The notes beneath the pieces are model-generated. The model did not search any database, had not been told where the DNA came from, and was given only the letters and a program-made list of their open reading frames with translations. Positions 1-64,000 of a stretch of DNA of 64,000 nt are shown piece after piece (the first letter of the stretch is position 1; each line of letters starts with the position of its first letter). The stretch is from Clostridiales bacterium Firm_13 (GTDB lineage: Bacteria; Bacillota; Clostridia; Saccharofermentanales; Saccharofermentanaceae): NCBI GenBank assembly GCA_001603035.1, contig LVAS01000059.1, positions 186,001 through 250,000 of the forward strand, read 5' to 3'. The translations under genes were made by a program, and so were the position numbers.

Positions 1-1015
1 CGATTCGGACCAGATAACCTTCGTTCGAGAGCGCCTCAACAATCTTTGCGCGCGCCTCGTATCGGTCGAGCCCCTCGTAACTGCCGGCGTTCTCATTCAT
101 ATGACCGTCTTCCGTCATCACGTTGATAACGGGAAGCTGATGACGAAGGCCGACCTCAAAGTCATTCGGGTCGTGTGCCGGAGTAATTTTGACGACACCG
201 GTGCCGAAGTCTCTTTCGACATATTCATCTGCGATAATCGGTATTTCGCGACCCACGATCGGAAGAAGTACTGATTTGCCGATCAAATGCGCATAACGCG
301 CATCCTCCGGATGAACCGCGACGGCTGTGTCTCCGAGCAAAGTCTCCGGACGTGTCGTGGCTAAGATCAACTCGCCAGAACCGTCGACCAACGGGTATCG
401 CAAATGCCAGAAAGAACCGGCCTGTTCCTCGTATTCGACTTCTGCGTCAGAGATGGAAGTAAGACAATGGGGACACCAATTGACGATTCGCTCGCCTCGA
501 TAGATCAAGCCCTCGTTATAATAACGGATAAAGACCTCTGTAACGGCGTTTGACAGGCCCTCATCCATGGTAAACCGCTCACGTTCCCAATCGCAGGACG
601 AGCCTAATCGCTTGAGTTGTTCGACGATCCGGCTTCCGTATTCTTCACGCCATTTCCAAGCGCGTTCCATAAATCCATCCCGGCCGAGCGCCTCTTTCGT
701 CAAGCCTTCTTTCTTCATGGACTCGACAATCTTGGCCTCCGTCGCAATCGCGGCGTGGTCGGTTCCCGGCAGCCAAAGAGCGGAATAACCCTGCATTCTC
801 TTGAGACGGGTCAGGATGTCCTGAAGGGTATTATCCAGCGCATGGCCCATATGAAGCTGTCCGGTGATATTCGGAGGCGGCATGACAATGCAGAACGGCT
901 TCTTATTCGGATCCGGGACAGCCCGGAAATAGCCCTTCTCGGTCCAGTCGGCATAAATTCTCTTCTCTGCTTCCGACGGATCGAAGGTTTTGCTCACTTG
1001 GTCGGCTCGAGTCAT
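1..1015 (-). CDS. valS: Valyl-tRNA synthetase, N-terminal part (cut by window edge)
   Basis: Charges tRNA-Val with valine in the cytoplasm. About 338 codons are visible; the family is near 880 residues, so the C-terminal two thirds lie beyond the left edge. The N-terminus carries [14 protein letters not shown], which includes the HIGH-type ATP site of class I synthetases. Further in are a WCPHC zinc-ribbon element and the start of the CP1 editing domain ([13 protein letters not shown], then [12 protein letters not shown]). The ATG at 1015 has GGAG about seven bases upstream. It lies downstream of the acyl-CoA synthetase gene on the same strand with a 36-base gap. The family call is firm; start choice is good. 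Confidence 0.95.
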
Positions 1016-1051
1016 AAAGATGCTCCTTCATCGGGATGTCCCGTTCGCGTG

Positions 1052-2734
1052 TTATTTGCTGTCGCGCTCTCGAATCTCAACGCGGCGGATCTTCCCGCTG
1101 ATCGTCTTCGGCAATTCGTCGACATATTCGATTATACGCGGATATTTGTATGGCGCAGTCGTCTTTTTGACATAATTCTGCAATTCTTTGGTCAGTTCGG
1201 GAGTCCCGACAAAACCTTTACACAGAACAATCGTCGCTTTTACCGCAAAACCGCGCTCGGGATCCGGAACTCCCGTCACCGCACACTCGAGTACCGCTTC
1301 GTGCTCCATAAGCGTGCTCTCAACCTCAAAAGGTCCGATGCGATAACCGGAACTCTTAATCACATCGTCGACACGTCCGACATACCAGAGAAAACCCATC
1401 TCGTCGCGGTACGCCGTGTCGCCTGTATGATAAAGGCCGTCGTGCCAGGCGCGATCCGTCGCATCCTGATCCCGGTAATACTGACGGAAGAGCCCGAGCG
1501 GTTTGCCGGCGTCGTACCCGTCCGTACGAATACAGATTTCACCCGTAATTCCGGAAAGCACTTCATCCCCCTTTTCGTCACAGACGACGACCTTATAACC
1601 GGGAGCGGCAAGTCCCATCGAACCGAGTCTCGGCTGCATCCAAGGATATAGCGTCGAGCAGACCAAAGTCGTCTCGGTCTGACCGAATCCTTCGAAAATC
1701 TTATGTCCCGTGTTCCGGAGCCATTGATTGTAGACCTCGGGGTTCAGCGCTTCCCCTGCCGTACAACAGTGCCGAAGACTTGAGAGATCATACGGAGAAA
1801 AATCTTCCTTGATCATAAATCGGTACATTGTGGGCGGCGCACAAAAAGTTGTAACCTTATATTGCGCGATCTTTTCCAGAATATCCACCGCGTGGAACTT
1901 CTCAAAATCATACGTAAATACGGCGGATTCTCCCAACCACTGGCCGTACATCTTTCCCCACAAAGACTTGAGCCAGCCCGTATCGGAAATGGTAAAGTGA
2001 AGCCCGCCATCTTCGACGCGATGCCAGAATACACCTGTCATCAGATGTCCGAGCGGATAGGAGAAATCGTGAACGACCATTTTGGGATAGCCGGTGGTTC
2101 CGGAAGAAAAAGACATAATCATCGGATCCGTGACGCGCGTATCCGCCTCTCCGACGGGCCGAGTCCAGGAGTCGCTTTGCTTTTCAAATTCAACGTCGAA
2201 ATCAATCCAGCCGGCGGCCTTTTTGCCGCGTGTCACGCATCGGGATTCGAGCGTCTCATATTGATCGAGCGCCTCGTCGACATGATCCGTACAGTCGCCG
2301 TCGCCGGTAAGAACAATCATCTTGATTCGGCCGGCATTCATCCGGTAAACATAATCCTTGGATGTTAGAAGATGCGTCGCCTGTACCGCGACGGCGCCGA
2401 TCTTATGAAGGCCCATCATGCAGTACCAGAACTCATATCCGCGCTTCAGGACCAGCATGACATAGTCGCCTTTCCCGATTCCGCGCGATGTAAAAAAGTT
2501 CGCCGCCTTGTTCGAAAGGCGCGACATATCATCAAAAGTAAATCGGCGCTCTTCCCCTTCATTGGAGACCCAGAGCATCGCAAGTTTGTCGGGAGTTCTT
2601 GCGGCGAGTACATCAAGGACATCATAGGCAAAATTGAAAGTGTCCGGATAGGAAACGCGATAATTCTTCTGCAAGTCTTCAAGGGTCGCAAATTGATCGC
2701 GATGACGTCCGATAAATTGTTCGTAAATAGGCAT
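1052..2734 (-). CDS. AMP-forming acyl-CoA synthetase (acetyl/medium-chain acyl-CoA synthetase family)
   Basis: Activates a carboxylic acid to acyl-AMP and then acyl-CoA. The 560-residue protein has the adenylate-forming P-loop SSGTTGYPK near residue 210, a FEGFGQTET block, a YHTGDTAYRDEMG block and a C-terminal TISGKIRR with the catalytic lysine near residue 548. Length and pattern fit the AcsA / medium-chain acyl-CoA synthetase group rather than classical long-chain enzymes; the substrate cannot be read from sequence. Its ATG is one base from the stop of the upstream XRE-cupin gene, so the two are cotranscribed and the cupin regulator probably senses a related metabolite. Confidence 0.9.
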   Translation of the reverse strand: MPIYEQFIGRHRDQFATLEDLQKNYRVSYPDTFNFAYDVLDVLAARTPDKLAMLWVSNEGEERRFTFDDMSRLSNKAANFFTSRGIGKGDYVMLVLKRGYEFWYCMMGLHKIGAVAVQATHLLTSKDYVYRMNAGRIKMIVLTGDGDCTDHVDEALDQYETLESRCVTRGKKAAGWIDFDVEFEKQSDSWTRPVGEADTRVTDPMIMSFSSGTTGYPKMVVHDFSYPLGHLMTGVFWHRVEDGGLHFTISDTGWLKSLWGKMYGQWLGESAVFTYDFEKFHAVDILEKIAQYKVTTFCAPPTMYRFMIKEDFSPYDLSSLRHCCTAGEALNPEVYNQWLRNTGHKIFEGFGQTETTLVCSTLYPWMQPRLGSMGLAAPGYKVVVCDEKGDEVLSGITGEICIRTDGYDAGKPLGLFRQYYRDQDATDRAWHDGLYHTGDTAYRDEMGFLWYVGRVDDVIKSSGYRIGPFEVESTLMEHEAVLECAVTGVPDPERGFAVKATIVLCKGFVGTPELTKELQNYVKKTTAPYKYPRIIEYVDELPKTISGKIRRVEIRERDSK

Positions 2735-2735
2735 A

Positions 2736-3302
2736 TCAGCAATTCTCCTTCTTCATGACGACGGCAAGAAATCGGCAGGGTTTCCCGTCATTCGCTTTCA
2801 TCGCGTGCGGAATGCCGGAATCAAAATAGATACTGTCGCCTTCCGAAAGTTCGTAGGAGATTTCCCCGATATAGAAAGTCATCGCACCGGAAACAACATA
2901 ATTGAATTCTTGTCCGTCGTGGGAATGAAGAACCGGAACGGATTCATCCTTTGGATCTACCGTAACCATAAAAGGTTCCGCCATCTTATGACGGAAGGTG
3001 AATGCAAGGTGTCGATAGTCATAGGCGGCGCGCCTTTTGATCTCGAAACCGCCTCCTCTTTTAACCATGCAGCAAGTCGAGAGCTTGGGTGAATCTCCGC
3101 TCATCAGATCGAGTACGTCGACGCCGAGTACGTTGGCGGCGTTATACAAAAAAGAAAAGGAAAAATCCTTTTCCCCTCTCTCATAAGCCGAATAGTCAGC
3201 GAGGTTAACATCACAGGACTGTGCCATTTTCTCCTGCGAAATCTCCTCGATTTCACGGAGCGCCTTGAGTCTTTCGCCGATTTCCTGCAGCTGCTCTGTC
3301 AT
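2736..3302 (-). CDS. XRE-family HTH regulator with C-terminal cupin sensor domain
   Basis: A 188-residue one-component regulator. An N-terminal helix-turn-helix covers roughly residues 5-65 (RLKALREIEEISQEKMAQ, then DYSAYERGE). A C-terminal cupin holds VPVLHSHDGQEFNYVVSG, where histidines and glutamate resemble the cupin metal/ligand site, and GDSIYFDSGIPHA. An in-frame start 15 codons upstream is possible, but the ATG at 3302 has GGGAGG at ideal spacing, so I use it. It sits directly before the acyl-CoA synthetase gene. A strong promoter and two inverted repeats precede it, suggesting autoregulation (inference). Confidence 0.88.
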   Translation of the reverse strand: MTEQLQEIGERLKALREIEEISQEKMAQSCDVNLADYSAYERGEKDFSFSFLYNAANVLGVDVLDLMSGDSPKLSTCCMVKRGGGFEIKRRAAYDYRHLAFTFRHKMAEPFMVTVDPKDESVPVLHSHDGQEFNYVVSGAMTFYIGEISYELSEGDSIYFDSGIPHAMKANDGKPCRFLAVVMKKENC

Positions 3303-3329
3303 AGGAGTCCCTCCCTTATCGCAATATTT

Positions 3330-3346
3330 TGTTCCAATTTTGAACA
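3330..3346. promoter_or_regulatory. Inverted repeat, candidate operator of the XRE-cupin gene
   Basis: The plus strand reads TGTTCCAATTTTGAACA, a dyad with arms TGTTC/GAACA. It lies just downstream of the predicted transcription start and 28 bases before the ATG, a position suited to repression. Binding by the adjacent regulator is inferred from position only. Confidence 0.5.
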
Positions 3347-3348
3347 TC

Positions 3349-3364
3349 TACCTAATAATAGGTA
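3349..3364. promoter_or_regulatory. Inverted repeat over the -10 box, second candidate operator
   Basis: The 16-base element TACCTAATAATAGGTA has 6-base arms TACCTA/TAGGTA and covers the -10 hexamer of the XRE-cupin promoter. It differs in sequence from the 3330-3346 dyad, so it could be a second operator or a coincidence of the AT-rich -10 region. Confidence 0.4.
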
Positions 3365-3383
3365 AGCGCCGAGACACTGTCAA
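3355..3383 (-). promoter_or_regulatory. Sigma-70-type promoter of the XRE-cupin/acyl-CoA synthetase operon
   Basis: On the minus strand a perfect -35 TTGACA (3378-3383) is followed by a 17-base spacer and -10 TATTAT (3355-3360). Transcription should start near 3348, giving a leader of about 46 bases. Confidence 0.75.
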
Positions 3384-3544
3384 CAAAGCAAACGTTCAGA
3401 ATTCTTGCCGTGAAATGACAAGTACCGCAAAAAGGACCGGAGCGGAGGAAGCGTATTGAACGCTTGCGCCTTGCCGGCCTTATTCTGCTCCCCCCCATAA
3501 GTGCAAATCGGATAAGAAACCGATTGCCTATGAGATAGGCTCGC

Positions 3545-3847
3545 TCAGATTGTAAAATCAATTGCGCTTCGACCGGACGTGACACGTCCGACAAAGGAGG
3601 CAACTTTGACATGTTCCGGATGTACGACATAGACTTGCAGGTCTTGTAAACTGTCGAATGTCGTAATCAGCGCGACATCGGCATTGCGCGTGTCGGGGTT
3701 CTCGTTCTTCACCACGGAAAGGCTTCTAAGTTCCGGGATCTTACCGATAAGCGAACCGAGCTTCTCCTTCATTAGAAGGAAATTCGCTTCCGCAGAATTT
3801 CCTTCTGCCTCGTCCAACAATTTCCATATGACAATGTGCTGTATCAT
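3545..3847 (-). CDS. Dabb-family (stress-responsive A/B barrel) protein
   Basis: A 100-residue single-domain protein starting MIQHIVIWKL and ending in a GRSAIDF segment, the pattern of the dimeric alpha+beta barrel (Dabb) family. Members form small cytoplasmic dimers with mostly undefined ligands. Its ATG overlaps the ROK kinase stop (ATGA), so it is the last gene of a three-gene operon. Two small hairpins follow its stop at about 3487-3540 but without a clear U-run. The family call is good; the function is unknown. Confidence 0.8.
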   Translation of the reverse strand: MIQHIVIWKLLDEAEGNSAEANFLLMKEKLGSLIGKIPELRSLSVVKNENPDTRNADVALITTFDSLQDLQVYVVHPEHVKVASFVGRVTSGRSAIDFTI

Positions 3848-4821
3848 TTGATTTCTCCTTCGCGGTTTTTGTGTTCTTCAATCAGGGCGAGTGCGCCGTA
3901 CAAAATGGAATCGTCATTCAATTCCGCGCGTTCAAATCGAACCGTGCTCCGTATGGAAGGCAGGCAATACGCGTCCACCTTCCGAAGAATCTTTTCAAGG
4001 AAAACGTCCCCGAGCGCCTCCATGACACCGCCGCCAAAAACGACCATCTCCGGACTAAAAGTGTTCACCATGTTGCCGGCGGCGATCGCAAGATACAGGC
4101 AAGATCGATCGATCGCCTCCAACATAACCGCATCTTTCTCATCATAAGCGGCCTTCATTTGCTTGCTCTTGAATACGCCTTCCGCCACCGCCTCTTCCAT
4201 CATCGTCTTCCGGCCGCGCCGAATCTGTTGTCGGATATAATCCGCCATTCCGATCTTGCTCGAAAATGCCTCGAGACAGCCTCTTTGTCCGCAATTACAG
4301 AGGGGGCCTTCCGGATTAAGAATCATATGCCCGAATTCGGCGCCCTTACAATCGTAACCCGTATAGAGCTTGCCGTCCAAAATTAAGCCGCCGCCCATTC
4401 CCGTTCCGATAAAAAAGCCAACTACCTGCTGAAGACCTTTCGCGACGCCATGCTTCCATTCGCCGAGCGTTCCCAGATTGACATCGTTTCCGATAAAAAA
4501 CGGCGTCTGAAAACGCTCTTCCAGAATTCTCTTGATCTGGTAATTCTCCCAAGGGAGATTCGGGGCAAAGAGAACCACGCCTGTCTCTTGATTGATAACC
4601 CCGGGTGCACCGGCAGAAATCGCATCGACATCGTCAAGCGTAATTCCGTAAGCCGCAACCATTTCGTTAACGACACTGATGATCGTATCCTCAACGTTCT
4701 GCGCGCCGTCCTTCGCCTTTGTCTTCTTCTTAAGGCGAAAAACAATCTCACCCTCCTGATTGAAAATCGCACCGAGGATCTTTGTGCCGCCTATGTCGAG
4801 GCAAATATTTACTTTACTCAT
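3844..4821 (-). CDS. ROK-family sugar kinase (glucokinase-like)
   Basis: Predicted ATP-dependent sugar kinase of 325 residues. The N-terminal phosphate-binding motif is DIGGTKILGAIF (about residues 9-20). The catalytic aspartate is in GNDVNLG (D113), the sugar-binding ExGH motif is EFGH (162-165), and the ROK zinc motif CNCGQRGCLEAF spans 175-186. No N-terminal HTH is present, so it is an enzyme rather than a NagC/XylR repressor. Glucokinase is the likeliest activity, but N-acetylmannosamine or fructose kinase cannot be excluded. It overlaps both neighbours by 4 bases. Confidence 0.88.
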   Translation of the reverse strand: MSKVNICLDIGGTKILGAIFNQEGEIVFRLKKKTKAKDGAQNVEDTIISVVNEMVAAYGITLDDVDAISAGAPGVINQETGVVLFAPNLPWENYQIKRILEERFQTPFFIGNDVNLGTLGEWKHGVAKGLQQVVGFFIGTGMGGGLILDGKLYTGYDCKGAEFGHMILNPEGPLCNCGQRGCLEAFSSKIGMADYIRQQIRRGRKTMMEEAVAEGVFKSKQMKAAYDEKDAVMLEAIDRSCLYLAIAAGNMVNTFSPEMVVFGGGVMEALGDVFLEKILRKVDAYCLPSIRSTVRFERAELNDDSILYGALALIEEHKNREGEIK

Positions 4822-5177
4822 GCGCGCTCCTTTGTGCGAATCAATTGTTCATACAGACAGTATAACCGCTGAATGCCGTTTTCCAATCGGTAATAATGGA
4901 CAATATAAGGAACGGTAAGTGACAAAAAAAGCACAGTGAGAGCAATCAATGCCCAAACTCCGGTCAGCAGGAATACCCCCACGGACAGAATCGTGAGCAA
5001 AGAGAAAAGCGCCAGGACGATCAGATGGACCAATCGTTCATGTTGCAGAAAACCGATCCATGTCAAAAGCAAGGAAATCTCACGATTCCACTCCTCGGCT
5101 GACGGAATATCTCCGGCATCCAATCGAGCAATCAATTCTTCCGCACGACGGCGGTTGTCCGCGATGCGATCTAGCAT
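4818..5177 (-). CDS. Small two-helix membrane protein of unknown function
   Basis: About 119 residues from the ATG at 5177, with an AAAGGA some 12 bases upstream; a TTG seven codons earlier is the alternative. An N-terminal charged helix precedes two adjacent hydrophobic segments (LIVLALFSLLTILSVGVFLL and ALIALTVLFLSLTVPYIVHY), followed by a basic C-terminal tail. This suggests a hairpin membrane anchor with both ends in the cytoplasm. I do not recognise a family. The 4-base overlap with the ROK kinase makes them one transcript. Confidence 0.6.
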   Translation of the reverse strand: MLDRIADNRRRAEELIARLDAGDIPSAEEWNREISLLLTWIGFLQHERLVHLIVLALFSLLTILSVGVFLLTGVWALIALTVLFLSLTVPYIVHYYRLENGIQRLYCLYEQLIRTKERA

Positions 5178-5228
5178 AGGACAACGACATCCTTTCAAAA
5201 AGGGGCGGCGTTACGTTCGCCTCCGTAA

Positions 5229-6554
5229 TTAAGCGCCGATGTCTTCGGAAGAGGAACTTCTGCGCTTCTTTCTGGTTCCGATCACAATTTCTGGCTCCTT
5301 CTTCTCCGTAACACATTCCTTCGTGACGATGCACTTCTCAATGTCCTTGCGAGAGGGAATCTCGTACATAATGTCCAGCATAATCTCTTCCAAAATCGCG
5401 CGTAAGCCGCGAGCCCCGGTATTGCGTTCAATAGCAAGTTCGGCGATCGCGTCAACCGAATCATCCGTGAACTCCAGTTCAACGCCGTCCATGTTGAGAA
5501 TCTTCCAATATTGCTTAAGCAGGGCATTCTTCGGTTCGCGAAGGACCCGTTTCATCGATTCTTTATCGAGGCCCTCCAAAGTCACCGTTACAGGAACACG
5601 GCCGATGAATTCAGGGATAAGTCCAAACTTGAGAAGATCTTGCGGCATCAACTGCTTAAGCAATTCACCGTTATGATGTTCCTTGAGCGGCGCGCTCTCG
5701 GCGCCGAACCCGAACGATTTCTTGCCGACGCGCGTCTCGATAATCTTCTCAAGGCCATCGAAAGCGCCGCCGCAAATAAACAGAATATTGGTCGTATCAA
5801 TTTGAATAAATTCCTGATGCGGATGCTTTCTTCCTCCCTGCGGCGGAACATTGGCGATTGTGCTCTCCAAAATCTTCAGAAGAGCCTGCTGAACGCCTTC
5901 GCCGCTGACATCACGGGTTATGGAAGGATTGTCAGACTTTCTCGTGATCTTGTCGATCTCATCGATGTAAATAATCCCGCGCTGCGCCTGTTCGATATCA
6001 AAGTCGGCATTTTGTAGCAGCTTAAGGAGAATGTTCTCAACATCTTCTCCGACATATCCCGCCTCTGTGAGCGCTGTCGCATCGGCCACCGCAAAAGGAA
6101 CATGCAACACACGAGCCAGCGTCTGCGCCAAAAGTGTCTTGCCGCATCCGGTCGGTCCCACGAGAAGAATATTGCTCTTCGAGAGCTCTATGTCGTCATT
6201 CTTGGTGTTCTTTGTAAAAACTCGCTTGTAGTGATTGTAAACCGCAACCGAGAGTGCCTTCTTCGCTTGCTCCTGACCGATGACGTACTGATCCAACGCA
6301 CCCTTCAATTCGGCCGGGGTCGGAACGTGGTCCATCTTCTGTCCGGCGGCGGATGGTAACGCATATTCTTCATCCTCCGCAAGTAATGAATCACAGAGGC
6401 TTATGCACTCATTGCAAATGTAAACGGAAGGTCCGGCAAATAAACGGGCAACTTCATGTTCCGTCTTGCCACAGAACGAACAACGCACCACCGGCGGCTT
6501 CCCGTCCGGCGCCTTGGTACGCTTGTCCTTATTGTTCTTATCATCTTCGGTCAT
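5229..6554 (-). CDS. clpX: ATP-dependent Clp protease ATP-binding subunit ClpX
   Basis: Unfoldase of the ClpXP protease. The 441-residue product begins with the ZBD zinc finger (CSFCGK, then CNEC). The AAA+ core follows: Walker A GPTGCGKT, pore loop GYVGED, Walker B YIDEIDK and sensor residues in the [14 protein letters not shown] region. The ATG at 6554 with AAAGGA is preferred over an upstream in-frame ATG, because the family starts just before the zinc finger. The gene lies 128 bases after tig with a terminator hairpin in between, the common tig-clp pairing but without clpP in the window. Confidence 0.97.
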
Positions 6555-6570
6555 ATATGTTTCCTTTCTG

Positions 6571-6613
6571 GCTAAAAACAAACTGCGAGGCCTATTTACA
6601 GGAAGCCTCGCAG
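6571..6613 (-). terminator. Terminator hairpin between tig and clpX
   Basis: On the minus strand CTGCGAGGC and GCCTCGCAG form a perfect 9-bp stem (arms 6605-6613 and 6583-6591) followed by TTTGTTTTTAG. It should end most tig transcripts just before the clpX ribosome binding site, leaving clpX to read-through or to an undetected promoter. Confidence 0.75.
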
Positions 6614-6681
6614 CTCATCCTGCTGATATCATCGTAACAGATACCCGCAGGAACGTTCAATCTGATAATAATAAGAAAATA

Positions 6682-8025
6682 TTAAGAGTTCTTTGCATCT
6701 TCCTCCGCGTCATGATCTGAATCGTGATCATGTGCGTGGAAATCCGTCTTAACGGCTGTCGAAGTCAGAAGCTCAACCGCTTTCTTGGAAGCAAGCGACT
6801 CACGGATATATCCGTCATTGCCGCCGAGTCTTGCAAGGAGATCTTCCTTCTTCATGCCATACTGCGTCGCGATTTTCTCTGCTTCGGCTTCTACCTCTTC
6901 ATCAGTCGATGTGAAGTTCTCCGCCTTGACGATCGCCTCAATTACGAGGTTGCTGCGGACGCGGATCTCGGCAGACTTGGAAAGAGACTTCCGAAAATCT
7001 TCTCTTGTCTGACCGACATACTGCAGATACTGATCCAGCTCGATTCCCTGATAACGCATGCGATTCGCCTGCTCTTCGACGATCTGGTCTGTCTCCGACT
7101 CGATCATACATTCCGGAATATCCACTTCGGCGGCGTTACAAGCCGCTTCGACGGCCGCATTCTCGAAATCGGCATTGGCATGCGCTTCGGCCTGCTCCTG
7201 CTTCTTCTTCAGAATATCCGCCTTGTATTCCTCGAGCGTATCAAATTCACTTACATCCTTCGCAAACTCGTCGTCAAGCACAGGCATCTCGCGTGTCTTG
7301 ATCTCATGAAGCTTGATCTGGAAAGTGGCTTCTTTCCCCTTCAACTCTTCGCTCTGATATTCGTCAGGGAACTTCACCGTTATCGGGAATTCTTCCCCGG
7401 CGGAATGTCCGATCATCTGGTCCTCAAAGCCGGGTATAAAGCTGTTTGATCCGATCTTGAGATCGTGTCCCTCCGCTTTGCCGCCTTCGAAGGCGACGCC
7501 GTCAACAAAGCCCTCATAATCAATCGTAACAGTGTCTCCCGACTCGGCGGGACGTCCCTCGACCGGAATGAGACGCGAGTTGCGCTCGAGTACGCGATCA
7601 AGTTCCGCCTGAACATCGTCCTCTGTCGCCCCATGGAAATGGTACGGAACCTCAAGTCCCTTGTATTGACCGAGTTTGACTTCCGGCTTTTCGGTTACTG
7701 TGACGGTGAACTTAAGGCCCTTATCGGATCCGATCTCGAGAATGTCGAGTTCCGGCTTTGAAACAACCTCAAGTCCATGCTCCTTCACGGCAGCGGCGTA
7801 CGCCGGATTGACGGCAAAATCAATGGCGTCATCATAGAGGGCACCCTCTCCGTAATACTGGCGAACCATATGATACGGAGCCTTTCCTTTACGGAAACCG
7901 GGGATCTGGAAACGGTTCTTATTCTTCTGAAAAGACTGCTGCAACGCTGTAGCAAACTCTTCCTTCGACAACGCAATGGTCAGAACGACCACATGATTCT
8001 CTTTTCTTTCAAGCTCTGATGCCAT
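6682..8025 (-). CDS. tig: Trigger factor, ribosome-associated chaperone
   Basis: Binds nascent chains at the ribosome exit tunnel and has prolyl isomerase activity. The 447-residue protein has the ribosome-docking signature GFRKGKAPYHMV near residue 44. An FKBP-type PPIase domain (GDTVTIDYEGFVDG) lies in the middle, followed by a long helical C-domain. The C-terminal tail HAHDHDSDHDAEED is rich in histidine and acid residues and could bind metal ions; that is inference. GGAGGAT precedes the ATG, and a good promoter lies at 8072-8101. Confidence 0.96.
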   Translation of the reverse strand: MASELERKENHVVVLTIALSKEEFATALQQSFQKNKNRFQIPGFRKGKAPYHMVRQYYGEGALYDDAIDFAVNPAYAAAVKEHGLEVVSKPELDILEIGSDKGLKFTVTVTEKPEVKLGQYKGLEVPYHFHGATEDDVQAELDRVLERNSRLIPVEGRPAESGDTVTIDYEGFVDGVAFEGGKAEGHDLKIGSNSFIPGFEDQMIGHSAGEEFPITVKFPDEYQSEELKGKEATFQIKLHEIKTREMPVLDDEFAKDVSEFDTLEEYKADILKKKQEQAEAHANADFENAAVEAACNAAEVDIPECMIESETDQIVEEQANRMRYQGIELDQYLQYVGQTREDFRKSLSKSAEIRVRSNLVIEAIVKAENFTSTDEEVEAEAEKIATQYGMKKEDLLARLGGNDGYIRESLASKKAVELLTSTAVKTDFHAHDHDSDHDAEEDAKNS

Positions 8026-8071
8026 ACTCTATCCTCCGCATCGTTTTAGACGTTAAAATCACCGAATAGTG

Positions 8072-8101
8072 ATTGTAACATACGGCAGATGAAATACGCA
8101 A
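8072..8101 (-). promoter_or_regulatory. Promoter of tig
   Basis: The minus strand shows TTGCGT (8096-8101), an 18-base spacer and TACAAT (8072-8077), about 45 bases upstream of the tig ATG. Confidence 0.6.
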
Positions 8102-8117
8102 TACACATTCGGCGTCT

Positions 8118-8642
8118 TCAGCGATTCGTTACGACAATCTGGAGGCCTTCCAAAATATCCAGTGTCTTCGCGTTAAGGTCTGAATCAAAACTCGCGGTGC
8201 AGGCGGCGTCAACCGAGATGATCGCCTCCGGGCAGGCAACTTGGGCGAGGATCGCGTTCGAAATCACACAGATGTTGCTGACAAGTCCTACCAGCTCGAT
8301 GCTGTCAAAAGGGCGCTTTTGCAGGAATCGAAACAAGTTCTCCGAACCGAATGTCCGCTTCTCAAAGCCTCGCATATCGCGTAGAAGTCGGCCTGCTTCC
8401 CCATACAGTTCGTGTCCCTTTGTACCGCGGACGCAATGACGGACAGGAAGGTTTCTCCCTTCCTTTGTCTCAAGATAGTTTTCTTCATGCGTGTCCTTCG
8501 TGTAGACGACCGGACTTCCGGACAACTGATACTCCCGAATCTTGTCCGCAATTCTCGAATCGAGCTTTTCGGCTCCCGAAAATCCGAGCGAACCGTCGAC
8601 AAAGTCATTCTGGTAATCCACGACGATAAGAAGTCTTTCCAT
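8118..8642 (-). CDS. Nicotinamidase-like cysteine hydrolase (isochorismatase superfamily)
   Basis: A 174-residue enzyme probably hydrolysing an amide such as nicotinamide. The expected catalytic set is present: Asp in VVDYQNDF near the start, a lysine in the central strand and the nucleophilic cysteine in GLVSNICVISNA. The metal-binding residues of nicotinamidases are matched by TKDTH and PVRHC. Two ATGs lie close together (8648 and 8642); the second has AGGTGGA at better spacing. A TATAAT at 8668-8673 is a possible -10 box. It could be pncA, but related isochorismatase-fold hydrolases use other substrates. Confidence 0.8.
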   Translation of the reverse strand: MERLLIVVDYQNDFVDGSLGFSGAEKLDSRIADKIREYQLSGSPVVYTKDTHEENYLETKEGRNLPVRHCVRGTKGHELYGEAGRLLRDMRGFEKRTFGSENLFRFLQKRPFDSIELVGLVSNICVISNAILAQVACPEAIISVDAACTASFDSDLNAKTLDILEGLQIVVTNR

Positions 8643-8689
8643 TTGCATTCCACCTCTTTTCAGTAAAATTATAACGCTTTCTACGAAAA

Positions 8690-8731
8690 AGAAAAAAGCG
8701 ACCGAGAGCATAGGATCATGCTCTCGGTCGC
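8690..8731 (-). terminator. Rho-independent terminator after the lipoprotein gene
   Basis: A perfect 14-bp stem (8698-8711 with 8718-8731) with a 6-base loop is followed on the minus strand by TTTTTTC. It ends the 8752-9519 transcription unit and sits only about 50 bases before the nicotinamidase-like start codon. Confidence 0.92.
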
Positions 8732-8751
8732 GTTAAATCTACGGGAATCTC

Positions 8752-9519
8752 TTACATCGTGTCGGTAAAGACTTCCTTTCCGGCGGCATCCGTGGCGACG
8801 ACTTGCTGATTGCCGGTATCCACATAAAGCATATAGTCATAGGACGTTCCGTCGGCGGCATACTCGTCCGCGGTTAGAATATAATAGGTCACCGGGTTCT
8901 CAAAGTTGTAAAGGGTGTCGTAGTCATAGAAATACGAGGCAAACGCTTTGAGAACAGACTCGTCTATGCTCGCTGTCTCCACCGCCACATACTCCGAATA
9001 ATCCTCTTCGCTGATCACGTATTCAGAGTAATCATAATCGACTTCTAAGTCTTTGGCCCACTTATAGAGATTGCCCTCGACGTAATATTGATAATCGTCA
9101 GGCGTACCTTCGACTTGCATTGTAAAATACTCGTACGTGTCCGGAGCCAGCATGTCGACGTTAATCTTGTACTTTTGCGAATCGCTTTCGAGTCGAATGA
9201 CTCCGTCGTAGAAATAATTCTTATTGCTGTTGTCGATGTAAACATAAAATGAATCCGAACTGCCTTCCACTTCATCATACGTCAACTCAATATTGTCCAA
9301 AAGAGGCTCGGTGGCGGCATCGTCAACCTTTTCTCCGACATATCGTCCGGTAACAGACTTTCTGTCTGTGTTTGTATAGGTAATATAGTCGTCGCCGCCT
9401 TTATCTTCGCTTTGTGCCGCATCCTTAATGAGCTGCGAAATAATCGTCGAGCATCCTGACATGGAGAAAATGAGAATGATTGACAATATCCCGATCAGTA
9501 CAGTCCGTAACTTGCGCAT
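8752..9519 (-). CDS. Secreted lipoprotein of unknown function
   Basis: 255 residues from the ATG at 9519 (GGAGG upstream). Basic residues MRKLR, a hydrophobic stretch and the lipobox FSMSGC predict export and lipid attachment at the cysteine near residue 23. The mature part is very rich in Tyr, Asp and Glu, with two KLK-free acidic stretches and no recognised domain. It stands alone between its own promoter (9549-9577) and a strong terminator. The export call is solid; the function is unknown. Confidence 0.75.
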   Translation of the reverse strand: MRKLRTVLIGILSIILIFSMSGCSTIISQLIKDAAQSEDKGGDDYITYTNTDRKSVTGRYVGEKVDDAATEPLLDNIELTYDEVEGSSDSFYVYIDNSNKNYFYDGVIRLESDSQKYKINVDMLAPDTYEYFTMQVEGTPDDYQYYVEGNLYKWAKDLEVDYDYSEYVISEEDYSEYVAVETASIDESVLKAFASYFYDYDTLYNFENPVTYYILTADEYAADGTSYDYMLYVDTGNQQVVATDAAGKEVFTDTM

Positions 9520-9548
9520 ATAATCCTCCACAAACAAATAATACATTC

Positions 9549-9577
9549 ATTGTCAGTGAGCGATCGAGGATTGTCAA
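9549..9577 (-). promoter_or_regulatory. Promoter of the 9519 lipoprotein gene
   Basis: The minus strand has a perfect TTGACA (9572-9577), 17 bases, then GACAAT (9549-9554). Confidence 0.6.
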
Positions 9578-9626
9578 GGAAATGAGACGATTTGAGGCAA
9601 AACTCACGCAAATTTGCGGCAACGAA

Positions 9627-9667
9627 CAAAAAAACTCTCAGGAAACCGATTCGGTTCCTGAGAGTTC
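9627..9667 (-). terminator. Terminator of tRNA-Arg(ACG)
   Basis: Immediately after the encoded CCA end, the minus strand forms AACTCTCAGGAA / TTTCCTGAGAGTT around a short loop and runs into TTTTTTTG. Confidence 0.9.
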
Positions 9668-9669
9668 TT

Positions 9670-9746
<77 letters not shown>

Positions 9747-9776
9747 ATTGACATGCACTTTCGTGCAGCAGGTCAT

Positions 9777-9805
9777 ATTTTAGCCCACGCGCCTCCCCTT
9801 GTCAA
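9777..9805 (-). promoter_or_regulatory. Promoter of tRNA-Arg(ACG)
   Basis: Minus strand: perfect TTGACA (9800-9805), 17-base spacer, TAAAAT (9777-9782). The start point would be about 24 bases before the mature tRNA. Confidence 0.8.
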
Positions 9806-9867
9806 TCATGACTTTTTCGGGGCGTTGTGTTACTCTTGAACCGAAAAATCATCGGCGAGGTAAAGAC

Positions 9868-10620
9868 ATGTCCCCCTCTTCCCTTCCCCAGTCGCTTCAA
9901 CTTTCGACTCTTCTTAACGCGCGGGATTTAGGCGGATATCCGACGGCCGACGGCGGGGTGACTGCCTATGGGCGGTTCATTCGCGCGGACGAACCGTCTT
10001 CTCTCAGTTCGGAAGATCTGGAGGCCCTGCTTTCGTTCCCGGTGACGACCGTTATTGATCTTCGATCCCATTGGGAGATCGGAAGGCGGACGACGCCTTT
10101 CTCGGAGATTCCCGGAATCCGATATCGAAATGTCTCTCTTTTTGATTCCGATCCCGACGACACGGACAGCCCTACGGTAAAAGTAGCCCTTTCCGATAGC
10201 CTCGGCCGGCTTTATATCCATGTCCTTACGCAAGCCGGAGAACCTGTGGCGGAAGTTTTTCGCGAGATACTTGCCGCGCCTCCCGGCGGCATTCTGTTCC
10301 ACTGTACGCACGGGAAAGACAGAACGGGAATTATCGCCGCGCTCCTCCTCGCACTAGCCGGAGTCAGTCGCGAGGATATCGTCCGCGATTATGCGATTAC
10401 CTATGACTTGATACGTCCGATTGTCGATCCCAAGATCGCGGCAGTTCCCGATGACATCGGTCATATTTTTCGATCTGACCGCCAGAACATGGAAGAGCTT
10501 CTCGACTATCTCGACCGGACATATGACGGAAATCCGGCTCTGTATTTCTCGGCGATCGGATTGACGCCCGAAGAAATCCTTCTTCTGCGAGAACAGATAC
10601 TCCGACAAAAAGTATCTTAA
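9868..10620 (+). CDS. Tyrosine-protein phosphatase (dual-specificity-like family)
   Basis: A 250-residue cytoplasmic phosphatase carrying the cysteine phosphatase signature HCTHGKDRTG (C-x5-R) near residue 155 and the N-terminal NARDLGGYPT block typical of the bacterial Tyr_phosphatase-3 family. A general acid aspartate may lie in the SLFDSDPDD region. The start at 9868 has GAGGT seven bases upstream; an in-frame ATG 69 bases earlier lacks a site. It converges on a lipoprotein gene, and the two stop codons share bases (TTAA at 10617-10620). Substrate (phosphotyrosine or phosphoinositide) is unknown. Confidence 0.88.
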   Translation: MSPSSLPQSLQLSTLLNARDLGGYPTADGGVTAYGRFIRADEPSSLSSEDLEALLSFPVTTVIDLRSHWEIGRRTTPFSEIPGIRYRNVSLFDSDPDDTDSPTVKVALSDSLGRLYIHVLTQAGEPVAEVFREILAAPPGGILFHCTHGKDRTGIIAALLLALAGVSREDIVRDYAITYDLIRPIVDPKIAAVPDDIGHIFRSDRQNMEELLDYLDRTYDGNPALYFSAIGLTPEEILLLREQILRQKVS

Positions 10621-12005
10621 GAAGCGGCTTCTTCCAGAACAATTCCGGATATCTTGCCGGGGTCTGACGCTGCAAATTGGAAAGTCAGGCTGTACTTGGT
10701 ATCGTCGGCGAAAGAGGAAAGGACATAATCGGATGTGTCCGCGAAAGGATAGAGCATCAGAACATCGTCCTTTTTCATACCCGCATAGAGGCGCGCGCCG
10801 AGACGCAGGTCTCCCTGATCGGTACGCAGACGAATACGGATTATTTTGCCCTCCCAGGAAGAACCGTCGGATGACATGCTTCCCTGAATCGTCGCGGAGA
10901 GGCCGACCGCATCCGCGTAGGATACGACAATCTGTTGTTCGTAACCTGTTTTCGAAGAGCTCGAAGCAACGGTTTGTCCCGGAATGACCGCCATCGGTTG
11001 TCCGAACAACTCCGTAAATTGACTCGAATTTGCGTAATCTCCGATACGGAGCGATTTGTTGTCGCCGACGTAGAGGTTTAAGTCGCGGGAGCTCAACACA
11101 CTTCCGGCGTTATCGCGGATAAGAACTTTCCCTCCGGTATCAGCAAGAAAATTCACAACACGCGACTCGTATCCCGAAGAAGAATCGTCGAGCACCTCAG
11201 ACTGAAGAAAAGTCGCGGAAGCCGGGCTTAACGCGAGAAGGCGATATCCGGAATAGGGCGTCTGAACGCGAACGTTATAATACTGAATCAGTTGATTCGC
11301 CTTATATCGGAGAACCGTGTCAGAAAAGGATTCCTGTTCGACGGATGCGCTGTCGGACAGAAGTGTCGAGACGGCATTCTCATTTTTGGATTCCAGCGCG
11401 CTGAAATAAAGGTCGGCGGCGGAAAATACGCGCATGGATTCTTGTACCCAATCAGAAGACAGAAAAGGGGTTTGGTTGGCGTCTTGCTGATAGAAGAGAT
11501 AAATGGGAGAGAGAGAATCACTCTGATCCTGAAAAATCAATTCAACGGGTACGCTGGCTTCAATGATTCCCGCATAATCCGGCGCCTTATCTGAAATGGC
11601 GGAAAGTACCGAATCCTTTTCGGTATTGGAAAGAAAGCGATACGATTGAATCGAACTGCCGCCGGTAATGAACCTCGACAAAGCGTCAATATATGCGGCA
11701 AATTCAGGATACGTGACTCCGTTCCTCTGCGCCGCGGGAATCGAACGATAGACGTTCTCTGTCTGCGTCGTATCTGAAATGCAGGTGATTAATGTGCGTA
11801 CGAATTGTTGCTTATCGAGAAAATCCGATTGATTGCCGGCGACGGTCGGCAATTCGGATGCCTTCCCTCTCTCGGCGGAAAGACCGGTCGTGCAAGAAGA
11901 TAAAAGGAATGCCAAAACGAGTCCGGTCGCCAAAAGGGTCGGAAGAATGGATCCGCGGACGGATAAATAAAAACCGGTACCTTCCTTCTTACGCATTGCC
12001 TTCAT
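10617..12005 (-). CDS. Large lipoprotein of unknown function
   Basis: 462 residues. A basic N-terminus is followed by a hydrophobic helix and the lipobox LLSSC (cysteine near residue 38), so it is predicted to be an exported lipoprotein. The mature region is serine-rich with no domain I recognise. AAGGA seven bases before the ATG lies inside the end of rlmB, and only three bases separate the genes, so it is the last gene of cysE-cysS-mrnC-rlmB. Function is unknown. Confidence 0.7.
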   Translation of the reverse strand: MKAMRKKEGTGFYLSVRGSILPTLLATGLVLAFLLSSCTTGLSAERGKASELPTVAGNQSDFLDKQQFVRTLITCISDTTQTENVYRSIPAAQRNGVTYPEFAAYIDALSRFITGGSSIQSYRFLSNTEKDSVLSAISDKAPDYAGIIEASVPVELIFQDQSDSLSPIYLFYQQDANQTPFLSSDWVQESMRVFSAADLYFSALESKNENAVSTLLSDSASVEQESFSDTVLRYKANQLIQYYNVRVQTPYSGYRLLALSPASATFLQSEVLDDSSSGYESRVVNFLADTGGKVLIRDNAGSVLSSRDLNLYVGDNKSLRIGDYANSSQFTELFGQPMAVIPGQTVASSSSKTGYEQQIVVSYADAVGLSATIQGSMSSDGSSWEGKIIRIRLRTDQGDLRLGARLYAGMKKDDVLMLYPFADTSDYVLSSFADDTKYSLTFQFAASDPGKISGIVLEEAAS

Positions 12006-12008
12006 CGG

Positions 12009-12908
12009 TTATTCCTTGCCGTTCCTTCTCTGCTTGGCAGCTTCAAACACAACGATTCCGGCTGCGACGGCAGCATTCAAACTGTTGACGTGCCCCTTCA
12101 TCGGGATCGATATAAGGAAGTCGCAGCTCTCGCGAACCAGTCTCGACATCCCTTCCCCCTCGCTTCCGATTACCACCGCAAGCGCCCCTGTAAGGGGCGC
12201 CTTGTCGTAGGTCATCGTTCCCTCGGCATCCGTCCCGGCGATCCAAAATCCGTTTTTCTTAAGATCGGCGATTGTCTGCGAAAGATTGGTCACGCGGCAA
12301 ACGGGTACGTATTCGACCGCACCGGCAGAAGCCTTCGCGACAACAGCATCAAGTCCAATGGAACGATGGCGCGGAATGATCACGGCATGAACGCCGGCCG
12401 CGTCGGAGATGCGTAAAACAGACCCGAGATTGTACGCGTCCTTCAGTTCGTCCAAAATGACGAGAAAGGGCGCCTCTCCTCGTTCGGCCGCATCGGCCAG
12501 AACTTCGTCCAACTCAGCATAGTCGTGACTTGCCGCCTGCGCGATAACACCCTGATGGGCGTGCGTCACCGACATCTGATCCAGTGTTACTCGCGGAACT
12601 TCCATCACCGGCACATTGGATTCACGCGCAAGCGCCAGAATACGTTGCGCCGTCGGATCCAGTCTTCCGTTCTCCGGTCGTGCGAGCCAAATCTTATTGA
12701 TGGTCCGCCCGGCGCGAAGCGCTTCCAGAACCGGATTTCGACCTTCGATTCGGTCCGCCGGATCGAAGGCGCCGCGAGGCTCGGAAACTTGCGCTCGATT
12801 CGGATCGGGAGATGCCCTAAGAGCAGACACATCACTCGAAGCCGACTCCGGTCTTCTGTTTCCGGCGTCTGCCTTAATGTAACGATTTCGTCTCGGATCC
12901 TTTTCCAT
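12009..12908 (-). CDS. rlmB: TrmH-family 23S rRNA ribose 2'-O-methyltransferase (RlmB-like)
   Basis: Predicted to methylate 23S rRNA G2251. After about 60 residues of low-complexity basic leader comes the L30e-like substrate domain (GRNPVLEALRAGR). The SPOUT trefoil-knot motifs follow: NLGSVLRISDAAG, IGSEGEGMSRLV and SIPMKGHVNSLNAAVA. The ATG at 12908 (AAGGGG upstream) is preferred over a GTG 15 bases earlier. It overlaps mrnC by 35 bases. The cysS-mrnC-rlmB order is a conserved Firmicutes arrangement, which supports the assignment. Confidence 0.92.
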   Translation of the reverse strand: MEKDPRRNRYIKADAGNRRPESASSDVSALRASPDPNRAQVSEPRGAFDPADRIEGRNPVLEALRAGRTINKIWLARPENGRLDPTAQRILALARESNVPVMEVPRVTLDQMSVTHAHQGVIAQAASHDYAELDEVLADAAERGEAPFLVILDELKDAYNLGSVLRISDAAGVHAVIIPRHRSIGLDAVVAKASAGAVEYVPVCRVTNLSQTIADLKKNGFWIAGTDAEGTMTYDKAPLTGALAVVIGSEGEGMSRLVRESCDFLISIPMKGHVNSLNAAVAAGIVVFEAAKQRRNGKE

Positions 12909-13326
12909 TTCGTTCCCCTTCACCGCTGCCGTTTGTTTCTTCGATCAGTATTCTGCGAAGGACTTCGTCAAGTCGCGCGTTCTGATCCGTAAGATATAGA
13001 TATCCGATCACCGCCTCCAAGCCCGTCGCATATTTATAGTCCGCCGGGCTGGCATTTTTGGCAAGGCTTGTCGGGTTACTGTTCTTGGCTCTTCGGAAGA
13101 CAGACGCCTCTTCCTCGGAAAACGAGTCAAGCATCGACCGAGCGGCGCGCGCCTGCGCCTCTGCTCTCACAAAAACGATCGCCTGTCGATGAAGCGCGCC
13201 GGATTTGGAGTGGATCCGAGCGGCCAGATGAAGTCGAACGTACAGTTCGAAAACCGCATCTCCGACATACGCCAGTACAGAAGGCGATACCTCTCTTATA
13301 TCTCCCTCCAGCACCGGAATAATCAT
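12874..13326 (-). CDS. mrnC: Mini-ribonuclease III
   Basis: Dimeric double-strand RNase that lacks a dsRNA-binding domain and matures 23S rRNA in Bacillus. The 150-residue product has the RNase III catalytic segment LAYVGDAVFELYVR, the central RRAKNSN and the second acidic motif ATGLEAVIGYLYL. The C-terminus ends in a polar GEGERNGKGSE tail that overlaps rlmB. The ATG overlaps the cysS stop by 4 bases. Confidence 0.94.
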   Translation of the reverse strand: MIIPVLEGDIREVSPSVLAYVGDAVFELYVRLHLAARIHSKSGALHRQAIVFVRAEAQARAARSMLDSFSEEEASVFRRAKNSNPTSLAKNASPADYKYATGLEAVIGYLYLTDQNARLDEVLRRILIEETNGSGEGERNGKGSETKSLH

Positions 13327-14741
13327 ATCCGCGTGACCTGCGGACCCTGTGCCGTGTCCTTGATCTGATAGCCGAGCTCCTGAATACGAGCACGAATTTC
13401 ATCCGCAAGGGCAAAATTCTTCGCTTTCTTGGCTTCGCTCCGACGCTCGACAAGATCCAGAACTTCCTTCGGTATCCCGGAAGAAGATTCGGAAAGCGAA
13501 TCGGCCGCTATCCCCAAAACATGACTCAGCTCGACAATTCTGTCGGCGGAACGAAGAAGGAGCTCCTTCGAGACCTTTCCGGCGGCGACCGCCGAATTCG
13601 CGGCGCGAACAAGTTCGAAAATCGCGGTAATGGCGTCGGCTGTGTTCAGATCGTCGTCCATCGCCTGAATGAACTGAGACCGCGCAAGTTCGATCGCACT
13701 ACTAAGGACCTCTTCGGCGGCGGGGTCCGTCTCTCCGATCGTCCCGGCGGAAGCGAAGAAACGCAGGCTGGAAACAGCGTTCGCAATCCGTTCAAGACCG
13801 CTCTTTGCGGCGTCCAGAAGATCTGCGGAGAAATTGATCGGCATCCGGTAATGTCCGGTCAGGATGAAGAATCGAATGACGTCATAATCATACTTTTGGA
13901 CGATGTCTCTCACCGTAAAGAAATTACCCGCCGACTTACTCATCTTCTCATTGTCGACATTGATAAATCCGTTATGCATCCAATTCCGCACGAAAGGCAC
14001 GCCGTTCGCCGCTTCGCTCTGCGCGATTTCATTCTCGTGATGCGGGAAAATCAGATCCTGACCCCCGCCGTGAATATCGATCGTCTCTCCTAAATACTTC
14101 TTGATCATCGCCGAGCATTCGATGTGCCAACCCGGGCGACCCTCTCCCCAGGGAGACGGCCAGGCCGGTTCGCCCGGCTTTTGCTTCTTCCAAAGGGCAA
14201 AGTCCGCAGGGCTTCTCTTCTCTTCGCTCTGGGTCACGCGATCACTCGCGCCTTCCACCAGTTCGTCCAGATTGAAGTGGGAGAGCTTGCCGTACTCGGC
14301 AAACTTCGCGACGTCATAATAAACGCCGTCCGATAATTCATAGGCGTAACCCTTGTCGACAAGAACGGCAATCATGTCGATAATGGCATCCATCGTCTCC
14401 GTCGCGCGAGGCTGATACGTCGGGCGAAGGATTCGGAGACGATCCGCATCGACGTAATATTCCGCGATGTAACGATCGGCAAGTTCTCTCACCGTTATAC
14501 CTTCTTCGTTGGCGCGAGAGATCATTTTGTCGTCAATATCCGTGAAATTCTGGCAGAACTCCACTTGATATCCTCGATACTCCAAATATCTGCGCATCGT
14601 GTCGAAAGTAATAAACGGCCTTGCGTTCCCGATATGAAAATAATTATATACAGTCGGTCCGCAGGCATACATCTTAATGCGTCCGGGTTCAATCGGAATC
14701 AGTTCTTCTTTATATCGGGTAAGCGTATTAAAAATCTTCAT
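13323..14741 (-). CDS. cysS: Cysteinyl-tRNA synthetase
   Basis: A 472-residue class I synthetase. [20 protein letters not shown] holds the first zinc cysteine and the HIGH motif. FVDIDDK-type [16 protein letters not shown] and [10 protein letters not shown] give further zinc ligands, and EKMSKSAGN is the KMSKS loop. A much earlier in-frame ATG at 14840 would overlap cysE; the ATG at 14741 with GGAG fits family starts. It follows cysE by ten bases, coupling cysteine synthesis with its charging. Confidence 0.97.
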
Positions 14742-14751
14742 AGAGCTCTCC

Positions 14752-15498
14752 TTATTCGTTGTGATGATCTTCCGTGCGTCTTTCGCTCGTACAGTCTTCC
14801 TCCGTCTTCTTCTCATCCTGTTCCGGGTACATCCGGTCACATACGCGAAGGCTGTAACGCACGTCGGGCTTCACTTCAAGTTGCTTCTCCAAAATCAACA
14901 CTCTGTGTAGGAGCTTACATATCTCTTGCTCGACCGGGTCCGCCGTATTCCCGTGATCGAGACTGTCGGCGTGACTCTCGGGGCGCCGCCCTTCGATACG
15001 GACAATCTTTGCCGGAATGCCGACCACCGTCGCATTCGCCGGAACATCCGAAAGGACGACGGCATTCGCTCCGATCATCGCATTGTCGCCGACAGTAAAC
15101 GGACCGAGAAGCTTGGCCCCGGTCCCGATCAAAACGTTATTCCCGACCGTCGGGTGACGTTTGCCTTTGCCATGACCGGTTCCGCCCAAGGTAACTCCGT
15201 GATAAATCGTACAGTTGTCGCCGATGACCGCGGTCTCGCCGATTACGATTCCCATCCCGTGATCGAGAAAAAGTCCGCGTCCGATCTGCGCGCCGGGATG
15301 AATCTCAATCCCCGTCCAGAAGCGAGCGCATTGGGAATTCCATCGGGCAAGACCGAATATGTGGCGACGATATAAAAAATGGCTCACGCGATGGAAAAAA
15401 AGCGCGTGAAAGCCAGGGTATAAAAGAATAACGCCCAGAACGCTCCGCGCTGCGGGATCGCGTCTGGCGATTTGTCTGGCATCGCTAATAAGCCCCAT
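14752..15498 (-). CDS. cysE: Serine O-acetyltransferase
   Basis: Makes O-acetylserine for cysteine synthesis. The 248-residue protein has the N-terminal helical part ending in [11 protein letters not shown] and a left-handed beta-helix of hexapeptide repeats ([45 protein letters not shown]). It lacks the long N-terminal dimer domain of enterobacterial CysE, as in other Firmicutes enzymes. After residue about 180 a polar tail with a coiled segment ([17 protein letters not shown]) extends it beyond the core. AGAGGA precedes the ATG. The 6S RNA terminator lies only about 28 bases upstream. Confidence 0.94.
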
Positions 15499-15525
15499 GC
15501 ATATTCCTCTTCATTCGTTCGACAG

Positions 15526-15713
15526 AAAAACCTGAGATGCCGATTCCCACTTTTTGACACCCGGCGATCGCCAGGTGGGTATCCTGCGGCAGTCCTAGAT
15601 CTTCCAAGTTCGATCTCCGAAGAGATCCAAAAGGCATGATCCTCTCTGCTTCGACACCGGATTCCCTTTTATGTCATGTAGGTTCAAAAAGGTGAGTCTC
15701 GGACATTCAGGCA
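15526..15713 (-). ncRNA. ssrS: 6S RNA (RNA polymerase regulator)
   Basis: A roughly 188-base transcript follows a near-perfect promoter. Its ends pair as a closing stem: 5' CCTGA-ATG with 3' CAT-C-TCAGG, and the 3' arm runs into TTTTTC. Between them lie TTTTTGAACCTACAT and AAAAGGGA on the 5' side, and GGGTGTCAAAAAGTGGGAATC on the 3' side, which match my memory of Firmicutes 6S RNAs and would flank the open central bubble that mimics promoter DNA. Length and long rod-like pairing fit. No open reading frame explains the segment. A covariance-model search would settle it. Confidence 0.8.
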
Positions 15714-15718
15714 ACTAC

Positions 15719-15747
15719 ATTATACCAATCCGGCAGGTCCGACTCAA
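15719..15747 (-). promoter_or_regulatory. Promoter of 6S RNA
   Basis: Minus strand TTGAGT (15742-15747), 17-base spacer, perfect TATAAT (15719-15724). Start expected near 15712. Confidence 0.85.
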
Positions 15748-15776
15748 CCCGAAGCGCGAAAGAAATCCTTGCGGAC

Positions 15777-16526
15777 TTAGCGAAGCGCCCGCCCGCCTTG
15801 TTCTCTTAAGCGACCCGACGAGACCGCGGCTCCTGTGACGGAGCCGGCACCGGCTCGGAATAATGCGAGCGCCGCTTCATGTAGAGTGTGCCCGGTTGTC
15901 AAAATGTCGTCGACCAGAAGAATGGAAAGACCCGAAACCGAGACGTCGGCCGGAACCGAAAAGGCGCCGCGGACATTCTCCGCGCGTTTGGAATTGGCGG
16001 TGACGGAGCTCTGCTGTCTTGTCTCCCTTGTTCTTTCGAGAAAGGAGGGAACAAGAGGAATCGAGAGATCCTCGGACAGATCGCGAGCAATCCGTTCCGC
16101 CTGATTATACCCACGTTCGCGCAAACGTTTTGCCGCAAGAGGAACCGGAATAATACAATCAAATGTCGCGCCGTCCCGTCGTACTGCCTGTGAGAGAAAA
16201 TAAGACAAGGCACGAACAAAATACGTTGCGTCTCCGAATTTCAGGCTCAAAATTGCAGAGGGAATCGGATCCTCATAGAAAAAAGCGGAAATGACCGAAA
16301 AATCGGGAATCGGGTCGTCGGGGTATGGATTGGACAGACAAGACAGACGGTTAGTCCGACGCAAAGGAAGCGAGGAAAGGCAATGTCGACAGATTCGGAT
16401 ATCGGGAAGTCCTTCTGCCCTGTCCGCTTCGACGTCCACTCCGGCGGAGCAAAAGACGCAAACCGGCGGGAAAAAGTAGCCGACCCCGCGGGTTATGCTC
16501 CCTCGAAGACGGTCGGAGACGATCAT
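15777..16526 (-). CDS. comF: ComF-family phosphoribosyltransferase-like protein
   Basis: 249 residues with an N-terminal four-cysteine zinc ribbon (CVFCSAG and ICRHCL) and a C-terminal type I phosphoribosyltransferase fold carrying the PRPP loop ILLVDDILTTGHT. ComF is needed for DNA uptake in competent bacteria and acts with ComFA and with replication-restart proteins. Here it is translationally coupled to recD2 (ATGA overlap, GGAGG upstream), which fits a role in DNA processing. No other competence gene is in view apart from the Tad-type locus nearby. Confidence 0.88.
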   Translation of the reverse strand: MIVSDRLRGSITRGVGYFFPPVCVFCSAGVDVEADRAEGLPDIRICRHCLSSLPLRRTNRLSCLSNPYPDDPIPDFSVISAFFYEDPIPSAILSLKFGDATYFVRALSYFLSQAVRRDGATFDCIIPVPLAAKRLRERGYNQAERIARDLSEDLSIPLVPSFLERTRETRQQSSVTANSKRAENVRGAFSVPADVSVSGLSILLVDDILTTGHTLHEAALALFRAGAGSVTGAAVSSGRLREQGGRALR

Positions 16527-19000
16527 ACGTCCTCCTTGTGTTCGCCGGGAAGATCGAGTCGGAGAAAACGAAGAAGCGACGTCATTCGTACAGACGGCGA
16601 GTCATTTCGAATCATCCGGTCAAGAATCGACCGCGACGATACGAGAAAGATCTGCTTTTTGGCACGCGTTATCGCGGTGTAGAGCAGATTGCGATTGTTG
16701 AGAAGCGCGGTCTGGTTCGGAACCGCCAAAATGACGACCGGATACTCACTGCCCTGACTCTTATGGACGGTCATCGCAAAGGCGGCGTCTAAGTCATCCA
16801 GGTTATCTTTCTCATAGAGAACCTTCCTTCCGTCGTCAAGTTCAACCGACAGCGCCCCCGCCTCCAGATTCACGTTGATAATTGTGCCGATTTCCCCGTT
16901 GAAGACACCGGTTCCCGCGATCCCATCCGCGCCGCGCCAAGCGAGCTCGTAGTTATTTCTTGTTTGCATGACCTTGTCGCCAGACTGAAATCGAAACCCA
17001 TTCCGTTCGATCGCGGCGCCCTTCGAAAGACCGGCCGCTTCCTTGATGCGAAGATTGAGTTCAAAAACCCCGGCTCTTCCTTTACGAGAAGGGCACAATA
17101 CAACCGCGTCCCGTCCCGCATCGACTCCGTAGACGGAGGGAAGAATTCTTGTATAAAGTCCCGTGACGGCATCCGCGATTTCTTCCGGCGTTTCGCGGTG
17201 TATCAACATAAAGTCACTGTCGCGTGATTGATCAAAAACAAGCGCGCCGCCGGATAGGACGGCATGCGCGTTTCGAACGATCCGGCTCTCTTGCGCCTGC
17301 CGGAATATATGCCGTAGGACACAGACAGGAACAGCGGCGGAGCCGACAATATCGGCCAATACCGCACCGGGGCCCACTGAGGGCAATTGATCTTTATCGC
17401 CGACCAAAATCAGTTGAGACTTCAAAGATACCGCGGCAAGAAGAGATGTAAGAAGGTGAACATCCAACATACTTGTCTCGTCTACAATAATTGCGTCCGC
17501 GGCGATCGGATTCTCTTCTCCGCGCCGAAATACCGGTTCGTCTTCGGAATCGGAACGTTCAATTTCGAGAAGACGATGAATTGTCTTTGCCTGAAATCCT
17601 GACGATTCCGCCATTTTTTTGGCAGCCCGCCCGGTCGGCGCACAGAGTACCGTTTCCATTCCTTTTGACTTGAAATATGTACAAAGGAGCCGAATAATCG
17701 TCGTCTTCCCCGTCCCGGGACCGCCCGTTATAATCGTCACCCCGTGGAGTGCCGCCGTCTTGACCGCCTCTCTCTGTTCGTCGGACAGACGGATACACAT
17801 ATGTTCGGCCGCCCTGTCCAAATCCTCGTCAACCGTCAAAAACCGTTTTTCAGAGATCGGAAGCGAGGCGATCTCAAGAATTCTTTTCGCGGAATAAATC
17901 TCGGCTTTTAACGTACGCATCAAGCTAATTCTTGTGACCGATCCGATGTTGTCAGGAGAATCCCAAAAGAGTTTCGCCGGCTCCTCAAAATGATAAAGCG
18001 CCGCCTGTCCGGATCGCACCGCTTCGGTCAGTCCCGAAAGAAAAGCGGAAGACAGATCGGCAATTCCCTCCGTCTTAACCGAATTCTCGTTCGCGACGTC
18101 TTCCTCCGCCCCGAGAAGAAGCGAGCGGACCGACGAAGCGAGAGACGGAAAAGAGACATACGTATCTCCTTCCGCGGCGGAGCGAGACAGTCGATACAGA
18201 ATGGCACTCATATAGCGGAACGGAGATTCCGGGTCACATCCGAAGTGCATCGCCATTTTGTCGGCAGTCGGAAATCCGATGCCGCTGATCTCGGACGCTA
18301 TACGATAGGGATTCTTCTTGATAAGCGTCAGCGTCTGCGAACCGAAACGGCGATAAATCCGTTGAACGCGACCGGCCCCGATTCCAAACGGCATAAGGGC
18401 CATCGTGATCTCTTCATACTCCCCCTTTTCGCGAAGAACGGCGGAGATTCGATTCGCCTTTTCTCGATTGATGCCCCGTATAAGCGCAACCTTTTCCGGA
18501 AAATCACGCAGAACGGTAAGCGTATCTTCGCCAAAGCGATCCACTAGTTTTTCCGCGGTCTTCTGACCGATGCCGGGAAGACTTCCGGCGGAGAGAAAGC
18601 GGAGAATCTCGGAACGAGTATGCGGCAGAACCTGTTCCGATCGACGCACGGAGAACTGGGGGCCGTAGGATGCGTGAACCACCCACGAACCGAAAAGCCG
18701 TAAACGGTCTCCCGGTTCCGCGGAAGGGAAAAAACCGGTCGCCGTAAATCCTCGCCGCCGCGAAGACGAATCGCCGCTTTCATCCGCTTCGCGCTTCCTT
18801 TGTGTCTCTCGCGTGCCGGAGTCACGCTCGCGAGTGACAGGGGCAAAATGTCCCACAGTATAGCCGTTCTCGTCATTTCTGAAAATGATCGCATCCAAAA
18901 TACCCTCCGTCTCCTCCTCCGCCGAATCGGCGGAGGAGTTCGGCAGAAGTTTCGATTCGGGGAGAAGAGATTCGAGCGGAAGATCGCGAGACTTACCCAC
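16523..19000 (-). CDS. recD2: RecD2-type ATP-dependent 5'-3' DNA helicase
   Basis: An 825-residue SF1B helicase not belonging to a RecBCD complex. The order is: an N-terminal OB-like region interrupted by a low-complexity RETQRKREADESGDSSSRR insert (about residues 65-85); tandem helix-hairpin-helix motifs (GIGQKTAEKLV, RGINREKAN); Walker A GGPGTGKTT near 430; DETSMLD; and a C-terminal SH3-split domain with TVHKSQGSEYPVV. The start is a GTG at 19000 with AGGAGC upstream. It lies 15 bases after metK and overlaps comF. RecD2 acts in replication-fork repair and recombination. Confidence 0.93.
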   Translation of the reverse strand: MGKSRDLPLESLLPESKLLPNSSADSAEEETEGILDAIIFRNDENGYTVGHFAPVTRERDSGTRETQRKREADESGDSSSRRRGFTATGFFPSAEPGDRLRLFGSWVVHASYGPQFSVRRSEQVLPHTRSEILRFLSAGSLPGIGQKTAEKLVDRFGEDTLTVLRDFPEKVALIRGINREKANRISAVLREKGEYEEITMALMPFGIGAGRVQRIYRRFGSQTLTLIKKNPYRIASEISGIGFPTADKMAMHFGCDPESPFRYMSAILYRLSRSAAEGDTYVSFPSLASSVRSLLLGAEEDVANENSVKTEGIADLSSAFLSGLTEAVRSGQAALYHFEEPAKLFWDSPDNIGSVTRISLMRTLKAEIYSAKRILEIASLPISEKRFLTVDEDLDRAAEHMCIRLSDEQREAVKTAALHGVTIITGGPGTGKTTIIRLLCTYFKSKGMETVLCAPTGRAAKKMAESSGFQAKTIHRLLEIERSDSEDEPVFRRGEENPIAADAIIVDETSMLDVHLLTSLLAAVSLKSQLILVGDKDQLPSVGPGAVLADIVGSAAVPVCVLRHIFRQAQESRIVRNAHAVLSGGALVFDQSRDSDFMLIHRETPEEIADAVTGLYTRILPSVYGVDAGRDAVVLCPSRKGRAGVFELNLRIKEAAGLSKGAAIERNGFRFQSGDKVMQTRNNYELAWRGADGIAGTGVFNGEIGTIINVNLEAGALSVELDDGRKVLYEKDNLDDLDAAFAMTVHKSQGSEYPVVILAVPNQTALLNNRNLLYTAITRAKKQIFLVSSRSILDRMIRNDSPSVRMTSLLRFLRLDLPGEHKEDV

Positions 19001-19015
19001 TGGTTGCTCCTGTCC

Positions 19016-20215
19016 TTATAGCCCTGCTTCGCTCCGAAGGATGTCCGCTTTGTCGGTCTTCTCCCACGGGAAATCGGCGTCTTTTCTGCCGAAATGTCCA
19101 TAGGCGGCCGTCTTCCTGTAAATCGGTCGTCGCAGATCAAGATCACGAATAATCGCCGCCGGGCGAAGGTCGAAATGGCGGCGGACAAGATCGGTAATCG
19201 CCTGGTCCGAGAGTTTCCCGGTGCCGAATGTATCAACGGAAATCGATACCGGATGCGCCACGCCGATCGCATACGCAAACTGGATCTCGCATTCGTCGGC
19301 GATACCGGCCGCGACAATATTCTTAGCGATGTAGCGAGCGGCATAAGCGGCGGATCGATCGACCTTTGTCGGGTCCTTGCCGGAGAAGGCGCCGCCGCCG
19401 TGACGGGCGTAACCGCCGTACGTGTCGACAATAATCTTACGTCCGGTAAGACCGCTGTCCCCCTGCGGACCGCCGATTACAAAGCGACCGGTAGGATTGA
19501 TTAGAATCTTCGTGTTCGCATCGACCAACTCCTTCGGAAGAACCGGCTCAATTACACTTCGAATAACCCCGCTTTCGAGATCTTCTCGCGAGACGTCGGG
19601 GCTGTGCTGCGTCGAGATGACGACCGCCTCAATGCGGATCGGTCGATTGCCGTCATATTCGACAGTCACCTGACTCTTCCCGTCCGGTCGAAGGAAAGAA
19701 ACCTCTCCGCTCTTTCTTACTTCCGCGAGGCGGAAGGAAAGGCGGTGAGCAAGAGAAATCGGCAGGGGCATCAATTCTTCGGTGTCGCGATTGGCATAGC
19801 CGAACATCATACCCTGATCGCCCGCGCCGGTATCCAACTGGTCTTCATCCGTCCCCTCTCTCGATTCGAGCGAACGGTTGACTCCCTGTGCTATGTCGGG
19901 AGATTGTTCGTCTATCGTCGTCATTATGGCGCACGTCTTGTAATCGAATCCCGAATCGGAGCCGTCATATCCGATCTCCTTGACCGTGCGTCGGACGATT
20001 CCCGGTATATCGACATATGCGGACGTCGAAATCTCGCCCATGACAAGGACCATGCCTGTGGTGGCGATCGTCTCGCATGCGACGCGAGCCGTCGGATCCT
20101 GTTCGAGGATCGCATCGAGCACCGAGTCGGAGATCTGATCGCAGACCTTGTCCGGATGACCCTCCGTTACTGATTCTGAAGTAAAAAGCCACTTTCCTGA
20201 TCTTTCACGATTCAT
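19016..20215 (-). CDS. metK: S-adenosylmethionine synthetase
   Basis: Makes SAM from methionine and ATP. The 399-residue product has [12 protein letters not shown] at the start, [12 protein letters not shown], the phosphate loop [16 protein letters not shown] and the C-terminal [12 protein letters not shown]. The frame stays open upstream through the riboswitch, but the real start is an ATG at 20215 with GGAGGT six bases away (an ATG two codons earlier at 20221 is the alternative). A SAM-I riboswitch and terminator lie directly upstream, so expression should fall when SAM is plentiful. Confidence 0.97.
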
Positions 20216-20248
20216 ATACATACCTCCATTCGTAACCTGTTCGGCGGC

Positions 20249-20281
20249 GAAAAAAAACCTTCCCGGAACGACGGAAAGGTC
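20249..20281 (-). terminator. Expression-platform terminator of the SAM-I riboswitch
   Basis: The minus strand reads GACCTTTCC...GGGAAGGT and then TTTTTTTTC (20249-20256). The hairpin lies between the aptamer and the metK start. Confidence 0.9.
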
Positions 20282-20297
20282 ACTAAAAACAAACCAA

Positions 20298-20404
20298 TCC
20301 TCATCTTCCAGGTGATTCACCTGCTGGAATTGGCACCGCCGCATAACCGCGGTTGCCGGACTTCGTAGGGCCAGATCCCTCCGTCGCTCTTGATAAGTGA
20401 TGAA
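20298..20404 (-). promoter_or_regulatory. SAM-I (S-box) riboswitch
   Basis: The minus strand shows the conserved blocks CTTATCAAGAG, GGAGGGA, TGGCCCTACGAAG, CGGCAACC, GGTGCCAATTCC and GATGAGGA in the correct order. P1 is formed by TTCATC with GATGAG. It controls metK and probably the downstream recD2-comF by SAM-dependent termination. Confidence 0.97.
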
Positions 20405-20423
20405 CATATTCAGTTGTACCCTG

Positions 20424-20453
20424 ATGATACCATTCACATATCGGTTTGTGCAA
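20424..20453 (-). promoter_or_regulatory. Promoter of the metK leader
   Basis: TTGCAC (20448-20453), 18-base spacer and TATCAT (20424-20429) on the minus strand, just upstream of the riboswitch. Confidence 0.65.
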
Positions 20454-20573
20454 GAGGGGATCCGAGCAGTTTTTCAGGCGAAAATCGCCGCCTTTTGTCG
20501 CGTCTTGTCGAAAACAGAACACGCAACGCCTTCGCGTTCCCACTAAAATGAGCGGCATACAGGAGGTGATCAA

Positions 20574-21557
20574 ATGTCGGATCAACTGGTTCTTTTATCT
20601 TCTGATCTTTATCTTTATCGAGAGGTCGCTCGCCGATTTATGTCGCGAACTCCGGGGCTTATCGTAAGTCTAATACAGCCCGGAACCGAATCGTTTCCGG
20701 GATCTGAATCTGACGATAAGGCAACGGTATTCTGGGACGGACGTACCGTTCCCGATCTGATTCTTCGCGAATATATATCGAATCACGAGGGGCACCGGAT
20801 TATTCCACTTTGGGAGAAAACAGCGTCGGGGCCCAGACTGCGATCCTGGGAAGAACTCATCGACGCGATCTTTCCCAGCCCGCCCGAAGGACCCCCGCGA
20901 TTACGTGAGACACGCGAAATATTATACGAAGCGGAAGACCGCTCTAATCGCAAATTCGTTTCGCGCACGGCAGGAAATTCTTGTCGCGGCGAAGGTCTCA
21001 CTTTGATACTTTCACTCGGAGAATATCGGGACGCCGTTTCTTATGTCGTAGCGTTTCTGTCCGATTCTTTCCGAGCGGGGCGGCGCGTATTTCGACTGTC
21101 TCTCACCTCCGGATTCTTTCCTCCCGTCGTCTCCAAACGCAGGAGTGATCGCAGAACACCTTTGACTCCGGGACTATCCGAAATTCTGCTCAAGCTCGAA
21201 TATTCACGACTAACTCCGTCCGATCTTCTGGAGTTTGCGCAGTACGACGAAGAGAATTGCCTTAATTTCGGCGGCATCGCCAGAGCCGATGATATCGTAA
21301 GCGCCGGACGCGAGGTTCTATTCCGATTTCTCACGCTACTTCGGAGACTTTGCGATGATAAAGAGAATCCGACAGTCGCGTATGTAACCCTTCAAGGGCT
21401 TCCCTTCTCCCTTCTCGGCGGAATTATCTCCGCAGCTTCCGAAATTCATATTCTGCTTCCTTCCGAGGGACAGTATGACGAGGGACTTAAGAATACCGAA
21501 TTGAACGAACTTCTCGCGGGACTCCCCCCTTCGGTCGGTACGTATATCCATACTTGA
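20574..21557 (+). CDS. TadZ/CpaE-like protein with degenerate P-loop (tentative)
   Basis: 327 residues, first gene of the Tad-type operon, with an excellent AGGAGGTGATC ribosome site. An N-terminal part (about 1-110) looks like a receiver-like alpha/beta domain. The C-terminal part follows the strand/helix plan of a MinD/TadZ-type ATPase (LTLILSLGEYRDAVSYVVAF, RRVFRLSLTSGFF, EIHILLPSEG). The expected deviant Walker A (KGGxGKT) is absent. Position before cpaF is where TadZ is usually encoded. The assignment rests mainly on context and fold impression; ATP binding is doubtful. Confidence 0.45.
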   Translation: MSDQLVLLSSDLYLYREVARRFMSRTPGLIVSLIQPGTESFPGSESDDKATVFWDGRTVPDLILREYISNHEGHRIIPLWEKTASGPRLRSWEELIDAIFPSPPEGPPRLRETREILYEAEDRSNRKFVSRTAGNSCRGEGLTLILSLGEYRDAVSYVVAFLSDSFRAGRRVFRLSLTSGFFPPVVSKRRSDRRTPLTPGLSEILLKLEYSRLTPSDLLEFAQYDEENCLNFGGIARADDIVSAGREVLFRFLTLLRRLCDDKENPTVAYVTLQGLPFSLLGGIISAASEIHILLPSEGQYDEGLKNTELNELLAGLPPSVGTYIHT

Positions 21558-21566
21558 GAGGTCCAA

Positions 21567-22814
21567 ATGAGACGAAAAACCACGACGAAGTCCGCGCAAT
21601 CCGATCCCTTGCTATCCGCAAAAGCGATCCGAAAGGATGAGGAGAACATTCGAAAGCGAATTGAAGTCAATATCCTTACTCTCTTGCATACCGGCGTGGA
21701 AACAGACGATGCCGCATTTCGAGAAATCATCGCAGACGCAATCAGTAAGGATCCGGATACATCCTCACTGCCTCTTGTCGAGAAGAGAGCTCTCGCGGAG
21801 CGAATCTTCAACGCAATGCGTCGTATGGACATTCTTCAGCCCTTGATGGAGGATTCGGAAGTTACCGAAATCATGGTGAATGGACCGTTTCGCATTTTCT
21901 ACGAGAAAGGAGGGCGCCTCTACCGATCGGATGTCGCATTTAAGGATCTCTCTTCGCTGGAGAACTTGTTGATTCATTTCTTTTCGAGGGCAAATCGACC
22001 TCTTAATGAAAGTAGTCCTTTGGCGGATTTACGGTTGCCGGACGGATCGCGTGCAAATGCGGTTCTGCCGCCGATCGCTCCGGACGGCCCGATTTTTACG
22101 ATCCGCAAATTCACCGGTGTGCACCCCGACATGAAAGAGTTAATTCGGCAGGGATTCATTTCAGATGAAGCGGCCGATTATCTGAGAGAATCGGTTATCG
22201 AGAGAAAGACGATCTTCCTGTGCGGCGGAACCGGATCTGGAAAGACGACATTTCTCAATACGCTGTCTGCGTTTATTCCGTCCGACGAGCGGGTAATCAC
22301 AATCGAAGATTCGGCGGAGTTGTCTTTACAAGGACTGCCCAATCTCGTGCGGTTGGAAGCGAGACTTCCTGGACCGGAAGGTTCGGGAGAGATCGGTATC
22401 GGGCAATTAATTCGAACCGCTTTACGAATGCGGCCGTCTAGAATCATCGTCGGTGAAGTCAGAGGGTCGGAAGCCGCCGATATGCTTCACGCTCTTCACA
22501 CGGGACATCCCGGCTCACTCTGTACAGGGCACGCGAATTCTTGTGATGAAATGCTCTCTCGGCTGGCAACAATGGTGATGGCCGGTTCATCTCTTCCCTA
22601 TTCTGCAATCAGCCGGCAAATCGCCATGGGAATCGATATTTTGATACACATAACGCGCTCTTCAAGCGGCAGAAGATACGTCGATGAAATAACCGAATTG
22701 AGAGGATACAGAAGTGAAGGATTTGACACGCACAACATTTTCTGCACCGACAAAAAGGAGCGACTTGTTCGGAATTCGTCATCCGTATCACACGAAGGAC
22801 AAATTTCTGACTGA
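21567..22814 (+). CDS. cpaF: CpaF/TadA-type secretion ATPase
   Basis: Hexameric motor that powers Tad pilus assembly or secretion. The 415-residue protein has the N-terminal helical domain, then VTEIMVNGPFRIFYEKGGRL. The PilT-like ATPase core follows: Walker A CGGTGSGKTTF (near residue 218), RLEARLPGPEG, Walker B SRIIVGEVRG and the His-box TGHPGSLCTGHANS. It begins ten bases after the TadZ-like gene. Its last 101 bases overlap the next gene if that uses its GTG start. Confidence 0.95.
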   Translation: MRRKTTTKSAQSDPLLSAKAIRKDEENIRKRIEVNILTLLHTGVETDDAAFREIIADAISKDPDTSSLPLVEKRALAERIFNAMRRMDILQPLMEDSEVTEIMVNGPFRIFYEKGGRLYRSDVAFKDLSSLENLLIHFFSRANRPLNESSPLADLRLPDGSRANAVLPPIAPDGPIFTIRKFTGVHPDMKELIRQGFISDEAADYLRESVIERKTIFLCGGTGSGKTTFLNTLSAFIPSDERVITIEDSAELSLQGLPNLVRLEARLPGPEGSGEIGIGQLIRTALRMRPSRIIVGEVRGSEAADMLHALHTGHPGSLCTGHANSCDEMLSRLATMVMAGSSLPYSAISRQIAMGIDILIHITRSSSGRRYVDEITELRGYRSEGFDTHNIFCTDKKERLVRNSSSVSHEGQISD

Positions 22815-24336
22815 GAGACCTGCTATCGAACCGAGCCATGTTCGCAGAAACTTTATTCTGAGACGCCTATATCTATTTCCCTGCATTTATGCCGGGCTAT
22901 TCATTCTCTCCTCCGCATTTTTTCCCGATCCGATTCTGCGTCTTGTTGCCGCGGGAATTCTGTCTCCGTTTCCGTTCCGCGCCGTTATCGGGCTTCTTTA
23001 TCGACGAAGACAATCCTTATTGCGGTCACAATCCAAGGTTCTTCTTCAATCAATCTGCACTTCCGTCTCTGCCGGGTACTCTCTTGAATCAGCCTTTCTC
23101 TTTGCTCGCGCTGACTTAGATAAAGCGTTCGGACGCAAATCTCTTTCCTCCCATGCGCTGGTTCGATTGGAAAAATCTCTCTCGGCCAGCATTCCTTTAG
23201 AAGTATGTCTCGAACGCTATTGCGCGGATCTCGACTATCGGGAAATCTTGCCGATTATGCACGCGATGACTCTCTCACGCGTAGTCGGAAGTGGGATAAT
23301 CTCCATTTTGCGTAACAGTTGTCAAATGCTTTCGGAGTTGATCGCCGTACAGAATGAAGTAGACGCAAATAATGCGGGGCGCAGTATGGAGGCTCTTGTT
23401 CTCGCACTCATGCCGTTTGGTGTGACCTATGCACTTTTCGGATTTACATCGGGTTACATGCAATCGGCATATGATAATCCGTACGGGATGGGGATGATGC
23501 TGATCGCATTCGTATTAGCCGTCATTTCGTGTGCCATTCTTCTCAACCGGCTCGGCGGGAAGGACGACAAAAAGAAGAATTCTTCCGATCCTCCCATTTC
23601 TGTGCCCGTTCGTGAGAGATGGGTCAGAGGAATCGGAAATCAAGTCAAACGTCTATTCCCCGAGGCAGTTTACGCGCGGCTGTTCGATATGTTTTCGGAG
23701 CTTTCTGATGATACCGAGAAGGAGTACTTGCAGTTCATAAAGAAAGCGATTCTCACGTCGATGATCCTATGTCCGCTTACTTTTTTTGTCTTGCTCTTTA
23801 CCGTAGTAACCCCCGCCGTCTCAATCGTCACGATTCCTATCGTATTCATCCTCAATTACTACGACGTCAAAAGGCGGTCTGAAATGCGACGTCTTCGCTT
23901 GATGGAAGAACTTCCTCTTTTTCTATCCATGTTGGTAACTCTTCTTAAGTCTGGCGTTCTTCTTCCAAAATCAATTGAGGCATCCGCGGGGGCATTCCCG
24001 GACACAAGCGAGATTCGCGTTGAGTTATCCAGAATCCGGTCTCAGATGCTCTCCGGATTATCTGCCGGTGCCGCTCTCGAGAAGCTCGCGGCAAGGACGC
24101 CTCTTCCTGAGGCGCAAGCTGCTCTAATACTCGCTTCCCGTTATGAACACTCCGGCGGAGGAGAAGTTTTGCAGCTTCTTTCGTTACAGAGCAATACATG
24201 TTGGTCACTCAGAAGAAACGCTTCAAGAAAACAGCGAGAGAAAGATGCGCTTTCTATGGTTATTCCGATGATGCTCGACCTGATTTCCGTACTGATTGTC
24301 GCAGTTACTCCCGCAATTCTGTCGTTGAACATATAA
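22714..24336 (+). CDS. Fused TadB-TadC inner-membrane platform protein
   Basis: 540 residues with two type II secretion F-type modules in one chain. The first (about residues 100-290) has a cytoplasmic helical block (SICTSVSAGYSLESAFLFAR, then VVGSGIISILRNSC) followed by two membrane helices. The second (about 340-540) has two membrane helices, then LPLFLSMLVTLLKSGVLLP, SGLSAGAALEKLAARTPLPE and a C-terminal membrane helix. Separate TadB and TadC proteins are each near 300 residues. A GTG at 22714 with GAGGA upstream is the only reasonable start. CpaF should dock on these cytoplasmic lobes. Confidence 0.85.
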   Translation: MKDLTRTTFSAPTKRSDLFGIRHPYHTKDKFLTERPAIEPSHVRRNFILRRLYLFPCIYAGLFILSSAFFPDPILRLVAAGILSPFPFRAVIGLLYRRRQSLLRSQSKVLLQSICTSVSAGYSLESAFLFARADLDKAFGRKSLSSHALVRLEKSLSASIPLEVCLERYCADLDYREILPIMHAMTLSRVVGSGIISILRNSCQMLSELIAVQNEVDANNAGRSMEALVLALMPFGVTYALFGFTSGYMQSAYDNPYGMGMMLIAFVLAVISCAILLNRLGGKDDKKKNSSDPPISVPVRERWVRGIGNQVKRLFPEAVYARLFDMFSELSDDTEKEYLQFIKKAILTSMILCPLTFFVLLFTVVTPAVSIVTIPIVFILNYYDVKRRSEMRRLRLMEELPLFLSMLVTLLKSGVLLPKSIEASAGAFPDTSEIRVELSRIRSQMLSGLSAGAALEKLAARTPLPEAQAALILASRYEHSGGGEVLQLLSLQSNTCWSLRRNASRKQREKDALSMVIPMMLDLISVLIVAVTPAILSLNI

Positions 24337-24346
24337 GGAGGAAAGT

Positions 24347-24535
24347 ATGAAAAAAAACCTGAACAAATTAGGCACATCGTCCAAGCATGGAATGGGGACC
24401 GTCGAAATCGTAATTATCATCGCAGTACTCGTCGCACTTGCGCTGATTTTCCGCGTTGCTCTGATGGGGTATGCCGACAAAATTATGGGTTACGTTTTTA
24501 ATGACCAGAACGTAATGGATCGACTCGGCGGGTAA
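24347..24535 (+). CDS. Flp1-like type IVb pilin
   Basis: 62 residues with AGGAGG six bases before the ATG. A short basic leader ends in KHGMG, followed by TVEIVIIIAVLVALALIF: a glycine cleavage site, a nearby glutamate and a long hydrophobic helix, the hallmark of class IVb (Flp) prepilins in Clostridia. The mature protein would be about 45 residues, forming the pilus filament or a pseudopilus. No prepilin peptidase gene is in the window, so one must be encoded elsewhere. Confidence 0.85.
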   Translation: MKKNLNKLGTSSKHGMGTVEIVIIIAVLVALALIFRVALMGYADKIMGYVFNDQNVMDRLGG

Positions 24536-24540
24536 TCGAT

Positions 24541-25764
24541 ATGTATACGGAGCGCGGTCCGCACGGAATGATACAAGTCTATCCACTTTCTCCGGAAGAA
24601 GAACTCGCGGAATATGCTTACGAGGTTCTGCTTCACCGGCAAATTCCATCTATGCTGCCGATCTATTATCGAGAAACGATGGGGAAACGCGAACTGGTGA
24701 CCGATTTGACCGGATGCATGCGACTGATAGACTTCGTTAAAATGAAGCGAGAATTCGTCGATCGGATCCGCAAGAGTCTTCCCGCATTCATATCCGCCCT
24801 GGATGAAGCAAATGCACTTTATATTCCCGACGATATGATTGAAATTCGATTCGAAGAAATCTATTGGGACAACGTATCAAATCAACTTCTATGGAAATGT
24901 CTTCCGCTTACAAGTCGCATGCGAGAGGACCCTCAAGAGGGGTCGTCGAGAAAAGACGGCATAAATGATATTTTGAACAGTCCGTTTTTTCGAAAGATTC
25001 TTACAGAAGGAGAACGCCATCGTCTATTAGAGCAAAGAAATTCCGGCAGCGAAACAAAGGCAAGATTTGAACAGTCAAAAACAAGTTCGACCGCAATCCC
25101 AAAAGACAAGATTGACAACCGGAGAACGGCTGCACTTACAGCACTTCTCGTATCCCTCTTGATGGCGGTACTTGTTTTCAGCCGGCAGATTCGGGAGGGA
25201 AATCCTCTTCAGATTTCTCTTATTGTCATGATGGGAGCCGTTCTCCTTCTCTTCACAATGATGATTCGAAGAAAGGCGGAGATGAAAGCCACACCGGAGA
25301 CGGCAAGCCAAGCAGGAGCCCCCCATCGCGCAATTCGTTCTGTATCCGATCCGTCTTCCTTGTCGAAATATATACATGACAGGATACAAGTTCTTTTTAG
25401 GATCGTACCGCGAAAAGGCATATCCGCTTCACGAGAGGAAAAGCTAGTCTGGGCCATGCTTGAACAGATTGCGGATCCGGATTCTCCGCCGACGCAAAAA
25501 GTCCGGGCTTCCGTTCTTACCGCGGATTTTCTGATGGGAAGCGACGGAATTCTTTGTGATCTGAAACTAGATTGCCGAGAAGTATCTCCCAAACATGCTC
25601 GTATTGTCAAACGGTCGAATTGTTTTTTTCTGCGCGACGAAGGGTCGGATCACGGAACGTGGATCGGTACGCAACGTCTCTATAAGGGAGAAGAATACCC
25701 ACTTGAGAACGGAGATATCGTCCGGATAGGATCCGTTCAGCTGACATTTAGCGAATGCAGATAG
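24541..25764 (+). CDS. Membrane-anchored FHA-domain protein of the Tad locus (DUF6382-like N-terminus)
   Basis: 407 residues. The N-terminal 140 residues resemble the DUF6382 domain found in clostridial Tad loci (ELVTDLTGCMRLIDFVKMK). After a charged linker come two membrane helices (about 195-240), then a second linker and a C-terminal FHA domain (about 320-407) with MGSD, REVSPKHARI and GTWIGTQRL, the residues that read phosphothreonine. It probably tethers a phosphorylated partner to the Tad platform. No Ser/Thr kinase gene is in the window. It starts five bases after the pilin stop. Confidence 0.75.
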   Translation: MYTERGPHGMIQVYPLSPEEELAEYAYEVLLHRQIPSMLPIYYRETMGKRELVTDLTGCMRLIDFVKMKREFVDRIRKSLPAFISALDEANALYIPDDMIEIRFEEIYWDNVSNQLLWKCLPLTSRMREDPQEGSSRKDGINDILNSPFFRKILTEGERHRLLEQRNSGSETKARFEQSKTSSTAIPKDKIDNRRTAALTALLVSLLMAVLVFSRQIREGNPLQISLIVMMGAVLLLFTMMIRRKAEMKATPETASQAGAPHRAIRSVSDPSSLSKYIHDRIQVLFRIVPRKGISASREEKLVWAMLEQIADPDSPPTQKVRASVLTADFLMGSDGILCDLKLDCREVSPKHARIVKRSNCFFLRDEGSDHGTWIGTQRLYKGEEYPLENGDIVRIGSVQLTFSECR

Positions 25765-25776
25765 AGAGGAAATCAA

Positions 25777-26325
25777 ATGGATAACAAAGAAGAATCTTCC
25801 GGCGACTTGAATTTACCCGCCAACATTCGTAGTGCGAGGATCAACGAGGAACCGAATATACTCCTTTTCTTGGCAGAATTCCGCCGCACTCGCGCAAGCG
25901 TCGAGATCGGCTTAAAGTACTTGCGAAATCTTTGGGAAAGCGAGGTCGAAATTATGACGGCAAAGTGTCTCGAACCGCGGACTTTGTCGGAAAGCGGCAT
26001 GACAAATCCGGATCCCGACGGCACTTACTATCGGGCTAGGAACGCCGCCGCAAGCGAGCACGGAGAAATACGCCGGGAGTTTCTTAGAACGCGAGATCGA
26101 TTGGTTCGAGAGAATCATCGGCTGTTAACAGTCGAAAGCGCCGTTTTTGCTTTGCCGGAACCACATCGCAGCGTGATTATTTTCCGGTATCTTGAAGCGT
26201 TGCCATGGGAGGAAGTGCAAACCCGTATGGGCAGTTCACCCACCCGAGTATTTCGAATTCACAAAGAGGGATTAGGCCTTCTGATGAGTCGAAGCGAAAT
26301 GAATCCGTGTCAGGTTCCGCCCTGA
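25777..26325 (+). CDS. Sigma-70 region 4-like HTH protein (ArpU/DUF1492-type)
   Basis: 182 residues, AGAGGA before the ATG, twelve bases after the FHA gene, hence the last gene of the Tad operon. The C-terminal 55 residues (ESAVFALPEPHRSVIIFRYL, then ALPWEEVQTRMGSSPTRVFR) fit the helix-turn-helix of sigma region 4 and of phage ArpU/RinA-type activators. There is no region 2, so it is not a complete sigma factor. The helical N-terminal part is unfamiliar. It may regulate the operon itself. Its last 16 bases overlap the convergent atpC. Confidence 0.6.
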   Translation: MDNKEESSGDLNLPANIRSARINEEPNILLFLAEFRRTRASVEIGLKYLRNLWESEVEIMTAKCLEPRTLSESGMTNPDPDGTYYRARNAAASEHGEIRREFLRTRDRLVRENHRLLTVESAVFALPEPHRSVIIFRYLEALPWEEVQTRMGSSPTRVFRIHKEGLGLLMSRSEMNPCQVPP

Positions 26326-26786
26326 AGTCGCTTCAGGGTAGCTTTCTGCTCATCTGTGCCGTGATTGGCAATCATTTTGATGCGCATGCGAGCCCGTCTT
26401 GCGGAGTGTCTTGCAAACAACCGTTCTTCATTCGGCAAATTCTCGTCATGAAAGCGCTGATCCGCTCTCTGATATGCGGAGAAGGCTCGCTTAACATCGA
26501 TGTCTTCCGCCCACTCCGCGGCATTACAGACAACAACCGCCATGAATGGGCCGACTTCCGCATACCCTTCTGTCATCATCGCATAGCGGGTCTCCCCGTT
26601 TACGACCATATGCGTAATCCCTGGCGTCAGCGCAAGTACAACCGGAGCATGTCCGGGAAGAATGCCATATTGACCGTCAAGCGCGGAAAGAACAACCTCC
26701 TCCACCTTGCCTTCGTAAAAGTGGTGGTAAGGCGTCACAACTTCCAACATGATGGTGTTCTTGGCCTTCTCATTCTGTTCGCTCAT
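26310..26786 (-). CDS. atpC: F-type ATP synthase epsilon subunit
   Basis: 158 residues including the N-terminal beta-sandwich (MLEVVTPYHHFYEGKVEEVV, DGQYGILPGHAPVVLAL) and the C-terminal helical pair (RAFSAYQRADQRF, SARRARMRIK) that can inhibit ATP hydrolysis. An N-terminal addition of about 12 polar residues is present. Last gene of the atp operon, 16 bases after atpD. Its 3' end overlaps the plus-strand sigma-like gene. Confidence 0.93.
   Translation of the reverse strand: MSEQNEKAKNTIMLEVVTPYHHFYEGKVEEVVLSALDGQYGILPGHAPVVLALTPGITHMVVNGETRYAMMTEGYAEVGPFMAVVVCNAAEWAEDIDVKRAFSAYQRADQRFHDENLPNEERLFARHSARRARMRIKMIANHGTDEQKATLKRLQGGT
26320..26338. other. Perfect hairpin shared by two convergent gene ends
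   Basis: CCCTGAAG-TCG-CTTCAGGG forms an 8-bp stem with a 3-base loop and covers the stop of the sigma-like gene and the last codons of atpC. Neither strand shows a U-run, so it may be a weak bidirectional terminator or an RNA 3'-end stabiliser. Confidence 0.4.
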
Positions 26787-26802
26787 AGCGTATCCTTACT
26801 GA

Positions 26803-28221
<1,419 letters not shown>

Positions 28222-29157
28222 CTACTTCTGAATCTGGTTCGCGCCGTTCACGATCTCAATCAGTTCGTTTGTGATGCGTGCCTGTCTCGCCTGATTGCTC
28301 TTAATCGTCAAGTCTTCCAGCATGTCATCCGCGTTTCTGGTCGCATTATCCATCGCCGTCATACGCGCAGTCTGTTCACTCGCGTATGCCTCAACCATGG
28401 CTCCGTAAAGCATCGCGTTTAAGTACGTGTCGATCAAAAACGAGAAAACCGCATCGGGGCTCGGATGATATTCCAGTTGAGCTCCCCTTTCAAGCGCCAT
28501 ACCAACCTCTCCGTCTCCCGACGGGAGAATTGATCGAAGCGCGTCTGTGTTGACCGGAACGACACGCTGTATGACGGGCGTCATGCTGATTGACGATTCC
28601 ATTTTTGTATATACGAGATAAACAAGATCCAATTCGCCGCTTAAGTACTTGTGGCGAATCTGATCCGCCACCGCTCTTGCCTGATAGTAAGTCGGTTCGG
28701 TGATCGGAAAGGAGAAATTCTTGTCGACCGGGTAACTGTCTCGAGCGAGTTTGTCTCGACCGACACTTCCGAAAACATACAGTGTCGACTCTGTTTTCAG
28801 GCCCTTATTGATATTGTCGAGTACCTTGCCGCGAATGTGTTCTTCGGCAATTCTTACGACATTGTGATTGTAAGCGCCGGCAAGTCCCTGATCTCCCGTA
28901 AGGATAAAATAGCCGATTCGCCATGTCTCGCCGTGCTTCTTCTTTCTCAACGTAAAATAAGGGTTGTCGATATCCTTGTTACTTCTCTGGATTTCGAGCA
29001 TACTCTCAGCGCAGAGCGAAAAGAACGGAAATACCCGGTCGAGCTGTGATTTGGACTTACGCATTTTCGCCGCGCTCACGAGCTGCATCGCTCGGGTCAT
29101 CTGACGGATGTCATTCACGCTGCGAATTCTTTTCTTAATGTCAAACAGTTGTTCCAT
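28222..29157 (-). CDS. atpG: F-type ATP synthase gamma subunit
   Basis: Central rotor shaft, 311 residues. The conserved N-terminal helix IKKRIRSVNDIRQMTRAMQL and the C-terminal helix SEQTARMTAMDNATRNADDM are both present, as is GLAGAYNHNV. Slightly longer than the usual 285-295 residues because of a few loop additions. It begins six bases after atpA. Confidence 0.97.
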   Translation of the reverse strand: MEQLFDIKKRIRSVNDIRQMTRAMQLVSAAKMRKSKSQLDRVFPFFSLCAESMLEIQRSNKDIDNPYFTLRKKKHGETWRIGYFILTGDQGLAGAYNHNVVRIAEEHIRGKVLDNINKGLKTESTLYVFGSVGRDKLARDSYPVDKNFSFPITEPTYYQARAVADQIRHKYLSGELDLVYLVYTKMESSISMTPVIQRVVPVNTDALRSILPSGDGEVGMALERGAQLEYHPSPDAVFSFLIDTYLNAMLYGAMVEAYASEQTARMTAMDNATRNADDMLEDLTIKSNQARQARITNELIEIVNGANQIQK

Positions 29158-29163
29158 CGCTAA

Positions 29164-31110
29164 TTACTCCGTACGGGTGTATTCCGGATGCTCGATTAAA
29201 TACGAGTCGTAGTGAGCTTGCGCGAGCGTGAATATCTCTTCGGAGATATCCGCGGTTAAGTCGCCGGTCGAAACAATAGTTTCCAGAATATCGGGATGCA
29301 TGACCCGAAGCTTCTGCAAAAAATCGTCCAAATACTCACGAACATCCTCTTGACGAAGGAAAGCTAATTTTCCGCTGTTGGCAAGAAGAAGCTGAATGAC
29401 TTGTTCCTCCATCGAAACGGGAGCGTACTGGGGTTGCTTCAGAACTTCGTTGAGCACAACACCTCTCTTTAATTGCATTTGGGTGTTTTCATCCAGATCG
29501 GATCCGAATTGCGCAAACGAGGCCATTTCTCGAGCTTGTGCCAAATTGATACGAAGCGGTCCCGCGACCTTCTTCATCGCTTTGGTCTGTGCCGATCCGC
29601 CGACGCGCGAAACGGATAAGCCGACATTGATGGCGGGTCTTTGTCCCGAAAAGAACAGTTCCGATTCCAGATAGATTTGGCCGTCGGTGATCGAAATAAC
29701 ATTTGTCGGAATGTATGCCGATATGTCGCCGCCCTGTGTCTCGATGATCGGGAGCGCGGTGATCGATCCGCCGCCGTGCGTTGGATCGAGCTTGGCGGCT
29801 CTCTCCAAAAGACGAGAATGCAGATAGAAAACATCGCCCGGATACGCTTCTCGTCCGGGTGGTCTTCTGAGGAGAAGCGAAATCGCACGGTATGCCTGCG
29901 CGTGTTTGGTCAAGTCGTCGTAAACGACAAGGACATCCGAATGGTCCCCGTACATGAATCCTTCGGCGACGGCACATCCGGCGTAAGGCGCAATATACTG
30001 CAGCGAAGCGGGCGCCGAAGCGCTTGCCGCAACAACGACGGTATAAGACATCGCGCCGTACTTATCCAGCGTATTGACCGTCTGCACGATCGTCGACATC
30101 TTCTGCCCGATCGCGACATAGACACAGAGAACACCCTTCCCCTTCTGGTTGATGATCGTATCGATACCGATCGCCGTTTTGCCGGTCTGTCTGTCGCCGA
30201 TAATCAATTCTCTTTGCCCTCGTCCGATCGGTGTCATCGCATCGATGGCCGTGATTCCGGTCTGTAAAGGCACGTTAACAGGCGATCTCTCAATAATTCC
30301 CGGGGCAGGCGACTCGATCGGGCGGTATGTCGTCGTTCGAATAATCCCGTTCCCGTCAATCGGATTACCGAGAGGGTCGATCACACGGCCGAGAAGGCTG
30401 TGTCCGACAGGGACGCTGACCGTTTTACCGGTTCTTTTGCACATTGTTCCTTCGACGACGTCGCTACCGTCATCAAGAAGGATGACGCCGACACGTTCCG
30501 GCTCAAGATTCATCGCAATTCCGTAGGAAGAAGAACTGAAAACAATTAATTCACTCGAAAGGCAGTGCTCAATCCCTTTCACGACGGCGACTCCGTCGCT
30601 CACACTCTCAACCTGTCCGATCTCTTCAACCGTCGTCGTCTCAAGAAAAGAATTCGCCATTTGCTCACGCAGGCGATCCACCATACGGCGGGGCGTATCC
30701 GTCTCGGGCGTCACCGCTCCGGTACCTTCGACCTCCCAAAGCAAATCCTGTCCCTGAAGGGCCATCGGCTGTTCGCCGAACTCCTTTAGTGCCATATCGA
30801 TCGAATTCTTTATCAGCGACGCTTCCGATTCGGGCGCCTCTTTTTCATCCAAATTGGTCGAAATTGCACGGGAACTCTTAAGTTGCTTACCAATACGGGC
30901 AAGCTGTCCCTTTACGCTATAGTCATAGCGATACCCGGCAGCATAAATCACAAATCCGCCGATCAGGTCGGTATCCGTTTCCTGAACGACAGTGTAGTCC
31001 GAAATATGAAAGTGATCCGAAAACTTCTGCGCGATCAGGTGTACCTTATCGCCGGACATTTCGGAGGCCGTAACAATTCGGATCACGCGAAATGTCGCAT
31101 TATCACTCAA
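29164..31110 (-). CDS. atpA: ATP synthase alpha subunit with N-terminal delta C-terminal domain (fusion)
   Basis: 648 residues. Residues about 1-78 ([20 protein letters not shown], then [33 protein letters not shown]) match the C-terminal domain of the delta/OSCP subunit. An acidic linker (about 80-140) leads into a normal alpha of about 508 residues: [19 protein letters not shown], the nucleotide loop [11 protein letters not shown], and [20 protein letters not shown]. The six-helix N-terminal domain of delta is missing, and no separate atpH exists in the operon. The start is a TTG inside the last codons of atpF, with a weak ribosome site, so translation is probably coupled. Confidence 0.9.
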
Positions 31111-31747
31111 TCTTCTTCACCTCAGCCTTAAGTGTTTCGTCCATAATCTTTTGGTTCAATTCCTTCTGGTGGGCATCGTCGATGATTGATCCGACAACCT
31201 TAGATGCGATCGAAACCGCCAGATCCGCGACTTCATCTCGCATTTGATCAAGCATCGCGTTATGCATCCGCCTCGCGTCTTCCGAAGCGCGCTCGACAAC
31301 CGTATTTGCCTCTTTACGCGCAGAATTTACGATGGTCAGGCTCTGCTTCTCCGCCTGTACGCGAGCGTCGGTTACGATACCCGCCGCCTCGTTTTTGGAC
31401 TCTTCAATCCGCTGCGTCGCGCTGTCCATTAAGGTCTGCGCGTCCTTAAGCTTTTTCGCGGACTCATCTAACTCGCTCTGTACTTCTTCACGCCGTTTGT
31501 TGAGTAGCTTGATGATCGGTTTGAATACGAAATGTTTCAGAACGAAATACGCGACAAGCAGGTTAACGACCGTATAGAGCGCCGTCACCGCATAGCCGGC
31601 GAACTGGTCGGGTGACAGAAGGCCTGTTTTGGAGGCGCCTTCCGTGGCGGCGGCGGTAGTCTCTGACGCGGAAGACAGCAAACGAATTGTCAGCGGAAAT
31701 TTATCCGCAACGAGTGCCGTCAAAATAGAAATATACATGTCATTCAC
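31103..31747 (-). CDS. atpF: F-type ATP synthase b subunit
   Basis: 214 residues. An N-terminal 45-residue addition precedes the membrane helix ([20 protein letters not shown]) and the long charged peripheral-stalk helix with heptad-like alanines ([20 protein letters not shown]). The C-terminus ends in the usual [11 protein letters not shown] block. No delta-like sequence is attached, so the stator's delta part must come from the alpha fusion. It overlaps the alpha start by 8 bases. Confidence 0.93.
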
Positions 31748-31789
31748 CTCACAGGCATCGGCTTTCGCCGAGTGGTAATCTTCCTTTGA

Positions 31790-32122
<333 letters not shown>

Positions 32123-32953
32123 TTATGCGGAGACCTTCTTTTCAAGACCTCGCTTCTTTTCATCGGCCGAGTGAGCACCCTCGATGATTTCTCCGATATA
32201 TGTAATGGTCAGATACGTAAAAATGATTGCCTGGAGGATTCCGTCCGCAATATCGAACCACAATCCAAAAATTCCGGGAACCACCATCGGAACAAGGATA
32301 TAGATGAACTCCATCAGGATGAACGCTCCGAAGACATTCCCGAAAAGTCGCAAAGACAGCGACACGGGCTTGATAATGTAATCGAGGATTTTGAAGGGGA
32401 GCATAGCGGGCATCGGATCAAGAAGAGAATTCCAGAACCCGCGTATCCCGACGAAACGAATTCCGGTCGCGATCACGTAGATAATCGTCACAAGTGCGAG
32501 TGAGACCGGAAATGCGATGTTCTTGGCCGGCGGAGAGATCTTAAAAGCCGAAGCGAGATTGCAGGCGATCAGGAAGATGCCGACCGTACCCACGAACGGG
32601 ACGACCCTTTCGGCTTGCTGCTGACTCATCCCGTTATTCTTACAGAGATTCAGCAGAAGGTTAACTACGGATTCCGACAACAATTGCCGCCCCTTCGGAA
32701 CCCTCTCTCTCTTCGCCGCAATCCAAATACAGATTACGCACGCGACAAAGACGGATATCCAAGTGACAATGATCGCGTCGGTCAGCCGATAATCCTTGCC
32801 GCCGACAAGAATGTCATACTGCTTTTGAAGAATGGCCGCACTGATTTCGGCGCCGATATCTCCGACGCCTAAGGACTCGATGAATTTTGATTGAAATGCT
32901 TCGACAAACTGCAAAAACCAATTTGTCGTAAGAAGCGTCATCACCAAACCCAT
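32123..32953 (-). CDS. atpB: F-type ATP synthase a subunit
   Basis: Membrane stator subunit of the ion channel, 276 residues from the ATG at 32953 (GGAAGGA upstream); 7 codons upstream is a TTG alternative. The essential arginine lies in SLRLFGNVFGAFILM, and a conserved polar helix is at the C-terminus (AIIFTYLTITYIGEIIEGAH). First gene of the operon atpB-atpE-atpF-atpA-atpG-atpD-atpC; atpI is absent. Confidence 0.95.
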   Translation of the reverse strand: MGLVMTLLTTNWFLQFVEAFQSKFIESLGVGDIGAEISAAILQKQYDILVGGKDYRLTDAIIVTWISVFVACVICIWIAAKRERVPKGRQLLSESVVNLLLNLCKNNGMSQQQAERVVPFVGTVGIFLIACNLASAFKISPPAKNIAFPVSLALVTIIYVIATGIRFVGIRGFWNSLLDPMPAMLPFKILDYIIKPVSLSLRLFGNVFGAFILMEFIYILVPMVVPGIFGLWFDIADGILQAIIFTYLTITYIGEIIEGAHSADEKKRGLEKKVSA

Positions 32954-33025
32954 AGTTCTTCCTTCCATAAACAAATGAAGCCGGTACTTATGCCACCCGC
33001 TTCATTCGGTGTCGCACACACAAAC

Positions 33026-33054
33026 ATTCTACGCCTTGCCCATACGGTATGCAA
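33026..33054 (-). promoter_or_regulatory. Promoter of the atp operon
   Basis: Minus strand TTGCAT (33049-33054), 17-base spacer, TAGAAT (33026-33031), leaving a leader of about 65 bases before atpB. Confidence 0.7.
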
Positions 33055-33110
33055 ATAACCGTTGATTCGAACAAGTGCACAAAGAATTCATAAGTACGCG
33101 AGAGTTTTAT

Positions 33111-33743
33111 TCACTTAGTACCGAAAAGACGGTCGCCCGCATCTCCCAAACCGGGAACGATATACGCGTGATCGTTCAGTCGAGGGTCTTTCGCCGCACA
33201 GAAGATCGGGACGTCCGGATGATCCTTCTGCAGTCTCGCGATTCCGTCGGGAGCGGCAATCAGACACATAAACTTGATCTGCGTAATGCCTCTGTCCTTC
33301 AAAAAACGGACCGCGGCCGACGCGGATCCTCCGGTTGCGAGCATCGGATCGAGAATGACAATTTCGCGCTCCGTCGCATCATCCGGGAGTTTGCAATAGT
33401 ATTCGACAGGCTCCAAAGTCTTCGGGTCGCGATAAAGGCCGATATGGCCGACTTTGGCCATCGGGAGAAGCTTCAACATGCCGTCTACCATGCCTAATCC
33501 GGCACGAAGAATCGGGACGATCGCAAGTTTCTTGCCCGCGAGAACCTTGGTCTTCGCGATCGCAACGGGCGTTTCAATCTCAATCTCTTTAAGGGGTAGG
33601 TCGCGAGTGACTTCATACGCCATCAACATAGCGATTTCGCTGACAAGTTCGCGAAATTCCTTCGTCGTCGTGTTCTTATCGCGCAGAAGAGAAACCTTGT
33701 GCTGAATAAGGGGATGATCGAAGACAAAAACGTTGGATTCCAT
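33111..33743 (-). CDS. upp: Uracil phosphoribosyltransferase
   Basis: Salvages uracil to UMP using PRPP. The 210-residue protein carries [15 protein letters not shown], the PRPP-binding [14 protein letters not shown] and the C-terminal uracil-binding [18 protein letters not shown] precedes the ATG. It lies between rpiB and the atp operon, the common Firmicutes order rpiB-upp-atp. Confidence 0.97.
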
Positions 33744-33807
33744 GGTGCAAATCCTCCTGAAATGTTTGTGTACAGATTACCACACCGCCATGCAACTGGC
33801 AAAAGTG

Positions 33808-34269
33808 TTATTTACGAAAATACTCATTTTCTTGCTCTGCGATTTCGTTAACCCGGACCTGATGGCGTCCGCCGCTCTCGAAGGGTTCGGCGAGAAAACT
33901 GTCAACAATGGAAAGCGCCAATCCATATCCGACGACGCGAGCCCCGAGAGCAAGAACATTCGCGTCATTATGTTGCCGCGACATCCTCGCCATATACTCG
34001 TCTGTGCAGAGGGCACATCGAATTCCGTGGACTTTGTTGCAGACAATCGAAATGCCGATTCCGGTTCCGCAAACGACGATTCCCCTATCGGCGCGTCCTT
34101 CAGATACGTCAAGAGCCGCTTCTTTCCCTGCCGAGACATAACTTTGTGCCTCGGTCGCACTGACAGCGCCGTGTTCATTGACGGTATAGCCGAGTTCGAT
34201 AAGGTGGTCCGCAATCTTTCTGCGAAGTTCATACCCCGCATGGTCTGATGAAACAGAGATCGTTAACAT
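33808..34269 (-). CDS. rpiB: Ribose-5-phosphate isomerase B
   Basis: Interconverts ribose-5-phosphate and ribulose-5-phosphate. 153 residues with ISVSSDHAGYELRR at the N-terminus, the active-site loop VVCGTGIGISIVCNKVHGIR and the phosphate-binding HNDANVLALGARVVG. The galactose-6-phosphate isomerase LacA/LacB family is related, but the upp/atp neighbourhood and single-gene setting favour RpiB. Confidence 0.93.
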   Translation of the reverse strand: MLTISVSSDHAGYELRRKIADHLIELGYTVNEHGAVSATEAQSYVSAGKEAALDVSEGRADRGIVVCGTGIGISIVCNKVHGIRCALCTDEYMARMSRQHNDANVLALGARVVGYGLALSIVDSFLAEPFESGGRHQVRVNEIAEQENEYFRK

Positions 34270-34305
34270 GAAAAACCTCCCGAATGAATTCTCTCGGAAA
34301 GGATA

Positions 34306-35598
34306 TCACGACTTGCCCTCGTCGGGAATAGGACGATGCGTAAATGTCCGCTTCCCCGACGCGTAATCCTCGACAATCTGTCCTTTTCCGTAGAGTTTGT
34401 ACTTGTAGGTCACAAGGCCGTCCAATCCGACCGGGCCGCGCGCGTGGATCTTCGCCGTACTGATGCCGACCTCGGCGCCGAATCCGTATTTGTATCCGTC
34501 GCTGAATCTTGTCGAGCAATTCCACATGACGCTGCCGGAATCGACTTCGCGCAGAAACCTCTCCGCGATATCCTTGTTCTCGGTGATGATCGTGTCGGTA
34601 TGCCCCGAGCCGTATCGATTGATGTGGTCGATTGCCTCGTCTTTTCCCGCCACGATATGCACAGACACCTCGTAATCCAGATATTCCTTGTGCCAGTCGT
34701 CGACCGTCTCCATCGGGAATATCGCGCGCGCTTCGTCGTCGCCGTGGAGGACGACATTCTTCGCGGCGAGCGCATTCGCGAGAGCGGGAAGGAAATTCGT
34801 CGCGATCGAGCGGTCGATCAGGATCGTCTCCGCCGCGTTACAAACGGCGACGTACTGCACCTTGCTGTCAACGGCGATCCGAAGAGCCATACTCGGATCC
34901 GCCTCCTCGTTCACATAAACGTGGCAGACTCCGTCGGCATGTCCTAAGACAGGGATGCTCGAATTGCGCATAATGTGCTGCACAAAAGCGTTCGAGCCGC
35001 GAGGGATAATAAGGTCGATCGATTCATCTAAGCGCAGCATCTCGTCGACTTCGGCTCTAGAGCTTAAAAGCGCGATCCAGCCGGCCGGGATTCCGGCTGA
35101 GAGAGACGCCTCGGCAATGATGTCGGAAAGGATCCGATTCGTACGGCTCGCTTCAGAGCCGCCCTTCAGAAGAACGGCATTTCCCGCCTTAAGGCACAAG
35201 GCGGCAATCTGAACGAGAGCGTCGGGCCGAGACTCGAAAATAACGCCGATCACACCGATCGGGCAAGTGACGCGATAGAGTAAAAGCCCCTCGTCCATCT
35301 CCGTCGACATAAGGGTGCGTCCGACGGGGTCGGGCAGCAAGGCGAGAGATCGCAATCCCACAACAGAGTTCTGAATCTTCGACGCATCGTAAAGCAATCT
35401 CTTTTTGAGAGGGGCGGCAAGACCGGCCTGTTCCGCGTCGTCCATGTCGAGACGATTTGCGTTCGCGATCGCATCGGAGTGCGACAGAAGTGCCCGCGCG
35501 ATCGCTTCGATCGCTTCGTCTTTGGCGGAAGCGGACAATGCGGATAATGCGCGTGATGCCGTTCGCGCCAGGGTCGCCAGAGAAGAGACATTTGACAT
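34306..35598 (-). CDS. proA: Gamma-glutamyl phosphate reductase
   Basis: Second step of proline synthesis, 430 residues. Aldehyde-dehydrogenase fold with GGSEASRTN, the catalytic cysteine in VAVCNAAETILI and the C-terminal GPVGLDGLVTYKYKLYGKGQ typical of ProA. proB is not adjacent. An extended -10 promoter and a set of DnaA-box-like sites lie just upstream. Confidence 0.96.
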   Translation of the reverse strand: MSNVSSLATLARTASRALSALSASAKDEAIEAIARALLSHSDAIANANRLDMDDAEQAGLAAPLKKRLLYDASKIQNSVVGLRSLALLPDPVGRTLMSTEMDEGLLLYRVTCPIGVIGVIFESRPDALVQIAALCLKAGNAVLLKGGSEASRTNRILSDIIAEASLSAGIPAGWIALLSSRAEVDEMLRLDESIDLIIPRGSNAFVQHIMRNSSIPVLGHADGVCHVYVNEEADPSMALRIAVDSKVQYVAVCNAAETILIDRSIATNFLPALANALAAKNVVLHGDDEARAIFPMETVDDWHKEYLDYEVSVHIVAGKDEAIDHINRYGSGHTDTIITENKDIAERFLREVDSGSVMWNCSTRFSDGYKYGFGAEVGISTAKIHARGPVGLDGLVTYKYKLYGKGQIVEDYASGKRTFTHRPIPDEGKS

Positions 35599-35623
35599 AA
35601 GATTTCCTCGATTTTTTCTTTGA

Positions 35624-35632
35624 TTATAGCAG
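35624..35632 (-). promoter_or_regulatory. Extended -10 promoter of proA
   Basis: Minus strand TGC-TATAAT with the hexamer at 35624-35629. The -35 region (CGATAC) is poor, consistent with an extended -10 promoter. A DnaA-box-like TTTTCCACA lies 24 bases farther upstream. Confidence 0.55.
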
Positions 35633-35655
35633 ATTGGCGGTGCAGGGTATCGGGG

Positions 35656-35788
35656 TTTTCCACAATTTTAGGAAAGTTATCCCCCGCCGAGAACTGTGGA
35701 AAATGTGGATAAGTCTGTGCATAACTACGGGACAGGCGTTTTCGCGCATTTCGCGCTGGAAACGCCTTATTTTTCGATATGTGGATAT
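35656..35788. other. Cluster of DnaA-box-like 9-mers in a 349-base intergenic region
   Basis: Within 133 bases: TTTTCCACA (35656-35664, +), TTATCCCCC (35677-35685, +), and on the minus strand TTTTCCACA (35695-35703), TTATCCACA (35704-35712), TTATGCACA (35716-35724) and ATATCCACA (35780-35788). Two are perfect matches to TTATNCACA. An AT-rich stretch follows at about 35767-35850. The rest of the gap (35850-35947) holds small hairpins (CCTC/GAGG, GTAC/GTAC) and nothing recognised. Genes on both sides point the same way, which argues against a bidirectional origin. Confidence 0.6.
35735..35774 (+). terminator. Terminator-like hairpin inside the DnaA-box region
   Basis: GGCGTTT / AAACGCC (35735-35741 with 35760-35766) encloses a second GCGC/GCGC pairing, and TTATTTTT follows on the plus strand. 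No plus-strand gene precedes it, so it may be a structural element or end a short unseen RNA. Confidence 0.35.
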
Positions 35789-35947
35789 TATGTAATCATT
35801 TTGTAAAAAACGCATTTGATTTGTGTAAATTAGACAAAGGTTGATTTTCTGGCACTTTTCAGTCCCGTCCTCTGAAAGAGGCGTGAGCTTGTACGCCGTA
35901 CGCGGACATTTCTGTGAGAAGGGAAAGTCTGTATTCATAAAACAGCA

Positions 35948-37150
35948 TTAATGTTTGGGAAGCTTGAAATATTGATACAGTTGGCAGCGTATATTGCCGT
36001 TATACAGTTTTCTTCTCTTATCGGCGGGGCGTCCGGCAAACCGTTCAAACGTGTCATCGGGTGAAATTACGGCAAGCCGCATTCCCGCCCGGCAGAAACC
36101 GTCCGAATCCAGATAAAGCCCCGCGATTGCGCGATACAATTCTTCGGCCTTCTCCGCGTCGAGGAGTCTTTCTCCGTACGGCGGGTTCGTCAGAATGAGT
36201 TGCCGAGGCTTGTCGGTGAGAGTATTAAGCACTTCCGGTGTTCTTGTAAAAGCGTCGGCCGCTTCAAAAGACACCCCTTCATATACACCCGCCGCGCGCG
36301 CGTTCCGTTCGGCTACGGGGATGAGCTTCGGATCAATGTCGGAGCCGAAAAAGGTAATCGGTTCGGACGAGATCGGCTTTTGTAAGGAATACGCCTCTGC
36401 CCTCGCCTTTTCGAAAAACGGTTTGCCGAGAATCGGCCAGGACTCACCGGCAAACGGGCGACGAAGCCCCGGCGCCACATGAAAAGCCCGCATTGCCGCT
36501 TCAATAACCAGCGTGCCCGAACCGCAAAACGGATCGACAAAGGCCTCCGAACCGAAAGGTCGATATTGTGTCAGTCGCACCAGTCCGGCCGCAAGGGTCT
36601 CGCGAATCGGCGCTTCCGTCGCAAGCGGGCGGTATCCTCTCTTATGAAGCGATTCGCCGGATGTGTCAATCATGATGCGCGCGCGGTCGGAAACAATGGC
36701 GAACTGAATTCGGAGCGTACCCGCACCGGGATCTTCGACCAACTTCGCCGTTAAAGGGAGTCCCTTGGCGCTTAGAAGCCGCCGGACAATCGCTTTCTTG
36801 ATAATACCCTGGCACGCCGGAAGCGATGTGAGAGCGGACTTTCTTGCGAAGCCGTTTACGGCGAGAACAAAGTCTCTCGGAATCAGTTCCTCCCAGTTGA
36901 TTTCTGACACACCGTCGAAAAGTTCATCGAATGTCCTTGCCGGAAACTCGGAAAGCGAAAGCAGCACTCGCTCACCGGTGCGTAAAAAGACGTTGGCTCT
37001 GGCAGCTGCCTCGCGCCATGAGGAAGGCGTCGTCCCCAGAATGACCGCCCCATCCTGGACGATCAAGTCCTTCTTATCTGCTCCAAGTTCCTGCAGTTCT
37101 TCTGAAACGAGCGACTCCAGCCCGAAAAGACACGGAATATATAGTTGCAT
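35948..37150 (-). CDS. THUMP-domain class I SAM-dependent RNA methyltransferase (RlmL/YpsC-like)
   Basis: 400 residues. The N-terminal THUMP RNA-binding region (about 1-155) includes RIMIDTSGESLHKRGYRP at its junction with the Rossmann methyltransferase. That domain carries FVDPFCGSGTLVIEAA (SAM loop), FGSDIDPKLI and the catalytic NPPYGERL. This is the architecture of bacterial 23S rRNA guanine-N2 methyltransferases; the target nucleotide cannot be deduced. A perfect -35 TTGACA lies upstream at 37293-37298. Confidence 0.9.
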   Translation of the reverse strand: MQLYIPCLFGLESLVSEELQELGADKKDLIVQDGAVILGTTPSSWREAAARANVFLRTGERVLLSLSEFPARTFDELFDGVSEINWEELIPRDFVLAVNGFARKSALTSLPACQGIIKKAIVRRLLSAKGLPLTAKLVEDPGAGTLRIQFAIVSDRARIMIDTSGESLHKRGYRPLATEAPIRETLAAGLVRLTQYRPFGSEAFVDPFCGSGTLVIEAAMRAFHVAPGLRRPFAGESWPILGKPFFEKARAEAYSLQKPISSEPITFFGSDIDPKLIPVAERNARAAGVYEGVSFEAADAFTRTPEVLNTLTDKPRQLILTNPPYGERLLDAEKAEELYRAIAGLYLDSDGFCRAGMRLAVISPDDTFERFAGRPADKRRKLYNGNIRCQLYQYFKLPKH

Positions 37151-37269
37151 TTGCTCTCCTTCACGTGCGCGAAACGTATCACTCTACTTGATTGCTTTTC
37201 TCTCTTTAATTTTCACGTTTTCTTAACACTTTCCTCATAGAAGCAAGAATCTGCCTCCTGTATACTGAG

Positions 37270-37298
37270 TTTACAATATTGTATGCAGGATGTGTCAA
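37270..37298 (-). promoter_or_regulatory. Promoter of the RNA methyltransferase gene
   Basis: Minus strand TTGACA (37293-37298), 17-base spacer, TGTAAA (37270-37275). The -10 is weak. Confidence 0.5.
37272..37283. promoter_or_regulatory. Perfect 12-bp palindrome between divergent genes
   Basis: TACAATATTGTA overlaps the proposed -10 of the methyltransferase promoter and lies about 30 bases before the DUF3006 start. It is a possible operator; no regulator is adjacent. Confidence 0.35.
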
Positions 37299-37314
37299 GA
37301 AGGAGGATGATCGA

Positions 37315-37536
37315 ATGATTTGCGGATTTATTTCCCGTTTCGAAGATGGTTTTGCCATATTGGAACAGAATGATCGAACCCATACAAAGATCAGCCGAAG
37401 CCGGATTCCCGCATTCGCGAGGCCGGGAGATTTCCTTGAAGAAGACATGAATACCAAAGAGTTCCGCGTAGACTTTACCATTACGGAGATGCGACGACAA
37501 GAAGTCCTTCGTTTGGCGGATATGCTTTTTGAATAA
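37315..37536 (+). CDS. DUF3006-family small protein
   Basis: 73 residues from the ATG at 37315, which has AAGGAGG at good spacing; an upstream in-frame start lacks one. ISRFEDGFAILEQNDRT, RPGDFLEE and the C-terminal TEMRRQEVLRLADMLFE match the DUF3006 pattern, a small beta-barrel-like domain of unknown role often found near secreted nucleases or beta-lactamase-fold competence proteins. Here it stands alone on the plus strand between two minus-strand operons. Confidence 0.7.
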   Translation: MICGFISRFEDGFAILEQNDRTHTKISRSRIPAFARPGDFLEEDMNTKEFRVDFTITEMRRQEVLRLADMLFE

Positions 37537-37593
37537 GTATCGGCATTCTGCGCGCATTCCCCTGCGAGTATACACGAAGGGACCGAAATCGGT

Positions 37594-38385
37594 TCAGTCA
37601 ATCGGATTCGTTCGGATATACGGAAAGAAAAACCGCTCATCCTCTTCCCCAAAGACACGCAGGGGAACCTTATATGCCTCTTCGATTCTGTCTTTTGTCA
37701 GGACCTCCTTCGGCGGACCCGCATGGAGCAACTCACCCTCGCGAAGGAGGAGAATCTGATCGCAGCAGGCATATGCTTCGGATAGATCGTGGAAGACACA
37801 GATTGTCGTCAAGTTCATTTCCAGCGAAAGGCGACTTACGAGTTCCAAAAACTTTGCCTGATGGCGGATATCAAGTCCCGTCACAGGTTCGTCTAGGAGC
37901 ATGATTTCCGCGTTTTGCGCGAGAGCGCGCGCGAGAACCATCATCTGCGTCTCACCGCCGGAAAGTTCGCTGACCGGACGATCCCGAAGCGGGAGAATCC
38001 CCGTAAGAAACATTGCACGCTCCACAGCCGCGTCATCTTGCGGGCTTTCTTTTTTGCCTCTTCGAATATAAGGATTACGACCCGATTGAACGATTTCCTC
38101 GACGCGGAAATCATAATCGATGTGGAAGCTCTGCCCGACATAAGACATTTTTTCCGAAAGTTCGCGGACGGAAATACCGGATACTTCTCTGCCTTCGAGT
38201 CGAACGCTTCCCGAGTCCGGACGAAAATAACCGGAAATGCATTTGAGAAGCGTAGACTTACCGGATCCGTTCGGTCCGATTACGCCTGTAAAGGATCCGC
38301 GAGGGATCGACGCAGCAATTCCCCGGAGAGAGAAACCGGATTTCTCATTTCCATAGCCAAACGTCAAATTCTCAATTTCAATCAT
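37594..38385 (-). CDS. btuD: Cobalamin/iron-siderophore-type ABC transporter ATPase
   Basis: 263 residues from the ATG at 38385. Walker A GPNGSGKSTLLK, Q-loop YVGQSF, signature LSGGETQMM, Walker B IMLLDEPVTGLD and the switch histidine in VFHDL are all present. A much longer frame upstream is not used, because the ATG overlaps the permease stop by 4 bases. The cobalamin riboswitch upstream of the operon makes B12 or a corrinoid the likely cargo. Confidence 0.9.
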   Translation of the reverse strand: MIEIENLTFGYGNEKSGFSLRGIAASIPRGSFTGVIGPNGSGKSTLLKCISGYFRPDSGSVRLEGREVSGISVRELSEKMSYVGQSFHIDYDFRVEEIVQSGRNPYIRRGKKESPQDDAAVERAMFLTGILPLRDRPVSELSGGETQMMVLARALAQNAEIMLLDEPVTGLDIRHQAKFLELVSRLSLEMNLTTICVFHDLSEAYACCDQILLLREGELLHAGPPKEVLTKDRIEEAYKVPLRVFGEEDERFFFPYIRTNPID

Positions 38386-39392
38386 CCGACACTCTTCCTC
38401 CCTCTTCTTAAGAGATAAAGAAAAAACGGAACACCCAAAATCGCCGTTATCACTCCGATCGGAATCTCTTGCCCGCTGACCAGCGTCCTCGCCAATGTGT
38501 CGCATAAAAGAAGAAAAATGCCGCCCGCAAGAAAAGATAACGGAAGGAGTTTTCTGTGGTCCGGTCCAATCATTAACCGAAGAATATGTGGCACAATAAG
38601 TCCGACAAAGCCGATGATTCCGCTCACCGAAACGACAAGTGCGGCGATCATGGAAGTCAGCGGTATCAGAATACGGCGTGCGCGATAGGGGTCGACGCCG
38701 AGGTGTCTCGCCGTCTCGTCTCCTTGCAAGAGAATATTCAAATCACGTGAATAAAAGAGGCAGATAACGACGCCGAGCAGAACCGGCGGAATTGTGAGAA
38801 TTGCCTTTTCCCAAGAGGCCGAAGAGAAGCTCCCCATCGTCCACATGACGATATGGACCATCTGATCTCGAAAGAGAAACATAAGGCAGTAAACGAGGGC
38901 CGATGCCAAGGTACTTACGGCAATTCCGGAAAGGAGGAATGTAAAAAGAGAGATCCGTCCGCGTACCGAGGAAAGTCGATATACGGTATAAACAGCCGCG
39001 GCTGCGCCGAGAAAAGCACATATTTGAACAGACAGAAAACCGAGGAAGGCAAGTTCCGCCGAAAACACCATCGCCGCCGTCGCGCCGAGTGCCGCGCCGG
39101 AACTCACTCCGATCACATAAGAATCTGCCATCGGGTTGCGAAACATCCCCTGGAGGACCCCGCCGCATACGGCAAGGGCGCCTCCGGAGACAAAGCATAT
39201 AAGCGCGCGCGGCAGACGAAGCGAAAAGAAAATCACCTCGACACTCTTTTTAGCGGTTCCGTTCAGAAGCCCGAGCAGATCCGGCAAAGAAAGACCGGAG
39301 CTGCCAAAAAGAAACGCGCCAAGAAGGACCAGCGGCGTAAGTGCCGAAAGGACAATCCAAATCGCCGCGAGTTTACGTCGCTCCTTCTTCAT
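38382..39392 (-). CDS. btuC: FecCD/BtuC-family ABC transporter permease
   Basis: 336 residues with about ten predicted membrane helices, the FecCD core MADSYVIGVSSGAALGA, the coupling-helix region LGVDPYRARRI and the C-terminal GLIVPHILRLMIGPDHR. It overlaps the binding protein and the ATPase gene by 4 bases each. Transport specificity is inferred from the riboswitch. Confidence 0.93.
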   Translation of the reverse strand: MKKERRKLAAIWIVLSALTPLVLLGAFLFGSSGLSLPDLLGLLNGTAKKSVEVIFFSLRLPRALICFVSGGALAVCGGVLQGMFRNPMADSYVIGVSSGAALGATAAMVFSAELAFLGFLSVQICAFLGAAAAVYTVYRLSSVRGRISLFTFLLSGIAVSTLASALVYCLMFLFRDQMVHIVMWTMGSFSSASWEKAILTIPPVLLGVVICLFYSRDLNILLQGDETARHLGVDPYRARRILIPLTSMIAALVVSVSGIIGFVGLIVPHILRLMIGPDHRKLLPLSFLAGGIFLLLCDTLARTLVSGQEIPIGVITAILGVPFFLYLLRRGRKSVG

Positions 39393-40312
39393 TCGGCTTT
39401 AGAAACCTCCTCGATATCCTTCTGGATTTCCGTGATCGCGTCGGCGATGCGCGGGCCGGGACGTTCGATGATGTCGGGGCTGATCATGTAGACGCGCCCC
39501 TCTTTGACGGCGGTCAAATCTTTATATCCTTCTGCCTTTTTCAGATCATCCAACGAGATGTAGGAAGAGACAAGAAGCATGTCGGGGTCGGCCGCGACCA
39601 GATCTTCCACGGGATATTCAATCCAGGCGTTCCCGGTTCCCGCCGTAACACAGACACCGCCTGCCTTCTCGAGAATCTCGTTAATGAAGCTTCCTTCACC
39701 CGATGTCCAATTGCCGTATTCTCCGATTCCCATGACGTAATAGACCGTCGGATGTGTGCTCAGGGCAGAACCGGCGTCGGTTGCGGCCGTTACCGCCTCC
39801 GCGATCTTGTCGTTCAATGCCTTCGACTCCCTCTCCAAACCCACGGTCTGACCGACAAGCGTAATCATCTTGGCGACATCGTCATAGTTGCGGGCTTCGG
39901 CGTCGACAGTCTTTATCCCGGCATTTTGTAACTGGGTGATCTGATCATCCTGAATCGTCTTCCCGACGAAAACGACATCCGGTTCGAGAGAAATAATCTT
40001 CTCGACATCAAACCCGTTATAGTCTCCGACCTTTTCGACGGAAGCGGTCTGCTCGGGATAGGTCGAGCTGACATCGACTCCGACGATCTCCTCGCCCGCT
40101 CCAAGTGCATAAAGTATTTCGGTGACACTCGGCACAGTCGAAATCACGCGCAAAGAAGATTCCGTCTCCTTTACAGTCGCGTCCGAATCAGTCGTTAGGA
40201 TCGGAACGGAAGTGGAATCGGTCGCTTGAGCTGACGTACCGGGTTGCGCGCATGCCGAAAGAAGAGCCAGCGCAAGCAAAAGGGGGATGAGTGTCCTAAA
40301 CCTGTTTTTCAT
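39389..40312 (-). CDS. btuF: Cobalamin-type ABC transporter substrate-binding lipoprotein
   Basis: 307 residues from the ATG at 40312 (GGAGGG upstream). The signal sequence MKNRFRTLIPLLLALALLSA ends in a lipobox (LLSAC, cysteine near residue 21). The mature protein has the class III binding-protein fold: VISTVPSVTEILYALGAGEE, GDYNGFDVEKIISLEPDVVF and a long connecting helix. Expression should be controlled by the upstream cobalamin riboswitch and a hairpin over its ribosome site. Confidence 0.9.
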   Translation of the reverse strand: MKNRFRTLIPLLLALALLSACAQPGTSAQATDSTSVPILTTDSDATVKETESSLRVISTVPSVTEILYALGAGEEIVGVDVSSTYPEQTASVEKVGDYNGFDVEKIISLEPDVVFVGKTIQDDQITQLQNAGIKTVDAEARNYDDVAKMITLVGQTVGLERESKALNDKIAEAVTAATDAGSALSTHPTVYYVMGIGEYGNWTSGEGSFINEILEKAGGVCVTAGTGNAWIEYPVEDLVAADPDMLLVSSYISLDDLKKAEGYKDLTAVKEGRVYMISPDIIERPGPRIADAITEIQKDIEEVSKAE

Positions 40313-40316
40313 GTTA

Positions 40317-40345
40317 CCCTCCGTAAATGAAATGTCCCCGGAGAG
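40317..40345 (-). promoter_or_regulatory. Hairpin sequestering the btuF ribosome binding site
   Basis: On the minus strand CTCTCCG (40339-40345) can pair with CGGAGGG (40317-40323), which is the Shine-Dalgarno sequence of btuF. The 7-bp helix with a 15-base loop suggests the riboswitch acts on translation initiation. Confidence 0.6.
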
Positions 40346-40436
40346 AATGAAAACGGCAAACGAAAAGCTATCCCTAGAAGGATGCCCGTGAAATACCGAC
40401 CATACCTTCCCTCCGAAGCGTACGATGAATGTGTCA

Positions 40437-40581
40437 TGGCAGGTCTTCCGACTCGGCTTCATCCTTCGCAAGACGCCTTCCCAATTGCTCAGTGGCATAC
40501 ATGTCCGCGAAGTCGGCGATACGGCAGCGGGGGCTGCAGCGGATTCTCACCGCTTTCCCATATTATCCCGTTAGGGCACCA
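40437..40581 (-). promoter_or_regulatory. Cobalamin riboswitch
   Basis: The minus strand has, in order, GGTGCCC, GGGAAAGCGGTGAGAATCCGC, GCAGCCCCCGCTGC, TGCCACTG, GGGAAGGC and GGATGAAGCCGAGTCGGAAGACCTGCC (pieces of the class I B12 consensus). It lies directly between pepT and the btuFCD operon. Confidence 0.96.
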
Positions 40582-40595
40582 ATGACTCAGGAGAA

Positions 40596-41864
40596 TTATA
40601 GCAGATCTGATTTCATTTCGGAAAGGTCGTGTGACACTTCTTCGTCCCGGTATTCGGAGTAAATCGAAATTAACTCGAGAAGAACCTTTGTCGCCAGCTC
40701 CATTCCCTCCGCCGTGATATGTTCAAAGATCCCGTGATAGGCATATCCGCCTGTGCCGAGATTCGGGCACGGAAGTCCGCGAAAACTAAGAGTGGCTCCG
40801 TCTGTGCCGCCGCGAAGCGGTTCCTCCTCCGGCACAAGCCCCGCTCGTATCATCGCAACTTTTGCATTTTCGACCAGATGTTTGTGCCGACGAATGACTT
40901 CTGCCATGTTTCCATAGGTGTCCGTGATCTCCACTTCCACCGTATTCTTCCCGTATAAACGATTCATTTCTTCGGCCGCGTCACGAACACGGGTTTTCCT
41001 TTCTTCCAGAAGTCGCGCGTCATGGTCACGGAGATTGTATTCCATTGTCGCATTCGTAGTGTCTCCCGATAGCCTGTGCAAAAAGTAAAAACCCTGATAG
41101 TCTGCCGTATGTTCCGGTCGCTCCGTTTGCGGCAAGAGGGCGTTTAGTTCGCATGCGACGACCAACGCATTAATCATGATGTCCTTGGCGGTTCCGGGGT
41201 GAACCGATTTGCCGTGAATCTGAACCTTGGCATTGGCGGCGTTGAAATTCTCCCATTCGATACAATTTTCGGGACCGCCGTCAACTGTATATGCATAGCG
41301 CGCCCCCAAACGCGGTATGTCAAAATACTTCGCTCCGTTCCCTACTTCCTCATCCGGAGTAAAGGCGACGCAGATCTTGCCGTGGGGCCTTCTCTCAGAA
41401 AGAATGATTTGGCAAGCCGTCAGAATCTCGGCGATACCTGCTTTGTCATCGGCGCCGAGAAGCGTCGACCCGTCCGTTGTGATTAGCGTTCTGCCGCGAA
41501 GAGAAGGAAGATGAGGAAAATCCTGAACGGCGAGCGTTACCGTATCGGATAACGCGACGTCGCCTCCGTCGTACTCGCGGTGTATCTGCGGGGATACATG
41601 TTCGCCGCTCGCATCGGGCGCGGTATCCATATGGGAGATAAAGCCGAGAGGCGGCGCTTCCTCTAAACCTTCCGTTGCGGGAATCTCTCCGTAGACATAT
41701 CCGGTATCCGAAAGGAACAGATCGGTGAACCCGATCTCTTTCATGTCTTCGATAAGAATCTCGGCGATTCTTCTTTGCTCCGGCGTCGAAGGGAATGTAT
41801 CGGAATCTTCCTTTGATGCAGAGGGAATCACCGCATACCGAATGAATCGTTGATAGGCTTCCAT
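40596..41864 (-). CDS. pepT: Peptidase T (aminotripeptidase)
   Basis: A 422-residue cytoplasmic M20 zinc tripeptidase. Metal ligands are in GFISHMDTAPD, TLLGADDKAGIAE, TPDEEVGNGA and, near the C-terminus, RGGTDGATLSFRG. Its 3' end abuts the cobalamin riboswitch. A perfect -10 TATAAT (41897-41902) lies 33 bases before the ATG, but its -35 is weak. Confidence 0.95.
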   Translation of the reverse strand: MEAYQRFIRYAVIPSASKEDSDTFPSTPEQRRIAEILIEDMKEIGFTDLFLSDTGYVYGEIPATEGLEEAPPLGFISHMDTAPDASGEHVSPQIHREYDGGDVALSDTVTLAVQDFPHLPSLRGRTLITTDGSTLLGADDKAGIAEILTACQIILSERRPHGKICVAFTPDEEVGNGAKYFDIPRLGARYAYTVDGGPENCIEWENFNAANAKVQIHGKSVHPGTAKDIMINALVVACELNALLPQTERPEHTADYQGFYFLHRLSGDTTNATMEYNLRDHDARLLEERKTRVRDAAEEMNRLYGKNTVEVEITDTYGNMAEVIRRHKHLVENAKVAMIRAGLVPEEEPLRGGTDGATLSFRGLPCPNLGTGGYAYHGIFEHITAEGMELATKVLLELISIYSEYRDEEVSHDLSEMKSDLL

Positions 41865-41896
41865 GATGTCTTTCCTCGCTTACTGGTTTTTTGTCC

Positions 41897-41902
41897 ATTA
41901 TA
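41897..41902 (-). promoter_or_regulatory. -10 box of pepT
   Basis: TATAAT on the minus strand within an AT-rich stretch; no good -35 hexamer at 16-18 bases. Confidence 0.4.
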
Positions 41903-42032
41903 CGAAAAAAAAGAAATTACGACGTATTTTGAAGCGTAAATTTCAATTTGTCTTTGAAAACCTGCGATTTTCTCGTATTTTTGCTATATCATGAAGGAAG
42001 TGTCCGCGGCTCTTTTTTGGGGAGGAATCCGT

Positions 42033-42794
42033 ATGAGCGAAAGCATGCAACTTGTGGATCGCGTCCTGTCAATTCTGGAAGAGCTATGTGTATCCAAAGA
42101 TCCTCTCGGCCCGACCCGCCTGTCCGAGAAACTCGGTCTCAGTAAGAGTACCGTCTATCGATTGCTCAATGCGCTTACATCGCGCGGCTACGCTGAGAAA
42201 ACAGACGACGGGACCTACCGGCTCGGTTGCCGTCTACTCGAACTGATGGGGACGCACATCAACAGTCTCGAACTGATCGCGGAAGCACGACCTTATTTGT
42301 CCTCAATCACCGCCGATCTGAATCTTACTGCGCATCTTGGAATTTTGGATCGGGATGAAGTGATCTATATTGAAAAGCTCGATGCCGTTCCCACCGGATA
42401 TCTCAGCCAGCAAGTCGGTTTTCGCGTACCGGCTTTCTGCTCGTCGCTCGGCAAATGTCTTCTGGCCGGTCTTTCCGGACAAGAATTGACAGAAGCGCTC
42501 GAGCGATGCCGTTTCAGCGCCTATACGAAGAATACCATTCCCAACCGTCAGGAGTTGTCACGGCACCTTCGTCAGGTACGTATGCAAGGTTGGGCGATGG
42601 ACAATTGCGAATACGCGGAAGACAGGCGTTGCGTGGCCGCACCGATCTACGATTATCGGGGAGATGTGATCGCCGCAATCAGCGCCAGCGGGACGATTGT
42701 CCGACTGCCCGACGATCGAATTCCCAAAGTTGTCATCACGGTGAAACAAGCCGCCGAGTGCATCTCACAAAGGCTCGGATATTTCGGGCAATAA
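42033..42794 (+). CDS. IclR-family transcriptional regulator
   Basis: 253 residues from the ATG at 42033 (GGGGAGGA upstream). An N-terminal winged helix (LVDRVLSILEELCVSKD, LGLSKSTVYRLLNALTSRGY) is followed by the IclR ligand-binding GAF-like domain (VPAFCSSLGKCLLAGLS, DRRCVAAPIYDYRGDVIAAI). IclR regulators control catabolic genes. The converging FIST-aldehyde dehydrogenase pair is the nearest candidate target, but no shared operator is visible. Confidence 0.9.
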   Translation: MSESMQLVDRVLSILEELCVSKDPLGPTRLSEKLGLSKSTVYRLLNALTSRGYAEKTDDGTYRLGCRLLELMGTHINSLELIAEARPYLSSITADLNLTAHLGILDRDEVIYIEKLDAVPTGYLSQQVGFRVPAFCSSLGKCLLAGLSGQELTEALERCRFSAYTKNTIPNRQELSRHLRQVRMQGWAMDNCEYAEDRRCVAAPIYDYRGDVIAAISASGTIVRLPDDRIPKVVITVKQAAECISQRLGYFGQ

Positions 42795-42813
42795 ATTGAC
42801 GCATACAAATAGA

Positions 42814-42865
42814 CGCACCTTCCGAGAGCCGGACGAATTCGCGTTCGGCATTTTCGGGAGGTGCG
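42814..42865. repeat. Long imperfect inverted repeat between convergent genes
   Basis: Arms GCACCTTCCGA (42815-42825) and TCGGGAGGTGC (42854-42864) pair over 11-12 bp with one G-T, enclosing a second GCCG/CGGC stem around the EcoRI-like GAATTC. It lies between iclR and the aldehyde dehydrogenase gene and may terminate both, although neither side has a U-run. Confidence 0.5.
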
Positions 42866-42905
42866 CCTATGTAGCTACGCGTCTTGAAAGTGAAAGCAAG
42901 ACTCT

Positions 42906-44339
42906 TTAGAGAATGTTCTTAAGTACAATCGTCTTCACTCTCGTAACTTCGTCGAAGGTTGACAATACGCCTTCGGTTCCGATTCCGGAATACTTATATC
43001 CGCCGAACGGCATCTCAAAGCTTCGGAAGAAAGATGCGCCGTTTATTACCGCTCCGCCGCATTCGAGCTGTGACGCGACTCGGAAGCAAGCCTTCATGTT
43101 CGACGAGAAAACGCATCCGCAAAGCCCGAATTTGGAACTGTTTGCAATCTGAATTGCCTCCTCTTCCGTATCGAATCCGATAATGGACACGACAGGTCCG
43201 AAAATCTCCATATCGGTCGCGACATCCGCGGTAACCGGAATATCGTCAATGACTGTCGGTGAGAAGTATGCGCCGTTTCGTTGACCGCCCAGAAGGAGTT
43301 TTCCTCCCTGCTCGAGCGTAAGCTTGACTTGTTTCTCCACTTCAATCGCCGCCTTCTCACTGATAAGGCAGGCCAGATCCGTAGTCTCGGAGGACGGGTC
43401 GCCGACCTTTATCTTCCGAATCCTTTCGACCGCTTTTGCGGCAAACTCAGCGCGTCGACTGTTATGGATCAAGAAGCGCTTGGACGCACAACAGACTTGT
43501 CCGCAATTGTACATGCGTCCCCAAATCATTTCCTCGACCGCCAGATCCACATCGCCGTCTTCTAAGAGAATAAAGGCATCGTTGCCGCCCAATTCCAGTG
43601 CGATATGCGCAAGATGCGAGGATGCGGTTCGATAGGTCTCAATCCCGACTTCCGTCGATCCGGTAAGCGTAATCGCGTGTACATCCGGATTCGCGCAGAG
43701 CCAGTGACCTACCTTCGAGCCGCGTCCGGTCACGATTTGTATCGCACCGGGCGTCACGCCTGCCTCTCCGAGAAGCGCGGTCAGCATGCAAAGAGTAAGC
43801 GGGTTGTCGGTCGAAGGCTTAACAATTGCAGCGTTTCCGGAAAGAAGAGTCGGAGCGACTTTCTGGTCGAAAAGATCGCAAGGGAAATTAAACGGGATGA
43901 CACAGGCAACGACCCCCACCGGCTCCCGAACAGTCATAAGAATGTGATTGTCCTGACCCGCTTCGCGTCCGTTCGGAATCACTTCACCATAGAGGTGTTT
44001 GGCGCGCTCCGAGAACGCACGGAATGAGATGTCAATATTCCCGATCTCCGCACGCGCCTCGCGGATCGGCTTCCCCGTTTCCGCCGAGAGTGTTTTGGCG
44101 AGTTTTTCCTTGTCGCGTTCCACAAGCTGAAGAAAGCGCATCAGGATATCCACCTTTTTGTGTACGGGAACCGCCGCCCATGTTTTTTGCGCCGCCTTTG
44201 CAAGAAGAACCGCTGATAAGACGTCTTCCTCCGTCGCGGACGGAACTGTGTCGATGCACTCACCGTTCGCCGGATTGATGACCTCAATAACCGATTGATC
44301 CGAACTATCGACCGCTTTTCCGCCGATAAACATCTTCAT
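42906..44339 (-). CDS. NAD(P)-dependent aldehyde dehydrogenase
   Basis: 477 residues. The cofactor-binding TGSTEVG, general-base glutamate in LELGGNDA (near residue 250) and nucleophilic cysteine in NCGQVCCASKRF (near 284) are present, with the C-terminal FGGYKYSGIG. The family includes succinate-semialdehyde, lactaldehyde and glycolaldehyde dehydrogenases; the sequence alone does not decide. It starts 24 bases after the FIST-domain gene, so both are one unit. Confidence 0.9.
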   Translation of the reverse strand: MKMFIGGKAVDSSDQSVIEVINPANGECIDTVPSATEEDVLSAVLLAKAAQKTWAAVPVHKKVDILMRFLQLVERDKEKLAKTLSAETGKPIREARAEIGNIDISFRAFSERAKHLYGEVIPNGREAGQDNHILMTVREPVGVVACVIPFNFPCDLFDQKVAPTLLSGNAAIVKPSTDNPLTLCMLTALLGEAGVTPGAIQIVTGRGSKVGHWLCANPDVHAITLTGSTEVGIETYRTASSHLAHIALELGGNDAFILLEDGDVDLAVEEMIWGRMYNCGQVCCASKRFLIHNSRRAEFAAKAVERIRKIKVGDPSSETTDLACLISEKAAIEVEKQVKLTLEQGGKLLLGGQRNGAYFSPTVIDDIPVTADVATDMEIFGPVVSIIGFDTEEEAIQIANSSKFGLCGCVFSSNMKACFRVASQLECGGAVINGASFFRSFEMPFGGYKYSGIGTEGVLSTFDEVTRVKTIVLKNIL

Positions 44340-44363
44340 ATGTATTTCCTCCGATTTCTTTTG

Positions 44364-45530
44364 TTAAGCGGGAAATCCGGTAAAGGACAGCATCAGTCCC
44401 CCGCAAGTATTTCTGTCGTCACTCTCATATCCGTATTCGCCAAACGTAAACTCAACAAGATACGGAACATCTCCCGCCGCCGCGCGAATTCCTTCGACGA
44501 CCTCTTCGATCCTGTCGCCGATTCCGGCTCTTCTTCCGCCGCAATGAACAAGAAGCATGGCACCGAAAGGCACGCCTGCCTTCTCCTTCAACGCGGTGAC
44601 GCCGGCTCCCGCCGATGCGATCAATTCGTCAACCGTCGCTTCCATTCGGATAATCGCGGTACCGACGGCAAGATTATTGCCGATATTCATGCTGCCGTCC
44701 TCATTGCCGTTCATCGGATGCCGAATCGCAACCAAGTCTCCCAAACGATCTTTCACTCCGAGAGGCGAGCAAATGGTCTGCACAAGAAGATTTCCGCCGA
44801 GAAGATCCTCGCGCGAAATGCCTCGCCATGCCGCATACTTATCCAAAGCGGGAACGCCGTCAATCTCGACAAGCGTTCTGTCGCCTTCAATTTTCGTGAT
44901 GACCCCCACATCGGTCGTCTCTTTGTAAGCACCCGTGAAGTAATTCGTCGCCGGTTTGTCCGTATAGAAGAAAAGAACGGCAACTCCGTCGGCGAAAACA
45001 CCGCCGTCGGTAAAGAGCTTCCACTCGCCCGCGATGGAATTGTCTGCCGCGCTGCCGCCGAAAAAAGGAACCCGGCCGATCACTTCGGTGATACCTTTCA
45101 GGTAATATTCCTCTTCGCCGGGAGGGGCGGTCATATAGAAGTAGGTCGGAGCTCCCGAACGCCCGGAGGCGAGAATCGCCTTCCGTGCCGCCTGACGCCC
45201 CGCTTCAACTGCGGAATCCGTCTTTTTCACGGCAGCAACACCGACAGCAAGATCCGGGTCCGAAATCGCCATAAGACCGACAAATCCGTCAGGTCCCGAG
45301 ATGAAGCCGTCCGGTGTAATCACACCCGTAAATGACGTGTTACCGATAAAAGGTACGCCGGGCAACTCCGCACGTAATCCTTTCAGAAGCGCGTCAAGAT
45401 CATACGCGCAACTGGCGTATACAAATGCCGCGTTCACCGAATCGAGCGAACGCTTCACTTCTGTCGCCGCCTCTTTTCCCGCATCAAACGCCGAAGCCTT
45501 CACGCTGGAACCCGTCTTTGCCTGAAACAT
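44364..45530 (-). CDS. FIST N/FIST C sensory-domain protein
   Basis: 388 residues from the ATG at 45530 (GGGAGG upstream). An N-terminal FIST domain (AAFVYASCAYDLDALLKGLR, PFIGNTSFTGVITPDG) is followed by FIST_C (VPALDKYAAWRG, RMEATVDELIASAGAG). FIST domains are proposed to bind small ligands, often amino acids, and usually accompany signalling domains. Here it stands alone and is cotranscribed with an aldehyde dehydrogenase, which hints at a role in substrate sensing or handling (inference). Confidence 0.85.
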   Translation of the reverse strand: MFQAKTGSSVKASAFDAGKEAATEVKRSLDSVNAAFVYASCAYDLDALLKGLRAELPGVPFIGNTSFTGVITPDGFISGPDGFVGLMAISDPDLAVGVAAVKKTDSAVEAGRQAARKAILASGRSGAPTYFYMTAPPGEEEYYLKGITEVIGRVPFFGGSAADNSIAGEWKLFTDGGVFADGVAVLFFYTDKPATNYFTGAYKETTDVGVITKIEGDRTLVEIDGVPALDKYAAWRGISREDLLGGNLLVQTICSPLGVKDRLGDLVAIRHPMNGNEDGSMNIGNNLAVGTAIIRMEATVDELIASAGAGVTALKEKAGVPFGAMLLVHCGGRRAGIGDRIEEVVEGIRAAAGDVPYLVEFTFGEYGYESDDRNTCGGLMLSFTGFPA

Positions 45531-45768
45531 TATTTGCCTCCCTCTTCCGCCGATATCGGCGAATTTTATGCGCACTGTACAGGGAACGCGTTAATCTGTC
45601 GCCCGATCATGTGCATATCCACGAATCACCTTCATCATACGGTGATAAAAATGCGCAAACAAGCGTGTCGTTCTGACAGGCGGAGCAGTCGTTCCGCTGA
45701 GTGGAACGCAAGTATAGGCACATTTCGGTTGTTTCATTTTGAAGAGAAATCGACGTATCGGGCGTCCG

Positions 45769-45813
45769 AAAAAAAACACCCATCGCCTCCGTCCGTTCGG
45801 GAGCGACGAGTGT
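45769..45813 (-). terminator. Terminator of tRNA-Arg(CCT)
   Basis: On the minus strand ACACTCGTCGC pairs with GCGATGGGTGT and the stem is followed by TTTTTTTTC, four bases after the encoded CCA. Confidence 0.85.
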
Positions 45814-45816
45814 TCT

Positions 45817-45893
45817 TGGTGTTCCCGAGCGGAGTCGAACCGCTGGCCTGCCGCTTAGGAGGCGGCCGCTCTATCCTTCTGAGCTACGGAAAC
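45817..45893 (-). tRNA. tRNA-Arg (anticodon CCT)
   Basis: Acceptor stem GTTTCCG/CGGGAAC (one T-G pair), D-arm TAGCTCAGAAGGATAGAGC, anticodon stem GCCGC/GCGGC with loop CTCCTAA (anticodon CCT), T-loop GGTTCGACT, discriminator A and encoded CCA. Confidence 0.97.
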
Positions 45894-45918
45894 ATGTCGA
45901 TCATGTCGGCAGGGAATG

Positions 45919-45947
45919 ATTATATCCTATTTGGAAGCAAGGAACAA
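45919..45947 (-). promoter_or_regulatory. Promoter of tRNA-Arg(CCT)
   Basis: Minus strand TTGTTC (45942-45947), 17-base spacer and perfect TATAAT (45919-45924). Confidence 0.75.
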
Positions 45948-45989
45948 GAAACGACGTCATACACGAAGTGTCTGAAACAGCCCCGACCG

Positions 45990-47141
45990 TTAACCGCCGG
46001 TGATCGAAGGAAGAATCGAAGCGGGTATCGTACCGAATCCCGAAAATAGCAGGAGAAGCAAAGCCGCGATAAGAAGTCCGAACGGAATGCCGGATAGAAG
46101 ATCCTGCCGCTTTCCGAACATCATCCGGCGTCGGACCACGCGAGAAAAAAGCAAAAGAAATGTCACGCACGCAAAAATGACGACATAGTATAGAAAAATC
46201 GCGCCGAAAGCCGGCAAGAGCCCCTGTGCTTGAATGAATTCGCCGAAACTTGCCGCGGCAGGCAGGGCGAGTATGAATAAAGTGGCCGGGACCAAATAAA
46301 ATCGTTCCGAATCCGCCGAATCAATCTTCAGAATACGAGGAAGAAATATCTGGAATGGCAGAAGAAGTGCCAAAAAGATAAGAAGGAGTATTTCAAAGGG
46401 GATCGGCATAAATAGAAAGTAGATGCTATACCCAATGACCAGAAGGAATAGACCAAGAAAGAAAAGTCGGATCGCACGCCCGAGGCGGGAACGTTCACTC
46501 TCTCGATCCAGTATGGGTTGCGGATGAAATGTCATCTCTTCCCTGTTCTCGAGTACGATATTCTTGCCTTTGATTTGTCTTACGAGAAAGAGAATCAGAA
46601 CAAGAAGAATCAGTACGAGAAACGCGGAACCGGATGTATGCGTAAGGACCGGCAGGATGTTTTCTTCACCCGGGAGAATTAAAATACCGGCGATGCTTCC
46701 GAAACCGAAAAGTTCCCGCAGCGTCGCGCAGAGAAGCCAAAACGGTAGCAGGGCGAGAAGAGAGCGGAAAATACTCTTTCCGTTGAATGTCTCCGGTTCG
46801 CAAACCTCTTTGGCCAGAAGAGGTACGCTTGCAAGAAGATAAACAGGATCCGGGAAAAACGGGGATGATCCGTTAAGCGACGGAATCAAAAGGAAATCCG
46901 CTCCAAAGCGAAAAGCGATGCCGACAACAAGCGTGATCGTCGTTACCGCAAAAGAAACATGTATGGGAGGAAGTTTGCGCAAGATCGGACGAAGAGAAAG
47001 TACCGCCATCTGAATAAGAAAGATCGAAACGTACCCAAAGACAGCCGAGAACAGGCTGTCGGAATGGATGACGACAAGTGCGCTGTAAAAAAGGACAGAA
47101 GCATAAAGCGAAGGAGAAATTCCTTCCCGCGGGCCGGTCAT
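45990..47141 (-). CDS. RnfE-RnfA-like fusion membrane protein (divergent)
   Basis: 383 residues, about eleven to twelve membrane helices. The first half (1-185) follows RnfE: RPILRKLPPIHVSFAVTTIT corresponds to the arginine-rich loop and helix of RnfE, and ATLRELFGFGSIAG to its conserved REllG-G motif. The second half (about 215-383) follows RnfA: FYLVPATLFILALPAAASFG, then IFLYYVVIFACVTF, and GIPFGLLIAALLLLLFSGFG near the end. The GLCP and GICP cysteines of E and A are absent; only C114 and the cysteine of IFACV may correspond to the second pair. It starts one base after rnfG. Homology is by pattern, so moderately sure. Confidence 0.65.
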   Translation of the reverse strand: MTGPREGISPSLYASVLFYSALVVIHSDSLFSAVFGYVSIFLIQMAVLSLRPILRKLPPIHVSFAVTTITLVVGIAFRFGADFLLIPSLNGSSPFFPDPVYLLASVPLLAKEVCEPETFNGKSIFRSLLALLPFWLLCATLRELFGFGSIAGILILPGEENILPVLTHTSGSAFLVLILLVLILFLVRQIKGKNIVLENREEMTFHPQPILDRESERSRLGRAIRLFFLGLFLLVIGYSIYFLFMPIPFEILLLIFLALLLPFQIFLPRILKIDSADSERFYLVPATLFILALPAAASFGEFIQAQGLLPAFGAIFLYYVVIFACVTFLLLFSRVVRRRMMFGKRQDLLSGIPFGLLIAALLLLLFSGFGTIPASILPSITGG

Positions 47142-47142
47142 A

Positions 47143-48324
47143 TCAGAATTCTCCTTTCAGATAGCGTGTCAGAAAGAGATACATGCGGTTTGCTCCGCGA
47201 ATCACGCTGCGCGATACGTCCAGCGAGTCTCCTGCGGGTTGTAATTGGGTCTTAATCTCGGAATACCCAAAACCGTCAATAGAATCGGCGGTTACGGCGT
47301 CGTTTGCATTGAGAATTACGCCGTCTTCGCTTCCGGGATCACTGTCGTCCGTACCTTCGTCCCCTAAGTCCGGTACGGGTGTCACAGAAATCATCGCGGG
47401 GGTCAATGTCGGCGAAATATCCGCTCGCGTGGGCGTCGGTGAGGTGGAAGATTCCGGTTCGGCAAAATCGCCGTTCTTGGAATCATCGATGCAGAGGTTT
47501 GCCAATTTGAAGAATGCATTTACATTTACGGTGACACCCGGAACCACTTCGGTCGTGCCGTCTGACTTGATCGCGATTTTGGCGGGGTCCTGAACCTCCA
47601 GGAGCATGTTTTGCATCGCATATGCCTGTGCCGCCCAAATCTCTTGATCTCCGTCCAGTTTGAACTCACCGCTTACCGAGGCTTCGGCACGGTTCTTTCC
47701 GCCGTCAATCGCTACGGCATCCCAGGTAACCGCCGTAATTCGGCCGCCCGCGACAACAATCGCAACATAGTCTTTATATCCGGAAGAATCTGCGGTATCA
47801 AGCGACTCCCGAAAGTTTCCGTCTTTCAAACCGGAAACAGGGGGATAAACCGTTGTCGTGACTGCGTTTCCCGGCATATCGTGGGCAAGCGCCGCCGGCA
47901 TCCGCATCTGTTGAAATTGCGCGAAGAATGCGGGGGCGTCATCCGACGAGATCGGCGCGTCGGACGCCGTAAGTCCCGTCAATTTGGTGGCGTCGGCAGA
48001 AAGCGATATGTGCGATATAAATTCTTCTCCGTCCGTCTCATTCCTGTATTCCGCCACATACCCGATAAATGCATTCGAATCAGAGTAGACGCGGTATGCG
48101 GTAAGAATTTCGGGAAACTGTTCGCGCGCTTTATCGTCAAGACGGAGGCGTTCAAATCGCGTCCCAAGAATTACGTCCTGAAATTTGAGACACAGCGCAT
48201 CTTGCTTTTGCCTTTCAAGTCGCATCCCGGTAACCGCATTCATCGAAACAAGAAGGATTACGGTCACCAAAAGAAGTATCGCGGCTTGAAAACCGAGAAG
48301 TCTCGCCGCTTTTCTCGTATTCAT
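47143..48324 (-). CDS. RnfG-like FMN-binding-domain protein, flavinylation motif degenerate
   Basis: 393 residues from the ATG at 48324 that overlaps the rnfD stop. One N-terminal membrane anchor (residues 11-30) precedes an RnfG-like domain (about 80-160). A second FMN_bind-like domain (about 180-280) resembles the PplA repeat (YKDYVAIVVAGGRITAVTWD). The covalent-FMN motif SGAT is not found: the equivalent sites read PGVT (262-265) and PGNAVT (151-156). A Pro/Thr/Ser linker (about 290-320) and an acidic stretch lead to a C-terminal segment ending LDVSRSVIRGANRMYLFL. RnfG proteins are usually near 200 residues. Confidence 0.7.
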   Translation of the reverse strand: MNTRKAARLLGFQAAILLLVTVILLVSMNAVTGMRLERQKQDALCLKFQDVILGTRFERLRLDDKAREQFPEILTAYRVYSDSNAFIGYVAEYRNETDGEEFISHISLSADATKLTGLTASDAPISSDDAPAFFAQFQQMRMPAALAHDMPGNAVTTTVYPPVSGLKDGNFRESLDTADSSGYKDYVAIVVAGGRITAVTWDAVAIDGGKNRAEASVSGEFKLDGDQEIWAAQAYAMQNMLLEVQDPAKIAIKSDGTTEVVPGVTVNVNAFFKLANLCIDDSKNGDFAEPESSTSPTPTRADISPTLTPAMISVTPVPDLGDEGTDDSDPGSEDGVILNANDAVTADSIDGFGYSEIKTQLQPAGDSLDVSRSVIRGANRMYLFLTRYLKGEF

Positions 48325-49316
48325 TTCGCCGCCTCCTTTCGCTTTTGGCCTTCCTTCGGCGTCAGAAACCAACTTGGACTCCCGAAAATTCTGGGGCGGA
48401 TATAGAAGTCCAAAATCGGCGTTACGGCATTCATGACAAGGATCGCAAAAGAAACCGATACAGCGATTGTCGTAAGCCGGCAGAGAATAAAAGTCAAAAG
48501 ACCCGCGCCGACGCCAAAGACAGCTCTTCCCAATGGAGTCGTCGGCGTCGTGGAATAGTCGTTCAACGCAAATACGCCGGCAAAAAGGACTCCTCCGACC
48601 GCAAGAGAACGAATCAAATATCCGAGAGACAGCCCTTGCGCTCCGGGAAAAAGAAGAAAAAGGATGCCGAGAACCCCAAAATAGAAGAGCGGTGCTTGCG
48701 GTCGCAGAATACCGATTGAAAACAGATAGACAGCTCCGATCAGAAGCGCAAACACACATGTCGTTCCGATTTCTCCCGCGAATCGTCCGGAAAGGAGTTC
48801 GAGAACGCCCGCGCCCGCACCGCCGGGACTTGCGACCGCCTCGGTCTGTTGCGGTCCGAAAAGAAGGGACAGCACCTCCCATCGAGCGACCGTCGGCTCC
48901 GAATAAACCGCCGTCAAAGTCGGAAAGGCAAGCGAAAGGAACGCGCGCGCCGTAAATGCCGGATTAAAGAGGTTACTCCCCAACCCGCCGAAACACTGCT
49001 TCACAAGAATTGTCGAGAAGAATGCGCCCAGAATCAGGATCCAGACCGGAACCGTCGGAGGGAAAAGGAGCGCGAGTATCGCACCGCTGACAAGCGAACT
49101 CGCCTCCCAGACATATTTCTCCTTGCGTACATAGCGTACGAACAGAAAATCAAAAACCGCGCACGACACCATGCCGCACAAAATCAAAAGAAGCGCTCGA
49201 ATGCCATAATAGTACACGCCGGATACGGCCGCCGGAAGCAATGCGACAAGGACATGCGGATAAATCATGGAGATACCGAGTTCTTTATGAATATGCGGAG
49301 CAGGAAGTTTTCTCAT
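48321..49316 (-). CDS. rnfD: RnfD-like membrane subunit
   Basis: 331 residues with eight to ten membrane helices. NLFNPAFTARAFLSLAFPTL and FALNDYSTTPTTPLGRAVFG followed by FAILVMNAVTPILDFYIRPR are clear RnfD/NqrB signatures. In RnfD the loop after the first block carries a threonine (SGATPL type) that is esterified to FMN; here it reads AVASPGGAGAG and holds no such motif. It overlaps rnfC and rnfG by 4 bases each. Confidence 0.85.
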   Translation of the reverse strand: MRKLPAPHIHKELGISMIYPHVLVALLPAAVSGVYYYGIRALLLILCGMVSCAVFDFLFVRYVRKEKYVWEASSLVSGAILALLFPPTVPVWILILGAFFSTILVKQCFGGLGSNLFNPAFTARAFLSLAFPTLTAVYSEPTVARWEVLSLLFGPQQTEAVASPGGAGAGVLELLSGRFAGEIGTTCVFALLIGAVYLFSIGILRPQAPLFYFGVLGILFLLFPGAQGLSLGYLIRSLAVGGVLFAGVFALNDYSTTPTTPLGRAVFGVGAGLLTFILCRLTTIAVSVSFAILVMNAVTPILDFYIRPRIFGSPSWFLTPKEGQKRKEAAK

Positions 49317-50656
49317 GTCTCCGGCTCCTTTCTCGGCATCGAATGCGCCGCGCGGACGATTCGGGCAGACAACTCAATCCCCGCCGGGCAGACATACGAA
49401 CACGCGCCGCAAGAAATGCAACGATCAATGCTCTCCGCCGCCAACGCTCGAAAATCAGATAATTCGATCAAGCGATTGCAGACATAAGGAAGCAGCCCGA
49501 CGGGGCAGGCCTCCACACAAGCTCCGCAATGAATACACGGTGTTCGGACCGGGTGCTCTTCTTTAATCAAAGCGATTCCCTGCGTCTGTTTGGTAATCGG
49601 GATATCGAGGCGGTTCACGGACGCCCCCGTAAGCGCTCCGCCGACAACGATCCGATGTGCCGTCTGAACACCCGGTGTCCGTTCAAGAAGATCCGAAAGA
49701 AGGGTTCCAAAAGGCACCAGGACATTCTTTACGGAAGCTTTATCATCGGAGATCGTGATGATCCGCGAGACACTCGGCAAGTTCCGTTCGACCATATCCC
49801 AAAATGCCGCGCAAGTCGAGACATTGTAGACGACGGAAGCGACCGTGTTTTCGGGAAGCTGAGAATCTTCGAGTTCGACGCCGGTCGTCGCACGAATAAG
49901 AAGGCGCTCATATCCTTGCGGAAAACGAGAACGAAATACCAGCATCTCAAGGTGGCGATCGGGGTACATCGGTCGGATTCGGTCGAGCGCGGATCGAAGA
50001 ATCGCAATTTCAGGCTGAAAGGAATCCTGAATGCAGAAGAAAATCTCTCGGACTTGACAACAACTCCCAAGGGCCAGCGCACCCGAAATAACTCGATCCG
50101 CTTGTTCGTGAATAAGGTGAAGATCACAGGAGAGGTGGGGCTCGCTTGAAAGTCCGTTAACATAAAGTCGCGTTACGCCGTTACCGACCGCACGGACACA
50201 CTTTGCGTAAGCGGGATAGCCTTCTCCCCCCATTCCCGCAATACCGGAGCGAAGAAGAAGAAGAGAAAGTTCCTTGGGAGAGAGTCTTTCGGGATTCGCG
50301 CGTCGCGCGACAGAAGCATGATACCTTCTTTTGTTATCGCTCCGTATATGAACCGCTTCCGTTCGAACTCCGTTTGAAAGCGTAACGGTCTCGATCGCCG
50401 TGACCGTACCTGAGATGGTCGCGTGTACAGGGAGGCTGATTCGAGAAGAAGGGCGGCCGATCAGTTGCCCGATACTGACGTCAGCGCCTTCCGCAACGCA
50501 GGGAACAGCCGGGGTGCCGATATGCTGAAGCATCGGTACCAGAACCTCGCGAGGAGAATAAATCTCCAATACACGCTCCTGTACGAGTGTCCGACCTGCA
50601 GCAAAATCAAGGCCGTCAATCGGCAGGAGCCCTTTTCGAAAGGACAGTTTGCCCAT
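49313..50656 (-). CDS. rnfC: RnfC, electron-transport complex subunit
   Basis: 447 residues from the ATG at 50656 (GGGGGAA upstream). The N-terminal barrel-sandwich block (LVPMLQHIGTPAVPCVAEGA, PVHATISGTVTAIE), the flavin/NADH region (RSGIAGMGGEGYPAYAK) and two [4Fe-4S] motifs (CIHCGACVEACP and CISCGACSYVCP) are intact. The usual NGAECEPYLTCD reads NGLSSEPHLSCD. It heads a four-gene set and should be the soluble NADH- or ferredoxin-facing part. Confidence 0.92.
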   Translation of the reverse strand: MGKLSFRKGLLPIDGLDFAAGRTLVQERVLEIYSPREVLVPMLQHIGTPAVPCVAEGADVSIGQLIGRPSSRISLPVHATISGTVTAIETVTLSNGVRTEAVHIRSDNKRRYHASVARRANPERLSPKELSLLLLRSGIAGMGGEGYPAYAKCVRAVGNGVTRLYVNGLSSEPHLSCDLHLIHEQADRVISGALALGSCCQVREIFFCIQDSFQPEIAILRSALDRIRPMYPDRHLEMLVFRSRFPQGYERLLIRATTGVELEDSQLPENTVASVVYNVSTCAAFWDMVERNLPSVSRIITISDDKASVKNVLVPFGTLLSDLLERTPGVQTAHRIVVGGALTGASVNRLDIPITKQTQGIALIKEEHPVRTPCIHCGACVEACPVGLLPYVCNRLIELSDFRALAAESIDRCISCGACSYVCPAGIELSARIVRAAHSMPRKEPET

Positions 50657-50742
50657 GTGTTCCCCCAAACGACACGTAACCGGAACTTCGAAAGAAAAGC
50701 GCTACCCAAACCTAAAAACTGAAGGCTTATCCCCGGAATGAA

Positions 50743-51810
50743 TCAGTCAATATAATCCTTTAGTTTCTTGCTTCGGCTCGGATGACGAAGCTTACGAAGA
50801 GCCTTCGCCTCAATCTGGCGGATTCGTTCCCGCGTTACGTTAAACTCGCGTCCGACCTCTTCAAGCGTGCGTTGTCTTCCGTCATCAAGACCGAATCGAA
50901 GGCGCAGTACCTTCTCCTCACGCGGAGTAAGTCCGCTCATCGCTTCGAGAAGCTGTTCTTTAAGAAGCGTATAGGCGACCTGATCTGCCGGCGACATCGC
51001 ATCGTCATCCGGAATAAAGTCGCCGAGATGACTGTCCTCTTCTTCGCCGATCGGCTTCTCCAAGGAGACAGGCTCCTGCGAAATCTTCTGGATTTCGCGA
51101 ACTTTCTCAACCGACATTCCCATCTCTTTCGCAATCTCGTCGACCTCAGGCTCTCTTCCTAACTCTTGAATGAGAGATCGCTGAACACGGACAAGTCGGT
51201 TGATCGTCTCAACCATGTGAACGGGGATTCGAATGGTACGCGCCTGATCCGCAATCGCGCGGGTAATCGCCTGACGAATCCACCACGTGGCGTATGTGCT
51301 GAACTTGAAACCCTTAGAGTAGTCGAACTTATCGACCGCTTTAATCAGTCCGAGGTTTCCCTCCTGAATAAGATCCAGGAACTGCATGCCGCGCCCGAGA
51401 TATCGCTTTGCAATCGAAACAACAAGACGAAGATTCGCCTCAATCAGCATATCCTTCGCTTCCTGGTCGCCGGCTAACATTCTTTGCGCAAGATCCTGCT
51501 CCTGTTCTGCATTGAGAAGCGGAACCTTTCCGATCTCCTTTAAGTACATGCGTACCGGATCGTCAAGTCCAATCCCTTCTCCGAAACCGGAATTAAGATC
51601 TACTTCGCTTAAGTTCTCCTCTTCGACATTGGTCTCCGGAAGAATCTCGATTCCCTTTGCTTCGATTGAATCGAATATTTTCTCCGCCACTTCAGGGTCT
51701 ACATCATTGGATTCAATGATGGACATGACGTCCTTATACGTGATGCGGTTGTTATTCCCGCGCGCAAGACTCTCAATTTCCTGAAGAATGGATCGGTTTT
51801 CATTCGTCAT
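50743..51810 (-). CDS. rpoD: Primary RNA polymerase sigma factor
   Basis: 355 residues from the ATG at 51810 (AGGAGGAT upstream). Region 1.1-like acidic start, region 1.2 ([16 protein letters not shown]), region 2 ([37 protein letters not shown]), region 3 and region 4 ([20 protein letters not shown]) are complete. dnaG is not upstream as in many Firmicutes; a zinc-ribbon membrane protein gene takes that place. Confidence 0.97.
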
Positions 51811-51883
51811 GAGTATCCTCCTAATGTGATACATGGCCGGCGATCTGCGTCCGTCGGCCGATTCCGGGGAAAAGATAGAACGA

Positions 51884-52633
51884 TCAGCTGAGTTCCGTAA
51901 CGCTGTCAGACGTCAATTGGTCCGCACTGTTGATATCGAGTTGAAATCCGCCGTTACCCGCATAGACCGTCAAACGGATTCCGCCGTAGTAAGCGCCGAA
52001 ATCGTCCTTGCTGATCTTATACTCGTCTGCGCGGACAGACGCAAAATTCTCAAACGTCTTCAATACCTGATCCTTTGTGACCTCTTCGTCAGTCGTTACA
52101 GCCAAAACATTATTGCTCTGTCCGCTGATCGCATAACCGACGCCATATCCTTCAGATGCAGACGTGTCGACCTTAAATTCGGTCAGCGCTTCGCCGACGG
52201 ATTGAGACAGAGCGTCTCTGTGCCCCATACGCACGGCGTAAAGCGGCCATGCGATGCCGACACAAAGCGCGATGACAAGGACAGCCGTACCGATAATCGT
52301 AATCAGCACTTTCCTCGGCGTCTTGATATCGTCCGGCGATACTTCATAGGGGTTCTTCTCGGTCGCTTTCTTCTGGGGGACGGCTTCGGCGCGCTTGATG
52401 GCGGCCGGTACCGGATCCGGATAGACGGGAGTCATATTGAAGCGCTTCACACCGGAGTCTCTCTTGGGTTGCGGTTCCTTCGGGAACGTATAGTCGCCCG
52501 GATTCTTCGCGATCTCGATTGCTTCGGCGGAAGGAAATACACAATCACAAAATAGGCATTCGCACAGTTCGTCTTTGTCGTTTAGCAGAATCAATGAGCC
52601 GCAGTTTTTGCAGATCCCTTGAGCTTGAGCCAT
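51884..52633 (-). CDS. Zinc-ribbon, single-pass membrane protein of unknown function
   Basis: 249 residues from the ATG at 52633 (AAAGGA is somewhat distant, 12 bases). An N-terminal zinc ribbon (CKNCGS, then CECLFCDCV) is followed by a proline-rich linker, one membrane helix ([20 protein letters not shown], about residues 112-131) and an extracytoplasmic domain with no recognised family. It has a strong promoter of its own (52701-52729) and precedes rpoD by 73 bases, so rpoD may be expressed from it. Confidence 0.65.
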
Positions 52634-52700
52634 GAGTGCAGTCCATCCTTTATAAAAAAATCCGAAGTGTCCGACATTTGTCCACACGTACGGCACGCTA

Positions 52701-52729
52701 ATTATAAGCGTTAATGCGGGATCGTGCAA
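52701..52729 (-). promoter_or_regulatory. Promoter of the zinc-ribbon gene and probably rpoD
   Basis: Minus strand TTGCAC (52724-52729), 17-base spacer, perfect TATAAT (52701-52706). Confidence 0.8.
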
Positions 52730-52790
52730 ACAAAATATGTCAATTCACTTTTCTTGTACAATCGCCGCAAAGACCGATTCTTCGGGCTTT

Positions 52791-52800
52791 GTGGTATAGT
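52791..52800 (+). promoter_or_regulatory. Extended -10 promoter of tadA
   Basis: TGG-TATAGT with the hexamer at 52795-52800. The expected start point, about seven bases on, coincides with the tadA ATG at 52808. Confidence 0.55.
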
Positions 52801-52807
52801 GTTGTCA

Positions 52808-53287
52808 ATGAATACAGAAAATCTTCACGAAAAATTCATGCGTGCCGCGTTAAGGCAGGCAAAAATTGCCGGAGATCTCGGAGACGCCCCGATCGGATGT
52901 GTTATCGTACACGACGGGAGTATTGTCGCGCGTGCGGGAAACCGCCGCGAATTCCGCCAAGATGCCACGCGGCACGCGGAGATACTCGCAATCCGCGCAG
53001 CTTGCCGGAAACTAAAGTCCTGGCGCCTCGAAGACTGCGATCTCTATGTCACACTCGAACCTTGCTATATGTGTGCGGGCGCGATTATCCAGGCCAGAGT
53101 TCGCGCTGTGTATTTTGGTGCGGCCGATCCGAAAGGCGGCGCGGTCGTATCCCGAAATCATCTCTTTGATCTTGAGCACAACCACCGCGTTCTTTATACG
53201 GGCGGCATTCTTAAGGAAGAGTGTTCATCCATTCTCTCCGATTTTTTTCGCGAACTCAGAAAGAGTAAGAAAGAGCTTGCGGAATAA
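52808..53287 (+). CDS. tadA: tRNA-specific adenosine deaminase
   Basis: Converts A34 of tRNA-Arg(ACG) to inosine; that tRNA is at 9.7 kb. The 159-residue protein has the zinc-deaminase motifs RHAEILAI (H-A-E) and EPCYMCAGAI (P-C-x-x-C). I choose the ATG at 52808; a second ATG ten codons later is possible. There is no Shine-Dalgarno sequence, and an extended -10 box ends eight bases before the ATG, so the mRNA is probably leaderless. The last 32 bases overlap the 3' end of addA. Confidence 0.93.
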   Translation: MNTENLHEKFMRAALRQAKIAGDLGDAPIGCVIVHDGSIVARAGNRREFRQDATRHAEILAIRAACRKLKSWRLEDCDLYVTLEPCYMCAGAIIQARVRAVYFGAADPKGGAVVSRNHLFDLEHNHRVLYTGGILKEECSSILSDFFRELRKSKKELAE

Positions 53288-56200
53288 GCCATATCCGTTT
53301 TTCTTTGACTTCGAGTCCGCTCGCGGCGGTAATGGCACGGGCATAATACGTAAGTTGAAGTTCGTATCTTTCCCGAAGTTTCGCGGATACTTCTTCGAAA
53401 GACCCCTGTAACAAATCCGATTTGTAGTCGACGAGAACCGCCTGACCGTCTTCAATAAACCAGCAGTCAATCATTCCCTGTATCATCGATGTCGCTTCCT
53501 CTTCCGGAGCGAGCGAGAACGGAATCTCACGAAAAGGCCCTAACCCGGATTGCTTCTCGGCGGCGAGCATCCTTGCGCACAGTTCCGAATCGCAAAAAGC
53601 CAGAATTGCTTCCTCATAATTCGCCAATACCGGAAGGGTCTCTTCTCGAATCATGCCGTGAGAAACGAGGCGACGGAGCGCATCCCGAAGTGCGGATCGT
53701 CCGTTTCCTCTTACGGAAGAAAAATCAAGATACTGAAAGACACTGTGAAGCAAAATTCCCCGTTCGACCGGAGACAATTCCGAACGAGTACGAGAAGACA
53801 GATCGGGCTCGATCGGTCGAACGATCAGATTAATCGGCCGTACATCGGGAACCGGTTCGACGGCAGAATCTTCCGTATCCGGATCTGCCGACAGAAGATG
53901 GCGCTTCAACTCGCTTACGGTGATCTTGGCGGGAATCTTTGTTAACGCCTCATCGGCATATACACCTTGCGCCTGAATCCGATACATCTTTGGGTCTTCC
54001 TTGTATTCTTTAGAGGAGCTCTCCCCCTCCCCGGACATATCCGCCACATTCGCCGCAGAATCAAATCGAGAAACCTCCATAAGTTCGCCGAAAGAACAAA
54101 CCGAAAGAGTAACCCCGGGGACGGTAAAGTGCGAAGAGGCGTTCTCCGAATCGCAAAGAAGTGTCTCCATCTCCGCAATTTCGGGATCTCGCGCGAAGGA
54201 AAGAAGGAGAAAATCTAAATAGCTGCCGCATTTTTGGACGAGCCAAGCGGGAAGCGCGAAAGCGTTCTCGGCGCGGGCAAATCGAACGAGGTCCGCCGAG
54301 GCAATCGACCCATCCTTTCTCCTCGAAAACGATCCGATCAGATAGAGCTTCTCCCGCGCGCGTGTCATCGCGACATAGAGGACACGCATGTGTTCGCTCA
54401 AACTTGCCCTCCGCTCTTCATTTTCAAGCGCGATCTTCGCGTGCGTGGAGTAGTAGAACCCTTTGGAAGGATCGATATAGTCTGTGCCGATCCCCAGATT
54501 CTCAGACAGAAGAAGTCTTGAACCGGCGATCGGAGAAGGGAATTTGCGTCCGATTCCGCAGAGAAAGACGATAGGAAACTCAAGACCCTTACTTGCGTGG
54601 ATACTCATACAGGCGATTGCGGCATCGCCTGTTGAAGAAAGATCGAATTCCGGGGGATTCCGCTTCTGTTTTCTGATATTTTCTACATACGTAACAAAGC
54701 GATAGAGACCGGAGCGCCTGGTGCTTTCGCTCGCTTCCGCCCATTCGCGGAAAGTTTCAAGAGAAAGAAGTCTTGACTTTGCATCCGGCTCCTTCATCAA
54801 TCGGTCCCGGATTTCTGTCTCCGAATAGATATGCTCGATCAATTCGGAAACGCGCATATACATCGCTTTGCTTCGAAGAGAATCGATCCAGTCCAGAAAG
54901 GCGGCGACGCGTTTCCGAAGAAGCGACTCCTCCGCGCCTTCTCGAAAAGCGAGGATCTTCTCATGGAAATATGTCATGCCTCGCCCGCTCCCGTCTGAAA
55001 AGAGAGAAACGGCGAGAAGTTCTTCGTCCGAGAAGTGGGACTGCGGGAAATCGGCGCGAAGAACCGCCGCCAAAGGGATGTCTTGACGAAAGTTATCCAA
55101 AAGCCGAATGAGATTCTCCATAAGCAGCAATTCGCGACTCGACAGAAATTCCGCCTCCGGCGCGCCGACGGCGGGAATCCCATGCGTCCGCAAAATTCCC
55201 GCAATATGAGCGGCTTCGATATTGGTTCTCGTCAAGACGGCGCAGGAAGACCATGCGAGTTCCGGATAAATCCCGCGGAGCGTGATCAATCGGTCGATTA
55301 CGGCATATGCTTCTTTTTCGGCGGAGGAAAAGTCCATCCCGTCCTCGTCGTCGCTTGCGTCGGAGTCGTCGTCCGGCTCGGATTCGACGGATCCTCTTTC
55401 TTCTTCCCGACTCTCGCCGAATTCGGATTCCGCCTCATCGCCCCCCGGTTCGCGTCCGGCGGGAGTGATATCCAAAAGGAGCATCTCGACGGGGGCGCTC
55501 GCGCCGTATCGATCGGAATCCGGAAGCTCGGGACAGAGCTTCTGCGTGTCGTCATAGTCGATCTCACCGGAAGCTTGCGAGAGTATCTGTTCAAAAACCG
55601 AATTGATGAATCGGAGAATTCCCGGTACGCTTCTGAAGTTGCTGTTCAACTCGTATGCGGTTCCCTCTTCTCCCGCACGATACGTCAGAAGCCGCCGAAG
55701 AAACATTTCCGGTTTTGCATGGCGAAACCGGTAAATGCTCTGTTTTACATCGCCGACGGCAAAACAATTATCCCGGGAGAAACAAGAAACGATCGCGTCT
55801 TGAATCCGGCTGTTGTCCTGATACTCGTCGATATAGATCTCGGTAAATAACTCCGAGTAATAATTTCCCGCTTCGGGCCGAGACAGAAGGAGGAGAGCCA
55901 AATGCTCGTAATCCGAAAAATCGATCGCATTCTCCTCCCGTTTCAAAAGAGAATACCTTCGGTCAACAAGAAGAAGAAGTTCAAAAAACCGGGCAGTTAC
56001 CGGGAGCATAAATTGAAGATCTCGCTCAATCTCGTCGGTGCGTGTCGCAAACAAGTATTTCGCGTTTGTCCGAAAACGCGCGCGGTCTCGATCCGGCGAG
56101 CAGACTCCCGTCAGATAATAAAGGATCTCCTTCATCGAAGCATAATGTGCGAAAAAGTCTGCTTTGGCCCCGCTCGCGTCGGCCCCCACTCTTGCGCCGC

Positions 56201-57212
56201 GCCCCGTCGGCAGTGAGGCGGCGGTCTCGACGCAGAAATCCCACGTGAGTTCGCCCCGATTCTCCGCGTCAAAAATCCGATCCAACACCGTCAATTGGGC
56301 TTCGTAATAGGCTCTGTATTCGGCGTTTTTGGCGCTTGCCTTGACAAAATCCACAGCGGGAAGAAGTCGCGCCAAAAGAATCCGATCCTCCGCCGCCAGA
56401 CGAATCGCCGTGCGGAAATCTCCCATAAGGATTTCGGCGGCGGCGCTGGACGAGAAGTCGTGCGAGGAGGCAAGAAGTGCGCGAATCTTTTCTTTTACCC
56501 AGTCGTCGTACCGAGGCATACTGCGAAGATATCCGTATATCTGTAGAAGCATGTCTTTGACAGGCGCGTCACTTCTCGGCGAACCGAAAGAAGCAAGCAT
56601 CCGGTCAAAGGAGAGAAACCATTGCTTCTCCGGCGCGTTTTCTTCCAAAAGGTCGAATGGTCCCCCCGTTGCCCCCTCCGGAATCGCAGTGCCGACAATA
56701 TTCTCTGTCGCCTCACCTTCGTCCTCGAGAAGCACTTCGTGCATCCGTTCATAAAGGGAACCGAGCACATCGTCGATCGCTTGCCCGAGAAGGAGAGCCG
56801 ACCGGGTCGGATCGAGTGTCGCAAATCCGGGTTCGACGATCGGTGTCCCCGCCTCGTCGCGCGCGTCATATCCGAAACTCCCGATCACATGGAGACAGAA
56901 GGCGTGAATCGTCGAAATATGCGCCGACGGAAGAAAAGAGAGCTGTTCCAGAATTCGTTTTCGAATCTCCTTATCCGACTCTGCCTTCAAAGCTTCCGTC
57001 AGCCTTAATTCGATCTTTTTACGCATATTCGTCGCGGCGGCATTTGTGAAAGTCATCACGAGGATGCGGCGCAAATCAAGTTCTCCGGAGAGAACCCGTC
57101 CGACGATACGTTCCGTCATAACACTCGTTTTGCCGGAGCCGGCGGCGGCGCTTACAAGAAGATTTCCCGTGTTTGCCGAAGCGACATTCCGTTGTTGTTC
57201 GGTCAACTTCAT
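53256..57212 (-). CDS. addA: AddA helicase-nuclease subunit
   Basis: 1318 residues, the 3'-5' helicase and nuclease of the AddAB break-processing enzyme. UvrD-type motifs: Walker A AAAGSGKTSVM (near 20), TFTNAAATNMRKK, IYIDEYQDNSRIQD, GDVKQSIYRFRHA, SIHASKGLEFPIVFL and MTRAREKLYL. The C-terminal RecB-family nuclease has MIDCWFIEDGQAVLVDYKSD. A strongly acidic low-complexity insert lies near residues 595-630 (EPDDDSDASDDEDG). The ATG overlaps the addB stop. Confidence 0.96.
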   Translation of the reverse strand: MKLTEQQRNVASANTGNLLVSAAAGSGKTSVMTERIVGRVLSGELDLRRILVMTFTNAAATNMRKKIELRLTEALKAESDKEIRKRILEQLSFLPSAHISTIHAFCLHVIGSFGYDARDEAGTPIVEPGFATLDPTRSALLLGQAIDDVLGSLYERMHEVLLEDEGEATENIVGTAIPEGATGGPFDLLEENAPEKQWFLSFDRMLASFGSPRSDAPVKDMLLQIYGYLRSMPRYDDWVKEKIRALLASSHDFSSSAAAEILMGDFRTAIRLAAEDRILLARLLPAVDFVKASAKNAEYRAYYEAQLTVLDRIFDAENRGELTWDFCVETAASLPTGRGARVGADASGAKADFFAHYASMKEILYYLTGVCSPDRDRARFRTNAKYLFATRTDEIERDLQFMLPVTARFFELLLLVDRRYSLLKREENAIDFSDYEHLALLLLSRPEAGNYYSELFTEIYIDEYQDNSRIQDAIVSCFSRDNCFAVGDVKQSIYRFRHAKPEMFLRRLLTYRAGEEGTAYELNSNFRSVPGILRFINSVFEQILSQASGEIDYDDTQKLCPELPDSDRYGASAPVEMLLLDITPAGREPGGDEAESEFGESREEERGSVESEPDDDSDASDDEDGMDFSSAEKEAYAVIDRLITLRGIYPELAWSSCAVLTRTNIEAAHIAGILRTHGIPAVGAPEAEFLSSRELLLMENLIRLLDNFRQDIPLAAVLRADFPQSHFSDEELLAVSLFSDGSGRGMTYFHEKILAFREGAEESLLRKRVAAFLDWIDSLRSKAMYMRVSELIEHIYSETEIRDRLMKEPDAKSRLLSLETFREWAEASESTRRSGLYRFVTYVENIRKQKRNPPEFDLSSTGDAAIACMSIHASKGLEFPIVFLCGIGRKFPSPIAGSRLLLSENLGIGTDYIDPSKGFYYSTHAKIALENEERRASLSEHMRVLYVAMTRAREKLYLIGSFSRRKDGSIASADLVRFARAENAFALPAWLVQKCGSYLDFLLLSFARDPEIAEMETLLCDSENASSHFTVPGVTLSVCSFGELMEVSRFDSAANVADMSGEGESSSKEYKEDPKMYRIQAQGVYADEALTKIPAKITVSELKRHLLSADPDTEDSAVEPVPDVRPINLIVRPIEPDLSSRTRSELSPVERGILLHSVFQYLDFSSVRGNGRSALRDALRRLVSHGMIREETLPVLANYEEAILAFCDSELCARMLAAEKQSGLGPFREIPFSLAPEEEATSMIQGMIDCWFIEDGQAVLVDYKSDLLQGSFEEVSAKLRERYELQLTYYARAITAASGLEVKEKRIWLIPQALSYSF

Positions 57213-60200
57213 GGATTCGCCCTCCCTTCCTTGTGCTCCTCCAAAAGCGCGGCAGCGAACCGATCTTTATCGCGGGATCGTTTGCCATCCTCGCGAAGAG
57301 TGTCGGGAATCGGCTTTAAGCGCCGGCACGGCGGCCGCGACGGGTCAATTCCGCAAACGGCCGTATACACGCAGTATTCGCACGCAGGTTTTGCGCCTCT
57401 TTCCGGAAGAAGTCTCGGGTGCGCGGAGAACTCTCCGCCGAAGAGGAACTCGCAATTCTCGCGAATTTTGAATACGGCATATTCCGCGCTCCTTCGCAAG
57501 GTCTCCCCGTCAACATCGATGCTTCGCAGGGCATAGAACTTGTCGCGGGCCGAGAGTTCACGCGTTTCATCCGGTTTATCGCCGGGATACCCGGCGGGAA
57601 ACAGCGGAGAGGTCACATGGAAATAGCCTGCGGCACCGGGCTTTTGCGACGGAAAGGCGGTCTGATATGCGTAAAGATAAGCGGGCAACTGTACCGAAAG
57701 TCCGTGATAGAGAGACGAATAACTAACGGTTTTATTGCCGCTCTTATAGTCGACAATCCGAAATTGTCCGGATGCTGTATCCGTGTCAACGCGGTCGATC
57801 GTCCCTCGAAACTGCACGCGCATCCCGGTCGAAAGAGAAATTGACAGATCGGCGGCGGAATCTCCGCCAAATTTCCATTCCAAATATTCCGGCGTATACC
57901 CTCCGGGTTCGATGCTCCGAAAAACGGCTTCAAGAGAATGTCCCGCTGTCCGAATCATCCGTCGTCCGTCTCCGGCTTGAAAAACAGGATCCCGCGCGAC
58001 AGGTTCCTTCGCCTCGAAGGTAGCTTCCTCGACAAGTCTTTTCGCCCACTTCTCAAAATCACGAGAAACAAATTCCGCATATACCCGATCGCGGGTCGCG
58101 TCATCCGGCGCGGCGGCCCGCGCCGTCCGATATTCCTCGAGCGACAGTTCCAGGACACGGTGCAAAAGAGATCCGACAACGTTCGCGGCGGATTCAAAAA
58201 CAGGGCGTTCTTTCAGGGAAAGGACATACCGTCCGAAATGCTGATAGGGACAAGCGGCGTATATTTCAATCTGAGAAACACTCATCTTCTCGACATCCCG
58301 ATACCGCTGTCGTAAAAGTTCGGGACGAATCTTCACGTCAAACGGATCGCTTACCCGGCGAGGCAATGAAAAATCCGGATACAATTCCGGCAGAAGCGAT
58401 CGAAGAACGGGATATGAAGGGTCCTTTTCGAGGGAGAGTCCGAAGCGAAGAAGAGGTGCGGAAGAGAAGAGTCGGGGATCGTGACCCGTCATCGGATTCG
58501 TCGTTATCTCACGGATATCCGGGGCTACATTTCGAGTGAGAGTGATAAGGGACGAAGGCTCCTCCGTCTCGGGGCAAGACAGATAAAGAAGCTCCGTCGC
58601 CGAATCAAGGATTGCGTATGCCGCCGAGCAGTCCGCATAGACTTGATCGCGCGCGCGACTCGGGAACGGGACTTGGAGAGAAGCGGAGAGCGTGTCGCGT
58701 TCAGTCCCGCGCAGGTAGCCCTCGCGCACGGCCGAGTAGGGAAAAACATTCGATCCCATTCCGACGACGAAAACGGCTTTCGCGGTTCTTTGCGCCGCTC
58801 GCCTCGTATCGGATATCTGAATTTGATCCAGATAAGAAGGAATCGCTCCGAAATAGACGGCGTCCATACCTGAGGCAAGCATATTACGGAAATTGAGAAG
58901 AGACATCTCGGTTTCGCCCATCGGGCCGGCCAGACGCTCCAGAAGGTCAATCCATGCATGAAATGACGATATGAGCGCCAAAGCGACATCCTGATTTCCC
59001 GCGTGAACCCATTCCGTCGCCAGCGCGTCGACTTGGCCGGCAACGCCCGCAAGTCCCGACGGCATTTGATCGCCGTATTCGGAAAAGAATTGCAGCATAA
59101 CCTTCGCTCGACCTTGTCCCGTCTTCTCACGTCCGATCGCGTCGACGAAGTCACGGATCGGATAAAGTACCCGTTCCACGATGGAGAGCATCTTGCCGTC
59201 GGGATCATTTTGCTCGGTAAACCGTTCACGGGAGAAGAGCCGATATCCTCTGAAAAGCCCTTGTTCCAGACAGAAGTTCTCCAAGCGATCGACGTCGGCG
59301 GAAGGAATATGACATATTCCGGATTTAAGACAAGACATCAGCGGCTCGAAAGACCAACCCGCCGTACCTAAGTCAAGGAGAGCGAGTGCGAAACGTGTAA
59401 ATGCGGTTCCCAAAAGAGGGCGACGTTTATCAAGAAAAGGATCGAGCCCGTACTCCGAAAAAACCGCTCGCAAAACCGACTCGTAGCGCGGCGGACTGCA
59501 GAAGACGACGTTTATGTCGCCATAACGATAGCCCTCGACAAGAACAAGTCGGCGGATCTCGCCTGCGACATATTGCAATTCGTCCGTCGGATTCTTGAGT
59601 CGAAGAAGGCGGACGCCGTGCGAGTCATCCGCTGCCTTGCTGTCGTCCCGCTCCGCATATCGCCGGGCAAGTGTGCGAATGAAAGACGGATTCGTATCAT
59701 CGATCGGAACAGCCTCCACGGAGGAGCCGGGAAATCGTTCGCGCAGATGGGCCAGTGTTCGCCGTCCAAAATAAAACGCTTCGGGGCCGTCCGCGGCAGC
59801 ATTCGGCGAGATCGGAACCGCGTCCGCCAGGACGGATACGGTCATTCTCTCGCAGACGGCGGAAAGCTTGGAAAGAATCTCACTTTCCTGCGGCGTAAAA
59901 TCTCGAAGTTGTCCGAACCCAAGAACCCAGATCGAAGTCTGTCGAAGATAAGATAATCGGTTCAAAGGCCAGTCGGCGGCTTGTTCGCCACCAAGGGAGC
60001 CGAGTGTCTGGGAGAAGCGATCAAACAGGTCACTGCGAGAGCTGTATCCGAGATTGGTTTTGAGCGTGGACAGTCGATCCATAAGGAGCGCGAAGTCTTT
60101 CATTTTGGCGCAAAACCGCGGATCATTGCCTTCATGAACCGTCGTTTGCAAGAGTTCCGGCGTAACATGGTAACGCTGAAAGTCGCCGAGAATGTTCTGG

Positions 60201-60601
60201 ATGTCCGGCACAAATCCGATTCGGTCGGAGAGAGCCGACAACTCGGTAAAATCCGCACGACCTTCCGACAGGACTCGGTGAATCAGCATGGTTTCGCCGG
60301 CGTCGTCAAGCACATTTTCGGGTACTCCTCCGACTTCGGAAAGAATCCGATGCGCAAGCCTCGCAAAACTTAAGACATCGACCAGCATCAGGGCGTTGGA
60401 TCCGGCACATGCGGCGGAATCGGCTTTGCAGCGATTCCTTCGGACATGAAGCAAACGTCGCTCCATATCCGCTTTGGTCTGCTCCGGTACGAGAATAAAC
60501 GCGCGCTTCTCCGGCCATTTGATCGCCTCGGAAGAGATCTCGTTCAAACAGAAATCGAGAAGTTCGCCCGGATGTATCCCGCGAATGATTCGGACGTCCA
60601 A
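57209..60601 (-). CDS. addB: AddB nuclease subunit without an apparent Walker A motif
   Basis: 1130 residues. Inactivated helicase-like domains with QRTAKAVFVVGMGSNVFP are followed by the C-terminal nuclease (RGTIDRVDTD, FRIVDYKSGN). Four cysteines fit the iron-sulfur staple: CPYQHFGRY, CEYC and the final AVC. The usual N-terminal GRAGSGKT loop is missing; the position reads IIRGIHPGELLDF. The start codon is TTG at 60601 with AGGAGG upstream, and this ribosome site can fold into a small hairpin. Confidence 0.93.
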   Translation of the reverse strand: MDVRIIRGIHPGELLDFCLNEISSEAIKWPEKRAFILVPEQTKADMERRLLHVRRNRCKADSAACAGSNALMLVDVLSFARLAHRILSEVGGVPENVLDDAGETMLIHRVLSEGRADFTELSALSDRIGFVPDIQNILGDFQRYHVTPELLQTTVHEGNDPRFCAKMKDFALLMDRLSTLKTNLGYSSRSDLFDRFSQTLGSLGGEQAADWPLNRLSYLRQTSIWVLGFGQLRDFTPQESEILSKLSAVCERMTVSVLADAVPISPNAAADGPEAFYFGRRTLAHLRERFPGSSVEAVPIDDTNPSFIRTLARRYAERDDSKAADDSHGVRLLRLKNPTDELQYVAGEIRRLVLVEGYRYGDINVVFCSPPRYESVLRAVFSEYGLDPFLDKRRPLLGTAFTRFALALLDLGTAGWSFEPLMSCLKSGICHIPSADVDRLENFCLEQGLFRGYRLFSRERFTEQNDPDGKMLSIVERVLYPIRDFVDAIGREKTGQGRAKVMLQFFSEYGDQMPSGLAGVAGQVDALATEWVHAGNQDVALALISSFHAWIDLLERLAGPMGETEMSLLNFRNMLASGMDAVYFGAIPSYLDQIQISDTRRAAQRTAKAVFVVGMGSNVFPYSAVREGYLRGTERDTLSASLQVPFPSRARDQVYADCSAAYAILDSATELLYLSCPETEEPSSLITLTRNVAPDIREITTNPMTGHDPRLFSSAPLLRFGLSLEKDPSYPVLRSLLPELYPDFSLPRRVSDPFDVKIRPELLRQRYRDVEKMSVSQIEIYAACPYQHFGRYVLSLKERPVFESAANVVGSLLHRVLELSLEEYRTARAAAPDDATRDRVYAEFVSRDFEKWAKRLVEEATFEAKEPVARDPVFQAGDGRRMIRTAGHSLEAVFRSIEPGGYTPEYLEWKFGGDSAADLSISLSTGMRVQFRGTIDRVDTDTASGQFRIVDYKSGNKTVSYSSLYHGLSVQLPAYLYAYQTAFPSQKPGAAGYFHVTSPLFPAGYPGDKPDETRELSARDKFYALRSIDVDGETLRRSAEYAVFKIRENCEFLFGGEFSAHPRLLPERGAKPACEYCVYTAVCGIDPSRPPCRRLKPIPDTLREDGKRSRDKDRFAAALLEEHKEGRANP

Positions 60602-60614
60602 AGGAGCACCTCCT
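60602..60614 (-). promoter_or_regulatory. Self-complementary ribosome binding site of addB
   Basis: The minus strand reads AGGAG-GTG-CTCCT immediately before the TTG start: the Shine-Dalgarno core pairs with the five bases next to the start codon. Its last base belongs to the preceding stop codon, suggesting coupling to translation of the upstream gene. Confidence 0.45.
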
Positions 60615-62443
60615 TATAGGGTATCGAGATTCTGCCCTGTCGCCGCTTTGATGTTGGATGAGGCGGCGGCAAGAACGGTGTGAATGGCGTCGAGCTCCTG
60701 TTGCCGCTTGATCTTAAGCGTGGTGGTCTTGACCATTTCGCCTTCCGAAAATACAAAATACCGAATCGCCTTATAAGAAGGCATCTGATGATTGATCTCC
60801 TTCACATGCGTCTTAAAATACTCGCGGATCGCCGAATCGCCCGGAGTCTTTTCCGGGATCGGAATATGCTTTCCGACTTCCGTCCGATCAATCAGGATCT
60901 TGGCACTGATTTCGACCTCCTTCTCGGTCGTCTCCCCCCAGACAAAGGACTCCTTTACACCCGGCACAAGATTGAGAAGCGATTCGATCTCCTCCGGAAA
61001 AACTTTCTTCCCGTTGGTAAGAACAATCATGGACTTCACTCGTCCGGTTATATGAATACAACCCCTTTTATCGATATACCCCATATCGCCTGTCCGGAAC
61101 CAACCGTCTTCGGTAAGTACCTCGGATGTCGCCTCGGGATTCTCGTAATAACCCTTCATCACGCAGTCGCTTCGGGACAATATCTCCCCGACGGCGCCTC
61201 TCTTCTCTTCCTCGGTGTCAATCGCCGCCTCGATGCCGACCATCGGTCTGCCGACGCTTCCGAAGACATTGCATTCCGGGGTCGTTACGCTGATAACCGG
61301 AGATGTCTCCGTAAGACCGTACCCCATCAGGAAATCAATCCCGAAATCATTGAACGTCTTGATGATCGACTTGTCTATGCCGGCCCCCCCGATCACGACG
61401 AGGCGAAGGTGACCTCCGAGCTTCTTCACGATATCCGCAAAAAGTACTCGGCGCAGATCCAGACCGAATTTTCGCAAGAAATTGGTTATCGGAACGAGAA
61501 ACGCGATCAGATTCGCTTTCCCGGATTCTTCGATCCCCTCCGTGATTTTGCGGTGAATGTTCTCGAAAAGCAAAGGGACAGAAACGACGACTTCGACATG
61601 CCACTCTTGAATATTCTTCAGAAGATACCGCAGACCATCCGAGAAACAGATAACAAGTCCGCGCGAAAGCAGAAAAAAGTCGCAGGTATTTTCGAATGTG
61701 TGATGCAAAGGAAGAATAGAAAAAGCACGTTCGCCCGGCTCTACGTGAAGTGTCGCCGAAACGCTGTTAATGTTTGTACAGATATTCCTGTTGGTGAGCA
61801 TTACGCCTTTACTTGTCGCCGTGGTACCGGAAGTGAAAAGAAGGATTCGGACTTCATCCGGGTCAATCGGCGTATCGATAAAACGCGAATCGCCTTCTTC
61901 CGTCGCTTTGCGACCTGTCGTCAAGAGATCCGAGAAATCGAGAAAGCGAGGATCCTCCGGTAACCCACCGGAAACAAGATTCTTGTCCATACAAATAAAG
62001 TAGCGAAGTAAGATCTCGGAATCCGATGTGTTTGCGGCAATTGACATCATCATGTCATGATGTTTGGGATGGTAGAATACGGCCTTCACCTTTCCGCGAC
62101 GGAGCAGATTGACAACTTCGTTCTCCGGCAAGAGGCGATCGAGCGGGACTCCCGTGCCGACGCCGGAGACGATTGCACTGTATGAAACCATCCATTCGTA
62201 AGCGTTTTCACCGACGACAGAGATATTCTCATCCTTCAAGCCGAGGCAGTACAAAGCCGTTCCGATCCATTCGACATCGCGGCCGAAATCGCGGTACGTT
62301 TTGTGGATTTCCGCCTCCGTCGGCTTCTTTCGATAAACAAAAGCGTCCAGTGACGCATACTTCTGACGGCAGTCGAGAACCAGTTCTCTCAGGTTCTCAT
62401 ACTGAGACCCGACGTTTGAGCTCTTCCCCTTGACGATCTGCAT
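60614..62443 (-). CDS. Long-chain fatty acid-CoA ligase-like AMP-forming synthetase
   Basis: 609 residues from the ATG at 62443 (GGGAGGG upstream). Adenylate-forming motifs: LLFTSGTTATSKGVMLT, MGYGLTETSPVISV, WFRTGDMGYIDKRG and a C-terminal TTTLKIKRQ with the likely catalytic lysine. The layout follows the FadD15/long-chain ligase group. It heads the operon with addB and addA, whose functions are unrelated, and is divergent from plsC, a fitting lipid partner. Confidence 0.9.
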   Translation of the reverse strand: MQIVKGKSSNVGSQYENLRELVLDCRQKYASLDAFVYRKKPTEAEIHKTYRDFGRDVEWIGTALYCLGLKDENISVVGENAYEWMVSYSAIVSGVGTGVPLDRLLPENEVVNLLRRGKVKAVFYHPKHHDMMMSIAANTSDSEILLRYFICMDKNLVSGGLPEDPRFLDFSDLLTTGRKATEEGDSRFIDTPIDPDEVRILLFTSGTTATSKGVMLTNRNICTNINSVSATLHVEPGERAFSILPLHHTFENTCDFFLLSRGLVICFSDGLRYLLKNIQEWHVEVVVSVPLLFENIHRKITEGIEESGKANLIAFLVPITNFLRKFGLDLRRVLFADIVKKLGGHLRLVVIGGAGIDKSIIKTFNDFGIDFLMGYGLTETSPVISVTTPECNVFGSVGRPMVGIEAAIDTEEEKRGAVGEILSRSDCVMKGYYENPEATSEVLTEDGWFRTGDMGYIDKRGCIHITGRVKSMIVLTNGKKVFPEEIESLLNLVPGVKESFVWGETTEKEVEISAKILIDRTEVGKHIPIPEKTPGDSAIREYFKTHVKEINHQMPSYKAIRYFVFSEGEMVKTTTLKIKRQQELDAIHTVLAAASSNIKAATGQNLDTL

Positions 62444-62520
62444 AAAATCCCTCCCGGAATTATTCATTTGGCGGCATATTCTCCCCCGAATAACCTGTTC
62501 CGCCGGTCAAATCTGTTTCA

Positions 62521-62549
62521 ATGATAGCACGTAAAAAGTCCATCGTCTA
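62521..62549 (-). promoter_or_regulatory. Promoter of the acyl-CoA ligase-addB-addA operon
   Basis: Minus strand TAGACG (62544-62549), 17-base spacer, TGC-TATCAT (hexamer 62521-62526), an extended -10. Confidence 0.5.
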
Positions 62550-62599
62550 TGGATTTTAGCTATTTGCTTTGATAGTCAAAGGATTTATTCGAAAATCAT

Positions 62600-62628
62600 T
62601 TGACTTTCTCTTTTCTCTAGTCTAGCAT
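62600..62628 (+). promoter_or_regulatory. Promoter of plsC
   Basis: TTGACT (62600-62605), 17-base pyrimidine-rich spacer, TAGCAT (62623-62628). Confidence 0.65.
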
Positions 62629-62638
62629 AGGGGAAGCA

Positions 62639-62695
62639 ATGGGATTTCCGATAAGAACAAGGCGGCAATTCCTTTCGCAAAGTGAAGAAGAATGA
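62639..62695 (+). CDS. Possible 18-residue leader peptide upstream of plsC
   Basis: An ATG preceded by AGGGGA opens a short frame encoding MGFPIRTRRQFLSQSEEE, whose TGA stop overlaps the plsC Shine-Dalgarno AAGGAA. Coupling could regulate plsC. However, the predicted transcription start (near 62635) would remove part of its ribosome site, so it may be chance. Confidence 0.25.
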   Translation: MGFPIRTRRQFLSQSEEE

Positions 62696-62704
62696 AGGAA
62701 TAAT

Positions 62705-63481
62705 ATGAGTATAAAGACAGATAAGTCCGCGATCACGGAGTCGGAAGAGATGCAGAAGGACAAATATCCGGTCAAGCGCGGATTCACCGGATACTTCTTC
62801 TATGAGATTGGAATGGCGGCAACGCTTCTCGCACTCCGCTTCCGCGCAAAGGGACGTTCGAATCTTCCCGCCTCATCTCCCTACGTCATCGCCGCCAATC
62901 ACCAGACATACGTCGACGGAATGTGGATTGCCCATTTCCTCCCGAGGCGCCACTTCGCCAAAATGTGCTGCCTTGCCGCTTCGGATTTGGAGACATCGCA
63001 CGGCGCTCTCGGTCGGCTTATTATGCATGTCGGACGAGGCATTGCGGTCGATCGATACGGTAATCCGGTTCGCGGGCTGATTAAAGCCAAAAAGGAGATC
63101 GAAAACGGACATATTATGCTTGTCCATCCCGAAGGAACCCGAAGTCACGACGGCAAAGTAGGAGAACTGAAAGACGGAGCGGCCTATCTCGCGATCAAGG
63201 CGGGTGTGCCGCTCGTACCTGTCTATATCGAAGGCGGCTACAGTGTTTTTTCGAGACATATGAAGCGTCCAAAGCCTTGGGATAAGAAGGAGCACAGAAG
63301 GCGCCTCGTTACGGTACACTTCGGCAAGCCTTTCGATCCGGCCCAATACGGGAAAGACGCGCATCGTCTGACCGCCGATCTTACATCTTGGATGCTTCAG
63401 ATGGAAAAGGACGCAAGCCTCACAGCGCCGGGTACAACGGTGATACGAACCGAGGATCCGGAGAAGTCTTCCCCCTCATAA
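62705..63481 (+). CDS. plsC: 1-acyl-sn-glycerol-3-phosphate acyltransferase
   Basis: 258 residues, acylates lysophosphatidic acid at the membrane. The HX4D catalytic motif is NHQTYVDGMW (near residue 64). The glycerol-phosphate motif is HPEGTRSHDGKVGELKDG, followed by VPLVPVYIEGG. AAGGAA precedes the ATG. Its last 85 bases overlap the convergent diacylglycerol-kinase-like gene. Confidence 0.92.
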   Translation: MSIKTDKSAITESEEMQKDKYPVKRGFTGYFFYEIGMAATLLALRFRAKGRSNLPASSPYVIAANHQTYVDGMWIAHFLPRRHFAKMCCLAASDLETSHGALGRLIMHVGRGIAVDRYGNPVRGLIKAKKEIENGHIMLVHPEGTRSHDGKVGELKDGAAYLAIKAGVPLVPVYIEGGYSVFSRHMKRPKPWDKKEHRRRLVTVHFGKPFDPAQYGKDAHRLTADLTSWMLQMEKDASLTAPGTTVIRTEDPEKSSPS

Positions 63482-64000
63482 TTTCCCAAAAGGACTTCCT
63501 TGTCACGCGTTGAAGTGAGGACGCAAGAGGTAATCCGATAAGAAAGAATCTTCTTATGGGGCATATGTGTGCCCTTTTTGTATTTGGGAACAAGAGGAAG
63601 AACGCGAATAAGAGGCATATCCTCGATAATGCAAGCCTCGAGAATCCCGTCATTCAGAACTCCGGCCGGCGACGGATTAAAACCGTTTCCGTAATATCGA
63701 CCGTTACTTACAGCGGCTAAAGCATAGGAGACTTCTCCCGTAACCGAAGAGCCGTCCTCAAGAGTCAGTGCATATCGCATGCGATAATCCCAGCCGTGAA
63801 TCAGCGAGTACACCACCGCGAGGGAATACGCATTCTTCCGAATCAAACGGGATTTGCGCACAGAGGCGACAATTCTCTTTGCCGTCGCCTGAACAAGCGT
63901 GTCGATCCCGAAGGACGTTATGTTGATGCTATACTTGGTGCCGTCGGGGAGCGGTTCGCCCTTTTCGTCCAGACACTCGACGCGCATTACGTCGATCGGC
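63397..64000 (-). CDS. Diacylglycerol/lipid kinase-like protein, C-terminal part (cut by window edge)
   Basis: About 200 codons reach the right edge with an open frame. The visible part matches the C-terminal beta-sandwich half of DgkB/YegS-type lipid kinases: PIDVMRVECL, INITSFGIDTLVQATAK, YALAAVSNGRYYGNGFNPSP, GVLNDGILEACII and a HMPHKKILSYRI segment. The catalytic N-terminal GGDGT domain is outside the window. Together with plsC and the acyl-CoA ligase it forms a small phospholipid cluster. Confidence 0.85.
   Translation of the reverse strand, partial: PIDVMRVECLDEKGEPLPDGTKYSINITSFGIDTLVQATAKRIVASVRKSRLIRKNAYSLAVVYSLIHGWDYRMRYALTLEDGSSVTGEVSYALAAVSNGRYYGNGFNPSPAGVLNDGILEACIIEDMPLIRVLPLVPKYKKGTHMPHKKILSYRITSCVLTSTRDKEVLLGNYEGEDFSGSSVRITVVPGAVRLASFSI

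What the first reader, a model, noticed from the sequence alone, without database searches (positions are those of the whole stretch)
29164..31110. ATP synthase alpha subunit fused to the C-terminal domain of delta; no separate atpH
The operon is B-E-F-(H')A-G-D-C. The alpha gene encodes 648 residues; the first 78 match the delta/OSCP C-terminal domain ([30 protein letters not shown]) and the rest is a normal alpha. The delta N-terminal six-helix domain, which normally clamps the alpha N-termini, is absent from the operon. Known biology: one delta per F1 links b to alpha. Inference: the covalent link replaces the N-terminal domain, and each F1 would carry three copies of the b-binding domain, an altered stator stoichiometry.
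Basis: partly seen in the sequence, partly recalled or inferred. Interest (0 to 1): 0.85.

Follow-up and report, generated by a model that had tools for sequence, protein, structure and literature searches.

The report
ATP synthase head with built-in stalk-binders
In this bacterium the half of the ATP synthase delta subunit that normally grips the stator stalk is fused to the only F-type alpha subunit gene found, and delta's other half was not found, so the motor likely carries up to three stalks instead of one and would then be able to make ATP from a weaker ion gradient; the same fusion sits in several separate bacterial lineages.

Summary
The only F-type alpha gene found in this genome encodes 648 residues; residues 9-77 match the delta/OSCP C-terminal domain by Pfam and by predicted fold, the rest is ordinary alpha, and no delta N-terminal domain was found in the operon or the held genome (81% complete). 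The long form has a strong, conserved start signal and its delta part is under purifying selection. The fusion is nearly universal in the family (56 of 57 relatives), common in the order (21 of 40 more), and occurs in several separated lineages (one clade rejected), beside stand-alone C-terminal-only deltas and a full-length delta-alpha fusion. [quoted passage not shown] it also named natural fusions in Acidaminococcus. Deposited Chloroflexus ATP synthase entries hold on average two a and four b per three alpha. I read the window as a natural candidate for a multi-stalk, high-H+/ATP enzyme. Stalk number here is inferred, not shown; crude translation signals did not favour extra a or b.

The parts
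29164..31110 (-). delta-C-alpha fusion gene, 648 aa, TTG start overlapping the last 8 bases of the b gene
   Evidence: overlap of 8 bases in 57 of 90 fused operons
31118..31123 (-). Shine-Dalgarno-like GAGGTG, 7 bases before the TTG start
   Evidence: sequence; motif of 5 or more bases before the long start in 78 of 98 fused loci
30880..31086 (-). delta/OSCP C-terminal domain (residues 9-77)
   Evidence: PF00213 positions 104-172; fold match
30688..30876 (-). linker (residues 79-141)
   Evidence: alignment of 87 fused alphas, median dN/dS 0.094 in 21 pairs
30766..30831 (-). conserved linker helix and F-x-E motif (residues 94-115)
   Evidence: F111 in 85 of 86 and E113 in 86 of 86 aligned residues; helix 94-110 in the model
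30646..30696 (-). helix just before the alpha barrel (residues 139-155), in the place of the canonical alpha N-terminal helix
   Evidence: model, low confidence there; equivalence to the canonical helix is my reading of the alignment
29167..30624 (-). alpha core: barrel, nucleotide-binding and C-terminal domains (residues 163-648)
   Evidence: PF02874, PF00006, PF00306
31103..31747 (-). subunit b, 214 aa
   Evidence: PF00430
31790..32095 (-). subunit c, 101 aa
   Evidence: PF00137
32123..32974 (-). subunit a, 283 aa
   Evidence: PF00119
28222..29157 (-). subunit gamma
   Evidence: PF00231
26803..28206 (-). subunit beta
   Evidence: PF00006, PF02874
26310..26786 (-). subunit epsilon
   Evidence: PF02823

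Best explanation
The gene encodes an ATP synthase alpha subunit that carries the delta C-terminal domain at its N-terminus, and because it is the only F-type alpha gene found in the genome each F1 head would carry three such domains and likely binds up to three b2 stalks and a-subunits instead of one. Shown: the fusion, the absence of a detectable delta N-terminal domain, its conservation, and (on a quick tree) that the fusions do not form one clade. Inferred from the engineered PS3 enzyme: delta's N-terminal domain normally sits on the threefold axis of F1 and allows only one stalk; with it gone and the b-binding domain tied to each alpha, more than one b2-a unit can dock on one c-ring. Inferred for function: more than one a-subunit multiplies the ions moved per turn, so ATP can be made, or ions pumped at low ATP cost, at a small proton-motive force; the enzyme would be a low gear next to a second rotary ATPase (V-type here).
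Against: I found no measured stalk or a-subunit number for any natural fusion. In fused operons the start motifs of a and b are shorter than in canonical ones (mean 4.66 against 5.68 for a, 4.74 against 5.29 for b), though a and b start more often with ATG; gamma, beta and epsilon motifs are shorter too, so this is not specific, and all of it is confounded by kinship. One lineage fuses a full-length delta to alpha (L095, 679 aa; five database proteins of 675-676 aa): three N-terminal domains would not all fit on the axis (inference), so fusion alone need not mean multi-stalk. Longer a, b and c proteins mark the window's order by median, not the other fused lineages. In the engineered enzyme the share of particles with three stalks on the grid was extremely low.
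Confidence: 0.58

Rival explanations
1. Single-stalk enzyme: three delta-C domains per F1, but only one b2 and one a-subunit dock, two domains stay idle; the fusion merely replaces the anchoring done by delta's N-terminal domain.
For: The 2025 paper states that ATP synthases so far have a single a-subunit; a and b initiation motifs are not raised; assembly could be limited by b or a supply.
Against: The engineered twin with the same parts takes up two stalks on average; the Chloroflexus deposits hold two; nothing I know of would keep the other two identical sites empty once the N-terminal domain is gone.
Confidence: 0.3
2. Mixed heads: internal initiation or proteolysis makes some alpha without the delta part, so that one fused and two plain alphas restore one stalk.
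For: Eight in-frame ATG/GTG/TTG codons lie between the window's delta part and the alpha core; proteolytic trimming would leave no trace in DNA.
Against: None of the eight passes the motif test; internal candidates pass in 9 of 98 loci (three of the 98 could not be scanned), mostly at differing places, while the long start has 5 or more motif bases in 78 of 98; delta part and linker are under purifying selection.
Confidence: 0.06
3. Same multi-stalk architecture, but used as a proton pump: in a fermenting cell it hydrolyses ATP and exports many protons per ATP at a low gradient, while the second rotary ATPase does the other job.
For: 31 of 44 fused genomes also have a V-type ATPase and 7 a canonical F-type; the c-subunits of the second F-type operons differ at the ion-site motif (sequences; meaning of the motif recalled, not tested).
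Against: An Rnf-like cluster lies near the fused operon in the window and an RnfD match on the same contig in 18 of 33 family relatives, which would feed a synthase; the engineered enzyme pumped less than wild type.
Confidence: 0.25
4. Debris or assembly artefact: a broken atpH read into atpA.
For: Only that the delta half is missing.
Against: Same match in 56 of 57 family relatives and in the records of strains KHP2 and YAD3003; purifying selection.
Confidence: 0.01

Closest known systems
Engineered delta-deltaN-alpha fused FoF1 of Bacillus PS3 (Ueno et al. 2025, PMC12229609; PDB 9jc1, 9jc2)
   Same: Delta N-terminal domain removed, delta C-terminal domain joined to the N-terminus of every alpha; top PDB row for the window's protein.
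   Different: Designed, short linker; the natural one has a linker of about 60 residues with a conserved extra helix and F-x-E motif. Stalk number known only for the engineered one.
Natural delta-alpha fusion of Acidaminococcus fermentans and UniProt G4Q3K6, A0A1I2C5T3 (named in the Discussion of PMC12229609)
   Same: Delta without N-terminal domain fused to alpha; the authors call a multi-stalk structure highly likely.
   Different: I did not see those sequences; whether they share an origin with any lineage here is untested.
Chloroflexus aurantiacus ATP synthase (PDB 9itj and related entries)
   Same: Deposits hold on average two a, four b and two delta per three alpha: a natural enzyme with more than one stalk.
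   Different: Delta is a separate, short (157 aa) protein, not fused. The paper was not in the library; I use chain counts only.
Mycobacterial b-delta fusion (for example 7jg5 chain d)
   Same: Delta built into a neighbour subunit.
   Different: Partner is b; that delta is complete and the enzyme has one stalk (recalled).
N-ATPase (alternate F1Fo)
   Same: No stand-alone delta gene (recalled; passages of PMC5709465).
   Different: Window alpha scores 595.6 against a cut-off of 750.5 for TIGR03324; gene order differs.

Membership tests
F-type ATP synthase alpha subunit | Full alpha: barrel, nucleotide-binding and C-terminal domains | tested here: met
   PF02874, PF00006, PF00306 and TIGR00962 at 719.9 bits against 484.45
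F-type ATP synthase delta/OSCP | C-terminal domain | tested here: met
F-type ATP synthase delta/OSCP | N-terminal six-helix domain | tested here: not met
   No match to profile positions before 102 in the gene or in the held genome at E up to 10; a strongly diverged domain could be missed
delta-deltaN-alpha fused FoF1 (Ueno et al.) | Delta C-terminal domain, without the N-terminal domain, at the N-terminus of alpha | tested here: met
delta-deltaN-alpha fused FoF1 (Ueno et al.) | No plain alpha in the complex | tested here: met
   One F-type alpha gene in the held genome; genome 80.8% complete
delta-deltaN-alpha fused FoF1 (Ueno et al.) | More than one stalk and a-subunit | not testable with these tools
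   Needs the purified complex
delta-deltaN-alpha fused FoF1 (Ueno et al.) | Raised H+/ATP ratio | not testable with these tools
   Needs reconstituted enzyme
N-ATPase (alternate F1Fo) | Alpha above the TIGR03324 cut-off | tested here: not met
   595.6 against 750.5 bits
Mycobacterial b-delta fusion | Delta fused to b | tested here: not met
   b is 214 aa and has no PF00213 match

The most novel reading that the evidence does not exclude
Clostridia and related bacteria have repeatedly evolved three-stalk, three-a ATP synthases: the delta N-terminal domain is a gear lock, and the natural series seen here (full delta; shortened delta; C-terminal domain alone; C-terminal domain fused to alpha) is a series of one-, two- and three-stalk enzymes with rising H+/ATP, run as a low gear beside a V-type or second F-type ATPase.
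Probability: 0.4. Interest if true: 0.92.

Novelty: new member of a known kind. Interest (0 to 1): 0.7.

Why it matters
One stalk and one a-subunit per F1 has been the textbook rule, and the ion cost of ATP was thought to vary in nature through c-ring size alone. If these enzymes are multi-stalk, the ratio is also set by delta, it has changed more than once, and a large group of anaerobes, many of them from rumen and gut samples by their record titles, may run on a different energy budget. The strains and seven-gene operons found here make that testable.

Tried and rejected
Internal start of a plain alpha: no conserved one. Stand-alone N-terminal domain elsewhere: partial low-score matches (for example G003 1-43, G081 4-32, G071 36-99) are not recurrent and lie in frames of 335-598 aa. 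Stronger a and b initiation in fused operons as a sign of more stalks: not seen. Extra segments of a, b and c as a mark of multi-stalk enzymes: medians are raised in the window's order (a +34, c +10, b +17 residues at the N-end) but not over the other 19 fused loci (+8, -1, -4), some of which do have long a and c. One origin of all fusions: rejected by AU test on a quick tree, in which three rows had odd letter make-up; gain, loss and transfer cannot be told apart by the count of changes. A tree with Acidaminococcus was not possible: no call held its sequence under that name. Literature: searches showed no study of a natural fused enzyme beyond the Discussion of PMC12229609; the library lacks most subscription journals and preprints, so this is no proof of absence. 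The Chloroflexus paper was not found. Of PMC12229609 I saw the outline, passages and the whole Discussion; of PMC5709465 passages only; other papers as search listings with abstract starts.

Full report

Nothing else found supplies delta. In the held genome (67 contigs, 80.8% complete) PF00213 matches this gene alone at E up to 10; there is one F-type alpha (the other three matches are the window's beta and two places on contig C10, near the V-type match and presumably V-type subunits) and one subunit a. All three alphas of an F1 should therefore be fused.

It is very likely a real product. The TTG start overlaps the b stop by 8 bases, with GAGGTG 7 bases ahead. In 98 fused loci (some genomes counted under two locus ids) the long start has a motif of at least 5 bases in 78; a start between delta part and core passes a similar test in 9 (three loci could not be scanned), and none of the window's eight internal codons does. 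In disjoint pairs of relatives median dN/dS is 0.070 for the delta part (25 pairs), 0.094 for the linker (21), 0.104 for the alpha N-terminal helix (25) and 0.038 for the core (32). The linker holds a predicted helix followed by F-x-E: F111 in 85 of 86 and E113 in 86 of 86 aligned residues.

Spread in the family and order. Among the 57 relatives of the same family the C-terminal-type match is in 56, in 54 of them within a frame of 634-661 aa (one of these, G032, with a stop in the matched stretch; G020 and G035 lie in shorter frames; G011 has no match). Among the 40 further genomes of the order it lies in a frame of 569-705 aa in 21: 13 of 14 in family f3, 7 of 12 in f4 and 1 of 14 in f2 (G064 and G078 under the Pfam cut-off, G090 with a stop). 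22 of the 57, all in genus g2, also have a full-length delta; in the four that I annotated (L052, L054, L055, L056) it lies in a second, complete eight-gene operon. A scan of named genomes gave 87 relatives, 80 kept; 79 of 80 have an alpha of 610-694 aa, the other is cut by a contig end, and none showed a delta gene in the locus. They include Ruminococcaceae strains KHP2 and YAD3003, whose titles do not say MAG. L122, 'Clostridia bacterium isolate Chersky_828', has the contig length of G001's locus, the window's genus mate.

Beyond the order. In a class-wide sample 224 of 393 genomes had a delta match; the list of places showed the strongest only. I re-queried 31 with weak or odd matches: in 17 of 31 the match lies in a frame of 584-679 aa, that is fused (G110 with nearly the whole delta; G224, G438 and G457 with stops inside the reported stretch), and in five it lies in a frame of 71-121 aa (G432, G117, G136, G445, G306). 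A phylum-wide sample gave 7 fused genomes of 149 (G119, G471, G489, G511, G544, G566, G572). Stand-alone C-terminal-only deltas of 71-89 aa sit between b and alpha in L033, L107, L109 and L110, and shortened deltas of 150 and 153 aa in L113 and L108. L095 (679 aa) fuses a full-length delta to alpha; five database proteins of 675-676 aa are alike. On a 61-row alpha+beta tree the fused label needs 7 changes, at least 5 by well-supported branches, and loss of the N-terminal domain 9; holding all fusions in one clade is rejected (p-AU 1.7e-36, quick tree). Changes may be gains, losses or transfers.

What it works like. Ueno et al. 2025 (PMC12229609; outline, passages and whole Discussion seen) reasoned that delta's N-terminal domain, seated on the threefold axis of F1, limits the stalks to one, removed residues 2-104 of PS3 delta and fused the rest to alpha. 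The enzyme had on average two stalks and two a-subunits, up to three by cryo-EM, H+/ATP 5.8 against 3.0 and an equilibrium pmf of 68 against 133 mV at Q 2.5. Its parts list is that of the window. The authors point to Acidaminococcus fermentans and two UniProt entries as natural cases and call multi-stalk highly likely there. [quoted passage not shown] Independently, the deposited Chloroflexus aurantiacus entries hold on average 3 alpha, 2 delta, 4 b and 2 a per entry, so a natural enzyme with two stalks seems to exist; its delta has 157 residues with the C-terminal domain at 85-154, hence a shortened N-terminal part (inference).

Setting. Of the 58 genomes (the window's included), 44 carry the fused gene over the Pfam cut-off: 31 of these also a V-type ATPase, 7 a canonical F-type, 6 neither; four of the six are 97-98% complete (compiled by hand). 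The window's genome belongs to the first group. So the fused enzyme can stand alone but is mostly one of two. The c-subunits of the fused operons read like proton types and those of the second operons of genus g2 have a second acidic residue at the ion site (sequences); the reading of that motif is recalled, not tested. An Rnf-like cluster lies at 45990-50668 in the window, and in 18 of the 33 family relatives an RnfD match lies on the same contig 8-14 kb from the fused gene (places).

Against my reading. I found no natural fused complex that has been counted. a and b initiation motifs are shorter in fused than in canonical operons (4.66 against 5.68, 4.74 against 5.29), as are those of gamma, beta and epsilon, although a and b start more often with ATG (80 of 87 and 87 of 90, against 31 of 50 and 39 of 51) and alpha less often (22 of 91 against 42 of 52). 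The full-length delta-alpha fusion shows that fusion does not always go with loss of the N-terminal domain. The long a, b and c of the window's order are not shared, by median, by the other fused lineages.

Verdict. Observation confirmed, interpretation supported with the stoichiometry still inferred. It is a new member, and a large new territory, of a kind announced in 2025; its value is that the open question of that paper, whether nature uses multi-stalk ATP synthases of this design, can now be asked of named strains and in many lineages.

Noticed in passing
window 45990-50668 (-): Rnf-like cluster: RnfC (TIGR01945 above cut-off), RnfD-like just under its NCBIfam cut-off, a protein with a weak flavoprotein match and a 383-aa protein without any family match; no RnfA, B or E recognised among the four scanned. 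Near the fused operon in many family relatives.
   Followed up: partly
G000 contig C10:992-7440: V/A-type ATPase subunits in the window's own genome, a second rotary ATPase.
   Followed up: partly
L052, L054, L055, L056: Second, canonical eight-gene F-type operon in genus g2; the 7 genomes with a full-length delta that one search covered in this genus all lack a V-type match. Its c-subunit has an extra acidic residue at the ion site.
   Followed up: partly
L095:5643-7682 (-): Full-length delta fused to alpha (679 aa): three complete deltas per F1 would be expected, which the threefold axis could hardly seat.
   Followed up: partly
L033, L107, L109, L110: Stand-alone delta genes of 71-89 aa that hold only the C-terminal domain.
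   Followed up: partly
L258:5072-9848 (-): Three delta-C-like ORFs (111-160 aa) in one stretch of G492 without other ATP synthase genes recognised in the fetched locus.
   Followed up: no
L114:7237-8283 (+), L257:6192-7064 (+): Unusually long deltas (348 and 290 aa) with more than one OSCP C-terminal match in the frame.
   Followed up: no
G595:C56:73308-73583: Match to the delta N-terminal half alone (positions 6-97) in a 164-aa frame.
   Followed up: no
L105:7596-9956 (+): Single open frame of 786 aa matching both gamma and beta.
   Followed up: no
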